Assembly (NCBI GenBank): GCA_902573115.1 | Contig: CACGIM010000004.1 | Span: forward strand, 1 to 52,659 | Source of the DNA: an uncultured Candidatus Poseidoniales archaeon | GTDB taxonomy: Archaea > Thermoplasmatota > Poseidoniia > Poseidoniales > Thalassarchaeaceae | Direction: 5' to 3' | Length of the DNA stretch: 52,659 nucleotides | In this document: positions 1 to 52,659 of the stretch, piece by piece | Layout: every line of letters begins with the position of its first letter | Position numbering within the stretch: position 1 is the stretch's first letter | The notes under the pieces: model-generated | The model's input: the letters and a program-made list of their open reading frames with translations, nothing else | Told to the model about the DNA's origin: nothing | Database searches by the model: none | Program-made: the position numbers and the translations under genes

Positions 1-2
1 AT

Positions 3-1838
3 CCAGATACTGATGATGATAATCTTACTGACTATGAGGAAGTAATAACACACGGCACATCTCCGTTATCGACCGACACAGATCTAGATGGGCTTTCAGA
101 CTATGAGGAAGTCATAACACTCGGAACTAACCCTCAATCTGCAGACTCTGACTCAGATGGCCTAAGCGACCTTGATGAGCTAGAGGTGTGGTCCTCCGAT
201 CCTCTCACCTTCGATCCGGACAATGACTCAGACACCTATTACCACTTCATGGATTGCGATGATAATGACCCTGGCGCAAATCCTAGTATGGAAGAGTTGC
301 TTAACGGCAAGGATGATGACTGCGATGGAATAAGTGACGAGGGTTTCAATGAGAGTGATCAGGATGATGATGGCCTGTCTGATTGGTCGGAATTTCATAC
401 ATACGGAACGGATTTGAATAACTCCGACACCGACCAAGACGGCCTATTCGATTATGAGGAAATTTTTGAATTTGGAAGTGACCCTCTTTATATCGATCTG
501 GATGCTGATGGTGATGGGGCATACTGGTTCGATGATTGCAACGACAACGACACAAGCTTCGCACCTGGAGTCTCGGAACTACTCGATGGATTAGACAACG
601 ACTGCGACGAATTAGTCGACGAAGATTTCTTTTGGATAGACTCAGATGGCGACACATTGACAGATTATGTTGAGTACTACACCTACTTTACTGACCCTAA
701 CAACGGGGACTCAGACGGTGATGGTCTACCGGATGGAGCTGAAATTTACGATTACCTCTCAGACCCACTAATTGCAGATCCTGACAATGACTCGGACTCA
801 TTTTACCACTTTGAAGACTGTGATGATAATGACTTCGAAAGATCCCCGGGGACCCCGGAGAGGCTGGATGGCAAAGATAACGACTGTGATGGTGAGTTAG
901 ACGAGGGCTTCGACATTATCGACTCTGACGGAGACGGTTTATCGGATTATGACGAATACCACAATTACAGTACCAATCCTGATTCGAGCGATACAGATGG
1001 AGATGGATTGTCTGATTTCGACGAAATATCCAGTGGAACATCTAGCCCATACTTCCCAGACTATGATTCCGATATGGATGGATATTACGATTTTGAGGAC
1101 TGTGACGACAAAGTGGCCAGTACCAACCCGGGAGCCTCAGAGATGTGGAACGGAGTAGATGATGACTGTGATGGAACAGTGGATGAGCTTTTAGACAGAC
1201 TAGGGCTAGTAGGAAGTAGCCTTGGAAAATCTAATGGGGCAGTCTACTATTCCGTAGGGCAATTATTCGATGGACCTAGAGTCTTCGACCAACAACCACA
1301 CATTTGGGACTCTGCTAATCAGTCTTTCAAAAATTCAATATTCGGAATACTTCCTGATGTGGAAGCTGAAATCAATTGGTCATTGGGAGGATTTTCACTT
1401 GATAACAACACGAGCGCTGATAGAAAGTCAGTAATGCTATCGCCAATCGACTGCCAAAATCCTCTAGGCAGCCTTCAAATTCAGGTGTGTGATGAAGGCA
1501 TATCTATTCAGATACTAACCGCAACAATCCAAGAACAGGGCTATTACACTGAAATAGAATGGGAAGTACTGGTTTCCACTTGGGTTGAGCCAGAACCCGA
1601 TAGAGGATTTATCTCTTCTATATCTACGCCCACATGGATTATTGGTTCAGTAGTGTTCCTGCTAGGTCTGGCGGGTGGAGGTTTCCTAATGGGGACAAGA
1701 TTGGCCGAGAAAAAGAAGCTTCAGGATGCGCTAGATGCGTATGGGGTAACACCCGACAGGTTAGCGGTGGTTCCTGCGAAGAGGGGTATCGATCTTCCAT
1801 CTGCCCCTGATCTGGGGTGGTCTAGAAAAGAAGATTAG
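3..1838 (+). CDS. Surface protein with TSP3 and MopE-type repeats, 5' truncated
   Basis: The frame is open to the left window edge, so the N-terminus lies outside. The visible 611 residues alternate thrombospondin-type-3 calcium motifs (D-x-D-x-D-G-L-S-D-x-x-E) with MopE-like putative metal-binding motifs that begin D-C-D/N-D and end D-x-D-C-D-x3-D-E. Four MopE-like motifs have their first Asp codon at 252, 534, 816 and 1098, exactly 282 bases (94 residues) apart. From about 1200 a non-repeat domain follows, then one hydrophobic membrane segment (about 1627-1690) and a charged cytoplasmic tail. TSP3 repeats are known to bind Ca2+ and form rigid stalks. I infer a membrane-anchored extracellular stalk or adhesin. 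The gene converges with the next one, which ends 20 bases away. Confidence 0.88.
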   Translation, partial: PDTDDDNLTDYEEVITHGTSPLSTDTDLDGLSDYEEVITLGTNPQSADSDSDGLSDLDELEVWSSDPLTFDPDNDSDTYYHFMDCDDNDPGANPSMEELLNGKDDDCDGISDEGFNESDQDDDGLSDWSEFHTYGTDLNNSDTDQDGLFDYEEIFEFGSDPLYIDLDADGDGAYWFDDCNDNDTSFAPGVSELLDGLDNDCDELVDEDFFWIDSDGDTLTDYVEYYTYFTDPNNGDSDGDGLPDGAEIYDYLSDPLIADPDNDSDSFYHFEDCDDNDFERSPGTPERLDGKDNDCDGELDEGFDIIDSDGDGLSDYDEYHNYSTNPDSSDTDGDGLSDFDEISSGTSSPYFPDYDSDMDGYYDFEDCDDKVASTNPGASEMWNGVDDDCDGTVDELLDRLGLVGSSLGKSNGAVYYSVGQLFDGPRVFDQQPHIWDSANQSFKNSIFGILPDVEAEINWSLGGFSLDNNTSADRKSVMLSPIDCQNPLGSLQIQVCDEGISIQILTATIQEQGYYTEIEWEVLVSTWVEPEPDRGFISSISTPTWIIGSVVFLLGLAGGGFLMGTRLAEKKKLQDALDAYGVTPDRLAVVPAKRGIDLPSAPDLGWSRKED

Positions 1839-1845
1839 CTCCAGA

Positions 1846-1861
1846 TCTAATTTTAATTTTA
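1846..1861 (+). terminator. Possible T-rich terminator between convergent genes
   Basis: The short gap between the convergent surface-protein and aminopeptidase genes holds two T4 runs within an A/T-rich stretch. Archaeal transcription can end on T-rich tracts without a hairpin. Assigned on position and composition only. Confidence 0.3.
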
Positions 1862-3136
1862 GGCCCATTCTCCATTGCGCATTACAGGAACTCTATCGCC
1901 GTCTTTGGTAATTCCATCAATATCCAGATCACCCGATCCAATCATCCAGTCAACATGAATATTCGATGAGTTTCCCCCAGCAGCCTTGACAGCGTCTGGA
2001 TTCTGTCCTATTTCCTCCTTGAAGCACTTAGAGTAACATTGACCCAGTGCAATGTGGCAAGACGCATTTTCGTCGTAGAGAGTATTGTAAAAAAGAAGAC
2101 CTGAGGAACTTATTGGAGACGAGTGAGGGACTAAGGCAACCTCTCCGAGTTTCCTTGCACCATCATCTGTATCGATAAGTTGCAAGAACACCTCTTCTCC
2201 GATATCTGCCTTTGCCTCGACTATTTTGCCATCTACAAATCTTACTTCAATTCCATCGATAACTGTACCTCTGTGAACTAGTGGTTTTGTTGCCTTAACT
2301 ATGCCGTTTACTCTGTCTGAGTGAGGGGTTGTGAATACTTCCTCGGTAGGTATATTTGGAGTACAAGTAATTCCATTTCTGGATGTGCTTGCGCCGCCCT
2401 TCCAAGAATGACCGTCGGCCAGTCCAAGAACTAGATCGGTACCTGGGGCCTTGTAATGTAAAGAATGGAAATTCTGCTCATTCATCCAATTCTGCCTCTC
2501 TGTTAACTTATTTTGATGTTCTTTCCAAGCCTCTATTGGATCATCCCTATCAACTCTAGATATGGAGAAAATAGCGTCTGCCAAAGCAGCAACTGCGTCA
2601 TTATCACTCTTGTCTGGAAAGACCTGTCTTGCCCATGCAAGACCGGGATATGACACAATGTTCCAATTGGTTACGAAATTGGTAATCGGTTCCATTGCTG
2701 GCTTGGCTGCCATCGACATTGACTTACCCACTCTGGCAACTCTGACAGGGTCTTGGTCAGCGAGAAGTAGGGGGTTAGCGGCTGATATTGCTAGTCTTGC
2801 TGTATTGTCGTTGTATGCCTCTCCCATGGCCTTAAACATCCAATCAGGAGCTCTGTCCAGACTCTCATCAGATGCATGTTTGTATCTTGTAAGTTGAAGC
2901 TCATCATCGCTCAAGATTGTCGAAACTACTCCTGCTCCATTCTTGTACGCCGCGGCAGAAATTCTCCGGATCAGTGGAAGTGCCTCAATGGGTCCTGTGA
3001 TAATTAGGTCTTGACCCTTCTGAAGATTCAATCCAACACGTATTGACACCTCTGCAAGGCGATCGAGCATGTTTACATCGAAGGGCAAGTCTGAGTCAGG
3101 CAAAATGGTCATATTCAACCCATCAAAAAGACCCAT
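1859..3136 (-). CDS. M29-family metallo-aminopeptidase
   Basis: A 425-residue protein matching the M29 (AmpS/PepS/thermophilic aminopeptidase T) family over its whole length. These cytoplasmic dimetal enzymes release N-terminal residues from peptides. Visible signatures are the central TEEVFTTPH segment with an active-site Glu and His, a D-G-x-I-V-E-A-K strand, and the C-terminal DENASCHIA and NIHVDW motifs that hold metal ligands. ATG starts exist at 3136 and 3112; family similarity begins soon after the second, and neither has a strong ribosome site. The gene lies 145 bases downstream of the esterase lipoprotein gene on the same strand. A role in using imported peptides is inferred. Confidence 0.9.
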   Translation of the reverse strand: MGLFDGLNMTILPDSDLPFDVNMLDRLAEVSIRVGLNLQKGQDLIITGPIEALPLIRRISAAAYKNGAGVVSTILSDDELQLTRYKHASDESLDRAPDWMFKAMGEAYNDNTARLAISAANPLLLADQDPVRVARVGKSMSMAAKPAMEPITNFVTNWNIVSYPGLAWARQVFPDKSDNDAVAALADAIFSISRVDRDDPIEAWKEHQNKLTERQNWMNEQNFHSLHYKAPGTDLVLGLADGHSWKGGASTSRNGITCTPNIPTEEVFTTPHSDRVNGIVKATKPLVHRGTVIDGIEVRFVDGKIVEAKADIGEEVFLQLIDTDDGARKLGEVALVPHSSPISSSGLLFYNTLYDENASCHIALGQCYSKCFKEEIGQNPDAVKAAGGNSSNIHVDWMIGSGDLDIDGITKDGDRVPVMRNGEWA

Positions 3137-3281
3137 AATAACCCTTCATTGGGATATACTCCCAGAAATTTCTCATTATTTTGTAAGTTTGACTTCGAAG
3201 AATAAGCAAAGCAAATTCCAAACCATCGAGGAATAAAGAAGAGAGGCAATAGGGGCCTAGGTATGTTGGAATATATTTCTT

Positions 3282-4232
3282 CTAAGTAGTCTTCGAAAAT
3301 TGACTCATAAAATCCCAAGCAATACCGTTTGTATCCACGGTCCCTCCATTTCCGGTGAAGACACCAAAGCTCTCTTCGTATGGGTTATGATCGGCAGCGT
3401 AAAGGGTTACTAGTGAGACCTCGGAACCGTTTTCACAATCTGTAAATGATTGAACGGAGTAGAATGTTGATGGAATATTAGAATTAGGAAGATTTCCCTG
3501 ACAGTCGTTCATATCAGACCACATCAATAGATTTTGAATCGCTCCATGTTCCTGGGCCTCTAGATTGGGTAGATGAATTGCATCATTAGAGTAAAGGATA
3601 ATTTGATCGAGAAGGCCATGGATTTCCATAATCGGAATTGGGAAGTAGTTCGGATGTTGATCCTCCAATAGGTAGTATGACATACAGGCCACTGCAGCAA
3701 AATGGTGACTGTGCTCGTTTGCGAGTTTTTGACTTAGTGCACATCCATTTGACCACCCTGTGAGGTATATTCTATCTTCATCAATAGAGTGATTTAATGC
3801 TATGATACCAATCATATCCAGAATAAATCCTGTATCATTGAGTCCCATTTGACCTGCAGTGCTACAACAGTAACCAGCATTCCATGAGTTATCGTGCCCC
3901 TGTGGCCAAACTGCCATTACTCCGTTCTCCTCTGCAATTTCGTCGAACTCTGAGAGTATTCTCTGGTTCTGCATTGTCACCGTGTTTCCATGGAGATCGA
4001 TGATCAAGGGGACATCGTCTGTAAGATTTACAGTAGAGGGGACAAAGACATTCCAACACCTCTCTAATTCTTCGAAAATCATACACTCGAAATAATCCAT
4101 ACCTTGGAATTCTTCCTCAGGTTCTATATTAGAATCGGAGATATTCGAGCCCTCTGATGAAAGACATCCAGATAGCATAAATGAAGAAAGGAGTAGTAAG
4201 CTCAGAATGAACGGGTAGGCCCTGCTTTCCAT
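3282..4232 (-). CDS. PHB-depolymerase/LpqC-like esterase lipoprotein
   Basis: A 316-residue secreted alpha/beta hydrolase. The N-terminus is a lipoprotein signal: a hydrophobic stretch ending in the lipobox LSGC (Cys23), followed by a Ser/Glu-rich linker. The rest resembles polyhydroxybutyrate depolymerase/feruloyl esterase (LpqC) proteins: an oxyanion-loop DLHGN near residue 80, nucleophile elbow GWSNG with Ser161, an Asp in the HGLLDQ segment and a late His in ADHNPYEES. Paired cysteines (YCC, and Cys50/Cys59) suit an extracellular enzyme. Substrate unknown; a surface-attached esterase acting on polymers or plant-type esters is inferred. Confidence 0.8.
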   Translation of the reverse strand: MESRAYPFILSLLLLSSFMLSGCLSSEGSNISDSNIEPEEEFQGMDYFECMIFEELERCWNVFVPSTVNLTDDVPLIIDLHGNTVTMQNQRILSEFDEIAEENGVMAVWPQGHDNSWNAGYCCSTAGQMGLNDTGFILDMIGIIALNHSIDEDRIYLTGWSNGCALSQKLANEHSHHFAAVACMSYYLLEDQHPNYFPIPIMEIHGLLDQIILYSNDAIHLPNLEAQEHGAIQNLLMWSDMNDCQGNLPNSNIPSTFYSVQSFTDCENGSEVSLVTLYAADHNPYEESFGVFTGNGGTVDTNGIAWDFMSQFSKTT

Positions 4233-4276
4233 GCTACCGCATGGAGTCTAGCAAAAAAATTCATGCATGTATTGGC

Positions 4277-5515
4277 TCAACTATCATCTTCTTCTTCATT
4301 CGAATGATTTGGTCCCCATTCAGCATCTGGAGAGCCTCCTGACCATTCCCCAAAGACAGCGATATCCTCAATTTCTTCATCATCCCTCCATGGAGGCTCT
4401 CCGTCTGATCCGCTAATAATTAGGCAGCCCTCCTCATCTAGGCGTCTTTTCAGAGTAGATACTCCCCTCTTAACAGGCAGCAAGTGACCAATAGGGGAGC
4501 CAGAGTTTACGAAAGGATGAGTAGCAGAACTAATCAAAAGGCCTCGAATAGGGGAAACTACATCGTGATGGACACCCGGAATTTCGGGGTCTGTTATAGT
4601 CGCCACAATCTCTCCCTCCTCTACGAAACTTCCAGCAGGTGCAAGAACGTCTAGAAGGCCTCCCTGATCCGATCTAATCCAAACCGATCCCGATGCCAGA
4701 ATTCTAAATCTTGGCTTGCTGGGGTATCCAGGCAGCATCCTAAGACTTCTGAGGAGGTTTATTGTGCCATACATCGCGATCTGGACAGACTCGGGGTCCG
4801 CCTCGTCTGGACCCCCACCCTCGTAGGTAATACAGGCGATATCGTGCTCATTGGCTACTCTTCTGAGTGAGCCCTTTGGACCCTCGCTGTCCAGAATAGT
4901 CTCTATTCCGAATGACCTTGCAATTCGATTTGTACTAGCATGTGCAAGATTGGCTCTGATCTGAGGTATGTTTGTCCTGCCCTTTCCGGCAGTATGCAAA
5001 TCAACAATATAGTCACTAGTAGATATTATGTTCTTCCATAGCCTGTTGGCGACCCTTGAGGTGGTATTACTATCTGGATTACCTGGAAACGCCCTGTTAA
5101 GATCCCGGTTATCGGGAAAATCCCTTATCATCCTTCTGTATCCAGGAAGGTTCACTATTGGAACAATTCTGATAGTTCCTGCCAGCGAATTTGCATCAAA
5201 AACTCTGTCTGGACCCATGAAGTTGGGGCCGCATAGGTAAGTGAGAGCGAGGGGCCCTACTAGTTCGTCACCGTGAATTGCACCCAGAAGGGTAACCACT
5301 GGACCTGGTCTGGAGCCGTGAATGATACTGATTGGAACTGGCCATGACTCACCAATTTCTACATCTAGTAAATCATATTCAAGGTGTCTGATTGTCCCGG
5401 GCTTGATTCTTTTCCTCATGAATGAGTGATTCTTTGTTCCAGAGTTCCTAGACCACTTTGTGGGGCTCCCTCCTACTTCGCCCAGAGCCTTTTCAATCTC
5501 TTTACGTCGCCTCAT
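4277..5515 (-). CDS. Succinylglutamate desuccinylase/aspartoacylase-family deacylase
   Basis: A zinc-dependent deacylase of the AstE/AspA family (M14-like fold). Zinc-ligand motifs are GAIHGDE (His, Glu) and VDLHTAGKG (His); an Arg-containing NRAFPGNP loop and a CITYEGGG segment complete the usual set. A C-terminal beta domain with a biotinyl-like APAGSFVEEGE segment follows, as in many archaeal members, then an acidic tail. The frame stays open upstream to a TTG at 5686 with a GTG at 5632; I chose the ATG at 5515 because family similarity starts downstream of it and 412 residues is near the usual size. The extra N-terminal residues would be very basic (Lys/Arg-rich). Substrate unknown; the neighbour is a divergent thioesterase. 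Confidence 0.78.
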   Translation of the reverse strand: MRRRKEIEKALGEVGGSPTKWSRNSGTKNHSFMRKRIKPGTIRHLEYDLLDVEIGESWPVPISIIHGSRPGPVVTLLGAIHGDELVGPLALTYLCGPNFMGPDRVFDANSLAGTIRIVPIVNLPGYRRMIRDFPDNRDLNRAFPGNPDSNTTSRVANRLWKNIISTSDYIVDLHTAGKGRTNIPQIRANLAHASTNRIARSFGIETILDSEGPKGSLRRVANEHDIACITYEGGGPDEADPESVQIAMYGTINLLRSLRMLPGYPSKPRFRILASGSVWIRSDQGGLLDVLAPAGSFVEEGEIVATITDPEIPGVHHDVVSPIRGLLISSATHPFVNSGSPIGHLLPVKRGVSTLKRRLDEEGCLIISGSDGEPPWRDDEEIEDIAVFGEWSGGSPDAEWGPNHSNEEEDDS

Positions 5516-5718
5516 TGGAATCTGATTTGCAATCTTTATCGGAGCATACCTTCGCCTCTTGAGTCGGGGAGCTGGTTTGTTTTTCCGAGCATTCTCGGAA
5601 ACCCCGTTTCGTGGTTCCTCGTCCTCTGGCACTATTGCTCGGAGGAAGCGGCGAATTAATACAATGCGCAAGACGATCTTTGGCAATGTTCAATTTCCTA
5701 ATCTTCCCCTACAACAAT

Positions 5719-6195
5719 ATGGAAGAAGGGGATTACAAGTCAGTGCAAGAGATTTACGCACCAACTAGCATTTGCTTCGGATGTGGACCAGCCAACGAGG
5801 AGGGGCTCAGGATCAGATCATTCAGAACAGAGGAAGGTCTGGAGATGGTATTTAGCCCTCTGGAGGAGCATCAGGCTTTTCCTGGGATGATAAATGGAGG
5901 TATAATCGGGACACTGCTAGACTGTCATGGAAACTGGACTGCGGCCATTGGGCTAATGGACCGGTCAGGTAAATCTGAGCCTCCATGCACTGTAACCGCA
6001 TCCTACAGTATCAAATTAAGGAAGCCAACACCATATGGAGCTAAGCTTAGAATAACTGGTGAAATCACCAGCATAGATGATGATAGGGCCGAGGTTAGAA
6101 TGGCTCTTTACGCTGAAGACGAAATTTGCGCTACAGGAAAGGGTCTTTTTGTCGCGGTGACGGAGGGCCACCCAGCCTTCCACAGATGGAGTTGA
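5719..6195 (+). CDS. PaaI-type hotdog-fold thioesterase
   Basis: A 158-residue single hotdog-fold protein. It has the family's central helix segment (PGMINGGIIGTLLDCHGNW, in place of the common HGG-x-x-A-x-x-D) and the following TASYSIKLRKPTPYG strand that usually binds acyl-CoA. Such enzymes hydrolyse acyl-CoA thioesters. Near the N-terminus Cys-F-G-C-G precedes the NEEGLRIR strand, as in many thioesterases of this group. I chose ATG 5719; an in-frame ATG at 5686 and GTG at 5611 are possible but the extra residues look unrelated to the family. The stop overlaps the helicase start by 10 bases, suggesting co-transcription. Confidence 0.8.
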   Translation: MEEGDYKSVQEIYAPTSICFGCGPANEEGLRIRSFRTEEGLEMVFSPLEEHQAFPGMINGGIIGTLLDCHGNWTAAIGLMDRSGKSEPPCTVTASYSIKLRKPTPYGAKLRITGEITSIDDDRAEVRMALYAEDEICATGKGLFVAVTEGHPAFHRWS

Positions 6196-8799
6196 GAGTT
6201 ACACGGCATCCTTTAGAACGGCCGAATAGAACAATGTTTGTGGACGAGGCATCGGAGGTCGAGTTGACTAGACTTGATGAGTTCGAAATCGATGTCAGAG
6301 TAAAGAAGGTGCTTGAGGATAGTTTTGGAATTGCTGAGCTTTTCCCCCCCCCAGGCGATGGCATTACCCCATTCTCTGAGAGGGGAAAATCTGATGCTTG
6401 CAATTCCCACTGCCAGTGGCAAATCTCTAGTAGCCCACATCACAATGGCACATAGGCTATCCAATGATCTCTCTGGAATGAGGGGAATTTACATTGTACC
6501 ACTGAAAGCACTAGCTTCTGAAAAGTACAATGAATTGAGGGAAATTTGCTCTGGCCTTGATCTAAAGGTAGGCCTTGCTATTGGGGACAGAAATGGTGAG
6601 ACAAACCTAGTCGAAGATTCTGATATTCTTGTGTGCACAAGCGAAAAGCTAGATTCGATGATAAGGTCAAATCAATCATTAATGGATAATATTGGGATAG
6701 TGGTGGCTGATGAATTTCACCTTATTCACGACCCAAACAGAGGTCCTACTCTTGAAATTCTTCTTTCTAGAATAAGACACAATAGACCGGAAGCCCAAAT
6801 TCTTGGACTATCAGCCACCGTGGAAAATGCTGAGCAGATCTCCGAATGGCTTGAAGCTACTCTTGTGCGATCCGATTGGAGGCCTGTTGCACTTTACTCT
6901 GGGACACTAACTGGTTTAGAGATTAATTTCTACTCAGTGGAGAGTCCAAAGGAGGGGGATTTCGATCTTCCGGAGCCTATACAATTGGAGGGGAGAGTTC
7001 AGAAGAATCTGCAAGCGGTAGTTGACAATACATTACAAATTAGCAAACAAATGCTGGTTTTTGTCTCTTCTAGGTCTTCATCACAGAAGGAAGCCAGGGA
7101 GATATCGAAACATATCAAGTCGGAAATAATTTCAGAAAATAGCAATATTTCCGAGAATATGGTTAGAAGTTGGAAAAAAATAGCCAGCTCTCTGAATAGC
7201 AGAGATGGGGGTTCAGCCACGGTTAAATTACTTCAGAAATGCATAGAGGGGGGTGTAGCTTTCCATCATGCCGGGCTTACAACATCCCAAAGAAAGGTAA
7301 TAGAAGATGGTTTTAGATCTGGTAAACTCCTATGCATAGTTGCCACTCCTACATTGGCACAGGGAGTCAATCTACCAGCAAGCAGGGTTGTGATCAGAGA
7401 CACAAGGAGATGGAACACTGCTGCTGCTAGAAGTATGCCTCTACCAATAATGGAAGTAAGGCAGATGCTGGGAAGAGCCGGTAGACCGGGATTTGATGAT
7501 TTTGGAGAGTCCTTCCTAGTTTCAAAGAGTAAGGAAGAGGAGGTTTCGCTTGTTGATCTTTATCTCAGAGGAAATTCTGAGGAGGTTACTTCGAAATTAG
7601 CTAATCCCAGTGCTTTGAATGCAGAAGAAGATGGAGCATTGCTGACTCATATCCTTTCGATTATCGCAACCGCTGACATAAGTGATAGGGATGCGATTTC
7701 TCGATTCCTATCTAGGACTTTTTTAGCTAGTCAAATGGATTCCGAAAATCTGGAAGCTAGAACAGACGATGTTATTGGTTGGCTTTGTTCTAACGGAATG
7801 GTTGACAGGAAAGGTGAGTCCGAAGAGGTTAGTAAAAGAATTAGAGAAACTGAATCAAACACTAACGTGGATGAGGACTGGGAGGATGAGATGCCATCAT
7901 GGGCAAGCTCGGCAACTAATATTCCTGGGCTAGATTTTGTTGAGACTAAAGACGATGGTAGAAGACGGCTTTCTCCTCGAAAAGGTCCAGCGATTTTTGG
8001 CTTTAGAAGAGCCAGTTTGTATGAATCCGCAGAGTACTCTCTTCCCGAGCCCTCAACAATGACATACTCTGCCACCTCTCTTGGTTATAGAATTTCTAGA
8101 CTTTATCTTAACCCGATCTCGGGGAAGATAATCTATGATGGACTAAAAAGGGCCATGGAAATTCTTTCCGGCCAGGACGAAATAGGACAATTGTCGCCAC
8201 TTAGCCTTATTCATCTAGCTTCTTGCACACCTGACTTCATTCCACTATGGCCAAGGAAAAAGGACTATGATCTCATTCAGGAAGCTCTTCATGGTAATGA
8301 GAGAGAGCTTCTTTCGGAAGCAGTTGATCTAGAAAATGAAAGAAGGATGAAGGGGGCATTGGTTGTTCAATCTTGGATAGAGGAGGAGTCCCTAGATAAA
8401 ATCGAACACAAATGGGGAGTTCAACCCGGGGACCTAAGAAGTAGGGTAGAGCTTCTAGAATGGCTATTATTCGCGATGAGGAGGATTCTCTCAGAAGATG
8501 AAGAGCTTGCAAAAATAAACAGAAATGCTCACAAGACTCTTTTCGATTCTATAGACGAAGTTTATCGAAGAGTTAGATTCGGCTGCAGATCCGATATTCT
8601 AGGTCTGGTGGCGATCCGAGGAGTTGGAAGAGTAAGGGCGAGAGAGATGTCAGATCTACTTGGAGTCACAAGCGCTTCTGATCTAAGATTGTTAACTGAG
8701 AGGGATAGGGCAAAACTTTCTGATATGAGGGGTTGGAGTCCTAAACTGGTGGATAACCTAATCAATTCGGCTAATAAATCAAATCAGAAATTACACTAG
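6186..8799 (+). CDS. hel308: Hel308-type superfamily 2 DNA helicase, frame broken by a C9 run
   Basis: A Ski2-like/Hel308 helicase, an ATP-dependent 3'-5' enzyme acting at stalled forks. The N-terminal part (6186 to about 6350) and the rest lie in different frames. Removing one C from the nine at 6344-6352 restores the family's Q-motif segment (AELFPPQAMAL) leading into motif I, AIPTASGKS. Motif II is DEFH, motif III SAT; motif VI is around QMLGRAGRPG. A winged-helix/ratchet region and a C-terminal helix-hairpin-helix (IRGVGRVRAREM) follow. The corrected product is about 870 residues, longer than the usual 700-750, mostly through an acidic insertion (about 7840-8060) before the RISRLYLNP segment. 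Read as printed, only an N-terminally clipped 828-residue frame (6313-8799) is open. Confidence 0.88.
6344..6352 (+). other. C9 homopolymer at the Hel308 frame break
   Basis: Nine consecutive C where eight would keep the helicase in one frame. The conserved residues on either side join perfectly with one base removed. A sequencing or assembly indel is the simplest explanation; a true phase-variable or slippage site is the alternative. Confidence 0.85.
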
Positions 8800-8830
8800 T
8801 CATATTCTTCAATTAGGGGTCATCGGGTTT

Positions 8831-9400
8831 ATGGGGGCGGAACATTCTGTACCATGGTTCCCAGCATGGGGTGTGAGATTTGCAGACCCCATTGAGAACG
8901 TCTTCTCGATGGTATCAGTCATTAACGAATGGAGAAACAGCAACAGATGGCTCTTGCTGGCGTTCGATGCAGCTGCAAGTGAAATTCACCTTTGGACAGC
9001 GTGGTATAACCTAAGGTCAAATGAGAATGCTGGCTGTATGGTCGCAAAAACCCCTGACACAGAGTTCTTGAGGCTAATTTCTGGAACTAATCAAATAAAC
9101 AGAGCTTTCGAAAGAGCAGGAGTTTCAAAAGGAGATAAAGAAGCTTGGATTGTAATGCTACCTAGTTTGAAAATAGGAGAAGGATTTGGAGATTTTTCGA
9201 TCCCCATAGACTGCTACAATGACTCTTCCGAGGATGCTTCAAAGCTAATCGAACATCTTGGAGGTTCACTAGTTGCAAAGAGGCCGACGCCCACTTCTAA
9301 AGGGCTCAAGAGAATCGGATTTTTCTCTGAGATAAGTATGGATAGTTCCCAGATGGAAAAGGCCTACCTAAGTCACATGGCACTCTCTGATGTAAGATAG
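8831..9400 (+). CDS. cgi121: Cgi121-like KEOPS complex subunit
   Basis: A 189-residue protein that resembles archaeal Cgi121, the KEOPS subunit that binds the tRNA 3' CCA end during N6-threonylcarbamoyl-adenosine (t6A37) synthesis. The main signature is the segment FLRLISGTNQINRAFERAGV, which matches the family's helix (leucine-rich, then G-x-x-Q-I-x-x-A-F-x-x-x-G). Before it, a D-A-A-A-S-E-I-H-L-W-x-A-W stretch fits the first helices. It starts 31 bases after the helicase stop on the same strand. I recall hel308-cgi121 neighbourhoods from other archaea, which supports the call. Other KEOPS genes are not in the window. Similarity is by eye. Confidence 0.68.
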   Translation: MGAEHSVPWFPAWGVRFADPIENVFSMVSVINEWRNSNRWLLLAFDAAASEIHLWTAWYNLRSNENAGCMVAKTPDTEFLRLISGTNQINRAFERAGVSKGDKEAWIVMLPSLKIGEGFGDFSIPIDCYNDSSEDASKLIEHLGGSLVAKRPTPTSKGLKRIGFFSEISMDSSQMEKAYLSHMALSDVR

Positions 9401-9454
9401 AGCTGAACATCAGTCAAATTGATAGGGGTGGTGTTTGAGCATACATCAGATAAG

Positions 9455-9700
9455 ATGCCGAAGTTCTACGGATTTGGATCATGTATTACCTGTGGAATTG
9501 CTTGCACCTCGGGTAATTTCCTAGACCATCAAAAAAAGAGGTTCTGCACTGCCTGTTGGATTGAAAAGGAGAACCCGGAACATCCCGATCTTAATGAGAT
9601 AAGAGAAAATGTTGAAGCTGCGGCGGATGAATGGAAGTGCGCCAAATGGACTAGAGAGGAAGGACCTCTGCCTATGGGGCCAAAACCGGTAAAGAAATGA
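9455..9700 (+). CDS. Small four-cysteine (zinc-ribbon-like) protein
   Basis: An 81-residue protein not matched to a named family. Cys10-x2-Cys13 with Cys17 and Cys31-x2-Cys34 could bind one zinc ion; the rest is charged and helical, ending in a proline/lysine tail. I chose ATG 9455, just ahead of the conserved-looking MPKFYGFGSC start; the frame extends to a TTG at 9419. It lies between the Cgi121-like gene and the M3 peptidase gene, 10 bases before the latter's start, so probably in one transcript. A nucleic-acid or protein-binding adaptor is possible but not shown. Confidence 0.62.
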   Translation: MPKFYGFGSCITCGIACTSGNFLDHQKKRFCTACWIEKENPEHPDLNEIRENVEAAADEWKCAKWTREEGPLPMGPKPVKK

Positions 9701-9710
9701 GGTCTCTATA

Positions 9711-11417
9711 ATGTCTCGGGAATACGTTCCGGATGATTTGGATGCTACCAGTTGGGAAAGTCTTGAGCCGTTAGTGATTGAGCTACAAGATAGGAAGCTG
9801 AGTTGTTCGGGGTGCTTGGAAAATCTAATAGGAGACTCTTCTGAACTAGCTGAGCACATTTCAGAAACAGGAGCGCTTCTGTATATTGCAATGACTTGTG
9901 ACACTGAGAGCGAAGAGAAAAAAGACGCATTCATGGACTTCGTTAGCAATATCAGGCCAAAGTTATCAGAGTTTTCTGATGCACTTAACAGGAGAATAGT
10001 GGAGCATCCATCAGTTGATGATCTGCCTGAAAGATACAATTTGATGCTAAAAGGTATGAGAACGGACGTTGAGATCTTCCGAAAGGAGAATATCCCGCTA
10101 GGAGTGAGACAGACTGAGCTTGTCACCGAGGCTCAAGGAATCACCGGTGGGATGACTGTTGAGTTTGATGGAGAGGAAAGAACGTTTCCTCAGATGAGCA
10201 GCTACCTTGAGTCGAATAACAGGTCCAAGAGGGAAGCTGCATGGTCTGCAATGTCAGAAAGGAGGATGCAGGACAACGAAAGAATGTCCGAAATATTTGA
10301 CGAGCTGGTCATGATTAGACACAAGATCGCACAGAACGCTGGTTTTGAGACCTACACCCACTACATGTTCAAGGCAATGCATCGATTCGATTACACAATT
10401 GAAGATTGTTTAGAGTTTCATAATTCTGTTGAATCAGTATGCATGCCAATACTTAGAGAAATAAACCGTACTAGAAGTGAATCTCTAGGTTTGGGGGAGC
10501 TGAGGCCTTGGGATGTGAACGAAAAGACCGGTTCTGGACCTGATATTCACGGAAGAAGCCCACTAAGGCCCTTTGAAACGGTTAAAGAAATGGTTGACAA
10601 GCTCTCTGAAATGTTTCATAAAATATCGGCAGACTTGGGAGAGAAGTTCGATAAGCTGGTTGAAATGGATACTCTAGATCTTGACACAAGGAAGGGTAAG
10701 GCACCAGGAGGATATCAGTACTATCTCGAAAAAAGCAAAGTCCCATTCATATTCATGAATGCGGCCGGTCTTCAGGGAGACCTAGAGACAATGATTCATG
10801 AAGCAGGGCATGCATTCCACTCATTATACTGTGCCCATCTAGAACTTATAGACGAGAGGGATTACCCAATCGAGTTCGCCGAGGTTGCTTCGATGTCTAT
10901 GGAGCTCCTGACTCAGCCATGGTGGGATGATTTCTACGACAAGGAGGAGGCGGACAGAGCTAGAAGGTCTCACTTAGAAGGAGTCGTTTTCTTATTACCT
11001 TGGATTGCTACGATTGATTCCTTCCAGCATTGGATATATGAAAATCCTGGGCATTCTAGAGAAGAAAGAGCGGAGGTATGGCTTTCCATAAGAGATAGGT
11101 TTGGATCTGAGATGAACTGGTCAGGGCATTCTGACTTCAAAGAAGTCTCCTGGCAACAACAAGGTCACCTGTACGGAGTTCCATTCTACTACATTGAGTA
11201 TGGAATTGCCCAACTCGGTTCATTACAACTCTGGGATACCCAGCTTAGGGACCCACAAAAGGCCCTTGACGACTATGCTAAAGCGATGAGGCTTGGTGGT
11301 ACCAAACCCTTGCCAGAACTATTCTCAGCTGCAAATCTAAAGTTTGGTTTCGATGAAGGTCACTTTCTTTCCCTCCTTGCCAACGTAGAGACTGCTCTTT
11401 CCGAGCTTCCAGCCTAG
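9711..11417 (+). CDS. pepF: M3-family oligoendopeptidase
   Basis: A 568-residue M3B metallopeptidase of the PepF kind, which cuts short peptides in the cytoplasm. The zinc motif HEAGH is at residues 363-367, preceded by the typical ETMI and followed by F-H-S; the third ligand Glu lies in the EVASMSMELL helix. N-terminal helical domain, PFIFMNAAGL segment and C-terminal SWQQQGHLYGVPFYYIEYGIAQ segment are all family features. The ATG follows a GAGGT ribosome site by nine bases. Length is normal. It converges with radA, with a hairpin between the two stops. Confidence 0.92.
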   Translation: MSREYVPDDLDATSWESLEPLVIELQDRKLSCSGCLENLIGDSSELAEHISETGALLYIAMTCDTESEEKKDAFMDFVSNIRPKLSEFSDALNRRIVEHPSVDDLPERYNLMLKGMRTDVEIFRKENIPLGVRQTELVTEAQGITGGMTVEFDGEERTFPQMSSYLESNNRSKREAAWSAMSERRMQDNERMSEIFDELVMIRHKIAQNAGFETYTHYMFKAMHRFDYTIEDCLEFHNSVESVCMPILREINRTRSESLGLGELRPWDVNEKTGSGPDIHGRSPLRPFETVKEMVDKLSEMFHKISADLGEKFDKLVEMDTLDLDTRKGKAPGGYQYYLEKSKVPFIFMNAAGLQGDLETMIHEAGHAFHSLYCAHLELIDERDYPIEFAEVASMSMELLTQPWWDDFYDKEEADRARRSHLEGVVFLLPWIATIDSFQHWIYENPGHSREERAEVWLSIRDRFGSEMNWSGHSDFKEVSWQQQGHLYGVPFYYIEYGIAQLGSLQLWDTQLRDPQKALDDYAKAMRLGGTKPLPELFSAANLKFGFDEGHFLSLLANVETALSELPA

Positions 11418-11427
11418 CCTTCGGACT

Positions 11428-11459
11428 CCGGGGACTGCATTAGTCTCGCAGTCCCTCGG
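11428..11459. terminator. Hairpin between convergent pepF and radA
   Basis: An eight-base-pair stem (11431-11438 with 11448-11455) with a nine-base loop, extended by CCG/CGG across one bulged base. It covers the pepF-radA junction and the last codons of radA. No T-run follows in either direction, so it is a candidate bidirectional terminator or RNA-stability element only. Confidence 0.35.
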
Positions 11460-12441
11460 AAGTCACGGTAAAGACTGCCTCTCCCTCCGGTAGGTTTGGG
11501 CTGTCAATTAGGCGGGCTATTCTCCGGCCCCCCTTAGACTTCCTGAGGTAAAGGCGGAATGTACTTGCATGGCCAACTATGTGGCCACCTACTGCTCTTG
11601 TTGGGTCACCCCACATCGCATCTGGCTTGGACTGTACTTGGTTAGTTACCAGTACAATGGCATTTTGAACATCTGCTACCTGTTTAAGTTCCTTCATATG
11701 CCGGTTAAGTTTCTGCTGCCTTGTAGCCAGCATTCCTCTACCGATGTATTCTGCTCTGAAGTGACTCGTCAGGGAATCCACAATGATCAGCTTTACTTCA
11801 ATGCTCTTTGACATTCTTTTGATTTCGTCCACAAGCAACATCTGATGTGCAGAATTGTATGCCCTGGCAACATGTATCCTATCTAGGGCATCGCTTGGAT
11901 CTATGCCAACGGCCTCTGCCATTTGGCCAATTCTCTCAGGCCTGAAAGTGTCCTCAGTATCTATGTATACGACTTCACCATCAAGACCCCCCGCTTCTAG
12001 CTTCAGGATTGTGTTGACTGCCAATTGGTGTCCAATCTGTGTCTTACCGCTACCAAACTCACCAAAAACTTCGACTATTGCTTGTGTCTCAAATCCTCCA
12101 CCAAGCAGCTCATCCAGTGATGAGGCTCCTGAAGTAAGCTTCTGAACCCTCTTTCTTCTATCTAAAAGTGCAGCACCACTAACGAAGCCTCCAATGTTAG
12201 CTAGCTTTTTAGCACCAGCAATTATCTTAGAAGATACAGCTTCTCCAAGTTCAGCTTGCTCGGACAATTCTGGAGGGCTCATCACGGCGATTGCCAATAG
12301 ATCTTCAAAACCTGCTTCTCTCAGTTTTTCGGCAGTTGCTGGACCTACTCCTGGTAAGTCCTCAATGGTTGGTTCTGGGTCATCAATATCAATCACTATC
12401 TCTTCTTCTTCCATCTTCTCGCTTGCAGTTTCTTCTGTCAT
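11440..12441 (-). CDS. radA: RadA recombinase
   Basis: The archaeal Rad51/RecA homologue that forms filaments on single-stranded DNA for strand exchange. A 333-residue protein: acidic N-terminal tail, helix-hairpin-helix domain ([13 protein letters not shown], about residues 28-40), Walker A GEFGSGKT at 127-134, Walker B LIIVDS ending near 222-223, L1/L2 loop region and the family's [10 protein letters not shown] segment. The start is ATG 12441, which has GGTGAT six bases upstream; a TTG 21 bases further up lacks such support. An exact ten-base repeat and TATA-like sequences lie upstream. Confidence 0.95.
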
Positions 12442-12470
12442 CCTATCACCAATATGCCCCAATCCAATAA

Positions 12471-12520
12471 TTGAAAGTATATGAACAAACGAAGGACCCG
12501 TTTAGTAGGTTTGAAAGTAT
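12471..12520 (-). promoter_or_regulatory. radA upstream repeat and TATA-like elements
   Basis: TTGAAAGTAT occurs exactly at 12471-12480 and again at 12511-12520, 40 bases apart (about four helical turns). On the minus strand each copy (ATACTTTCAA) adjoins an A/T-rich TATA-like stretch, CATATAC near 12478-12484 and AATTTAAT near 12519-12527. Either two promoters or paired protein-binding sites for radA. Confidence 0.4.
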
Positions 12521-12573
12521 TAAATTTGACTTATGCCCTTCAGTCATTCGTTTTTTCACTTTCACTTTTTTTA

Positions 12574-12651
12574 TGGTAGCGAGTGGTGGATTTGAACCAC
12601 CGGTCTCCGGGTTATGAGCCCGACGAGATAACCTGACTACTCCAACTCGCT
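12574..12651 (-). tRNA. Initiator tRNA-Met (CAT)
   Basis: Folds as a full cloverleaf: seven-pair acceptor stem AGCGAGT/ACTCGCT, anticodon loop CTCATAA on a stem with three consecutive G-C pairs next to the loop, and a five-pair T stem GGTGG/CCACC around TTCAAAT. A1-U72 and the GGG/CCC anticodon stem are hallmarks of archaeal initiator tRNA rather than elongator tRNA-Met or tRNA-Ile2. Discriminator A at 12577, and the CCA end is encoded (12574-12576). It lies between divergent radA and pyrC. Otherwise the 318-base gap between these genes holds only the radA upstream elements. Confidence 0.93.
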
Positions 12652-12759
12652 ATCTCACCGCTGAGGCCCCGGATATTTGAAGCGCGCGGGAGAAAATAAT
12701 TTCCATTTAGATGGTAACAGTATTGGGATGCCAGCATTTCGAGTTGGTTTGAAAGCCCC

Positions 12760-14115
12760 ATGAATGGTCATTTACTCGTTCAAAATGCCTCTTTGGTTTT
12801 AGCCAGACAAATAGTAGAGGGCGACTTGCGTGTAGCCAATGGAATTATCGATACTATCGCCGAAGGAGGCGGTTTAGAACCTAAAAATGAGGAAAAAGTA
12901 ATTGACGGAACCGGTTTACACCTACTTCCTGGAGCGATTGACCCCCATGTTCATTTTAGAGAACCTGGTGATTTGAAAAATGAGGATCTAGAAAGCGGTA
13001 GCCGAGCAGCTGCAGCAGGGGGTGTCACATCATTTCTGGATATGCCCAATAATACACCCAACGCTACGAATAAGTCTATACTCGAAGAAAAAATATCACT
13101 AGCATCAAAAAAGTCAGTCACACATCATGGTTTCTTTATTGGAGCCACTAAAGACAATCTTAGAGATTTGCAAAGTATAGAAGGAATGGATGGAGTATGT
13201 GGGATCAAGATCTTCATGGGCAGTAGCACAGGCGATCTGCTTGTTCATGAACAGAGTCATCTCGAGAATATCTTCGCGAACACAGGAGGAATAATTGCTA
13301 CCCATGCGGAAGATGAAGAACGGCTCAGATCAAGAATTTCCGAATTTGGTCATAGCTTAGATATCTCGTCTCATGCCAAATGCAGAGATGTTCAATGTGC
13401 TTTCCTAGCCACAAAGAGAGCAGCGGCACTCGCCCGGGACCACAATCATCGACTTCACATTGTGCATCTTACCAGTGGCAAAGAAGCAGATTGGATGGTT
13501 CAAAACAAAGGTGATCTAATCACAACAGAGGTTTGCACTCAGCACCTAACTTTCGATCAGGATGACGTAGAACGACTAGGGGAGAGGGTATTGATGAATC
13601 CCCCAATTAGATATTCTGAGGACAAGGAAACCCTTTGGAAGAGGCTTAGGGATGGCACGATAGATTGCGTTGTGACAGACCATGCCCCTCACACTCTAGA
13701 AGCTAAGTCGGTAGGATTCCCCAATTCTCCCGCAGGCATGCCAGGCGTGGAGACCTCGCTACCACTAATGCTTACCCACGCTATAAATGGAAAATGCAGT
13801 GTTACTGATGTTGCGAGATGGATGTGTGCTGGTCCAGCTAAGGTGTATGGCATTCAGAACAAGGGGTCTTTAATTGAGGGATATGATGGTGACTTGACTC
13901 TGGTAGATTTGGAAACCAGGAGGGTAATCACAGATTCGGACACTTGGACAAAGGTCGGCTGGACCCCATACGATGGAATGGAACTGACAGGATGGCCGAT
14001 GTATACCATAGTTGATGGAAGGGTTGTACATAAGAGGCAACCTGGAGGCTCTCTAAGAGGGGATTCTCTATCTCCGGCTGGATCTTCCGGCAGGGTTTTG
14101 AAGTTTGATAACTGA
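12760..14115 (+). CDS. pyrC: Dihydroorotase
   Basis: A 451-residue class I dihydroorotase, which cyclises N-carbamoyl-aspartate to dihydroorotate, step three of pyrimidine synthesis. Metal and active-site residues are visible: HVH in DPHVHFREPG (His63, His65), the lysine to be carbamylated (Lys150 in GIKIFMG), His182 in THAEDEE, His236 in HIVHLTSG and Asp307 in VVTDHAPH. The substrate loop DMPNNTP and the late PAGMPGVETSLPLM motif are present. The pathway's preceding enzyme (PyrB/PyrI) is encoded 8 kb away on the same strand, not in the same operon. Confidence 0.94.
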   Translation: MNGHLLVQNASLVLARQIVEGDLRVANGIIDTIAEGGGLEPKNEEKVIDGTGLHLLPGAIDPHVHFREPGDLKNEDLESGSRAAAAGGVTSFLDMPNNTPNATNKSILEEKISLASKKSVTHHGFFIGATKDNLRDLQSIEGMDGVCGIKIFMGSSTGDLLVHEQSHLENIFANTGGIIATHAEDEERLRSRISEFGHSLDISSHAKCRDVQCAFLATKRAAALARDHNHRLHIVHLTSGKEADWMVQNKGDLITTEVCTQHLTFDQDDVERLGERVLMNPPIRYSEDKETLWKRLRDGTIDCVVTDHAPHTLEAKSVGFPNSPAGMPGVETSLPLMLTHAINGKCSVTDVARWMCAGPAKVYGIQNKGSLIEGYDGDLTLVDLETRRVITDSDTWTKVGWTPYDGMELTGWPMYTIVDGRVVHKRQPGGSLRGDSLSPAGSSGRVLKFDN

Positions 14116-14127
14116 TGCAGCTACTGA

Positions 14128-16602
14128 CTAGCCTTCACAGCCACTGCCATCTGATTCGCTACAAGCATTGGCCCCTCCCCCATCATCGTTTACTTCATCA
14201 CCTGAGGATTCTGTCGTTCCATTCTTCTCGGGCTCTGATGGATCATCTACCATAGAATAGTACTCATAAGGTTCGTTTCCAGGAAGATCTAACTCTACCA
14301 TCAAATTAAGATCTGCAGTTCTGTGTACTGTGGCCCCCCCCGAAGAAAACGAGTAAATGAAGTCCCCCATAAAGACAGATCTTCTGATGCTGGTTGTGCC
14401 CGACCACCAGCTAGACAAGCCCTCTTGGTTGTAGAAACCAGAATGCTCAACCTCGCCATGGCTGCTTAGAGTACCATTAACAGTGTCAACATCTATCATC
14501 TTCAGCATAGAAACATACTGATAACCGGAATAGGAGTATACTCTACCGTCAATTTCAACCTGGTCGTAGACATACCTGTGGGTGGAAAGAGGAACTGCAA
14601 GCAAGGATGCCGGAGCCCAATAGGTGAATGCCTTATGCTCGTAGGTAGCTTCGGAATATGACCAAGACCACCCACAGGTCATGATATCCAAACATTGGTC
14701 ATCTGTGTATCCAGGTGTTAGTGGAATCGTATCTGCCAAAGAAGGACTACTGGTGTTGCTAACATCGAAAAGTGAAACTTGAGTGGTGGACCAGTCGAGG
14801 CCAAGACCGTCCTCTCCGCCTGCTATTCCGATTGTCAGTAAGTTATTTTCATCGATTGGATGGATGTAAGTAGAAACACCCGGGACGTGCAATTCACCAA
14901 GAATCACTGGATCGTATGGATCAGAGAGGTCCAAAACCCAAAGCGGGTCAATATTCATGAAAGTCACGAGATATCCTCTGTCACCAACAAATCTTGCGCT
15001 CCAAATTGTCTCTCCATCCGCAATTCCACCAATGAATCCCGTATGGATAAGTTGCCCCTCTCCATTATTCATTAGAATAGTGACTTGGTTCGAAGGGCCA
15101 GCCCATACAGAATCTCCGTTCTCATCCGTCTCGTCTATTCTCCACCACATACCCCAGTTATCGATTGTAGAAGCAACTCTTATCGCACCCTGGTGCTCAC
15201 TGATTGAGAACTGATTATTGACGGTCCCTTCAACCCTTCCTGAAGCAGAGTAGGTTGTACGATTTGCATCACTAATGTCGAATGAGTGAATATTGGTGGC
15301 ATCCTCCCAGTCTGAATTTCTCCAGAACCACCACCAGTCGTTCGCTGGCTCAGCCAAAACTAGAGTATCCTTGGAAGAGTAGACATGGGCCCAGGAAGAT
15401 GTGATGTGATCTACTTCAAGAGTAATTTCCTCCGATAGCATCTGAATAGTCATAATGGTGGTAAATCCCCTTCCTGCGCTATCTAAGCTTGCCATGAACT
15501 CAGTACAGTTTTCGTATGTTAATGAGTGCTGATATATGCCATCCTCGGTCATCTCATAGATATGGGGCACGAAGTCTTTCAGAGACAATTTGGAGATTAC
15601 GTTCTCATTTTCTAGAATCGTTTGGTTCATTGATTCGTTCCAGATGTCCATTCTTTCATCCATGTCCTCTTCGGCCCAATATTCACTAGGAAGATCTACC
15701 CAAGTCTTGATTCCATCAAAGTGAGTCCACAAATGCGTCACTGACCTAACTGTTCCATCGACGAGTCTGGCGGTATGATAATTCCCCTCAATATAGAGTT
15801 CCTTCTCAACTGAAGGGGAGGAACGATCGGATATATCCACAACTGTGTACTTGACGAGGTTTTGGACCCTTGTGTATGTGTAGGTGTGATGCCCATCAAT
15901 TTCATTTTCGTAGCTTACAGTGACTTCCTCTGACATCAGATCTCTTAGTTCGCTCTCCTGAGGCAGAGACCAATAGTAAATAGATGAGGCAATCACGAGC
16001 CTATCCTCGTCAATCATCATCTGGGTTGGGCTGCCCTCGATAGTAAGATTAGACTCTAGAGTGAGATTACCAAACTCTGGAATCCCCATTATCAGAAGAA
16101 GTTGCCCGTTCAGCATGTATATGTGGTATCCGTCTGTCTTAAGGAAGTCAGCCTCATCTACTCCAGATTCCTGATTATTTGTTCCAGAAAATTCTCCTTC
16201 TCTTGAGTAGTCACTATTTCCTAGGTCAGTTGTTGTTCCTTCTGACACTCCTAAGTCTCCCGAATCTAGATTCACCGAAGCATCCTCCGCGAGCGCGAAA
16301 TCATCATACATCCTCATCCAAGGGTCAGAAATCCAGTGCCAGTAGCTCTGTTGGTCAAGGTTTACTACCATCTCGTCGTACACTGCCCTCTGGAGATCAT
16401 AGAGTAGAGATTCGCAAGCTTCGTAGCTCTGAAGTTCTGGTGAAGAACGAGTTCTTTCAGGAAGATCTAGTTGGGGATAATTTCCATCCAATACATCAAT
16501 CGTGTTGTCTATTGCGTCGGTGATGTCGTCGATAGCACCAACACACCCCGATCCCAAGAACAGGAACATAATTAGAAACGCACTGGGCTTTCCTTTTTCC
16601 AT
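14128..16602 (-). CDS. Beta-propeller-domain surface lipoprotein
   Basis: An 824-residue exported protein of the family of secreted proteins with a C-terminal beta-propeller distantly related to WD-40 repeats (COG4880/Beta_propel). Signal peptide with lipobox LGSGC, so a lipid-anchored surface protein. The family signature TNNQESGVDEADFLKTDG (about residues 140-157) introduces the propeller, whose blades carry repeated V-D-I-S-D/L-D-L-S-D-P-Y-D-P segments. The C-terminus is a low-complexity Glu/Ser/Gly tail with Cys. Many N-x-S/T sequons suggest glycosylation. Function of the family is not known to me; binding of extracellular ligands is a guess. It abuts pyrC (12 bases, convergent). Confidence 0.85.
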   Translation of the reverse strand: MEKGKPSAFLIMFLFLGSGCVGAIDDITDAIDNTIDVLDGNYPQLDLPERTRSSPELQSYEACESLLYDLQRAVYDEMVVNLDQQSYWHWISDPWMRMYDDFALAEDASVNLDSGDLGVSEGTTTDLGNSDYSREGEFSGTNNQESGVDEADFLKTDGYHIYMLNGQLLLIMGIPEFGNLTLESNLTIEGSPTQMMIDEDRLVIASSIYYWSLPQESELRDLMSEEVTVSYENEIDGHHTYTYTRVQNLVKYTVVDISDRSSPSVEKELYIEGNYHTARLVDGTVRSVTHLWTHFDGIKTWVDLPSEYWAEEDMDERMDIWNESMNQTILENENVISKLSLKDFVPHIYEMTEDGIYQHSLTYENCTEFMASLDSAGRGFTTIMTIQMLSEEITLEVDHITSSWAHVYSSKDTLVLAEPANDWWWFWRNSDWEDATNIHSFDISDANRTTYSASGRVEGTVNNQFSISEHQGAIRVASTIDNWGMWWRIDETDENGDSVWAGPSNQVTILMNNGEGQLIHTGFIGGIADGETIWSARFVGDRGYLVTFMNIDPLWVLDLSDPYDPVILGELHVPGVSTYIHPIDENNLLTIGIAGGEDGLGLDWSTTQVSLFDVSNTSSPSLADTIPLTPGYTDDQCLDIMTCGWSWSYSEATYEHKAFTYWAPASLLAVPLSTHRYVYDQVEIDGRVYSYSGYQYVSMLKMIDVDTVNGTLSSHGEVEHSGFYNQEGLSSWWSGTTSIRRSVFMGDFIYSFSSGGATVHRTADLNLMVELDLPGNEPYEYYSMVDDPSEPEKNGTTESSGDEVNDDGGGANACSESDGSGCEG

Positions 16603-16658
16603 GTCATGTCACTTCAATTAGGTTTTTTCAATATTTCAGTTGGATAATTTAAATCGTG

Positions 16659-16847
16659 TCAGAAAATTGTATTGTTTGTATTGCTGAAAGGAAGGATTGG
16701 AGCTATATTGTGTGGTGCCGGTTCATCCGATTCCTCCTCTTCTTCCCTCGTCGTTTCAACGCCACCAGATTGATCACTGGTGACGAGGCATTTTGTTCCC
16801 GCCAAGAAAATCAAGGCGGCGACCTGCATGTCCAGTGTTTTGTCCAT
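16659..16847 (-). CDS. Possible small secreted or membrane-bound protein
   Basis: A 62-residue frame in the 447-base region between the beta-propeller gene and the coiled-coil gene. It starts at an ATG, has a hydrophobic stretch near residues 8-17, then an acidic EEEEESDEPAP linker. It has no ribosome site, but an ATTTAAA/TTTAAAT box sits about 28 bases upstream, the right distance for a leaderless archaeal transcript. The opposite strand has an overlapping frame starting with GTG that looks less protein-like. No family recognised. Apart from this and the tRNA-Gly, I see nothing else in 16603-17049. Confidence 0.38.
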   Translation of the reverse strand: MDKTLDMQVAALIFLAGTKCLVTSDQSGGVETTREEEEESDEPAPHNIAPILPFSNTNNTIF

Positions 16848-16871
16848 AAAATATCTACATCATCATCAGTG

Positions 16872-16878
16872 ATTTAAA
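16872..16878 (-). promoter_or_regulatory. TATA box candidate for the small ORF
   Basis: TTTAAAT on the minus strand, centred 28 bases before the ATG at 16847. Archaeal TATA boxes lie about 26-30 bases before the transcription start, so translation could begin on a leaderless RNA. Confidence 0.4.
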
Positions 16879-16915
16879 GAAATTGGCTGCATGCTTCCAC
16901 ATGAATCATAGGAAA

Positions 16916-16990
16916 TGGTGCGAACACCGGGAGTTGAACCCGGGTTAGCAGGTTGGGAACCTGCTGTCATAACCACTAGACCATGTCCGC
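16916..16990 (-). tRNA. tRNA-Gly (CCC)
   Basis: Cloverleaf with acceptor stem GCGGACA/TGTTCGC (one G-T pair), anticodon stem GCAGG/CCTGC around loop TTCCCAA, giving anticodon CCC, and T stem CCGGG/CCCGG around TTCAACT. Discriminator A; the CCA end is encoded at 16916-16918. Confidence 0.93.
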
Positions 16991-17049
16991 AGAGATTATG
17001 GGAATAGGTGCCGGTAATTTAGAGGCTCGGTAAGCTATTTTGAGGTTTT

Positions 17050-18765
17050 CTAGATTAGTCGCCTGAGCGACTCCATCGCAGAGTCAGCAACTCCAATCGA
17101 CTCCAAGCAATCTTCAATTCTTCCATCGGACAAGGAACCCTCTGCTAATGAGAGTGCTTTCTCAGTATTCGACCTATCGGAATTATCTGGGCCTATTCCT
17201 GATGATTCTAGTCTATTTCTGAGCTTAATCCAATCTTGGCTGATGAAGTCCAGCATCTCTCTAGCCTCTGATATTCGACTACCTAGTGAATCAAGATCTA
17301 AGGTTAGGGAATTCAGAGACTCAGATGCTTTCATCCATGAGCCAGAGTCTGCAAGTGATTCTATCTCACCTATTTTCTCCAACCATTGTGTGGCAAAATC
17401 TCCTGATGGGATTCTATCTATGATGCTCTGCTTCTGTCTCAAAGCTCTCTGTACAGTCAATTGGGCCTCGCTTTCTCTTCTCAGAGACCTTGTGATTCCT
17501 TCGGCAAGGCCGATGGCCAGTGAGGCGTTGCCAGATTTGATGGCCTCCTTAGCCTCCATTAGTCTGTCATTTGCATCATTGATGGTATCTGGCCCTGATA
17601 AGGAAATTGCATTCTCTGCATCTCCTATCGCCCCAATAGCTCTTGACAGCAGCTCCTTCACTTGACCCATCTGATGTGGAACTTCTGAAACTATTGATAA
17701 CGCGTATTTAGGGTCCTCATTCTCCATAGCATTCCTAGCTGCCGCGATAGTAGTTCTAATCGCTTGGATTAGATGGCCTTCTTCTGATCCCACCGCATCC
17801 TCAGCTTGAGAAATAGCTAAACTAGCATTCTCCCAGTGAGTTATAATCGTCGTCGCCTTGTCTTTGGCTGACTTGAAACTGCTCTCTGCCGCCCTTAGCG
17901 ATCCACTTTCCATTTCACCTATGCCGATTTCTAGGATCCTTCTAGCCTCTCCCTCGTGACCTGTTATTTGTTCGGATTGGGCCAAAACTGCCTCAGACTG
18001 TTCTCGCATTTCTGCAAGGTCTTCCAAGAATGCAAGTATCCTTGATGCTTCATCCTCCGCTTCTCTAACCAATTGTAGACCTATTTCGGGATTCTTTCTC
18101 CCTTCCTCTCGAGCCGTCTTTAGCAAGGAATTTGACTGCTGCAGAACACTATTCCCTGTTTGTATGTCCAAAATTCGTTTTTCAGCCCTCCTCAGCTTCT
18201 CATAGAAATCGGACCTTGCCACTTCTGAACCATCTTTAGAAATCAGTAATGGGATAGTAGTTAACAGGCCGGTAATGGAAATTATGGCCCATGACTCAAG
18301 ATTAGAATTAATTGCCACGATTGGTATGGCAATGCCAAATCCTGCGCCGGTGCTCAGGCCTCTCAATCTCAATGAGTTCACCTCAGTATGAAGAATCAAA
18401 GCAGAGAAATAGAAAAGTAGGAATGAAGCTGAAATTAGTACAAGAACGGGGCCTATACTGCCACCATCATGTCTATTCATTTCAGCGAAGGCAAGAAGAG
18501 GAGGCCACAAGAAGCAGCATGCAGTAGATACTCTGGTCCTCTCGTTGGGTCCAAAGTCTACAAGATCAGGAATTATAAGAGCTGATGAGAATAAAATGGT
18601 GACTGGTCCCAACCTGAATAGCAGGCTAGAGTCACTTCCTAGAGACAGAAATAGCCACCATGCTCCAGCTGCTACCAATGACATCTGCAGAATGAGAGAG
18701 GCCCTCTCCAACCTTGCTCTCTGCTCCGCGATACCTCTATCTGGGTAGTCGGGAAGCGTTATCAT
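17050..18765 (-). CDS. Membrane protein with long helical coiled-coil cytoplasmic region
   Basis: A 571-residue protein of no family I recognise. The first 185 residues contain about five to six hydrophobic segments; the remaining 385 are almost entirely charged helix, with Ala/Glu/Ser-rich repeats such as SGSLRAAESSFKSAKDKA and SGNASLAIGLAEGITRSLRR that recall helical-repeat (tetratricopeptide-like) or coiled-coil rods. ATG 18765 has GGAAG just upstream. It lies downstream of the sequon-rich surface protein and the GHMP kinase on the same strand, with a 54-base gap, and may share their transcript. A scaffold at the inner membrane face is a plausible inference. Confidence 0.7.
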   Translation of the reverse strand: MITLPDYPDRGIAEQRARLERASLILQMSLVAAGAWWLFLSLGSDSSLLFRLGPVTILFSSALIIPDLVDFGPNERTRVSTACCFLWPPLLAFAEMNRHDGGSIGPVLVLISASFLLFYFSALILHTEVNSLRLRGLSTGAGFGIAIPIVAINSNLESWAIISITGLLTTIPLLISKDGSEVARSDFYEKLRRAEKRILDIQTGNSVLQQSNSLLKTAREEGRKNPEIGLQLVREAEDEASRILAFLEDLAEMREQSEAVLAQSEQITGHEGEARRILEIGIGEMESGSLRAAESSFKSAKDKATTIITHWENASLAISQAEDAVGSEEGHLIQAIRTTIAAARNAMENEDPKYALSIVSEVPHQMGQVKELLSRAIGAIGDAENAISLSGPDTINDANDRLMEAKEAIKSGNASLAIGLAEGITRSLRRESEAQLTVQRALRQKQSIIDRIPSGDFATQWLEKIGEIESLADSGSWMKASESLNSLTLDLDSLGSRISEAREMLDFISQDWIKLRNRLESSGIGPDNSDRSNTEKALSLAEGSLSDGRIEDCLESIGVADSAMESLRRLI

Positions 18766-18819
18766 ACTTCCAAGGAGGGGTTGAAGGTCAATATCTATGC
18801 GGTTTTTTGATACAAGTAT

Positions 18820-20982
18820 CTAGCTTAACTTTGAGTTTCTATTTTTGAATAAGAGTAAACCAGCTACAACGAGAGCTGGGGTTGCGATCATCAGTATTAT
18901 TCCGTAATTGTTTGACCTAGCATCTTGACTTCCCAAAGAAACGTTGATCTCAATTTCACCATTCGTACCCGCGGCATTACTGTCCCACTGCAGGGTTAGA
19001 TTTTGAATATCTTCACTCTTTATTTCGAACTGAAACTCAATCGTTCCTATTTTTGGACCTGATTCTAAAGTTGCGGATATCGGTTGCTCTGACCACCTAC
19101 CACAAATATCCGATAGGCAAACTCTGGCGTAAGCATCATCTGTTCCCTCGTTCTGATAAGTCACCAGCAATGTCCCCATCTCCCCAACCCGTTCTCCTGA
19201 GAATGAGGTCTCGATGAGACTAATGTGTGCCCCTCTCTTGGGAAGAATCACAATATCAATAATCTGCTCAATAGAGTTCCCCTTGGAATCTGTGGAGTTA
19301 ACGATTATCTGGTGGAACCCTCGACTCAGCAATGGAATGGATGTAGACTCTGCTTCGGTCCAGTTTACATTTGAGACCAGAAGATCGGGAAGCTCGTTCT
19401 GAGATATATCATGTAACCAAATTGACCAGGCAAGGCGGTTTATATCATCAAGATCATCATATGATTGAGAAAGGTCGAGCGTCAGATTATCGCCCTCGTG
19501 AGCCTCATCGAATTCTATCTCTATCCCATTGGAAAATAGCTTTGGAATAATTGTTGGAGGGCTTGAATCGAGTACCCTAACTGTCCATTCCTCGGAGATG
19601 GTATTCCCTGCATCGTCAATCACCAGAAGCTGAACTGCAATCTCAGTTGGACTTCTCTGAATGTGTCTTGAGTAGAGATCGAGATGGGGTCCATTAACTT
19701 CGAAGCCCTGGTTAGCGGTGAAATGAAAAATATTCTCTGTTATTCCAGTCTGCCTCCATCCGTTGGAGATGTTGGTATGCATCTCTAGTGATACAGGTAG
19801 ACCAGAATCATCAGATGCATTGACGTAGAACTGGATCATAGTTCCTGCTGGAACCTCAATAACCTCTCTTTCTACATCGATATTATCCTGTTCATTGCTT
19901 GTTATAGTACCGGACCAGGTTGGAAAAACGGCATCAACGACAGAGTTGCTCTTCCAGATCGAGGATGAGCCGTGAGAATCAGTGCAGGTAGCGGTTACAT
20001 TGAGAGAGTCTCCATGTGAAAATCCTAATTCTGATGGAGCAAATTCAACCCATGGGTTTTGGTGTGTGTGGACTGTAATGTTCTCCAAAGAGACTATCCA
20101 TTGTACTATTGGAACCTCTAGCTGGCTATCGGAACAAGTAGATGAAAATGAAATGATTCTATCAAGAGTCGTCGTAGAAGAAGATGGGAACTTGTTTCCA
20201 GAAATCCTTGGGGGCTCATTGGCGTCGATTGTTATTCTAATGTCGTATGCTACTGGGGCTTTCGATCGATTGACGAGGAATGTATTGGGTTCTCCAGAAA
20301 TCAATTCCGACATTGGACTGAACCTGAATTCCCATCCATCGGGGAGATCGACCCAAAGCGGTACTTCTTCAATAATACCTCCAACCCTAGGCAGATCAAT
20401 TAGTCTTAGGACTCTTCCATCAGATATCCCAGTCAGGTTGGCTGATTCTGTCCACCCCCAGAATACGTTTGTCCTGTTTACTGGACCAATTTCTGGAGGT
20501 TGAACCACAATACTTGGCTCCCCGACCGCCATCATTGGAGAGTAGTCGAACCTACAACAACCCCCCATATAGGCGTTGGACCAATTTCTTTCCAACAGAA
20601 CCATGTCTGCAAAATCCTCTGCTTCTTCGTAGTCCAACCAACCATCAGAGTTACCCAATTCGGAATCTATTTGATTCAGCAGTCCCATTGTCCTATTTCC
20701 AAGGAGGTCGGTACCATAACTCTCCTCCACTGAAACCTCTGCATACCAAGTCGCATTGATCATTGAGCTATGGGAAATAGGACCGCTGAAATTAAGGAAA
20801 GATACTCCACTGATCAATTCATCATGATTTTGTCCTGAATTGGAGTGGTTTGCCTGATGTGAATTAGTATTTTTTTCAAGCGACTCCAGGCTATAGGAGC
20901 TAAATGACAAAGAAGCAATCATGAAGAAGTAGAAAAATGATAAAAGTGCCTGATTATTTTTTTTGTGTACCAAAATTTCCAC
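18820..20982 (-). CDS. Sequon-rich surface protein with C-terminal membrane anchor
   Basis: A 720-residue exported protein: signal peptide (about residues 11-30), many N-x-S/T sequons, an EF-hand-like calcium loop (D-S-E-L-G-N-S-D-G-W-L-D-Y-E-E) near residue 110, Cys pairs, several Ig-like/PKD-like beta domains, a CARDB-like segment near residue 610 (GTLLVTYQNEGTDDAYARV) and a C-terminal membrane helix followed by a short basic tail. It starts at GTG 20982, eight bases after the GHMP kinase stop, so probably the second gene of that operon. Likely a glycosylated cell-surface protein; ligand unknown. Confidence 0.75.
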   Translation of the reverse strand: MEILVHKKNNQALLSFFYFFMIASLSFSSYSLESLEKNTNSHQANHSNSGQNHDELISGVSFLNFSGPISHSSMINATWYAEVSVEESYGTDLLGNRTMGLLNQIDSELGNSDGWLDYEEAEDFADMVLLERNWSNAYMGGCCRFDYSPMMAVGEPSIVVQPPEIGPVNRTNVFWGWTESANLTGISDGRVLRLIDLPRVGGIIEEVPLWVDLPDGWEFRFSPMSELISGEPNTFLVNRSKAPVAYDIRITIDANEPPRISGNKFPSSSTTTLDRIISFSSTCSDSQLEVPIVQWIVSLENITVHTHQNPWVEFAPSELGFSHGDSLNVTATCTDSHGSSSIWKSNSVVDAVFPTWSGTITSNEQDNIDVEREVIEVPAGTMIQFYVNASDDSGLPVSLEMHTNISNGWRQTGITENIFHFTANQGFEVNGPHLDLYSRHIQRSPTEIAVQLLVIDDAGNTISEEWTVRVLDSSPPTIIPKLFSNGIEIEFDEAHEGDNLTLDLSQSYDDLDDINRLAWSIWLHDISQNELPDLLVSNVNWTEAESTSIPLLSRGFHQIIVNSTDSKGNSIEQIIDIVILPKRGAHISLIETSFSGERVGEMGTLLVTYQNEGTDDAYARVCLSDICGRWSEQPISATLESGPKIGTIEFQFEIKSEDIQNLTLQWDSNAAGTNGEIEINVSLGSQDARSNNYGIILMIATPALVVAGLLLFKNRNSKLS

Positions 20983-20990
20983 CAGCTTTT

Positions 20991-21962
20991 TTAGTGAATT
21001 ATCTCAGAGCCAGAGAAGTCGATTGAAATGGGTAAAATCCTGTTTTCTCGAGGTAGTTTGGATTCCATAATTTCCCTAAAATTACTTTCTCCAAAAACCA
21101 ATAGGAAACCTCCTGAGCCAGCCCCAAGAAGCTTTGCTCCCTTTGCACCCATTGACATAATACTTTGATACAGTTTGTCAATTTCTTGATTGCTTACAGC
21201 GGGGGAGGTTTTCCTCTTTGTTAGCCACGCATCATTGAGTAGCACACCTAACGAATCTAGATCGCCAGACTCTACCATCTCTGCCGCCATATCAGCCTGA
21301 TCTCTAATTTTTCTCAACTTCGAAAGCTTATCTTCCTCGGAAGATGATTTAGCAGCAAGAACCTTGCTAGCACTTCTAGTCATGCCAGTATAAACCAGGG
21401 TGAATTTACTTGAGATTTCGTCCGACAGGTTTTCATTGATTAGTATAGGCTCAACTTCGACACCAGCTGATCCGAAACGAATAGAGTTGAAGCCCCCGAA
21501 TGATGCAGCATACTGGTCCTGCCTCCCTATGGGAGCTCCTAGGATGTCGATCTCTACCCTGCATGCCTCCTCTGCAAGTTGTTCCTTTGATGGTGACCTG
21601 CCTTGGAGGTTGTGCAGTGCATTGAGGAGTCCAACAGTAACCGTCGAAGAAGACCCCAAACCTGTACCTCGACCGGGAATATCTGCAATAGTCGTGATCT
21701 CAATTCCTGATTCAACACCTGTTAGCCGCATGGCCTCCCTTACAAGTGCATGTTGAATTTCATCAACCGACCCGACGTTTTCGATTTCTGAATATGATAC
21801 TCGAATTTTTTCATCAAATCTTCTATTTAGAGTGACATAGACGTATTTGTCGATAGCTATTGAGACAACTCGTCCTCCATTTGGCTCACTACGAGCGAAG
21901 CCATCTAAATCGGTGCCCCCTCCACAGAAAGACACTCTTAGTGGCGTTCGGCTGATTATCAT
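20991..21962 (-). CDS. GHMP-family sugar kinase (heptose-7-phosphate kinase-like)
   Basis: A 323-residue GHMP kinase closest by motif to D-glycero-D-manno-heptose 7-phosphate kinase (HddA-like): N-terminal IISRTPLRVSFCGGGTDL, the ATP-binding PGRGTGLGSSSTVTVGLLNAL loop, an RQDQYAASFGG segment and the C-terminal GAKLLGAGSGGFLL. Such kinases make activated sugars for surface polysaccharides and glycoproteins. I chose ATG 21962 because the family starts with this M-I-I-S-R-T-P motif; the frame extends eight residues to a GTG. It is followed at once by the sequon-rich surface protein, which suggests a link to glycosylation (inference). It starts divergently from pyrB. Confidence 0.86.
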   Translation of the reverse strand: MIISRTPLRVSFCGGGTDLDGFARSEPNGGRVVSIAIDKYVYVTLNRRFDEKIRVSYSEIENVGSVDEIQHALVREAMRLTGVESGIEITTIADIPGRGTGLGSSSTVTVGLLNALHNLQGRSPSKEQLAEEACRVEIDILGAPIGRQDQYAASFGGFNSIRFGSAGVEVEPILINENLSDEISSKFTLVYTGMTRSASKVLAAKSSSEEDKLSKLRKIRDQADMAAEMVESGDLDSLGVLLNDAWLTKRKTSPAVSNQEIDKLYQSIMSMGAKGAKLLGAGSGGFLLVFGESNFREIMESKLPRENRILPISIDFSGSEIIH

Positions 21963-22071
21963 CGAGTTCCGGGGACAGAGTGTCACTCATCAAGACGCCG
22001 GTACACGTAATATGTCCCCACAGGCAATGACAAGGCATATGAGAGGACTGCTTCCGCGATGGAGAGAGAGT

Positions 22072-23001
22072 ATGGGCGACCTAGTCACTATGGACGATCT
22101 AACTAACGACGAGATTTTATCCGTACTTGGGGATGCAAATAGGTTGCTTCCCGTGGCCAAAGGAACTCTACACCTTCCACTTCTGGAGGGTAAGGTCTTA
22201 GCAAACATGTTTTTTGAAAACTCCACTAGAACAAGGATGTCTTTTGAAGCAGCAATGAAGAGGTTGGGAGGATCGGTCCTCAACTTTAGTTCGGTGGGAA
22301 CATCAGTTGCCAAAGGTGAGACTCTATTTGACACCATGCAAATGATTGATGGATATGCAGATATTGCCGCTATTAGACATCCAAGGCAAGGAGCAGCTCA
22401 GTATAGCGCAGATTCCGTTGAGATTCCGATCCTCAATGCTGGAGACGGAGCTGGCAATCACCCTACTCAAACGATGCTAGACCTATTTACAATAAATAAT
22501 TCCCACGGATCCCTGGATGGATTGAATGTGATCCTGGTGGGTGACTTACGATATGGTAGGACTGTTCACAGCCTATCTCACGCCTTGGTAAGATTTGGTG
22601 CTAGCCTGACTATGGTTTCCCCCACAAGTCTTAGAATGCCAAAGGAAATAGTCTCTGATTTAAGATCACACGGTGCCGAAGTCAATGAGGCAGAATCGCT
22701 TCAAGATCAGATTCCAGATGCCGATGTGATATACATGACGAGGATACAGAAGGAAAGGTTCCCCGACGAGGATGAATATGCAAAGGTCGCAGGTATTTAC
22801 AAATTGAGAGCTTCAGATCTCTCTGGAGTCAAGAAAGCTATGATAGTGATGCACCCCCTTCCTAGGGTCGACGAAATAGACCCTAGTCTGGACTCGACTG
22901 ACCACGCCAAGTACTTCGAGCAGGCATTCAATGGAGTCCCAACGAGAATGGCATTACTCTGTAGGAGTCTAGGAGTTGAGGTTCCAAAGAAGGTGAGCTG
23001 A
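22072..23001 (+). CDS. pyrB: Aspartate carbamoyltransferase catalytic subunit
   Basis: Condenses carbamoyl phosphate with aspartate, the first committed step of pyrimidine synthesis. Visible: the carbamoyl-phosphate motif FFENSTRTR (about residues 48-55), the catalytic-loop TSVAKGET with its Ser and Lys, DAVVIRHP-equivalent AAIRHPRQGA, GDGAGNHPTQ, GDLRYGRTVHS and HPLPRVDEI. I chose ATG 22072: it has GGAGAG seven to eight bases upstream and gives 309 residues, the normal length. ATGs at 22012, 22027 and 22039 are in frame; the longest extension overlaps the divergent kinase. The stop overlaps pyrI by one base. Confidence 0.94.
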   Translation: MGDLVTMDDLTNDEILSVLGDANRLLPVAKGTLHLPLLEGKVLANMFFENSTRTRMSFEAAMKRLGGSVLNFSSVGTSVAKGETLFDTMQMIDGYADIAAIRHPRQGAAQYSADSVEIPILNAGDGAGNHPTQTMLDLFTINNSHGSLDGLNVILVGDLRYGRTVHSLSHALVRFGASLTMVSPTSLRMPKEIVSDLRSHGAEVNEAESLQDQIPDADVIYMTRIQKERFPDEDEYAKVAGIYKLRASDLSGVKKAMIVMHPLPRVDEIDPSLDSTDHAKYFEQAFNGVPTRMALLCRSLGVEVPKKVS

Positions 23002-23468
23002 TGTCAGAAATGAGAAGGGTGACGGCAATTAGAAACGGTACAGTGGTTGACCACATACCATCAGGTAGAGCAATGCAGGTAATCAGGTTGTTAAGGATAG
23101 ACACGGACAGGTCAACCCCTGTATCTTTGGTCATGAACGTTCCAAGCGACAAGATAGGTAGGAAGGATGTACTGAAGATAGAGGACCGGGAGCTTAGTCA
23201 CAAAGAGCTCGACAGGTTAGCTCTAATCGCCCCATCTGCCAGCATAGCAATAATCAGAAATCATGCTGTCGCTGAAAAGATGATGGTCGAACTGGCTGAT
23301 GACCTAGTGAACATAGCCAGATGCTCATTTTCAAACTGCATCACGATCAACGACAGAGAACCATTGCCTCAAAGGATGAGGGTAGTTAATAGGGATCCGC
23401 TGGAAATCAGGTGCTACTATTGTGGAAGAGGTCAAGATATTGAAGAGCTGATAGAGAAAATACTTTGA
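23001..23468 (+). CDS. pyrI: Aspartate carbamoyltransferase regulatory subunit
   Basis: A 155-residue PyrI. The N-terminal allosteric domain has IRNGTVVDHIPSGRAMQVI and the nucleotide-site lysine and serine pattern; the C-terminal zinc domain has Cys-x4-Cys (CSFSNC) and Cys-x2-Cys (CYYC). It joins PyrB in the c6r6 holoenzyme and conveys CTP inhibition and ATP activation. Its ATG overlaps the pyrB stop (TGATG), a typical translational coupling. Confidence 0.95.
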   Translation: MSEMRRVTAIRNGTVVDHIPSGRAMQVIRLLRIDTDRSTPVSLVMNVPSDKIGRKDVLKIEDRELSHKELDRLALIAPSASIAIIRNHAVAEKMMVELADDLVNIARCSFSNCITINDREPLPQRMRVVNRDPLEIRCYYCGRGQDIEELIEKIL

Positions 23469-23485
23469 CTGAGAATATGATATAA

Positions 23486-23516
23486 TTTATATTAAGTAAC
23501 GACTTAAACATTAAGT
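23486..23516 (+). promoter_or_regulatory. TATA box with overlapping palindromic operator candidate
   Basis: TTTATATT at 23486-23493 is a good archaeal TATA box about 47 bases before the next ATG. It overlaps TTAAGT (23492-23497), which forms a perfect six-base inverted repeat with ACTTAA (23502-23507, four-base spacer); a third TTAAGT follows at 23511-23516. A dimeric repressor binding here would cover the promoter just upstream of the start point. Confidence 0.5.
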
Positions 23517-23539
23517 TTCTTCTATTACGCCAATTATCT

Positions 23540-24241
23540 ATGAGTAATCAAAATTTGACGCCTATAATGCTTTTAGCTGGACCTGTTTTACTTCTGGGGG
23601 CATTTATCATGTGGCCTGCCCAGACCTATGTTGGAGAGCGCGCAACACAGTCTCTAATTGATGAGGCTGACACGTTGATGCCTCTCCTAGTTGCAGCGAC
23701 ACTCGGTGTTATTTTGATGTTTGGAGGGCTTCACTTACTAAATTCAGAGATGATGGATGGATCTGATGGAATGAATAAGCAGCTACTAACAGTAGGGAGC
23801 ATGCTAATAATGGTCTCATTAGTTTCATTCGTGATTGGGCTTGGTAGTAATGTTACCATCATCAATAATGTTGACGTCCCGCAAGATGAGTCAGAGGAAT
23901 GGGTGGATAACGCATACGTGGATCAGGAAGACTACATGGATTCCCAAAACAGCGCAATTGACGCAGGTGCAGTTATTTGGCAGATGTCGCCTGTTACATG
24001 GGGTTTGGCTATGATTATCATTGGATTGGTTGCATTCCTTTCCGAAAGACAGGAAGGTGCTATGGGATTGGTACTACCAGCCTTGATGCCTATCGGAACA
24101 TTATTCCTAAGCTCCCCGATAATCAATAACCCGGATTTATTTAACGCGGTATTCCCTTTGGTCATGATAACCCACGCAGCACTAGGTGGGCTAATGCTTG
24201 CAGGGATGGTGGAAGTTCCCGGTGGAGCTTCTGAGACTTAG
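23540..24241 (+). CDS. Small multi-spanning membrane protein, unknown
   Basis: A 233-residue integral membrane protein with about six hydrophobic segments. A loop of about 40 acidic residues (roughly 110-145, rich in Asp/Glu) separates the first three segments from the last three. No family recognised and no catalytic motif seen. It has its own TATA box and palindrome, so it is probably separately regulated from pyrBI. Its stop is four bases from the end of the convergent tRNA thiolase gene. Confidence 0.68.
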   Translation: MSNQNLTPIMLLAGPVLLLGAFIMWPAQTYVGERATQSLIDEADTLMPLLVAATLGVILMFGGLHLLNSEMMDGSDGMNKQLLTVGSMLIMVSLVSFVIGLGSNVTIINNVDVPQDESEEWVDNAYVDQEDYMDSQNSAIDAGAVIWQMSPVTWGLAMIIIGLVAFLSERQEGAMGLVLPALMPIGTLFLSSPIINNPDLFNAVFPLVMITHAALGGLMLAGMVEVPGGASET

Positions 24242-24245
24242 AAGA

Positions 24246-25247
24246 TCAAGTATCTTCTGAGAGCCATTTCCTCATCGTGCATGATTGACATATGTCCCGA
24301 CTGGTTATTTCACCACAGATTGTGCAATTGTTTACTTGCTGCTTGGAGTCTGGATTGGCATGCCTGTGGAGATCCCTAATCTGATCTAGAGAGTGGAGTA
24401 GCCCGTGCCTGGCTCCTGGTGTTTGAGACTCCAAATTTGCCACCAACGCCCTGCTCTGCTGTCGCATCGCCCCCCTTGCATGAGGACAGTCTCCGTGATG
24501 GATTGGGAGTCCAGAATATATTGCAAAGGCATGAATTTCCTGCTCAGGAACCCAACGGAGAGGTACAATTCGTGGAACGATTCCCTCAATTGGAGACTGT
24601 GTGTGAGGCGCTAGTCTAACGGATCTCTCGACCTCACCCTTTTGTAAATTCATCAGGACGGATTGGGCCATATCGTCTAGGTTATGGCCAAGCGCCATCA
24701 CGTCAGCGTCTAGTCTTTCGGCCATGGTATTGAGGCTTTGTCTCCGAAACACGCCACAATAGGAACAAGGCATCAGACCATTTGCTTCTGTGTGCCTCTG
24801 CCCTATCGATGGGATCATCTGGACGACTTTGTCCATTCTCTCATAACCCATCTCTTCATACGCCATAGTTTCAAATCTCACTCCCAAAGACTTGGCAAGC
24901 TCCCTTGCAAATTCCATTGAAGGGGCCCTGTATCCGTTGATTCCTTCATCGACGCATACGGCAATTAACTCGACGTCCCTTCGACGACCGATTATTTCAG
25001 ACATCATTGACAGGAGTACTGCAGAATCCTTACCTCCAGATATAGCCACTAGGATCCTGAATGGGGTTCCATCTAACCTAGTTGCATCCTTGGGTAGTTC
25101 CAACTGAATTCTGAGCTCTTTTGACGTTCTTTTTCTTATGGATGACGAGAGATGCTTCCCACAAAGGTGCTGTCCACTGTATGGCTGGTGCACTATTGAG
25201 TCTGAACGGCACCTACTGCAGGACTGCACCTCAATAGCCGAGTCCAT
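24246..25247 (-). CDS. NcsA/TtuA-type tRNA 2-thiolation enzyme
   Basis: A 333-residue adenylating PP-loop enzyme that puts sulfur on uridine in tRNA (U34 for NcsA/Ncs6, U54 for TtuA; which one cannot be told by eye). N-terminal zinc finger C-x2-C ... C-x2-H (residues 10-32), PP-loop SGGKDS at 70-75, iron-sulfur or catalytic cysteines Cys161 and Cys164 (CSYC) and Cys254 (GDCPHARG), and C-terminal zinc finger CTIC ... CQSC. GHNLDDMAQ is the second family motif. Sulfur is usually delivered by a SAMP/Urm1-like carrier, not seen in this window. Confidence 0.88.
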   Translation of the reverse strand: MDSAIEVQSCSRCRSDSIVHQPYSGQHLCGKHLSSSIRKRTSKELRIQLELPKDATRLDGTPFRILVAISGGKDSAVLLSMMSEIIGRRRDVELIAVCVDEGINGYRAPSMEFARELAKSLGVRFETMAYEEMGYERMDKVVQMIPSIGQRHTEANGLMPCSYCGVFRRQSLNTMAERLDADVMALGHNLDDMAQSVLMNLQKGEVERSVRLAPHTQSPIEGIVPRIVPLRWVPEQEIHAFAIYSGLPIHHGDCPHARGAMRQQSRALVANLESQTPGARHGLLHSLDQIRDLHRHANPDSKQQVNNCTICGEITSRDICQSCTMRKWLSEDT

Positions 25248-25321
25248 GTTTGTCCGCTACATTACACATGCTTGAACCCATCCTCCGGTGAATTGATTCG
25301 GGATTCCTCAATCGTAGACCC

Positions 25322-25567
25322 ATGGATGGACCTGAGGCTCTTCCCAATAGAACTGAAGTGGGCTCGAAGAAATTCTCTCCTTGGCCAGATAGATTGGCCC
25401 TTGTTTCACTTTCAATGATTGCTGTTTTTGCCGCCCCCTTGATTTCTTCCTCTTTGGAGGGTTTCCTAGGAGATCATTCTATGATGGCAACGATCTGTGG
25501 TTTTTTGATATTGATACCTGTATTGGCCACATCTATTGGTAAAATATATGTCAGAATTAAGGAATGA
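25322..25567 (+). CDS. Small two-helix membrane protein
   Basis: An 81-residue protein with two hydrophobic helices (about residues 25-45 and 54-72) and a short basic tail. No family recognised. It stands alone, divergent from the tRNA thiolase gene, and its stop codon directly abuts the stop of the convergent membrane-protein gene. Confidence 0.5.
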   Translation: MDGPEALPNRTEVGSKKFSPWPDRLALVSLSMIAVFAAPLISSSLEGFLGDHSMMATICGFLILIPVLATSIGKIYVRIKE

Positions 25568-26770
25568 TCAAGACCTGATCCTAGAGATTCCAGATTCTAT
25601 GTATCCAGAAACTGTCTGCCATGGGACAAGAAATCTCATTCCTGCGACAGCGATGATGAATAGGCCCGCTGAGATAACTTTTCCATAGGTCATCTGAAGT
25701 TCCAGGGACTCTTTGACTTGCCCGGACCACTGAGTCCCCTCAAGTATTCCTACTATTGAGATCATCAGGTCGTCGAATGCGAGAGCGAGAGCAGTGGTTA
25801 TTCCCACTAATGCTATGATGACGCCCATTTGCACTAAATGAGAATTGACAACGTTGTTGAACTGTTTTATGAACTCTGAGTCCCTCTTTGATTCCTCCGG
25901 CAAGGAGGCAGCATACTCCATGTGTCCTATTGCAGCTGTTCCGGATTCTAAGAATAGAAGCATTAGCAAGGCCACCCCCAAAAGAGACCAAGCTAATTCA
26001 GAAACCAGCCCTCCGAACATTGTTCCCTCCCCAATTTGTGTTGGAAGAGCATTCAGGCCTACGTCGACCTCCGAGAGAATGGGCTCGAAAGTAAGGATCG
26101 AGTGGAAAGCAATGACAACGATGTAGTATCCTAGAGCCCATGTTATCGCCCTTTTTGACAGGCCCCAGATCCCCACCAGTCCTGCAAGAACCGGAGCAAA
26201 TACTACTCCTAGAAAAATTAGCTCTGCGACTAGTCCCATGGGAGAAAATAACTCTCCCATGTGGTTAAGAGATTCCTCACTGTTCCACGGGAGGTGAAAG
26301 CCGTTGCTAAATGTAGCCATTATCCATGAACCGATAAAAGGGATTATCGCCCAAGCCGCGAAGAAAATGGCCACTCCTTGCTTGATCTTAGTCTGAAAAT
26401 CATAAGGAGCAGCCCAGTATCTGTCTACAGCCACCACTGCGACTACACACATCAGAAGAGGGGCTAAGAGGGTCATTAATCCGGTCTGGTTAACTCCCAG
26501 AAGGAAGTCTGGGATTAGGAGTCCACCTCTGTTATCAAGCCACATTAGCCCTCTGGTATGCTCATACGAAGGACACCAAACGTTCTCATTGTTGTTATTG
26601 TCTATGATGAATTGATCGCTACAAGGACCGTAGATATCGCTCATCCGTTTTAGAAGTAGGAGTAGGGAGCCAGTAGAGATAATTTGCAGAACTAGAATCT
26701 GCCATTTCCTCCTTAAAGCCGGTATATGCAGGGTTTCCATGGCCTCACCATCCTTCTTTCCGATTTCCAT
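25568..26770 (-). CDS. Multi-spanning membrane protein of the DUF58 operon
   Basis: A 400-residue protein with about eight hydrophobic segments and no recognised family or active-site motif. Its ATG has GGTGATG five bases upstream and begins six bases after the DUF58 gene ends, so the three genes DUF4350-DUF58-this one form one operon. A membrane partner in the same assembly is a reasonable inference. An extracellular loop with two cysteines lies near residues 50-66. Confidence 0.7.
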   Translation of the reverse strand: MEIGKKDGEAMETLHIPALRRKWQILVLQIISTGSLLLLLKRMSDIYGPCSDQFIIDNNNNENVWCPSYEHTRGLMWLDNRGGLLIPDFLLGVNQTGLMTLLAPLLMCVVAVVAVDRYWAAPYDFQTKIKQGVAIFFAAWAIIPFIGSWIMATFSNGFHLPWNSEESLNHMGELFSPMGLVAELIFLGVVFAPVLAGLVGIWGLSKRAITWALGYYIVVIAFHSILTFEPILSEVDVGLNALPTQIGEGTMFGGLVSELAWSLLGVALLMLLFLESGTAAIGHMEYAASLPEESKRDSEFIKQFNNVVNSHLVQMGVIIALVGITTALALAFDDLMISIVGILEGTQWSGQVKESLELQMTYGKVISAGLFIIAVAGMRFLVPWQTVSGYIESGISRIRS

Positions 26771-26776
26771 AATTCA

Positions 26777-28024
26777 TCACCTAGATTGCATGAGGGCCTG
26801 CGAGAGTTCCACATCGGGCATCCAATCAATTACTTTGGCGCCAAATCCTGAAACTGCTGTAAGTCTGTTCTGTCTTTCTAACTTCAGTACCTCATATGCC
26901 ATCCTCGGAATCCTACTAACTAATCTCTCCAGGTCGACACTACTGGGTGATAGGACAATTACCTCGTGGCCGTTTCCTGACAGGTTTCTGATTGCTGGTA
27001 TGGTGGTTCCATCTCCCTCCATGCTGCTGATAATGAAAACTGGTGACCCCCTACTTATTCTAGGAGCTAGTGAGTTAGTCACTGCCTGCAATGGCATTGA
27101 TCCTGATGGAGATACGGATGCTAGACTACTGAGAATTTTATACTGCTGCTTATCACCAGTATCCGGTGGTAGGAATTCCATTCTACTTCCGTATGTTACC
27201 ATGGCCACGGAATCCTTCCTCTTGAGGAAGTGGCTACCTATCGAGGCAGCAGCGGAAGCTCCCATCTCCAAGGGGTTCTTCAAAACAGTCCCAATTCTGC
27301 TGACCTCTCTGGTGTCTAAGATAACGAATACGTCAGTGACTGCATCTCTAGTCTTCTGGTTCACCATCAGATCACCAGTTCTAGCGAATGCCTTCCAGTT
27401 GATTGATCTTAATGAGTCGGTGGAAAGGTACTCCCTAAGTGAATAGAATTCCATACCTGGGCCTGGAGTCCTAAGAGTAGTAGCTCCAGTGTACATTTTT
27501 GGAACATCTGCTCTAAGCATAGCATCCTCAACATCTCTTACCTGAGGGAATACTGTGATGTCGCAAAGATCCTCGATTTTTGACTCGTTTACGAATAGTC
27601 CGAATGCGTTCTTGTACCTCACAGAAATTGGGCCTACGGAATAATGACCGCGCAGAGGGCATCTTAGCATGTAATCAAGCTTGGTAGTCTGCCCGGGACC
27701 GAGGTTCAATCTCATTTGGTTTATTCCTCTTCTAATTTTCATTTCGTGAGGGACATTGTCAAAGATCTCAATCTGCTGAGTTCTCCGGTAAGAATTGTTT
27801 GTAATTGTTATAGAAATCTCGATTAGATCACCTTTGTAGACATTGGAGTGCGGTACGTATCTTGTTATCTCCAATTCAGAATGACCTGAAATCCATGCAC
27901 TGATAGAAATGAATGAAATGAACGTCAGACCAATAATCATCATCTGGAAATTTGAAATCATCATTCCGACAAGAATGAGGCTTATTCCTCCGGCCAACAT
28001 AATTGCTGCCTTTCTAGTCCACAT
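26777..28024 (-). CDS. DUF58-domain protein
   Basis: A 415-residue DUF58 protein: two N-terminal membrane helices (about residues 8-45), a beta-rich domain, then the DUF58 signature (REYLSTDSLRSINWKAFART) followed by a von Willebrand A-like fold beginning with VFVILDTR. DUF58 proteins normally work with MoxR-type AAA ATPases in the assembly of membrane complexes; no moxR is adjacent here. I chose ATG 28024, which has GGAGGTG nine bases upstream and overlaps the end of the DUF4350 gene by 11 bases, rather than the GTG at 28036. Confidence 0.85.
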   Translation of the reverse strand: MWTRKAAIMLAGGISLILVGMMISNFQMMIIGLTFISFISISAWISGHSELEITRYVPHSNVYKGDLIEISITITNNSYRRTQQIEIFDNVPHEMKIRRGINQMRLNLGPGQTTKLDYMLRCPLRGHYSVGPISVRYKNAFGLFVNESKIEDLCDITVFPQVRDVEDAMLRADVPKMYTGATTLRTPGPGMEFYSLREYLSTDSLRSINWKAFARTGDLMVNQKTRDAVTDVFVILDTREVSRIGTVLKNPLEMGASAAASIGSHFLKRKDSVAMVTYGSRMEFLPPDTGDKQQYKILSSLASVSPSGSMPLQAVTNSLAPRISRGSPVFIISSMEGDGTTIPAIRNLSGNGHEVIVLSPSSVDLERLVSRIPRMAYEVLKLERQNRLTAVSGFGAKVIDWMPDVELSQALMQSR

Positions 28025-29684
28025 ACGTAGAAACACCTCCAGAAGATTCTCCCCACTGTTTTATCCTTCTAACTATTCCAACCAGTTCGTCGGGTCTGTA
28101 ATTTCTGTCCTCGAAAATAAATCGAACTAGGACCGGGTCACGGATCATCCCTTGAAGCTCAGCTGCTGGCATAGCATCGAACTCCTCCCTTGACAATGCG
28201 TTGATGTTCCTCACCCTTGTGAGAAGAACTTGTCTTATCTTCTCCGGTCTCTGGTAGTATTTGTATCTCTCAGCATCTCCAAAACCGTAGTAGACCACTC
28301 TGAATACATGCCTCCAGTCTTCAGGATCTTCCTTCCTGATTAACACAGCCTCAAGAAACACAAACAAAATCAGGAACAAAATCAGCATTGCCATCCAGTC
28401 ATTTGTGAAGTATATCAACAGGTAATACAGTAGGTTGTATGTGTCTCCGAAAATTGTTGGTTGCTGGTGTCTGCTTTCATCAAAAATTACTAGCGCGTTT
28501 TCACTAGGTTGAGTACCATTATCATTGAGTATCAGTGCTTCGGCTACCACATCCAAAATCCATTTCCTGTTATCATTCTGAGGTACTAGCCCAAGGTACT
28601 TGGATTCGAATTCTGGATCGTATAGGGAGTTAATTAGTACCGATCCATCTGAAATAAAGTGTACTCTGCCGGAATCATAGCCTCGGCACAATATGGCCTC
28701 GCAATATCTCACATATACAGGAAAGGGTCCTTGCTCGTCTCCAACAATCCCAAAGGCGGCGTAGCTTCCAACAGTGTAATTTCCATCATCGTTGTTATCT
28801 ATCCAAGAATCCTGAGTAGTTTTGGAAACTACATATCTTCGCTCAGCTGGGTTGTAAGAGCTGGTCTTTTCAAATGCAGAAGGGGTATTAGTTAGGATGC
28901 TGTAGTCCTGTGACCAGTCCCACCTTGGTTTATTTGTTGATTGGTCGTTGCCTAAAAAACGATGAGAACAAAGTCCGGTTGACGACGCCGTGAGGAAATT
29001 TGTACCTATTTCAGGATCTGTTGGGTCCTGATCTAGAACGTCCACCACTCCATCCATATCCGCATCCCTGAGGCATGGGTTAACTCCAGTCTGAGCCCCT
29101 TGGGATGAGGTAAAATTGAACGCTGAGGTAGTATTCACCCAAACGAAGTCAGAGCCTAAATCGTTATCGTAGCTGAAGTCGGTGTATAGCCTATGATTAG
29201 TAAATTCCAGTCCAAACTCTCCTGCCAAATTGCTTGAATACCCGAAATCGTCCATCAGAATAACAGTACCACCCCTCTCTACAAATTCCTTAATTGCTGC
29301 TATCTCAGATGAAGTATATCCGTCTCCTTCAGAGAACTGAACTATATCGTCTCCTCCTGTAAAACGAGGAAGCGAAATTGTGTCCCTCTCTACCCCAGAG
29401 ATGATGAATATAGTTTCCTCAGGGTGATCCAGATCACTAAGTAATAACGGACTTGAGACGAGTGCGGTAGTCTCCACCCCCATTCCATTTAGCTCACCTC
29501 GGAAAGACCCTAAATCGTTCCATTCGTCCCCATATGCAGACTGCTGGGTTTGACCGGGAACAACATATGTCATTGCGATAGATGACAGCAAAATTACTAG
29601 CAAACCCCAGAAAGAAATCTGCAGTGCCATCCTTCTGTTTTTGCGAGAATTAGCGAAAGAAGACACTCGGTTCCAATCAATCAT
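28014..29684 (-). CDS. DUF4350-like membrane-anchored protein
   Basis: A 556-residue protein with an N-terminal membrane helix (about residues 20-42), a large extracellular part and a C-terminal helix (about 445-465) followed by a cytoplasmic tail of about 90 residues. The segment ending EFVERGGTVILMDDFG matches DUF4350-type proteins found with DUF58. A D-x-D-x-D-G-x-x-D calcium-type motif (DADMDGVVDVLDQDP) lies near residue 210, with several cysteines. The ATG has GGGAGG upstream. First gene of the operon with DUF58; a palindrome overlaps its probable TATA region. Confidence 0.72.
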   Translation of the reverse strand: MIDWNRVSSFANSRKNRRMALQISFWGLLVILLSSIAMTYVVPGQTQQSAYGDEWNDLGSFRGELNGMGVETTALVSSPLLLSDLDHPEETIFIISGVERDTISLPRFTGGDDIVQFSEGDGYTSSEIAAIKEFVERGGTVILMDDFGYSSNLAGEFGLEFTNHRLYTDFSYDNDLGSDFVWVNTTSAFNFTSSQGAQTGVNPCLRDADMDGVVDVLDQDPTDPEIGTNFLTASSTGLCSHRFLGNDQSTNKPRWDWSQDYSILTNTPSAFEKTSSYNPAERRYVVSKTTQDSWIDNNDDGNYTVGSYAAFGIVGDEQGPFPVYVRYCEAILCRGYDSGRVHFISDGSVLINSLYDPEFESKYLGLVPQNDNRKWILDVVAEALILNDNGTQPSENALVIFDESRHQQPTIFGDTYNLLYYLLIYFTNDWMAMLILFLILFVFLEAVLIRKEDPEDWRHVFRVVYYGFGDAERYKYYQRPEKIRQVLLTRVRNINALSREEFDAMPAAELQGMIRDPVLVRFIFEDRNYRPDELVGIVRRIKQWGESSGGVSTYVD

Positions 29685-29724
29685 TCGGGCATCCTCCCTT
29701 GTCCTATAGGAGAGTGAGCCCGAA

Positions 29725-29739
29725 GGTCATTTTATGACC
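29725..29739 (-). promoter_or_regulatory. GGTCAT palindrome upstream of the DUF4350-DUF58 operon
   Basis: A perfect inverted repeat GGTCAT-AAA-ATGACC on the minus strand. Its A/T centre (CATAAAAT) resembles a TATA box and lies about 45 bases before the operon's first ATG. A further GGTCA half-site precedes it by 11 bases on the same strand. Candidate operator. Confidence 0.42.
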
Positions 29740-29771
29740 GTTATGTGACCCTGAACGAAAACTGCATCTTA

Positions 29772-30014
29772 CTATCTGGAGAGCTCAACCACCGATCCAA
29801 TGGTAGCAACTTCCTCCACAGGAATAGAAAGAAGGCCTTCTGTTGTTGGCCATGGAAGCTCGTTTGGATCGATACCGGATTCTGCTACCACCAAAATTGA
29901 CACGATATTTCCAGTTCCTAAATCTACTGTGAAGTCAGCAAGATGGCCAAGTAAGTCTCCGGCGGCATCCACTACCTTTCTAGTTAGTATCTCCTTTCCG
30001 AATGTAGTCCTCAT
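29772..30014 (-). CDS. PRC-barrel domain protein
   Basis: An 80-residue protein that is one PRC-barrel domain: GKEILTRKVVDAAGDLLGHLADF, then the G-T-G-N-I-V-S-I-L-V strand and IPVEEVATIGSVVEL. PRC barrels serve as protein-protein adaptors; in haloarchaea CdpB proteins with this fold take part in FtsZ-based cell division. I chose ATG 30014, preceded by GAGG at seven bases. The ribosome site lies inside the end of the Cdc48 gene, so the two are co-transcribed and perhaps translationally coupled. Confidence 0.82.
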   Translation of the reverse strand: MRTTFGKEILTRKVVDAAGDLLGHLADFTVDLGTGNIVSILVVAESGIDPNELPWPTTEGLLSIPVEEVATIGSVVELSR

Positions 30015-30022
30015 CAAATTCC

Positions 30023-32248
30023 TCAAATCAATTCAATTCCCGAAAGTCCGGAAGAAGTCCTCCTTACGGATTCTAGTCCACTAGTTAGTGATCCCTCCAT
30101 CTTTGAATAGTACTCCAACATCTCCTCCGTCACAGTTGGCCTTACCATCTCCGCAGCCTTTTCGAAATGTTTCTTTGAGACTGTCTTCTTTCCGTCTCTC
30201 ATTGAAATCAAAGCTGCCTCCCTGCAAACCGCTTCTATGTCTGCACCCGTGTAGTGCTCCATCATTCCTGCAAGCTCTTCAATCTTGAATTTACCAAGCG
30301 GCATCTTTGCAGCATGGATCTTTAGTATCTCGGAGCGAGAATCTTTGTCAGGCGGGGGGATGTGGAGGACTCTTTCGAACCTACCACTCCTCATTAGAGC
30401 TGGATCAATCATTTCAGGCCTATTCGTGGCTGCAACGACGATCACCCCTTCCATACCTTCCACCCCATCAAGACTGCTCAGCAATTGGTTGACAACCCTA
30501 TTCATAACATCGGAGCCCTCTCCGGAATGACTTCTTCTCATCCCGGCGATACTCTCAAACTCATCAAGGAAAACAATGGAAGGGCTAGATTGCTTTGCTT
30601 TCTTGAAGACTTCTCTGACTGCCTTTTCAGACTCTCCGACCCATTTGGAAATCAGCTCAGGCCCCTTTATCGATATGAAATTCGCCTTTGCTTCGTTTGC
30701 AATCGCCTTGGCGATGAGTGTCTTTCCAGTGCCGGGAGCACCAAATAGCATTATACCCCTAGGGGGGCTTATTCCGAAGTGTTCGAACTTTTCTGGCATC
30801 GTAAGCGGCCATTCTATACTCTCCTTCAGCCTCTCTTTAACATCTTGCAACCCGCCAACTTGCTCCCAGGTAACTTCTGGTACCTCTACGTATATTTCTC
30901 TCAATGCACTAGGCTCAATCTCTTTTACGGCCTCTTGGAAATCGGACATCCTTACCTCCATCTTCTCAATAACCTCGGGAGGTATTTCCTCCTCGTCTAG
31001 ATCGATTTCTGGCAAATACCTCCGCAGTGCTTTCATTGCAGCCTCTCGGACTAAAGCCGAGATGTCAGCTCCCACGAATCCGTGTGTGTTGTCAAGAAGC
31101 CAATCCAAGTTGTAATCATCATTGATTGGCATATCTCTTGTGTGTATACCCAGAATCTCTCCCCTGCCTGCCTTGTCGGGGACGCCTATCTCTAGTTCCC
31201 TGTCAAATCTTCCAGGTCTCCTCAGGGCTTGGTCAATTGCATCCCGTCTGTTGGTTGCCCCAATCACAACAACATTGTCTCTACCCCCCATACCATCCAA
31301 CAATGTCAAAAGTTGTGCAACTACACGTCTTTCGACCTCTCCTGTTACATCCTCTCTTTTCGGAGCTATGCTATCCAATTCATCAATGAAAATAATAGCA
31401 GGTGAGTTGGCAGCTGCTTCGTCAAAAATCTCTCTGAGCTGTTTCTCGCTTTCCCCATAGTACTTTGAAATAATTTCTGGGCCATTGATTGAAGTAAAGT
31501 GTGCTTTGGTTTCGGATGCCACGGCCTTGGCGATCAATGTTTTACCAGTACCCGGAGGACCATGCAATAGCACTCCTCTCGGTGGCTCTATTCCGAGTCG
31601 CCTGAAAAGAATTGGATGCTTAAGTGGAAGCTCTATCATCTCCCTGACCTTTTGCAGTTGGCTACCAATCCCCCCTATATCTTCGTAGGAAATCGATTGG
31701 ACCAGATCTTGTTCTTCTTGATCTACCGCATCCTCCTTGATTATAATTTCAGTATCCGGGAGAACTTGGACTATTCCCTTGGGACTAGTTTGGACAATTG
31801 CGAAAGGAAGCGCTTCTGCGAAAAGAGTCATTCCGGGAATAAATATCCTATCTCCAGCGACGACAGGCCTCTTGTTCAGGCCCCTCCTTGCAAATCCCTC
31901 TATTCCGGGGCCGAACCTTACCTTTTGTTGCTTGGCCATTACCGGGCTAAGTACTAGCTTAGTGCAAGGCTCTACTTCGACCTTCCTGATTTGGACCCTG
32001 TCCCCTAGGCTCACTCCTGAGTTTTTCCTAATAATGCCATCAATCCTGATTACCCCGAGATTAGCGTCTTCTGGCCTACACCTCCATACTATCGCTGCAG
32101 TTTTACTCTCGCCCTCTATCTCAACAATGTCACCTGGTTTTAGGTTTAGGTCATTGTCAAAGGGTACCCTTGCTCTTCCATGGCCAACATCACTAGGAAT
32201 GGCTTTTGCCACTCTTAGGGTCAGCGAATCCGCACTTTCTGAAGCCAT
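30023..32248 (-). CDS. Cdc48/VCP-type double AAA ATPase
   Basis: A 741-residue archaeal Cdc48 (VAT-like) unfoldase: N-terminal double-psi barrel and beta-barrel domain (residues 8-175), D1 with Walker A GPPGTGKT (230-237) and Walker B FIDELD (about 287-292), D2 with Walker A GAPGTGKT (503-510) and Walker B FLDEFE. Both second-region-of-homology ATNR motifs are present. It extracts and unfolds proteins, often for the proteasome. The C-terminus ends GLSGIELI and has no HbYX proteasome-docking motif. The PRC-barrel gene overlaps its ribosome site with this gene's end. Confidence 0.95.
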
Positions 32249-32388
32249 CTTTCACTCCCTGCCATCAGGTCTCGGGCATTGGGGGTAGTTAAACCCAGCA
32301 ATAAAGCAGTCTCCACAGGGTAAAATGGTTATCGGAAAAAGGATGGTCGATGCGCATAATTCATTTCAGAATCTGTATTCGCGCACCC

Positions 32389-34017
32389 ATGACGCACGTA
32401 CTGGAGACCGGTTTTGAAGAGCTGAACAGAGAAAATCCCAATGGGAGCCCCGCAATTAGGGGGTACAACATTGTTGACGGAGAGCTGAAATCTTCGAGCA
32501 GTGGAGCTACATTTGAGAGCAGGAACCCGGCTTGGGTTGACGATTGTCTTGGTGAATTTCCCCTCTCAACAGAGGAAGACGTGCATGCGGCACTCAAATC
32601 TGCTAGGAAGGCCTTTCCAAGTTGGTCGTCCACTCCAGCACCTACCAGAGGGCAAGTCATAGGAAATATGGGTCGCCTACTGATGGATTACAAAGAAGAT
32701 TTAGTGCGGCTACAAGCTCGTGAAATTGGAAAGACGCTGAAGGAATGTGGTGGAGAGATTCAAGAGGCAATAGACACTTGCTTGTTTTTCCAATCTGAGG
32801 GTCGTAGACTTTATGGGCAAACAGTAAATTCTGAGCTCCAAGACAAGGAGCTTTTCACCTACAGGAGAGCATTAGGAGTCTGTGGCATAATCAATGCATG
32901 CAATTTCCCTTCCGCAGTACCATTCTGGAAAATGATTCCAGCAATCATGTGTGGAAACACCTGTGTTTGGAAGTCACCTCAAGATTCGCCTATGCTATCC
33001 TTTGCATTGGCCAGAATAATGCACGAGGCAGGACTTCCAAACGGCGTGATTAACCTAGTTCACGGAAATGGAAGTGGGGCCGGTCAAAGCCTAGTTGACT
33101 CAGCAGACCTTGGAATGGTCAACAAGATATCGTTCACTGGTAGTACTTCTGTTGGAAAGATGATTGGCGAAATATGTGGGAGGAACCTAGTCAGCGCTTC
33201 ACTGGAGTTAGGTGGCAAAAACCCACTTGTAGTGATGCCCTCTGCTGATATCGACAATGCTGTGGAGGGAGCATACTGGGCTGCTTTTGGGACTGCTGGA
33301 CAACGCTGCACAAGCCTAGGCAACCTCATTTTGCATCAAGATATTTATGACGAATTTATGGAGAAATTTATGGAAATGGTGGAGAATACCAGAATTGGAG
33401 ATTCTATGAGGCATGAAGATGTACTCTATGGCTCAATGCTATCAGAAAAGTACGCCATTGATTTCCTGAAAGGAGTCGAAATATGTGATTCTGATGGAGC
33501 TAAGAAAATGTTCGGCGAAGGGGCGATTACCGATGACAATAGACCAACAAACTTCCTCGGTGAGGCCTCAGATGGGTCATACATGTGGCCCCATGTCTAT
33601 GTTGACGTAACTGAGGAGATGAGTTGTTTCCACGAGGAGATCTTTGGACCTCTAGTTACTGTGGTGAAGGCCAAAAGCTTCGACCATGCCCTGCATCTAG
33701 CTAACGCATCTCCGTTCGGGCTTTCAAGTGCATGCTATACAAACGACAGGCTAGAGGCTTATCGCTTCAAGACTGGCATCAAAGCGGGTATGACAGGCAT
33801 CAACAACTCAACAACCGGTGCGGAGGCTCACCTACCCTTTGGAGGAGTTAAAGACAGTGGAAACGGCACCAGAGAATCGGGGATTTGGGTGATTGAAGCA
33901 TATTCATATTGGCATGCAGTAAATGACGAGCTATCTGGGAAGCTACAACTCGCCCAAATGGATGTCGAAGAGATCCACATCGAGGAAGCTGACGCCGACT
34001 ACTCAGCTCTGGCCTAG
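32389..34017 (+). CDS. NAD(P)-dependent aldehyde dehydrogenase
   Basis: A 542-residue aldehyde dehydrogenase family enzyme, oxidising an aldehyde to its acid. Visible: NACNFPSAVPFWKMIPAI (nucleotide-binding and substrate funnel), the FTGSTSVGK Rossmann loop, the catalytic Glu in LELGGKNP and the catalytic Cys in AGQRCTS, and the HEEIFGP motif. Substrate cannot be assigned by eye; the closest overall look is that of the semialdehyde (ALDH7-like) group. I chose ATG 32389; an in-frame ATG at 32350 adds 13 residues unlike the family. It stands divergent from cdc48 and 77 bases before the sdh genes. Confidence 0.88.
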   Translation: MTHVLETGFEELNRENPNGSPAIRGYNIVDGELKSSSSGATFESRNPAWVDDCLGEFPLSTEEDVHAALKSARKAFPSWSSTPAPTRGQVIGNMGRLLMDYKEDLVRLQAREIGKTLKECGGEIQEAIDTCLFFQSEGRRLYGQTVNSELQDKELFTYRRALGVCGIINACNFPSAVPFWKMIPAIMCGNTCVWKSPQDSPMLSFALARIMHEAGLPNGVINLVHGNGSGAGQSLVDSADLGMVNKISFTGSTSVGKMIGEICGRNLVSASLELGGKNPLVVMPSADIDNAVEGAYWAAFGTAGQRCTSLGNLILHQDIYDEFMEKFMEMVENTRIGDSMRHEDVLYGSMLSEKYAIDFLKGVEICDSDGAKKMFGEGAITDDNRPTNFLGEASDGSYMWPHVYVDVTEEMSCFHEEIFGPLVTVVKAKSFDHALHLANASPFGLSSACYTNDRLEAYRFKTGIKAGMTGINNSTTGAEAHLPFGGVKDSGNGTRESGIWVIEAYSYWHAVNDELSGKLQLAQMDVEEIHIEEADADYSALA

Positions 34018-34094
34018 TACCTGATTGTGTAGTTGGACCATGCAATCCCTTATGACACATCTAACATGCCAGATAATAACGGGTGGTGCTTGAG

Positions 34095-35003
34095 ATGAGC
34101 GAGAGCGTTAAGCTACCAATGAAGAAAGGCTTCGGTAGGACCGATCGTACCGATGATTGGTGGAAGGGTCCGACTGCGATGGCGGCTTACTTGGGACTGA
34201 TGATTGTTTATGCTACTTGGAGAGGTTTCATGGAGTCAGACATCCTGTTTTTCAGTGAGTTAGGGGCGTCCTCATGCGAGAACTGGGATTCAGCTAAATC
34301 CTTCAAAGATGTTTCCAGATGCCAAACAATGTCAATCGAACAAGAATCGAAATGGGGGACCAGTCATGTTCTTTCACCACTATACAGTCCACTAATCTTT
34401 CCACAATCATCATGGATTCCCAAAGATTTGTGGTGGCTTAGCCCAGCGATGTTCATACTAGTATTCCCAGCAGGATTTAGAGGAACCTGTTATTATTATC
34501 GAAAGGCGTATTATCGTGCATTTTTCCAGCAGCCGACCGGTTGTGCAGTTTCTAAGCCATGGAACGAGTACAGTGGCGAAAAGGGGATATTTGTAGTGCA
34601 GAATCTGCATAGGATCTTCATGTACATCGCTCTAATATATCTGCCAATTTTGACCTACGACTTATGGCTATCGGTCAACTTTCACGATGCCCCGGATGGG
34701 TCCGCAGACAGCTTTGGTATCTCTGTTGGTTCTCTGATACTTCTACTCAATGTTATACTCCTAACTGGCTACACTCTTGGCTGCCACGCTTTCCGTCATG
34801 TTGTTGGAGGGGGTGCAAACAATTGGTCTGGTACAATATTGAACAAAGCGAAGTATCTGATGTGGAAGATCTCGACGAAACTAAACGAAAGACACAAAGA
34901 TTGGGCTTTAATTAGCCTATTTTGGGTCATGTTTGCCGATTTCTACATTTGGATTTGCCAGGACTTTGGCATCACTGATTATGTTCTGATTGGAGGACTG
35001 TAA
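34095..35003 (+). CDS. sdhC: Succinate dehydrogenase cytochrome b subunit (single, five helices)
   Basis: A 302-residue membrane protein directly upstream of sdhA and sdhB. About five hydrophobic helices carry histidines suited to heme (NLHRIF, GCHAFRHVVGG). One five-helix protein, rather than separate SdhC and SdhD, suggests a type B-like diheme anchor. An extracellular loop of about 60 residues lies between helices one and two. ATG 34095 has GGTGG eight bases upstream; the stop is immediately followed by the sdhA start. It passes electrons from the iron-sulfur subunit to quinone. Confidence 0.75.
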   Translation: MSESVKLPMKKGFGRTDRTDDWWKGPTAMAAYLGLMIVYATWRGFMESDILFFSELGASSCENWDSAKSFKDVSRCQTMSIEQESKWGTSHVLSPLYSPLIFPQSSWIPKDLWWLSPAMFILVFPAGFRGTCYYYRKAYYRAFFQQPTGCAVSKPWNEYSGEKGIFVVQNLHRIFMYIALIYLPILTYDLWLSVNFHDAPDGSADSFGISVGSLILLLNVILLTGYTLGCHAFRHVVGGGANNWSGTILNKAKYLMWKISTKLNERHKDWALISLFWVMFADFYIWICQDFGITDYVLIGGL

Positions 35004-36836
35004 ATGGATGAAAAAATCATCCATCATAAGTTCGACGTCATCGTAATTGGCGCTGGAGGAGCTGGACTAAGGGCAGCTATTGAGGCTAGCAGGGCAGGAG
35101 TTAGCGTCGCAATGATCTGCAAGTCTATGCTTGGTAAAGCGCATACTGTGATGGCAGAGGGAGGGGCGGCTGCAGCACTAGCGAACAAGGACCCTAGAGA
35201 CTCATGGCAGACGCACTTCCGAGACACCATGAAAGGCGGAAAGTATCTTGGAGACTGGAGGATGGCGCAAATTCACGCCCAACAGGCACCTGACAGGATC
35301 AGAGAGTTGGAACAGTGGGGGGCTGTATTCGATAGAACCCCCAAAGGACTCTCAAGCCAGAGGAACTTCGGGGGTCACACGTATCCAAGGCTTGCCCACA
35401 TAGGTGATGCAACCGGATTGGAGCTAATTAGAACCCTACAACAAAAGGGAATTCATGAAGGAATGGAGATCTTCATGGAGTACACAGTAAGGCGTATATT
35501 CAAGACAGATGGAAAGGTATCTGGATGCTTCGCATATGATAGGAACGATGGTTCCTTACACGTCTTTAAGGGAAAATCGATAATTCTGGCTACCGGAGGC
35601 ATCACGAGGTGTTGGGAGGTCTGCTCGGGATCATGGGAATATTCGGGAGAAGGTCATGCTTTAGCATACTGGGCCGGAGCGGAAATGGGGGATATGGAAT
35701 TCGTCCAATTTCACCCAACAGGGATGATCTGGCCTCCATCCGTGAAGGGCATTCTTGTGACAGAAGGAGTAAGGGGAGAGGGAGGGATGCTTACAAACTC
35801 TGAAGGAAAGAGGTTCATGTTCGACTATATTCCTGAGATGTACCGAGATGAGTTCGCTGATACTGAAAAAGAAGCTCTGGAATGGGTCGATGAAGTTGTT
35901 TCAGGAAAACTTGCAACAAGAAGAAGGCCGCCAGAGTTACTCACGAGAGATGTTGTAGCCAAGGCAATAAACAGTGAGAGGGACGCAGGAAGAGCATCGG
36001 AACACGGAGGCGCATACCTAGATATTTCTTGGAGAGACGAGGATGAGGTTAAGAAGAAACTACCTGGTATGTATCATCAGTTCATGGAGCTAGCTGCCGT
36101 TGACATAACGAAGCAACCAATGGAAGTAGGCCCCACAGCACATTATGTGATGGGGGGTGTGAAGGTCGATCCTTTTAATCAAGAGAGTTCCGTTCCGGGC
36201 TTGTTTGCGGCGGGCGAGGTTGCCACTGGTTTACATGGTGCGAACCGACTAGGCGGGAATTCATTATCCGATCTAATAGTGTTCGGAAAAATCGCAGGAG
36301 AGGCTGCTGCCGACTATTCAAAGGAACAACAGGATTACTCGGAAATAGATCAGTTAGAAATCGATGAAGTTGTCAATGAGACTCTAGAGCCATTGAGCAG
36401 GCAAGGAGGAGAGAATCCTGCCAGTGTTGTAAATGACCTGAGGGTAATGATGCAGAACAAAGCAGGAATAATTAGGACAGGGGATCTTCTTCAGGAGGCT
36501 ATGGCTGACTTGGATTTACTTACTGAGCGTTCAAAATCTACTTCTCCCGGAGGTGGAAGGGTCTACAACCCAGGATGGCACCAAGCTTTGGAGATTGGAG
36601 CTATGATTGATGTCAGTAGGATGTGCACAATTGCAGCTCTAAGGAGGGAAGAAAGTAGAGGAGCTCACACAAGGGATGACTTCCCAGAGACTGATCATGA
36701 ACATTGGGGAAACATAAACAGCGTGATTTGGATGGATGATAACGGAGAGATGAAGATTGATTTCGCCTCATATCCAAGAATTCCCAAAGAATTGAGATCT
36801 CTACTGGATTCAGAAGACTTGCACGAGGAGGAGTAG
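35004..36836 (+). CDS. sdhA: Succinate dehydrogenase flavoprotein subunit
   Basis: A 610-residue FAD subunit oxidising succinate to fumarate. Dinucleotide fold VIGAGGAGLRAA (about 14-25), covalent-FAD His47 in KAHTVMAEGG, substrate loop with FGGHTYPRLAH, FHPTG, the catalytic-Arg region TEGVRGEGG and the HGANRLGGNSLSDLIVFG motif near the end of the FAD domain. Start directly follows the cytochrome gene stop. Standard length. Confidence 0.95.
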   Translation: MDEKIIHHKFDVIVIGAGGAGLRAAIEASRAGVSVAMICKSMLGKAHTVMAEGGAAAALANKDPRDSWQTHFRDTMKGGKYLGDWRMAQIHAQQAPDRIRELEQWGAVFDRTPKGLSSQRNFGGHTYPRLAHIGDATGLELIRTLQQKGIHEGMEIFMEYTVRRIFKTDGKVSGCFAYDRNDGSLHVFKGKSIILATGGITRCWEVCSGSWEYSGEGHALAYWAGAEMGDMEFVQFHPTGMIWPPSVKGILVTEGVRGEGGMLTNSEGKRFMFDYIPEMYRDEFADTEKEALEWVDEVVSGKLATRRRPPELLTRDVVAKAINSERDAGRASEHGGAYLDISWRDEDEVKKKLPGMYHQFMELAAVDITKQPMEVGPTAHYVMGGVKVDPFNQESSVPGLFAAGEVATGLHGANRLGGNSLSDLIVFGKIAGEAAADYSKEQQDYSEIDQLEIDEVVNETLEPLSRQGGENPASVVNDLRVMMQNKAGIIRTGDLLQEAMADLDLLTERSKSTSPGGGRVYNPGWHQALEIGAMIDVSRMCTIAALRREESRGAHTRDDFPETDHEHWGNINSVIWMDDNGEMKIDFASYPRIPKELRSLLDSEDLHEEE

Positions 36837-36837
36837 A

Positions 36838-37776
36838 ATGTCGGAAAAAGTTACCTTCAGGGTGTTTAGAGGAGAGCCGGATTCGGACGGCGACCCCTTC
36901 GGAAAAATGGTTGATTACGAAGTAGACCTGGATGAGGGCATGGTCGTATTAGATGTGATTCACAGAATTCAAGCGGAACATGCTCCAGATTTATCCTGCA
37001 GGTGGAACTGTAAGGCAGGAAAGTGTGGATCATGCAGCGCTGAGATTAACGGTCATCCAAAGTTAATGTGCATGACTAGGATGGAAGAGGTATTCGAGGA
37101 AATGGATGACGAAACCGTACCGGTATTAGTAAAGCCGATGCAGGCTTTTCCATTGACCAAGGATCTAGTTACCGATACATCTTGGGCATACGAAACAGAC
37201 AAAAAAATAAAGCCGATTAATGGACCAATCGAGCCCGATTGGGAATTCCATCAGGAAGAAGCAGACAGGTTGCAAGAATTCAGGTCTTGCATTGAGTGTA
37301 TGTTGTGCGTAAACACATGTCACGTTCTAAGAGAGCATCAGATGTATGATGAGTTTGCTGGACCTAGGTTCTTCGTTAGATTAGCAAGTTTGGAGATGCA
37401 CCCTCTAGACACAGAGAATAGAATTCCAGAGATAAAAGAAGACTTTGGGATAGGGTACTGCAATATCACAAAATGTTGCACAGAGGTCTGTCCGGCGGGA
37501 ATAAAGATCACGGACAACGCAATAATTCCACTCAAGGAAAGAGTTGTTACAGAATACTTCGATCCGCTGGTAAATCCGGTTAAAACCGCAATAAATATCA
37601 GTTCAGGAGTTTTAAGCTACTTTACTGAGGATTTCGCCAAAACATCTGATCCAGGCAATCTCAAGAAGGCAAAGGGTGCTTCCGAGGATGAGAGATATAG
37701 AGCAGAAGAAGCGAGGAAACTGGATGCTAAAAGGACGGATAAGGCGAGAAAGAGGTTCCGTTTCAAATCAAAATAA
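36838..37776 (+). CDS. sdhB: Succinate dehydrogenase iron-sulfur subunit
   Basis: A 312-residue subunit with a [2Fe-2S] ferredoxin domain (CRWNCKAGKCGSC ... C, residues about 54-80), a [4Fe-4S] motif (CIECMLCVNTC) and a [3Fe-4S]-type set (CNITKCCTEVCPAG). The C-terminus carries a basic extension of about 40 residues (Lys/Arg-rich). GGAGGAG at the end of sdhA serves as ribosome site; the start is one base beyond the sdhA stop. Confidence 0.95.
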   Translation: MSEKVTFRVFRGEPDSDGDPFGKMVDYEVDLDEGMVVLDVIHRIQAEHAPDLSCRWNCKAGKCGSCSAEINGHPKLMCMTRMEEVFEEMDDETVPVLVKPMQAFPLTKDLVTDTSWAYETDKKIKPINGPIEPDWEFHQEEADRLQEFRSCIECMLCVNTCHVLREHQMYDEFAGPRFFVRLASLEMHPLDTENRIPEIKEDFGIGYCNITKCCTEVCPAGIKITDNAIIPLKERVVTEYFDPLVNPVKTAINISSGVLSYFTEDFAKTSDPGNLKKAKGASEDERYRAEEARKLDAKRTDKARKRFRFKSK

Positions 37777-37861
37777 ACGCGCTTGGATGGTTGTACTTTA
37801 TCCTTCAGAGCTGACGCTAATCAGGGCAAAGAACCCTACTGAGCTTGGAAAATCCGCTCGC

Positions 37862-38125
37862 TCAGACTCGGTCTATTCTTAGCTTCTTCACGTTGGCCTT
37901 GTTTATCATATCGGGAAGCCAGTCCGGCGCGTTTGGTCCTTTTGGAACCTTACTCTTCGATCCTGAGAACACATGAACTCTATTTGTTCCCCTCTCCCTT
38001 AGGTGAATGTCTGTGACACCCCTGGATGCTGCCTTCAGGGCTGCTCCCCTGGGCTGCTTGCTGTGGAACACTTGAGCAGTGTCCTTGCCGTTCTGCATCA
38101 ACACGAAATATTTCTTGTCTGCCAT
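37862..38125 (-). CDS. MC1-family chromatin protein
   Basis: An 87-residue basic protein matching archaeal non-histone chromosomal protein MC1: an N-terminal YFVL strand, KQPRGAALKAASRG, I-H-L-R-E-R-G-T-N-R-V-H-V-F and APDWLPDMINKANVKK correspond in order to the family. MC1 is a monomer that binds and sharply bends DNA. The start has a very strong ribosome site, GGAGGA at 38134-38139, eight bases before the ATG, and a TATA-like TTTAATAC near 38163-38170, as expected of an abundant protein. Confidence 0.9.
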   Translation of the reverse strand: MADKKYFVLMQNGKDTAQVFHSKQPRGAALKAASRGVTDIHLRERGTNRVHVFSGSKSKVPKGPNAPDWLPDMINKANVKKLRIDRV

Positions 38126-38161
38126 ATTTGGATTCCTCCGGCTGCTCGCTGGGCTCTATAG

Positions 38162-38169
38162 GTATTAAA
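38162..38169 (-). promoter_or_regulatory. TATA box candidate of the MC1 gene
   Basis: CTTTAATACC on the minus strand, about 40 bases before the ATG, giving room for a short leader that contains the GGAGGA ribosome site. Confidence 0.42.
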
Positions 38170-38232
38170 GTGTGAGGCGGATTTAGCGCAAACAATGGCT
38201 GAGTTGTCCGTATTTCAGGTTTCTAGGATATT

Positions 38233-38466
38233 TCACAGCTCGGCGCAGGCTAGAGTTTTCGTGTTAATTACGCCTTCCACCGAACGTATAGAGTCGACTA
38301 CCAGTTTTGCTATCTCGCCCATAGTTTCTGCCTCGATCTTCAGTATCATGTCATGATCTCCGAACAGAACCTGTGCATCCTTAACAAAGGGCAGAGAGGA
38401 AACCTTCTCATGGACTGAGTACTCCGACCCGGGCTCAACATCAAGCAACACGTAACCGGTGGACAC
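38233..38466 (-). CDS. Stand-alone Lrp/AsnC-type RAM domain protein
   Basis: A 77-residue protein consisting only of the ligand-binding (RAM) domain of Lrp/AsnC regulators: VLLDVEPGSEYSVHEKVSSL, the GDHDMILKIEA core and a C-terminal GVINTKTLAC strand. It has no helix-turn-helix. Such proteins oligomerise and sense amino acids, or modulate full-length Lrp partners. Start is GTG 38466. It is divergent from the macro-domain gene across 59 bases. Confidence 0.82.
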   Translation of the reverse strand: MSTGYVLLDVEPGSEYSVHEKVSSLPFVKDAQVLFGDHDMILKIEAETMGEIAKLVVDSIRSVEGVINTKTLACAEL

Positions 38467-38525
38467 GTCTTACCGATGGGGGCTATAGGAATTAATCATT
38501 CCCTATTCAAAAAAAATCCCTTACG

Positions 38526-39203
38526 ATGGATACATATCAGATGGCCTCTCTTCGCAGCCCTATGGCCGACGTAGTTATTGTCAGAGAGTGTAGGCACGGT
38601 CAGGTTCGCGTTCTTTATGGGGACATTGTTGGAGTAGAAGGTGATGTTATGGTAATTCCAGCAAATAGCAGGCTTGCCGGAAGAGAGGGTTTGGATGAGA
38701 GGATGCAGCAATCAGCAGGAGACGGCCTCAGGGAGGCGTGTGCAGATATAGCAAAAGAAAGAAGGAAGTTAAATCTGCAACCTTGCGGTGTAGGTGAGGC
38801 AGTCACTACCCCTGCATTCGATCTTCCAGCTGCTAATCTAGTTCACGTTGTAGGTCCGGATTGTAGAAGGCCTACACAGGATAATTTCAGGAGAGAGCTG
38901 CTAAGAAACTCGTACGAAGCCTTGTTTCAAAAGACTGAAAATCTGGATCCTAGGAGTACGCTGGTCCTACCACCTCTAGGAATGGATGTCTATGCATACC
39001 CCCATAGGGAAGGAGCTAGAATGACTATGGAGATTATCTTGGCATGGATGGATGGAGAGCATGACCCGGGGGTAGAAATGGTGCTAATTGTCACTCATGA
39101 AGACAATTTCCTGAACAACATGAAGACGGTTTACCGAGAGAGCGAAGACCAATTTCCTGGTGTCGACAGGACAAGGGACTACAGAAAGGGAAAATTCCAG
39201 TAA
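38526..39203 (+). CDS. Macro domain (ADP-ribose-binding) protein
   Basis: A 225-residue protein with a macro domain: VRVLYGDIVGVEGDVMVIPANSRL (about 28-50) and EGLDERMQQSAGDGLREAC correspond to the family's D-I-x-x-x-x-D-A-I-V-N-A-A-N-x-x-L and G-G-G-V-x-x-x-I-x-x-A-A-G. Macro domains bind ADP-ribose and may remove it from proteins or nucleic acids, or deacetylate O-acetyl-ADP-ribose. The catalytic Asn is conserved (PANS) but the glycine-rich loop is GREG rather than GGGG. ATG 38526 is used; in-frame ATGs at 38541 and 38562 are possible. Confidence 0.78.
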   Translation: MDTYQMASLRSPMADVVIVRECRHGQVRVLYGDIVGVEGDVMVIPANSRLAGREGLDERMQQSAGDGLREACADIAKERRKLNLQPCGVGEAVTTPAFDLPAANLVHVVGPDCRRPTQDNFRRELLRNSYEALFQKTENLDPRSTLVLPPLGMDVYAYPHREGARMTMEIILAWMDGEHDPGVEMVLIVTHEDNFLNNMKTVYRESEDQFPGVDRTRDYRKGKFQ

Positions 39204-39214
39204 TTCGGACCGGT

Positions 39215-39235
39215 GTTCTCAATAACCCTGAGAAC
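39215..39235 (+). other. Hairpin between macro-domain and hjc genes
   Basis: A perfect seven-base-pair inverted repeat, GTTCTCA/TGAGAAC, with a seven-base loop, starting 12 bases after the macro-domain stop and ending 11 bases before the hjc ATG. It could limit read-through or mask the hjc ribosome site. Confidence 0.4.
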
Positions 39236-39246
39236 CGGATAGTGGC

Positions 39247-39819
39247 ATGGGTACCAACTACGAACGAGAGTTGAGATTGGTCCTCGCAGGGGATCTGAAA
39301 GGAGTAAGAGCAGTTACTAGATCCTGCAGTGAGATTGAGAGAGCTAGGGCCATGAAGGTTGTTCAGAGGCCTTTCCTTGTTGTAAGGGCCCCTGGAAGTG
39401 GATCAGAGGGCACTGGGGATTTGCTCGCCCTCAGGGGCGACATGTGCTTTCCAATAGAGGTGAAATCATCAAAAAAGGACAAAATCTACCTCTCTGGTAG
39501 AACCATGGACCAGTACAGTGCTCTAAAATCTACAGGGGAAGAATGTGGTCTGCTTCCACTTTATGCGTTTAGGTTGAAAGGTGTGAGGGGAGATAGTTGG
39601 AGGATAATGAAAGTCGAAGTAGATGGATTGAGAGGGAAACTTAGGCACCTTTCGAGAAGTATACCCTCCCTGACACTTACCAGCAGGGGTAAACCTCACC
39701 TTGACTGGAATGCTGGTATGCCAGTCCATCGATTCTTACATCTCATTTGCAAGTCGGAAGGAGCAAGAGGGATTGCCTCAGAGCCATCTGGCTTCACCAG
39801 TAAGTCGGTATCTAACTAA
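39247..39819 (+). CDS. hjc: Hjc Holliday junction resolvase
   Basis: A 190-residue archaeal Holliday-junction endonuclease. Nuclease residues: Glu6 in NYERE, Asp58 in GTGDLLAL, Glu71 and Lys73 in IEVKSSKK; the RAPGSGSEG segment before the Asp is typical. About 20 extra residues (RSCSEIERARAMKVVQR) lie between the first helix and that segment, and the C-terminus has an extra 70 residues or so compared with the usual 120-140. Together with RadA and Hel308 in the window it would serve recombinational repair. The last four bases overlap the end of the convergent coiled-coil gene. Confidence 0.85.
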   Translation: MGTNYERELRLVLAGDLKGVRAVTRSCSEIERARAMKVVQRPFLVVRAPGSGSEGTGDLLALRGDMCFPIEVKSSKKDKIYLSGRTMDQYSALKSTGEECGLLPLYAFRLKGVRGDSWRIMKVEVDGLRGKLRHLSRSIPSLTLTSRGKPHLDWNAGMPVHRFLHLICKSEGARGIASEPSGFTSKSVSN

Positions 39820-39992
39820 TCGGACCCTGAGAGCTTTGATTCTATAGATTCAATTTTTGTCTTAATTTCATTGAGCCTTGCTATTACAGTTTTCAATTCG
39901 GCCTGACTGAGAATTCTGTTGATGCTTTCTTTCTCCCTAGTCATCAGATCAAGGATGCGATTATCGCTCCTATCTTCGTCTCTAGACTGCAT
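39816..39992 (-). CDS. Short coiled-coil protein
   Basis: A 58-residue charged protein: after an Asp/Arg-rich start, a helix with regular I/L spacing (ILSQAELKTVIARLNEIKTK) typical of a coiled coil. No family recognised. ATG 39992 chosen; the frame extends to 40079, but the extra residues are Thr/Cys-rich and unlike the rest. It converges with hjc with a four-base overlap and is divergent from the S2P gene. Confidence 0.5.
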   Translation of the reverse strand: MQSRDEDRSDNRILDLMTREKESINRILSQAELKTVIARLNEIKTKIESIESKLSGSD

Positions 39993-40077
39993 AGTTAATT
40001 TTGGGAAGGGGCAATCGGTATTGTCAGTTGCGACTATGAAGACGCAGGTTGAAGTGCAGTAGTTTGTTGTGGGCATC

Positions 40078-41643
40078 ATGGAAAAAGAGGAGGGCGCCGA
40101 CTTCCAGAGGGAAGCCGATGTTCCCCAGAGACGAAGTTTCTTTCTTCCCCTACTTATTCTCTATCTGATTTGGCTGTTGGGAGTTCCGTTAATTGGTGTT
40201 GTATTGATCGCCTTGTGGTTCTTAGCCCTGCAAATCGCTGAAGAAAAGGGCATTCTCGATAGATGGGATGCAACAAGAGTGCTTGGTGGGATTCTGATGG
40301 TCAGAACAAAAAGAGGCAAAGGCATGCTTGAGTTGATTTCAACAACCAAAAGGTTCTGGAGATTTTATGGGGAGATCTCGATTTGGCTTTGCTTCCTTGT
40401 AATGTTTGGTGTAATCCTAGTTCTATTCCTCTCTGCAATAGCCACCGCAATTAATCCTCCTGATGAGGTGCTTCCCGCTAGCGATTTACTCCTAATTCCA
40501 GGAGTGACTAGCTTCGTACCTTTCAAGTGGCCTGCTCTTGCTTTAATTATCGCGATTCTAATACATGAGTATAGCCATGGAATCCAAGCCAGGGCCCATG
40601 GGATGAGACTGAGAAGTTTTGGACTACTTCTTCTAGGCCCACTTCCACTGGGTGCTTTCGCCGAACCAGAAGAGTCGGAGATGGAGAGAATACCTCGAAG
40701 GGAGAGAATGAGGCTTTTCTCGGCAGGACCTTCGATAAATCTCTTTGCTACTTATATTGTCCTGATTATGCTATCCTCTGTTGCAAGTGGAATGGTGGCA
40801 GAGAACGAGGGTGTCCACGCAAGGGGCATCATTAGGGACGAAGGGGCGGAACAAGCTGGCATTCTCCCCTATGAAACGATAACTCACATCAATGGAAACA
40901 GAATATTGGACTATGATGATTTCTCATATGAGATGAGCTCTCTCGGATCTGGAGAGGTTGCATCATTTACCATATTATCTAGCCCAAATGTCACCAATGG
41001 TGCTGAGGAAAGAGTAGAAAGAACAGTATTTGTGACTCTGGGGGATCATTATGAATACATTTTAGATCAGTGTGATGGCGATCAGGAGTGTATTGAGAAT
41101 TGGGTGGAAATACTCGAAATTATGGATATACAAGAGGGGGATGCGTTCCTAGGGGTTTCCGACCTGAAATCATCAACCGGTGGAGTGGACAAATACTCGA
41201 GAATAATAGAGGGGGTATACGTTGAGGGTGAGTACTCGGTAGCTAGTACGATAATTGTTGCATTGCTTGAGCCAATAATCATGATCTTCACGCCTGTAGA
41301 GCTCGGTGGCCATACGATGCTGGAGCACGAGAGAGCGATGCTGGTGGCTGGAGACACTGGAATTGCATCGATTCTAGGCACCGACCTAATGCTTGATTTG
41401 TTTGATTTCTTATTCTGGCTTGTGTGGATAAACTTTCTACTAGGGTTCGCGAATTTGATTCCCATGATCCCATTTGATGGTGGTCACATGTTTAGAGATG
41501 CTACGCACTCAGTCTTGACGAGGCTGAGGTCGAAATGGCACCCAATGGAGGTGGAGTTGCTCGCCAATAGGGTTAGTTCGATGAGCAGCATTTTCATTCT
41601 GCTAATTCTTCTTGTCCCGGTTGTTATACCTAGGCTACTGTAG
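40078..41643 (+). CDS. Site-2-protease-like M50 membrane metalloprotease
   Basis: A 521-residue intramembrane zinc protease. Hydrophobic helices at the N-terminus, HEYSH (His163, Glu164, His167) in the first core helix and the third ligand Asp467 in NLIPMIPFDGGH. Between them lies a PDZ domain (EGAEQAGILPYETITHING, about residues 255-275) and a larger extracytoplasmic part with an isolated Cys pair (CDGDQEC). S2P enzymes cleave membrane-bound regulators or signal peptides. ATG 40078 chosen over GTG 40069. Divergent from the coiled-coil gene. Confidence 0.88.
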   Translation: MEKEEGADFQREADVPQRRSFFLPLLILYLIWLLGVPLIGVVLIALWFLALQIAEEKGILDRWDATRVLGGILMVRTKRGKGMLELISTTKRFWRFYGEISIWLCFLVMFGVILVLFLSAIATAINPPDEVLPASDLLLIPGVTSFVPFKWPALALIIAILIHEYSHGIQARAHGMRLRSFGLLLLGPLPLGAFAEPEESEMERIPRRERMRLFSAGPSINLFATYIVLIMLSSVASGMVAENEGVHARGIIRDEGAEQAGILPYETITHINGNRILDYDDFSYEMSSLGSGEVASFTILSSPNVTNGAEERVERTVFVTLGDHYEYILDQCDGDQECIENWVEILEIMDIQEGDAFLGVSDLKSSTGGVDKYSRIIEGVYVEGEYSVASTIIVALLEPIIMIFTPVELGGHTMLEHERAMLVAGDTGIASILGTDLMLDLFDFLFWLVWINFLLGFANLIPMIPFDGGHMFRDATHSVLTRLRSKWHPMEVELLANRVSSMSSIFILLILLVPVVIPRLL

Positions 41644-41645
41644 CT

Positions 41646-42341
41646 TCATTCTTCCTCTTCAATTTGCCTTGGTTCGTGGACCTCTCGAAAAATCACTTTT
41701 CCGACTCCTACATGCTCCCTGAGTGTAGTTACGAGAGAGAATTTAGTGAATGACCAGTTTTGGTCATAGGCCATTTCCTCAGGTAGAGTCATCGTGAGGT
41801 CATCGCCATCAAACTCTATCTCAAAGTCTTCCCTTCCGGTATTCATCTTCATCAGGGTCTGGACTTTTTCCTCTCTTTCTTCCACTACCTTGACAATCTT
41901 GTAGCTGTACCTCAGAGTTACTCCTGCCAAGGGATGGTTGTAGTCTATTCTAGCCCTTCCAGCGCTCATGAACTGTAGTATTCCGTTCCTGCCAGCTATC
42001 TCCACAGGTGACCCGATTCCCAGGGTGTTGGGGTCCCGTACACTCCGGAGAAGCACGTTTTGTGAGATAGTCTCGATCTTGTTCTGGTCTCTTTCACCAT
42101 AGGCCTGCTCAGGTTCTATTTCGAAGTCATAGTCCTTTTCCGCCTCGGCTTCGGCTAAGTGGGCCTCGAATCCCGGGATTAGTCTCCCGTCACCGACGAT
42201 CGTGATCATTGGGGAGTAGGTCCTGTTCTCATCTTCCAGATCATGCTCCTTAGCAGTATGCTCCCTTGTGGTCTCGATAAGTTGGTCAGTACTAGCGTTG
42301 TATAGGTCATAATCGACGTGAACGATGTTTCCCTCATCCAT
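41646..42341 (-). CDS. FKBP-type (SlyD-like) peptidyl-prolyl isomerase
   Basis: A 231-residue archaeal long-form FKBP isomerase/chaperone: the FKBP part (GNIVHVDYDLYN ... GDGRLIPGFEAHL) with the inserted IF domain (PEQAYGERDQNKIETISQ) and the closing NHPLAGVTLRYSYKIV strand, followed by a C-terminal domain of about 80 residues seen in archaeal members. It helps fold proteins in the cytoplasm. ATG 42341 has AGGGTG six bases upstream; the frame extends 15 residues to ATG 42386. Acidic C-terminus. Confidence 0.88.
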   Translation of the reverse strand: MDEGNIVHVDYDLYNASTDQLIETTREHTAKEHDLEDENRTYSPMITIVGDGRLIPGFEAHLAEAEAEKDYDFEIEPEQAYGERDQNKIETISQNVLLRSVRDPNTLGIGSPVEIAGRNGILQFMSAGRARIDYNHPLAGVTLRYSYKIVKVVEEREEKVQTLMKMNTGREDFEIEFDGDDLTMTLPEEMAYDQNWSFTKFSLVTTLREHVGVGKVIFREVHEPRQIEEEE

Positions 42342-42467
42342 TAAAACACCCTGTGGGGGCCAAGCCACTCGCTTCCCCCTTTTCATTCAAACGGTTTGCC
42401 ATAATCTTGTCCTTCATCAACTGCCATCCCTTTGTCGGGCGATTCTGGATGTGAAAATAGCGCCATT

Positions 42468-44828
42468 TCACGCTTTATGTTTCTGGAGGTGCCCTGCAAA
42501 GGAAGCGAATGCATTTCCCAACAATATCATGAGCCAGCCGACCCAGACGAGGTGGCTACCAGGCAGGTGGTGAACGGTGACCCTGACCTGCTCGACCTCG
42601 TCTGTCTGCCCCATTATCATCGAGGAGAGCAGCTCGTTTGACTGCAGGAGGTCCAGAATGACGATCGTATCGCCAGTTAGATGAGGCATCCTATCGACCT
42701 CAGATCTGGCGGAGACCGCTCCAGAAGGAGAGTCGAAACGGAGCATCCCAGGAGTGAGCTCGCCCAGAAGCTCTCCATCGTCCCAAGCCTCAATCACGAT
42801 TCCCACGTACCCGTCACCGATGCTGTACCCGTAGTCATCGTCATCGGCTTCTACGAGATCAACCCCTGTGAATACAAGGTCCATTCCCCGGTGTCTTACT
42901 GGTTCGTCCCTGTCCAGCGTGACGAGGTTGGATGAGTCAGTCCTGTCGACCAAGGTAGTGGTCAGCACGTGACCGACAAGGAGGATTAGTATCCCTGCAT
43001 GGGATAGGTGTGACCCCAGCATCCTAGTCCTCGCCGGCTTTGACCGGATTTCCTCCCTGAAAAGAACAGGCGCGGTTGTACTTGCGCTCCTCCAAAGCTG
43101 GAGAATACTGGGCGGTATGGCCAGTGCCAACCATGTCAGCATGAACATCGAAAGTGCCCCCCTAGAGACCGAGTCAGTGATCAATAGATCCTGATTACCT
43201 GGAAGATCGATGTGGCTCGAGAAGTAAGCCATGGCAATGGAAAGAATGGTCGCAGTGACCAGACCGACTGTCCCTGCCCTTGCGCTTACCCCCTTGCCAA
43301 GAGCGTAGAGAGCAAGCCCTATTGCGGCCAGTGTTATCAATGGGGCACCGTAGTACTCGTGAGCCGCGATGTTAGTACCGTCTATCTCCACGGTGAGGAG
43401 GATCCAGGTAAGCAGAAGAAAGGAGACTGAGAGGTGCCACGGAAAGGACCGGACGGCCTTGGTCCTGTATGAGGAGTCGCTGAAGACTAGTGTAAACCAC
43501 TTGAAGTCGTCCTGACCCTCGTCGGGAATTAGCCATACAAGCATGAATGGAACGATTCCCGCTAGTGACTGGTACCACTCGGAGATCCATGCCCAGCTGG
43601 AGAAGAGCATCAGCAGGACTCCCGCAGCCACCCAGTGGGTGGGAGGGCTCTCCCTGTCACCGTTCAAGAGAAGGAGCAAAGATGCAAGGCCCGCGAACAG
43701 AACCGCAGAAGATCCTATCCAAAGTCCTACAGCAGAGAAGTACGCGAGCATTCCCAGAGCCAGCGGTCTGTTCGATTGCATCAGCGTATTAGAGCCCATT
43801 GACTCGATTACCCTGCTCTGTTCCCTGATAAGGTGAGTCACACCGAGACAGGAGAGTAAGACTACTGAGGCCAAGTAGAAGAGGATCTCGAAACCCACGG
43901 GGGATAAGTCGATGATCTCCACTACCCTGAGATAAGGGTCTCTTGGCATTGAGTTCTCCCCGTCACCCACGAAAGCGTGCACTGAGGCCCATACGCCATT
44001 TGCCCTTGTGACCAAAGTGGCGTGCATCACGAGCGCTCCTACAACCAGACTCATTGCAGGCGAGGATGAGAATGGTCTTTCCGAGAGATTTCTCGACCTA
44101 GCATGAACGATGGCGAGAAGGGCCAGCCAAGGCAGGAGGGAACCGGTCTCGACCGGGTCCCATGCCCAATAACCACCCCAATCCAGAACTGTGTATGCCC
44201 ATAGTCCACCCAAACCTATACCTATTGTGCCTGCGAGTAAAGAGTACCTTGCCCAGACCAACGAGGACTCATGAATCTCCTCAGATGGCCTTCTACTCAA
44301 TACGCCGGCCACCGCGATACTCGCCGTTGCGAGGCAAAGTGAGTAATAAGCAAAAACTACTGGAGGATGAATGACCATCAGGTTGGTCTGAAGGAGAGGA
44401 CTGATCTCCCCACTGGACCCAAGCAAACTTGGTGAGAAAGGACGTAAGACTGAGGATACAAGGAGGATCATGGCAGTCCATCCATGCATTACCCGTATCG
44501 ATAACCGATCCGACTTGTTTTCGCTGGACATCGCCCAACTTATGACACTCATGAACGAGGCCCACATAAGAAGAGGGCCGGCTCTGCTGCCCCAAACTGC
44601 GGAGATCCTGTAGAGGGGAGGGAGGCCATTTCCTACGTAATCCGAGACAAGCCTCAGGCTAGTAGACTCAGTCAGAAAGCAAGCAGAGAGGAACAGGAAC
44701 GGGGAGGACTGACACAACATTGTCATGAGTCTGTTTCTGTTGCCTTCAAGGAGATCTGGGCGGGTTGCCTGTATCGTACTCACAAGCAGTGCAATAATCA
44801 GTATCGAGTATCCTAGGAGGGTGAGCAT
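42468..44828 (-). CDS. ccmF: CcmF-type cytochrome c heme lyase subunit
   Basis: A 786-residue membrane protein with about 15 hydrophobic helices. The tryptophan-rich heme-handling motif (DWGGYWAWDPVE) is intact near residues 226-237, as are family histidines (for example in the MVIHPP and VRHRG contexts). A soluble C-terminal domain precedes the last helix, as in CcmF. It attaches heme to apocytochrome c outside the membrane. Five hand-counted 60-base lines of this gene gave 50-60% GC, on the high side for the window. Its stop is 126 bases upstream of the FKBP start. Confidence 0.88.
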   Translation of the reverse strand: MLTLLGYSILIIALLVSTIQATRPDLLEGNRNRLMTMLCQSSPFLFLSACFLTESTSLRLVSDYVGNGLPPLYRISAVWGSRAGPLLMWASFMSVISWAMSSENKSDRLSIRVMHGWTAMILLVSSVLRPFSPSLLGSSGEISPLLQTNLMVIHPPVVFAYYSLCLATASIAVAGVLSRRPSEEIHESSLVWARYSLLAGTIGIGLGGLWAYTVLDWGGYWAWDPVETGSLLPWLALLAIVHARSRNLSERPFSSSPAMSLVVGALVMHATLVTRANGVWASVHAFVGDGENSMPRDPYLRVVEIIDLSPVGFEILFYLASVVLLSCLGVTHLIREQSRVIESMGSNTLMQSNRPLALGMLAYFSAVGLWIGSSAVLFAGLASLLLLLNGDRESPPTHWVAAGVLLMLFSSWAWISEWYQSLAGIVPFMLVWLIPDEGQDDFKWFTLVFSDSSYRTKAVRSFPWHLSVSFLLLTWILLTVEIDGTNIAAHEYYGAPLITLAAIGLALYALGKGVSARAGTVGLVTATILSIAMAYFSSHIDLPGNQDLLITDSVSRGALSMFMLTWLALAIPPSILQLWRSASTTAPVLFREEIRSKPARTRMLGSHLSHAGILILLVGHVLTTTLVDRTDSSNLVTLDRDEPVRHRGMDLVFTGVDLVEADDDDYGYSIGDGYVGIVIEAWDDGELLGELTPGMLRFDSPSGAVSARSEVDRMPHLTGDTIVILDLLQSNELLSSMIMGQTDEVEQVRVTVHHLPGSHLVWVGWLMILLGNAFASFAGHLQKHKA

Positions 44829-44831
44829 CGT

Positions 44832-46076
44832 TCACCATCCGTAGTATTTCGCCCTGCTATATCCGAAGGCGAGCATAGCCGGAACTATCTTCTTTGAGTA
44901 AAGCCCAGGTCTTCTAAGCAGCAGCCTCAATCCGACCATTGTCTTTCCTGAGATTCCCATATCAGACATCTCATCCGGAAAGCAGGTTGCCATAACCGAC
45001 ATCTCTTCGTCTGTCAGATTAAATAGTGCGTTTTTCCCTCTGAGTATCTTGTCATAGGGAGGGAACTCTTCCTTCCACTTCCTTGTGTATTCTGACATCA
45101 TCTCGGAGCTGGTATTGCCCTCGGAAATTGCTTTCGCGGCTGTCTCGGCCGCATAGACAGCAGACTTCAGGGCTAGGTGTGATCCACCTTCAAAAAGCGG
45201 CGAGGTAAAACCTGCGGCGTCTCCCACCAGTAGTAATCCATCATGGTGTGTATTCTCGAACGGTCCGGATATAGGTATGGTACCGCCGAACGCTGGGCTC
45301 CCCTTCTCCTTCCAAGGTGGTAGGACCTGCTCTGAGTCCTTGAAATGGGTATCTTCGATGAATTCGTCGAGTGCCTTCTTTGCCCTGGGCCTATCCTCAG
45401 TGACCAGACCTACGTTTGCCCTTCCATCACATTTTGGAATCATCCATAGGTATCCCTTCTCGGCGTAGCTGGGCCAAATGTAGAAATCTAGGTATCCGTC
45501 TGTTGGTACGTCAGTGAGTTCGTACTGCATCCCTGCAACCACCTTGCCCTTCTCGTTGAGTGGTTTGCCTTCACTCGTTTTTACGAGCTTTGAGCATACG
45601 GCTGCAACGCCTGAAGCGTCGATAACGACCTTCGCCTCTATTGGGAACTCATCTCCCTTGCCATTGCACCTCCAACCTTCGAAATTTCCGTTTTCCATCC
45701 TCTCCATAGACTGAAGCTTGTGACCTAAGTGCATCCTAGCTCCCGCTGCGACGGCTTCATCCGCGATCCATCTTTCAAAGAGGTGCTTCTCCAAAACATA
45801 TCCCTCCTCAGTGAGACACTTCTCAGTTCGATCAGGGAATATTACCCTGATTCCTTGGACCCTTTTGCTAATCACTTCGTCAGGGAGGTTGAGGTCAAGG
45901 TTCTGGCACGCAATCTCCGAAATGCACTCCCCGCAATGGACTGGAGTACCTATCTCCGGATGATCCTCAATTAGCAACGTCTTGAGCCCCAAGCGTGCGC
46001 TCTGGAGGGCCGCATTACCCCCTCCGGGTCCTGCACCGATCACAAGGACATCACATGATGTGACCGCTTCACCCAT
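44832..46076 (-). CDS. Geranylgeranyl reductase-family flavoprotein
   Basis: A 414-residue FAD-dependent oxidoreductase: VIGAGPGGGNAALQSA dinucleotide fold at the N-terminus, CGECIS catalytic-region cysteine motif near residue 48, VIDASG, and LLLVGDAAGFTSPLFEGGSHLALKSA near residue 295. The family saturates geranylgeranyl chains of archaeal lipids (digeranylgeranylglycerophospholipid reductase) and, in some archaea, the side chain of menaquinone. The adjacent UbiD and UbiA genes make the quinone role worth considering. Its stop is three bases upstream of the ccmF start, so the two are probably co-transcribed. Confidence 0.88.
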   Translation of the reverse strand: MGEAVTSCDVLVIGAGPGGGNAALQSARLGLKTLLIEDHPEIGTPVHCGECISEIACQNLDLNLPDEVISKRVQGIRVIFPDRTEKCLTEEGYVLEKHLFERWIADEAVAAGARMHLGHKLQSMERMENGNFEGWRCNGKGDEFPIEAKVVIDASGVAAVCSKLVKTSEGKPLNEKGKVVAGMQYELTDVPTDGYLDFYIWPSYAEKGYLWMIPKCDGRANVGLVTEDRPRAKKALDEFIEDTHFKDSEQVLPPWKEKGSPAFGGTIPISGPFENTHHDGLLLVGDAAGFTSPLFEGGSHLALKSAVYAAETAAKAISEGNTSSEMMSEYTRKWKEEFPPYDKILRGKNALFNLTDEEMSVMATCFPDEMSDMGISGKTMVGLRLLLRRPGLYSKKIVPAMLAFGYSRAKYYGW

Positions 46077-46169
46077 GCTTTATCGGTAGGGTCACCATCA
46101 AAGAAACCCTCGGTTTGTTTACCTCGCAGAAAGCGAACCTTCTCATGATGGAAGGGCGGGGGGAGCAAT

Positions 46170-48035
46170 ATGGGATGGAGAAGTCTCGAAGAGTTCGTCC
46201 GAGAGCTAGAGTCCAGAGGGGAATTGCTCAGAGTCAGTCACCCGGTCAATCTTGAGTTCGAAGCAGGATGTATTGCCGACCGTCTTGTGAAAACTGGTGG
46301 TCCTGCAGTAATCTTCGACCAACCAAGGCTTGCTGATGGAAGTATCAGCAAATTCCCTCTAGCGATGAACCTGTTTGGAACCAGGGAGAGGACAAATCTG
46401 GCACTTGGAGTCGATAAACCTGCAGAAATCGGCAATATGATGACTGGCTTGATGAAGCCTGATGTTGGTGGCATAATTAGGAGGCCTTGGACTGGTCTCG
46501 GTTTACTGAGGCAAGCAGTCTCGATGGCTCCGATGCGGATCCGGAGAGGTAAGTGTCAGCAGGTCAGGATTACAGACCCTGATATGACAAGGCTCCCAAT
46601 TCCAACAACATGGCCAATGGATGGTGGACCATTTATGACCTTGCCGTTGGTGATTACAGCTGATCCTGAAACAGGAACCCATAATATGGGCATGTACAGG
46701 AGCCAAGTGTTTGGTTCCAAAGAGGTGGGGCTGCACTGGCAGAAGCATAAGCACGGTGCCGATCACGCAGAGTCCACGGATGGAAGGATGCCTGTTGCGA
46801 TATGTCTGGGAGGACCTCCGCAGATAATTTTCAGTGCCATCGCTCCACTTCCTGACAATCTGTCAGAATATGAGTTCGCAGGGCTTCTGAGCAGGAGGAG
46901 GCTCAGAATTACAAAATGTCTGACTAATGACCTATGGGTACCGGCAGACTCGGACCTTGTTATCGAGGGTTTCATGGTTCCAGGGGATAATCGATTGGAG
47001 GGCCCATTCGGGGATCATTTCGGACATTACTCTCTTCAGGACGAATATCCAGTTATGCATGTAACCGCAATCACTCACAAAAAGGATCCTATGGTACCAA
47101 TGACAATAGTAGGGGTACCTCCAATGGAGGACGGTTACCTCGGTGAGGCGATCGGTGACGCTCTTTTACCTGTTCTGAAGTTCCAGCACAGAGATGTAGT
47201 GGACACATTCCTGCCGCTTGAGACCGGATTTCATAATCTAGCTATCATTTCTTCGAAACAGAGATTCCCGAGGCAGGCTAGGAAGACTGCGTTAGGGCTA
47301 CTTGGGGCAGGGCAAATGATGTTCCTCAAGGTAGTAATTGTCGTAGACGAGAATCACCAAGTCAAGGACTTGGATGCTCTTCTTGATGCATTGGAGGACA
47401 AGGTCAGTGTTCACCATGACTTGGTGACACTGAAAGGTATGGTAGCTGATTCATTAGCACACACATCGCCCTGGGAAAACATACATGATAAGCTAATTAT
47501 CGATGCTACCACGGTTATGCAGAATGATCCCATAGGGCCAGTGGTCAAGGAACCTGTGGGTGATTCTCTGGCAATTACTGTTTCTGCTATGGATGGGGTT
47601 GTGCAAGCAAGGATGCTGAGGCCTTCCATGATGGTAATAACCACTGAGGTGCAGGGAGGGCCGGTGCCAGAAGAGAGTATGGAGGAAGAAAACGAACAGT
47701 TGGCGAATCTTCAGAGACAGCGTATCTCAACGATCATCGATTCGATATGGAAACTGGAGGCTTCCAAGGGTTTGAGGTGGCTATTCATCACAGATATCGA
47801 TGCAGACTTACAGGATGAAAACTGGAAGAGGAGGCTGCTTTGGCAGCTATTTTGTAGATTCGATGTTAGTAGAGACCTGCATTTTGACGAGAGTAAAACC
47901 AGGGTGGCCTGGGACGCCACTGCTCCCATTCCCTCCAAGGAGGGCCCAATCCCTGTGCGCAGGTGGCCAGCGGTTACACTTCATGACCCTGACTTGGTGA
48001 GAACGGTGGATGAATGGCTAACTCAGAGGTTGTGA
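46170..48035 (+). CDS. UbiD-family decarboxylase
   Basis: A 621-residue prenylated-FMN-dependent decarboxylase. Family segments: the PIPTTWPMDGGPFMTLPLVIT strand, NMGMYRSQVF (the prFMN-phosphate and active-site Arg region), HWQKHKHGADH, and the EGPFGDHFGHYS motif with the catalytic Glu. Length exceeds the common 490 because of an enlarged C-terminal part. Next to a UbiA prenyltransferase it most likely acts in menaquinone or ubiquinone-type synthesis, removing a ring carboxyl group. The start lies 92 bases from the divergent reductase gene. Confidence 0.9.
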   Translation: MGWRSLEEFVRELESRGELLRVSHPVNLEFEAGCIADRLVKTGGPAVIFDQPRLADGSISKFPLAMNLFGTRERTNLALGVDKPAEIGNMMTGLMKPDVGGIIRRPWTGLGLLRQAVSMAPMRIRRGKCQQVRITDPDMTRLPIPTTWPMDGGPFMTLPLVITADPETGTHNMGMYRSQVFGSKEVGLHWQKHKHGADHAESTDGRMPVAICLGGPPQIIFSAIAPLPDNLSEYEFAGLLSRRRLRITKCLTNDLWVPADSDLVIEGFMVPGDNRLEGPFGDHFGHYSLQDEYPVMHVTAITHKKDPMVPMTIVGVPPMEDGYLGEAIGDALLPVLKFQHRDVVDTFLPLETGFHNLAIISSKQRFPRQARKTALGLLGAGQMMFLKVVIVVDENHQVKDLDALLDALEDKVSVHHDLVTLKGMVADSLAHTSPWENIHDKLIIDATTVMQNDPIGPVVKEPVGDSLAITVSAMDGVVQARMLRPSMMVITTEVQGGPVPEESMEEENEQLANLQRQRISTIIDSIWKLEASKGLRWLFITDIDADLQDENWKRRLLWQLFCRFDVSRDLHFDESKTRVAWDATAPIPSKEGPIPVRRWPAVTLHDPDLVRTVDEWLTQRL

Positions 48036-48036
48036 C

Positions 48037-48948
48037 ATGGGATTAAGCGAGGTCTTAGAGTTCGTGAAGGTTGAACATACTCTTTTTTCACTACCTTTCG
48101 TTCTAATCGGTTTCGTTCTTGCAGACAATGAATTTGGGTCAGAAAATCTCGACATAGTCTGGATTGTCATAGCTGCAGTCGGGGCGAGAGGTCTAGCGAT
48201 GGCTCTGAACAGAATCATTGATAGGCAAATAGACGCAGATAACCCTCGAACGGCTACGAGGCATTTACCAGCAGGGACGATGTCTACTCAATCTGCTTGG
48301 ATATTAGCATCAGTATTCCTTGCAATGCTCCTTCTCGCAGCATGGAGTTTAAATCACGTAGCACTAAAGATGTCTTGGTTACCGGTTATAGCATTCGCGA
48401 TATATCCCTATACGAAGAGATTCTCGTGGATTTGTCACTTCTGGATAGGGTTCTGTTTGGCACTAGCTCCGGCGGGTGCATGGGTCGCAGTAGCTGCCGA
48501 CACCCATGGATGGGCAGCGATAACTGGTGCTATGGATGGGGGAAGGGATTTCTTGTGGTTCCCAGAGCTCTTCTTTGTCTCTTTGGGAGTCGCGTTGTGG
48601 ATTTCTGCGTTTGACTTGAACTATGCCCTTATGGATATGGAAGTGGATAGGGACCAGGGGATTCACTCCTTCCCTGCAACTCATGGCGAGTCGGCTACAA
48701 TGAAATTGAGTGTTTTGCTGACATTAGGTTGGTTAGCGAGCTTCCTTATCAGTGGAGTAGGTGATCCAGTGTTATGGTTTCCAACAGTATGTGTAATGGC
48801 TTTTCTAAACCTTTACATCGTAACGATAAGAGCTTCTAATGCACAATCATCGGTTCAAGATATGAAGAGCTTTCAGAGGGACTTGTTCAGAGGATCCATG
48901 TTGACGGGATGGTTTTTACTGGGCAGTCTTGGATTAATGGTCTTCTGA
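48037..48948 (+). CDS. UbiA-type aromatic prenyltransferase
   Basis: A 303-residue membrane prenyltransferase with about nine helices. First Asp-rich motif NRIIDRQIDADNPRTATR (about residues 57-74) and second DLNYALMDMEVDRDQGIHS bind Mg2+ and the prenyl diphosphate. It attaches an isoprenoid chain to an aromatic acid, the step before UbiD in quinone synthesis (for example in the late futalosine pathway). It begins one base after the ubiD-family stop, so they form one operon. Confidence 0.92.
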   Translation: MGLSEVLEFVKVEHTLFSLPFVLIGFVLADNEFGSENLDIVWIVIAAVGARGLAMALNRIIDRQIDADNPRTATRHLPAGTMSTQSAWILASVFLAMLLLAAWSLNHVALKMSWLPVIAFAIYPYTKRFSWICHFWIGFCLALAPAGAWVAVAADTHGWAAITGAMDGGRDFLWFPELFFVSLGVALWISAFDLNYALMDMEVDRDQGIHSFPATHGESATMKLSVLLTLGWLASFLISGVGDPVLWFPTVCVMAFLNLYIVTIRASNAQSSVQDMKSFQRDLFRGSMLTGWFLLGSLGLMVF

Positions 48949-48972
48949 CGGAGAGTATTTTGAGGGTATAAG

Positions 48973-51240
48973 ATGTTCAAGCTACATTCAGAATACGACA
49001 CGGCAGGCGATCAAAAGCAGGCTATTGAGCAGTTGGTAAGTCAAATAGACGCTGGTCAGGAAAGATGCATTCTCCTAGGTGTTACTGGTTCCGGTAAGAC
49101 CTTCGCTATGGCAAAGGTGATTGAGAGTCTACAGTTACCAACTCTAATTCTCTCGCATAATAAGACTCTAGCGAGGCAAATATGGCAGGAGATGTCAGGC
49201 CTTTTTCCAGAGAACTCAGTTGAGTACTTCGTCAGTTACTACGATTACTACCAACCGGAGGCATACATACCTGGCAGGGATTTGTACATAGACAAGGAGC
49301 TTCAACTTAACGAAAGGATAGAGCAGGAGCGTTTCTCGACAGTTGCTTCTTTGGTTTCTAAGCCTGATGTAATCACAATAGGGACAGTCTCCACAATTTA
49401 CGGTTTAAATCCCCCCGAGGTATTCCAACAAAACCATCTAAGGTTGCACGTGGGTCAAAAATCTGATCCTCAGGAAGTGATAAGAGACCTGGTTGGGCTC
49501 CAGTATAGAAGAACAGCCGGAGAAATAGTAAGGGGAGATGTGAGACTCAGGGGAGAGGTACTCGACGTCTGGATGCCAAGTCGCGATGATCCAATCAGGA
49601 TTAAATTCGGATGGGAGGGGGTTGAGAGGATACAAGTTTGTGAAGCCGTGTCTTGGGAGCCTCTGGATGAGTTTGAGGAAGCATGGATTCACCCGAGAGA
49701 ATTCTACATGACTGGTGAGGAAAATTTCAATCAAGCTTTAGATGATATCGAAAAAGAGCTAGATAAAAGGGTTGATTGGTTTGAGTCAAAAGACAAAGCA
49801 ATAGAGGCGCACAGGCTAGAGCAACGTACCAGATTCGACCTGGAGATGCTCAAGGAGATTGGTTCATGCAAGGGGGTTGAAAACTACTCCATGCATTTCG
49901 ACAGAAGAGTCAGGGGCGAGAGGTCTTACTGTTTGCTAGATTTCTTCTCCAGTAATGCTGATCAGTTTCACGGAGGTCCTGATCAATATCTCGTGATTAT
50001 GGATGAGTCCCATGTAACACTCCCCCAGGTAGGCGGTATGCATGGAGGGGACTTTTCAAGGAAGAAGAATCTCGTCGATTTTGGATTTAGGTTACCTTCC
50101 GCGTATGACAATCGTCCACTAAGGGTTGATGAGTTTCAGAAGCTAGTCCCCCAGATGATCTATGTTAGCGCGACGCCCGGAGAGAGAGAGCTTCGCCATT
50201 TGGCAGAGGTAACAGGTCAAGAGGTCCCAGAAGAGCTCCTGCACATTGATGGTGGTGGCGGTGCGAATAAATCAGACAGAAAGAAGGTGGGTACAAACAA
50301 CAGTATGGAGAATATGCTCGAAAGAATTGAAGGGATCTCAAAGATGGAAATTCGACCAACTGGGCTACTGGACCCTAGGATAGAGGTTAGGTCAACAGAA
50401 GGACAAGTTCAGGACTTATTGAGCGAGATCAATGAAAGGGTAGAGAGAAAAGAAAGAGTCTTGGTAACTGTAATGACGATTAAGTTTGCAGAAGAAGTTT
50501 CAGACTACTTGGAAAGAATGGGAGTCAAGGCTCACTATCTTCACAGTGAGATTGATACTCTTGAGAGGACTGAGATAATTAAGGCACTTAGACTTGGGAT
50601 TATCGATGTGATAGTTGGAATAAATCTACTCAGAGAGGGTCTGGATATCCCCGAAGTATCCCTAGTTGCAATCTTTGATGCTGATAAACAGGGATTCCTT
50701 AGGAACGAGAGGTCGCTACTGCAGACAATTGGGAGAGCATCAAGAAACTCAAATGGATCTGTTATCCTGTATGGAGATTCGGTTTCACCGGCAATGGAAT
50801 CAGCAATAAGCCAGACCGTCAGGAGGAGAAGCCTTCAGAATAAGTACAACGAAGAGTACGGCATATCTCCCAAGACTATAGAAAAGCCCTTGCCAGTGAT
50901 GGGTTCGGAAATCGAAGATCTGCTTTCCGGAGTTGCTGGAACAGGAACTGGTGGAGGTAGGAGGATGGTTGCCAAGGCACCCGGAAAGAGAGGCCTCGAG
51001 GGTATGGCTGAGAAATTCAGATTGGGAGCTGGGGTATGGAACACTTCTGATTCAGTTCTGGAAAACGTCAGTCAGCCACAATGGGTTGATGAAGATGAGA
51101 TAGACAATGTAGACGGGGATATTAGCAATCTGATCTCGCGACTAGAGAGAGAGATGCACCAGGCTGCAGATAGACTTGACTTTGAGAGAGCTGCTAATCT
51201 AAGGGACAGGATCTTCAAACTTCAGAATGCGACCAATTGA
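48973..51240 (+). CDS. uvrB: UvrB excinuclease subunit with an insertion
   Basis: A 755-residue UvrB, which verifies DNA damage in nucleotide excision repair with UvrA and UvrC (not in the window). Walker A GVTGSGKT (36-43), beta-hairpin YYDYYQPEAYIP, DESHVTLPQ, SATPGERE, RPTGLLDP, the INLLREGLDIPE and QTIGRASRN helicase motifs and the C-terminal UVR motif (FERAANLRDRI). About 58 residues separate SATP from RPTGLLDP where E. coli UvrB has about 17; the extra part includes a Gly-rich Lys/Asn linker. UvrABC in archaea is usually regarded as acquired from bacteria. Confidence 0.94.
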   Translation: MFKLHSEYDTAGDQKQAIEQLVSQIDAGQERCILLGVTGSGKTFAMAKVIESLQLPTLILSHNKTLARQIWQEMSGLFPENSVEYFVSYYDYYQPEAYIPGRDLYIDKELQLNERIEQERFSTVASLVSKPDVITIGTVSTIYGLNPPEVFQQNHLRLHVGQKSDPQEVIRDLVGLQYRRTAGEIVRGDVRLRGEVLDVWMPSRDDPIRIKFGWEGVERIQVCEAVSWEPLDEFEEAWIHPREFYMTGEENFNQALDDIEKELDKRVDWFESKDKAIEAHRLEQRTRFDLEMLKEIGSCKGVENYSMHFDRRVRGERSYCLLDFFSSNADQFHGGPDQYLVIMDESHVTLPQVGGMHGGDFSRKKNLVDFGFRLPSAYDNRPLRVDEFQKLVPQMIYVSATPGERELRHLAEVTGQEVPEELLHIDGGGGANKSDRKKVGTNNSMENMLERIEGISKMEIRPTGLLDPRIEVRSTEGQVQDLLSEINERVERKERVLVTVMTIKFAEEVSDYLERMGVKAHYLHSEIDTLERTEIIKALRLGIIDVIVGINLLREGLDIPEVSLVAIFDADKQGFLRNERSLLQTIGRASRNSNGSVILYGDSVSPAMESAISQTVRRRSLQNKYNEEYGISPKTIEKPLPVMGSEIEDLLSGVAGTGTGGGRRMVAKAPGKRGLEGMAEKFRLGAGVWNTSDSVLENVSQPQWVDEDEIDNVDGDISNLISRLEREMHQAADRLDFERAANLRDRIFKLQNATN

Positions 51241-51246
51241 AGGCAT

Positions 51247-52260
51247 GTGCACAGTGCGGAGTACATGGTTAGATACTCGCGAGATGATTTTGATGTCCCG
51301 GTAGAGGATTATGAATTCTCCAAGGTTTCCGATGTCAGATCTCTGATTGATCAGATGGGTAAGGCGGGCGGTTTCACAGCATCCAAGCTAGCCCAATCAA
51401 GGGATATTCTTAGGCATGCAATTTCTAAGTCGAAACAAAACAGGATTCTGAATTGGCTATCGTTCCCTGCTTGCCTGTGCGCAACAGGGACTCGTGGATT
51501 CTTCGTTGAGGCGATCAGAAGGAAGGCCTACAACGTTGTGATTACTACTTGCGGAACTCTGGATCACGATATTGCTCGAACTTACCGGGAATACTTCCAC
51601 GGTGATTTCACTCTCGATGACGTAGCTCTAGGTGAAGAAGGGTTGAATCGACTTGGCAATGTCGTGGTCCCAAACGAATGTTATGGAGAAATCCTTGAGC
51701 GTGTCGTTCTTCCATGGTTAGAGGAAATAGAGGAAGAGCGTAAGAAGAATGACCAAGAGAATCCTTGGTTAGGGTTTGGTTCCGTGGAATTGTGCTGGTC
51801 CCTTGGTGACAGGATAGAAGATGAAACGTCAATACTTCACTGGGTGGCTAAGCATAGGATACCCATGGTAATACCCGGGCTAACAGACGGATCGATAGGC
51901 TCACAGTTATTCATGCATAGACAAAGGAGCCCTAGATTCATGGTGGATGTTTTAGCCGACGAACAGGTTCTTTCCGACCTAATATGGGATGCCGAAGAAA
52001 GTCATGGGTTGATGGTTGGGGGTGGGATCTCTAAACATCATGTAATCTGGTGGAACCAGTTCAGGGAAGAGGCTGGGATGGATTCAGCGGTATCGATCAC
52101 GACGGCGCCTGAATTTGACGGGTCATTGTCGGGAGCTAGGTTGAGAGAAGCGGTTTCTTGGGGAAAGATTAGGCCTAATGCACCACAAATGGTTCTGGAG
52201 GGAGAAGCAAGTCTGATTCTGCCTATCCTTGGAAGTGATCTATTTGCCCAAACTAGTTGA
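51247..52260 (+). CDS. dys: Deoxyhypusine synthase
   Basis: A 337-residue enzyme that moves aminobutyl from spermidine to a lysine of aIF5A using NAD. Clear family segments: GGFTASKLAQS, NWLSFPACLCATGTRG, VITTCGTLDHDIART, NVVVPNECYG and SGARLREAVSWGKI with the active-site lysine. GTG 51247 is used; ATG 51265, with GGAG close upstream, would drop six residues and also fit. It starts six bases after uvrB and may be co-transcribed with it. Confidence 0.92.
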   Translation: MHSAEYMVRYSRDDFDVPVEDYEFSKVSDVRSLIDQMGKAGGFTASKLAQSRDILRHAISKSKQNRILNWLSFPACLCATGTRGFFVEAIRRKAYNVVITTCGTLDHDIARTYREYFHGDFTLDDVALGEEGLNRLGNVVVPNECYGEILERVVLPWLEEIEEERKKNDQENPWLGFGSVELCWSLGDRIEDETSILHWVAKHRIPMVIPGLTDGSIGSQLFMHRQRSPRFMVDVLADEQVLSDLIWDAEESHGLMVGGGISKHHVIWWNQFREEAGMDSAVSITTAPEFDGSLSGARLREAVSWGKIRPNAPQMVLEGEASLILPILGSDLFAQTS

Positions 52261-52303
52261 GTCAAACAAGAATCCCTAATAGTTTCAATGATCTCCGGGA
52301 TTT

Positions 52304-52480
52304 ATGGGAGTTAGGGGTACTATTCAAGAAATGATCAATGAGCTAGTAGATGCAATTCCAGATGCTGAAAAGTTTGACTCCGGTAACAAAGCCGCAGGAA
52401 CTCGAATTAGAAAGCTAATGCAATCCTGTAAAGTCAGGGCCCAGGAGCTTAGGAAACAAATTCTCAATAAGAATCGATGA
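52304..52480 (+). CDS. Small Hc1-like (histone H1-like) basic protein
   Basis: A 58-residue protein. The core FDSGNKAAGTRIRKLMQ (residues 24-40), followed by a helix with Lys/Arg, resembles the Hc1/HctA-like family of small bacterial histone H1-type proteins, with their G-N-K-A-A-G-T-R-x-R-K-x-M-Q core. These are thought to bind DNA. It begins 43 bases after the deoxyhypusine synthase stop and ends four bases before the stop of a convergent gene. Function here is inferred from the motif alone. Confidence 0.68.
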   Translation: MGVRGTIQEMINELVDAIPDAEKFDSGNKAAGTRIRKLMQSCKVRAQELRKQILNKNR

Positions 52481-52484
52481 TGGT

Positions 52485-52658
52485 CTACTCCAAGCTAGCG
52501 ATGACCTCCATCAAAGAAGTTCGCAATGGCACTAAAGGATGCCAGCCCTCCCCCCCAGAGTCGATAAGAGCACGGTGGAGACTCTGAAAATCAGGTCCAG
52601 AAGTACTTCCAGAATCAATCCCCCTGACTGGACTGGGTATGTTAGAAAGTGACTCTTT
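52485..52658 (-). CDS. C-terminal end of an unidentified protein, 5' cut by window edge
   Basis: On the minus strand the frame is open from the right edge to a TAG at 52485-52487, giving 57 residues that end HPLVPLRTSLMEVIASLE. The composition looks like a real protein and the stop sits four bases from the convergent small-protein gene, the usual spacing here. Family not recognisable from this fragment. Confidence 0.5.
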   Translation of the reverse strand, partial: KESLSNIPSPVRGIDSGSTSGPDFQSLHRALIDSGGEGWHPLVPLRTSLMEVIASLE

Positions 52659-52659
52659 G

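Follow-up and report, generated by a model that had tools for sequence, protein, structure and literature searches.

A short Hc1-family protein of Poseidoniales and their presumed viruses as a candidate second nucleoid protein beside MC1

In the surface ocean, Marine Group II archaea are counted with the most abundant microbes (PMC10160649), and little is known of how their DNA is organized beyond the presence of MC1. We asked whether a 58-residue frame near the end of a 52,659-nucleotide stretch of DNA from an uncultured member of the Poseidoniales (the window) encodes a second small nucleoid protein, and where such a protein could have come from. An earlier, sequence-only reading had named the product an Hc1-like, histone H1-type protein beside deoxyhypusine synthase (DHS), counted it with MC1 as one of two unrelated candidate nucleoid proteins in 52 kb, and taken its occurrence in an archaeon to imply transfer from bacteria. 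The features discussed here are collected in Table 1.

Table 1. Features of the window that bear on the Hc1 gene
Feature	Coordinates	Strand	Basis or remark
MC1 nucleoid protein	37865..38119	-	PF05854, 82.2 bits
ORF taken as UvrB when gene order was compared	48973..51240	+	presumably UvrB; named from its sequence
Deoxyhypusine synthase (DHS), upstream neighbor	51247..52260	+	PF01916, E = 2.8e-86
TATA-like element, approximate Hc1 promoter	52270..52282	+	upstream alignment; TAATAG at 52277-52282, preceded by an A-rich stretch
Hc1-family (PF07432) protein, 58 aa	52304..52480, stop included	+	profile match, conservation, selection, model
End of a convergent open frame that leaves the window	52485..52658	-	candidate counterpart of the relatives' convergent gene downstream of Hc1, by position

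Identity and probable promoter of the gene

The frame has an ATG start and a TGA stop, contains the motif GNKAAGTRIRK, and begins 43 nt past the stop codon of an upstream gene whose profile match confirms it as DHS. A search against the Pfam family Hc1 (PF07432) gave a significant match (E = 1.7e-15, 57 bits; curated cut-off, 23.5 bits), with residues 6-56 aligned to positions 3-54 of the 57-position profile. The whole-protein score, above the cut-off, and the nearly full coverage of the profile both place the protein in the family, as do six core residues, D20, A31, T33, R34, R36, and R50, which bacterial and viral members share and which are identical in 100/100 aligned rows (104 rows, less four very divergent Poseidoniales rows removed beforehand). 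With MC1 at 82.2 bits and Hc1 at 57 bits, the two unrelated candidates proposed for this 52-kb stretch are both present.

The histone H1 part of the label fared less well. Chlamydial Hc1 (HctA) carries a lysine-rich C-terminal tail that is credited with its DNA binding, and eukaryotic linker histone H1 has a winged-helix globular domain. The window protein, at 58 residues, is tailless: it stops 8 residues beyond R50, and 53 relatives are similarly short (58-63 residues). Against the 121-position HctA model (NF051889) it scored 19.1 bits, far below the cut-off of 100, in a weak match (E = 0.0016) confined to the first 37 model positions. Its predicted structure has three helices and no strands (mean pLDDT, 95.7), which is not a winged helix. 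Since the protein is not HctA, has no tail, and is modeled as a helical hairpin, we regard "histone H1" as a misnomer, while membership in the Hc1 family stands. A sequence search of the PDB returned no matches, and one of PHROGs gave a single weak match (E = 0.026). With 58 residues, a pI of 10.0, and a net charge of +5, the protein resembles nucleoid-associated proteins in being small and basic; basicity is not uniform among the 53 relatives, however, where net charge ranges from -1 to +5 (median, +2) and pI from 5.7 to 10.0.

Codon changes indicate a real gene that is evolving under purifying selection. It is single copy in its own genome, which is 63% complete. Compared with the nearest relative (L002), it shows 7 synonymous and 4 nonsynonymous codon changes among 58 codons (dN, 0.038; dS, 0.251), a dN/dS ratio of ∼0.15, and the mean difference at codon positions 1, 2, and 3 across 20 members of the genus is 0.17, 0.10, and 0.46. 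The frame is also conserved: of 389 genomes in the phylum, 97 have a match.

Archaeal promoters, with their BRE/TATA element, and transcription that starts at the A of the ATG are expected to leave characteristic columns in an alignment of upstream regions. In 37 dereplicated regions of the order (from 65, two further rows with an uncertain start having been removed), column -27 is A or T in 37/37, columns -34 and -33 are A-rich, and column -1 is C or T in 36/37. These columns match that expectation, so the mRNA is probably leaderless. In the window, the TATA-like element is shifted downstream by about one base relative to the consensus.

Distribution, gene order, and other chromatin proteins

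Hc1 was found in 48 of 60 relatives at E ≤ 0.01. In the profile search of the phylum, all 97 carriers scored above the Pfam cut-off and all 97 belong to the window's own order, Poseidoniales, which comprises two families with genomes of mostly ∼1.2 to 1.6 Mb and ∼1.7 to 2.1 Mb. Most Poseidoniales genomes hold a single copy. The window's family accounts for 54 carriers in the phylum sample, with at least two genomes lacking the gene; three incomplete genomes of the window's genus lack it as well. The other family contributes 43 carriers, from four genera (23/27, 18/18, 1/1, and 1/2 genomes). Its remaining six genera gave no Hc1 in 23/23 genomes, two profile scans being combined by genus, so in these genera the protein is dispensable. 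Overlooked divergent copies were also sought beside a CaiB-like gene, a neighbor of Hc1 in some members of this family; 2 of 15 loci were positive, both in known carriers. This check covers one context, and a third known carrier (G037) has its Hc1 beyond the stretch that was fetched.

DHS lies upstream of Hc1 in 43 of 55 distinct Poseidoniales loci, and a UvrB-type gene precedes DHS in 42 of these 43. The uvrB-DHS-Hc1 order is confined to one family; ten loci of the other family have different Hc1 neighbors. Contamination is ruled out, since many genomes conserve the uvrB-DHS context.

MC1 was identified in 131 of 145 Poseidoniales genomes, and Marine Group II is, according to Hocher et al. 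in the part of their study that bears on it, the sole group of Diaforarchaea with MC1 (PMC7613761). MC1 and Hc1 lie ∼14 kb apart in the window, as they do in nine more genomes of the genus with both genes on one contig. No histone was found in 11/11 genomes tested; Alba was found in 0/6 tested of the window's family and in 5/5 of the other. In this small sample (6 plus 5 genomes), Hc1 is nearly always present where Alba was not found. MC1, Alba, histones, and HTa/HU are, like Hc1, small basic proteins, and Hc1 would share with them a role on the chromosome, but their sequences are unrelated to it.

Outside the phylum, Hc1 occurs in 154 of 296 Bacteroidota genomes at E ≤ 0.01 and in one control genome (Bacteroides ihuae) of the 14; coverage of Chlamydiota, and of archaea outside the window's phylum, was that of the control genomes. 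A scan with a Bernardetia query returned one Rickettsiales metagenome-assembled genome, judged by title, and otherwise Bacteroidota names; as the nearest 80 loci were kept, it is uninformative on other phyla. The short "histone H1" proteins of Bacteroidota (Bernardetia WP_338790807.1 and Aureibacter WP_309940808.1) fall in the same length class and share the invariant core D20, A31, T33, R34, R36, and R50. At position 24 the Poseidoniales consensus has H rather than F or Y, although the window copy keeps F24. Most of the Poseidoniales rows are also one residue shorter ahead of GN, and both the TATA-like promoter and the host are archaeal. In Hymenobacter (L131, L151, L158, and L161) the Hc1 core is followed by a KAAPAKK-type C-terminal tail that archaeal copies are without, showing that the tail was gained or lost within the Bacteroidota.

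Viral relatives and probable exchange with hosts

Viral sequences were scanned with the window protein (19 loci), with an alignment of Poseidoniales proteins (the best 80 of 239 relatives were kept), and with an alignment of the viral Poseidoniales-type proteins (71 loci). Nine viral contigs (L202-L208, L312, and L314) encode a Poseidoniales-type Hc1 with 57 to 73% identity to the queries over 59 to 60 residues, and TATA-like sequences lie about 24 to 30 nt upstream of the viral starts. The presence of Poseidoniales-type Hc1 on these nine contigs is new here. Two of them were annotated in part, ten proteins each by Pfam. On the 128.8-kb contig, which has tail-type PHROGs matches, an RNA polymerase A''-like stretch was found together with a thermosome-like chaperonin. 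The chaperonin of the 108.3-kb contig scored 527.8 bits (thermosome-alpha cut-off, 450) and is 46 to 48% identical to the best Poseidoniales homologue in 4/4 genomes. On the contig of L202, presumably from an archaeal tailed virus, the A''-like stretch belongs to an 839-residue protein (L296:9544-12060, plus strand) and scored 98 bits with TIGR02389, which is below the cut-off; a thermosome-like chaperonin is encoded there too. We dropped the name magrovirus for the Poseidoniales-type contigs, as DNA polymerase B, taken as the marker, was found in 0/5 viral records.

Other viral Hc1 genes recur in T4-like replication modules, directly before gp32 in one locus (L062) and between gp32 and UvsX in another (L252), where the surrounding profiles are gp32, D12 methylase, RecA/UvsX, exonuclease, and DnaB. 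Within 4 kb of the 82 distinct non-Poseidoniales viral Hc1 genes, a gp32-like gene was found at 30, a UvsX-like gene at 33, and both at 28; the UvsX-like neighbor was missing at 49, many of the stretches ending early. Neither neighbor was found at the nine Poseidoniales-type viral loci. Phage members of the family are already on record: Synechococcus phage S-SRM01 carries a "histone H1" annotation, and moraphages are stated to encode PF07432 in the portion of PMC12619734 concerned with it. Those phages have bacterial hosts; the Hc1 of the nine contigs here is of the Poseidoniales type, and thermosome-like genes accompany it on the two that were annotated. In the literature searched (titles and the beginnings of abstracts, for the top matches of longer lists), no paper named Hc1 in Poseidoniales or their viruses, and the term PF07432 led only to the moraphage paper. 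Hc1 is missing from the table of nucleoid-associated proteins in PMC7613761, and the word is absent from its main text; the main text of the magrovirus paper PMC10160649 gave no match for histone, Hc1, nucleoid, or thermosome.

In an unrooted tree built from a short alignment (104 rows, 61 columns), a branch with support of 98/99 separated Poseidoniales cells and their viral type from T4-like phages and from Bacteroidota with their viruses; a 90-row tree gave the same split (99/98). On the Poseidoniales side, some viral rows branch among the cellular rows and others outside them (five of eight outside in the larger tree), and Hc1 has likely been exchanged between these hosts and their viruses. 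Approximately unbiased (AU) tests rejected neither the cells as one clade (P = 0.612) nor the viruses as one clade (P = 0.516), and we therefore leave the direction undecided; the five outside viral rows as one clade gave P = 0.073. 

The simplest reading of the distribution is an outside origin of the Poseidoniales gene, because Hc1 is found in 154/296 Bacteroidota and 1/14 controls and, within the phylum, only in this order. Viruses carry the nearest relatives outside cells, archaeal-type ones included, so that "from bacteria" and "from viruses" cannot be separated. Of the bacterial transfer first proposed, the bacterial affinity holds up; the import was not a recent or isolated one. A recent transfer from Bacteroidota to this genome alone is ruled out by the order-wide, syntenic occurrence of the gene and by the position of the window row inside its genus. 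A separate import of the window copy, which looks more bacterial (F24, NKAAGTRIRK), was considered as well and is ruled out by its grouping with the genus (99/96) and by the preserved synteny. The window Hc1 has a median identity to the genus of 63% (DHS, 82%), and other members have 72 to 89% (DHS, 80 to 88%); this copy and that of a sister species show faster divergence than the copies in the rest of the genus. MC1 and HTa have likewise been read as horizontal acquisitions in Diaforarchaea, in the pertinent part of PMC7613761. Viruses and hosts would appear to trade a chromosome protein, and a second candidate whose type is bacterial or viral makes two questions testable: whether archaea build their chromatin from parts gained horizontally, and whether hosts receive chromatin proteins from viruses.

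The nine viral contigs and the five of eight viral rows that branch outside the cellular ones could also be taken to mean that the gene is mainly virus-derived and kept for a virus-related purpose, for instance as a nucleoid mimic or decoy, with a domesticated copy in the host. We consider this improbable; the AU tests allow cells as well as viruses to be one clade, and the conserved copy, the synteny, and the gene's own promoter favor a housekeeping role. A broader and rather unlikely conjecture makes Hc1 at heart a viral DNA replication protein, of T4-like phages, jumbo phages, and Poseidoniales viruses. Poseidoniales would then owe an architectural protein of their chromosome to their own viruses, exchange would have recurred since, and together with MC1 it would be a main chromatin component in a family in which neither histone nor Alba was found.

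Predicted structure and possible role

The AlphaFold model, built on 50 sequences, is a helical hairpin with helices at residues 3-16, 18-25, and 29-57. Foldseek identified no PDB match at E ≤ 0.001. A fold search of BFVD also gave nothing at this threshold; its three top matches had TM-scores of 0.88 to 0.93, and one bears the name "Histone H1." Residues K23, N28, A30, K37, Q40, K43, A46, and Q47 are conserved in 96 to 99 of 100 aligned rows. On the last helix, R36, Q40, K43, Q47, R50, and Q54 share one face, ∼95° from the hydrophobic face, and 71 of 10,000 shuffles gave equally strong clustering. We take this predicted face as a contact surface for DNA or a partner.

Our preferred reading, to which we assign a probability of roughly 0.55, is that the tailless Hc1-family protein serves Poseidoniales as a second small nucleoid-associated protein beside MC1, an architectural protein that would bind or bridge DNA. 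The last helix would present a polar and basic stripe (R36, Q40, K43, Q47, R50, and usually Q54), joined near the turn by T33, R34, and K37, that touches a partner or the DNA backbone; as a dimer or oligomer the protein could then bridge or stiffen DNA alongside MC1. A general role on DNA, in cells and viruses alike, is suggested by the embedding of Hc1 in phage replication and recombination modules. A bacterium or virus may have supplied the gene to the order's ancestor or to early members, with exchange with Poseidoniales viruses afterward.

The missing tail is the chief doubt about DNA binding. We also count against the preferred reading the small net charge, the HctA score far below its cut-off, the lack of a PDB fold match, the 49/82 viral genes without a UvsX-like neighbor, and the absence from six genera. 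The same missing tail, the low net charge of many members, and the restriction of tails to some bacteria, such as Hymenobacter, would suit a protein-protein adaptor. Such a helical hairpin would dock on the machinery of replication, recombination, or transcription without packaging DNA itself; its Hc1 core would serve for oligomerization, and DNA binding would fall to the tail that chlamydial and Hymenobacter forms have. The gp32 and UvsX neighbors in phages fit a machinery partner too. We think such an adaptor possible but unlikely, as R, K, and Q on one face make up the best-conserved part of the surface, a pattern usual for nucleic acid contact, though an acidic partner would also fit.

Binding to RNA or ribosomes in place of the chromosome seems very improbable. 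It could be read into the weak Foldseek matches to ribosomal chains (E > 1) and the RNA binding that chlamydial Hc1 reportedly shows as well; the viral context is DNA replication and not translation. The 58-residue tailless core that databases call "histone H1" is the evolutionarily conserved part and hence the part to assay.

Two kinds of copy depart from the common sequence. That of the window has L at position 54 and F at position 24, where Q54 and H24 are otherwise common. Very divergent Hc1 proteins, on a long tree branch, occur in two genera of the window's family (L376, L377, L379, and L380); in these proteins GTDAASRRLRG or GTDAAGRRLRK replaces GNSAAGTRVRK.
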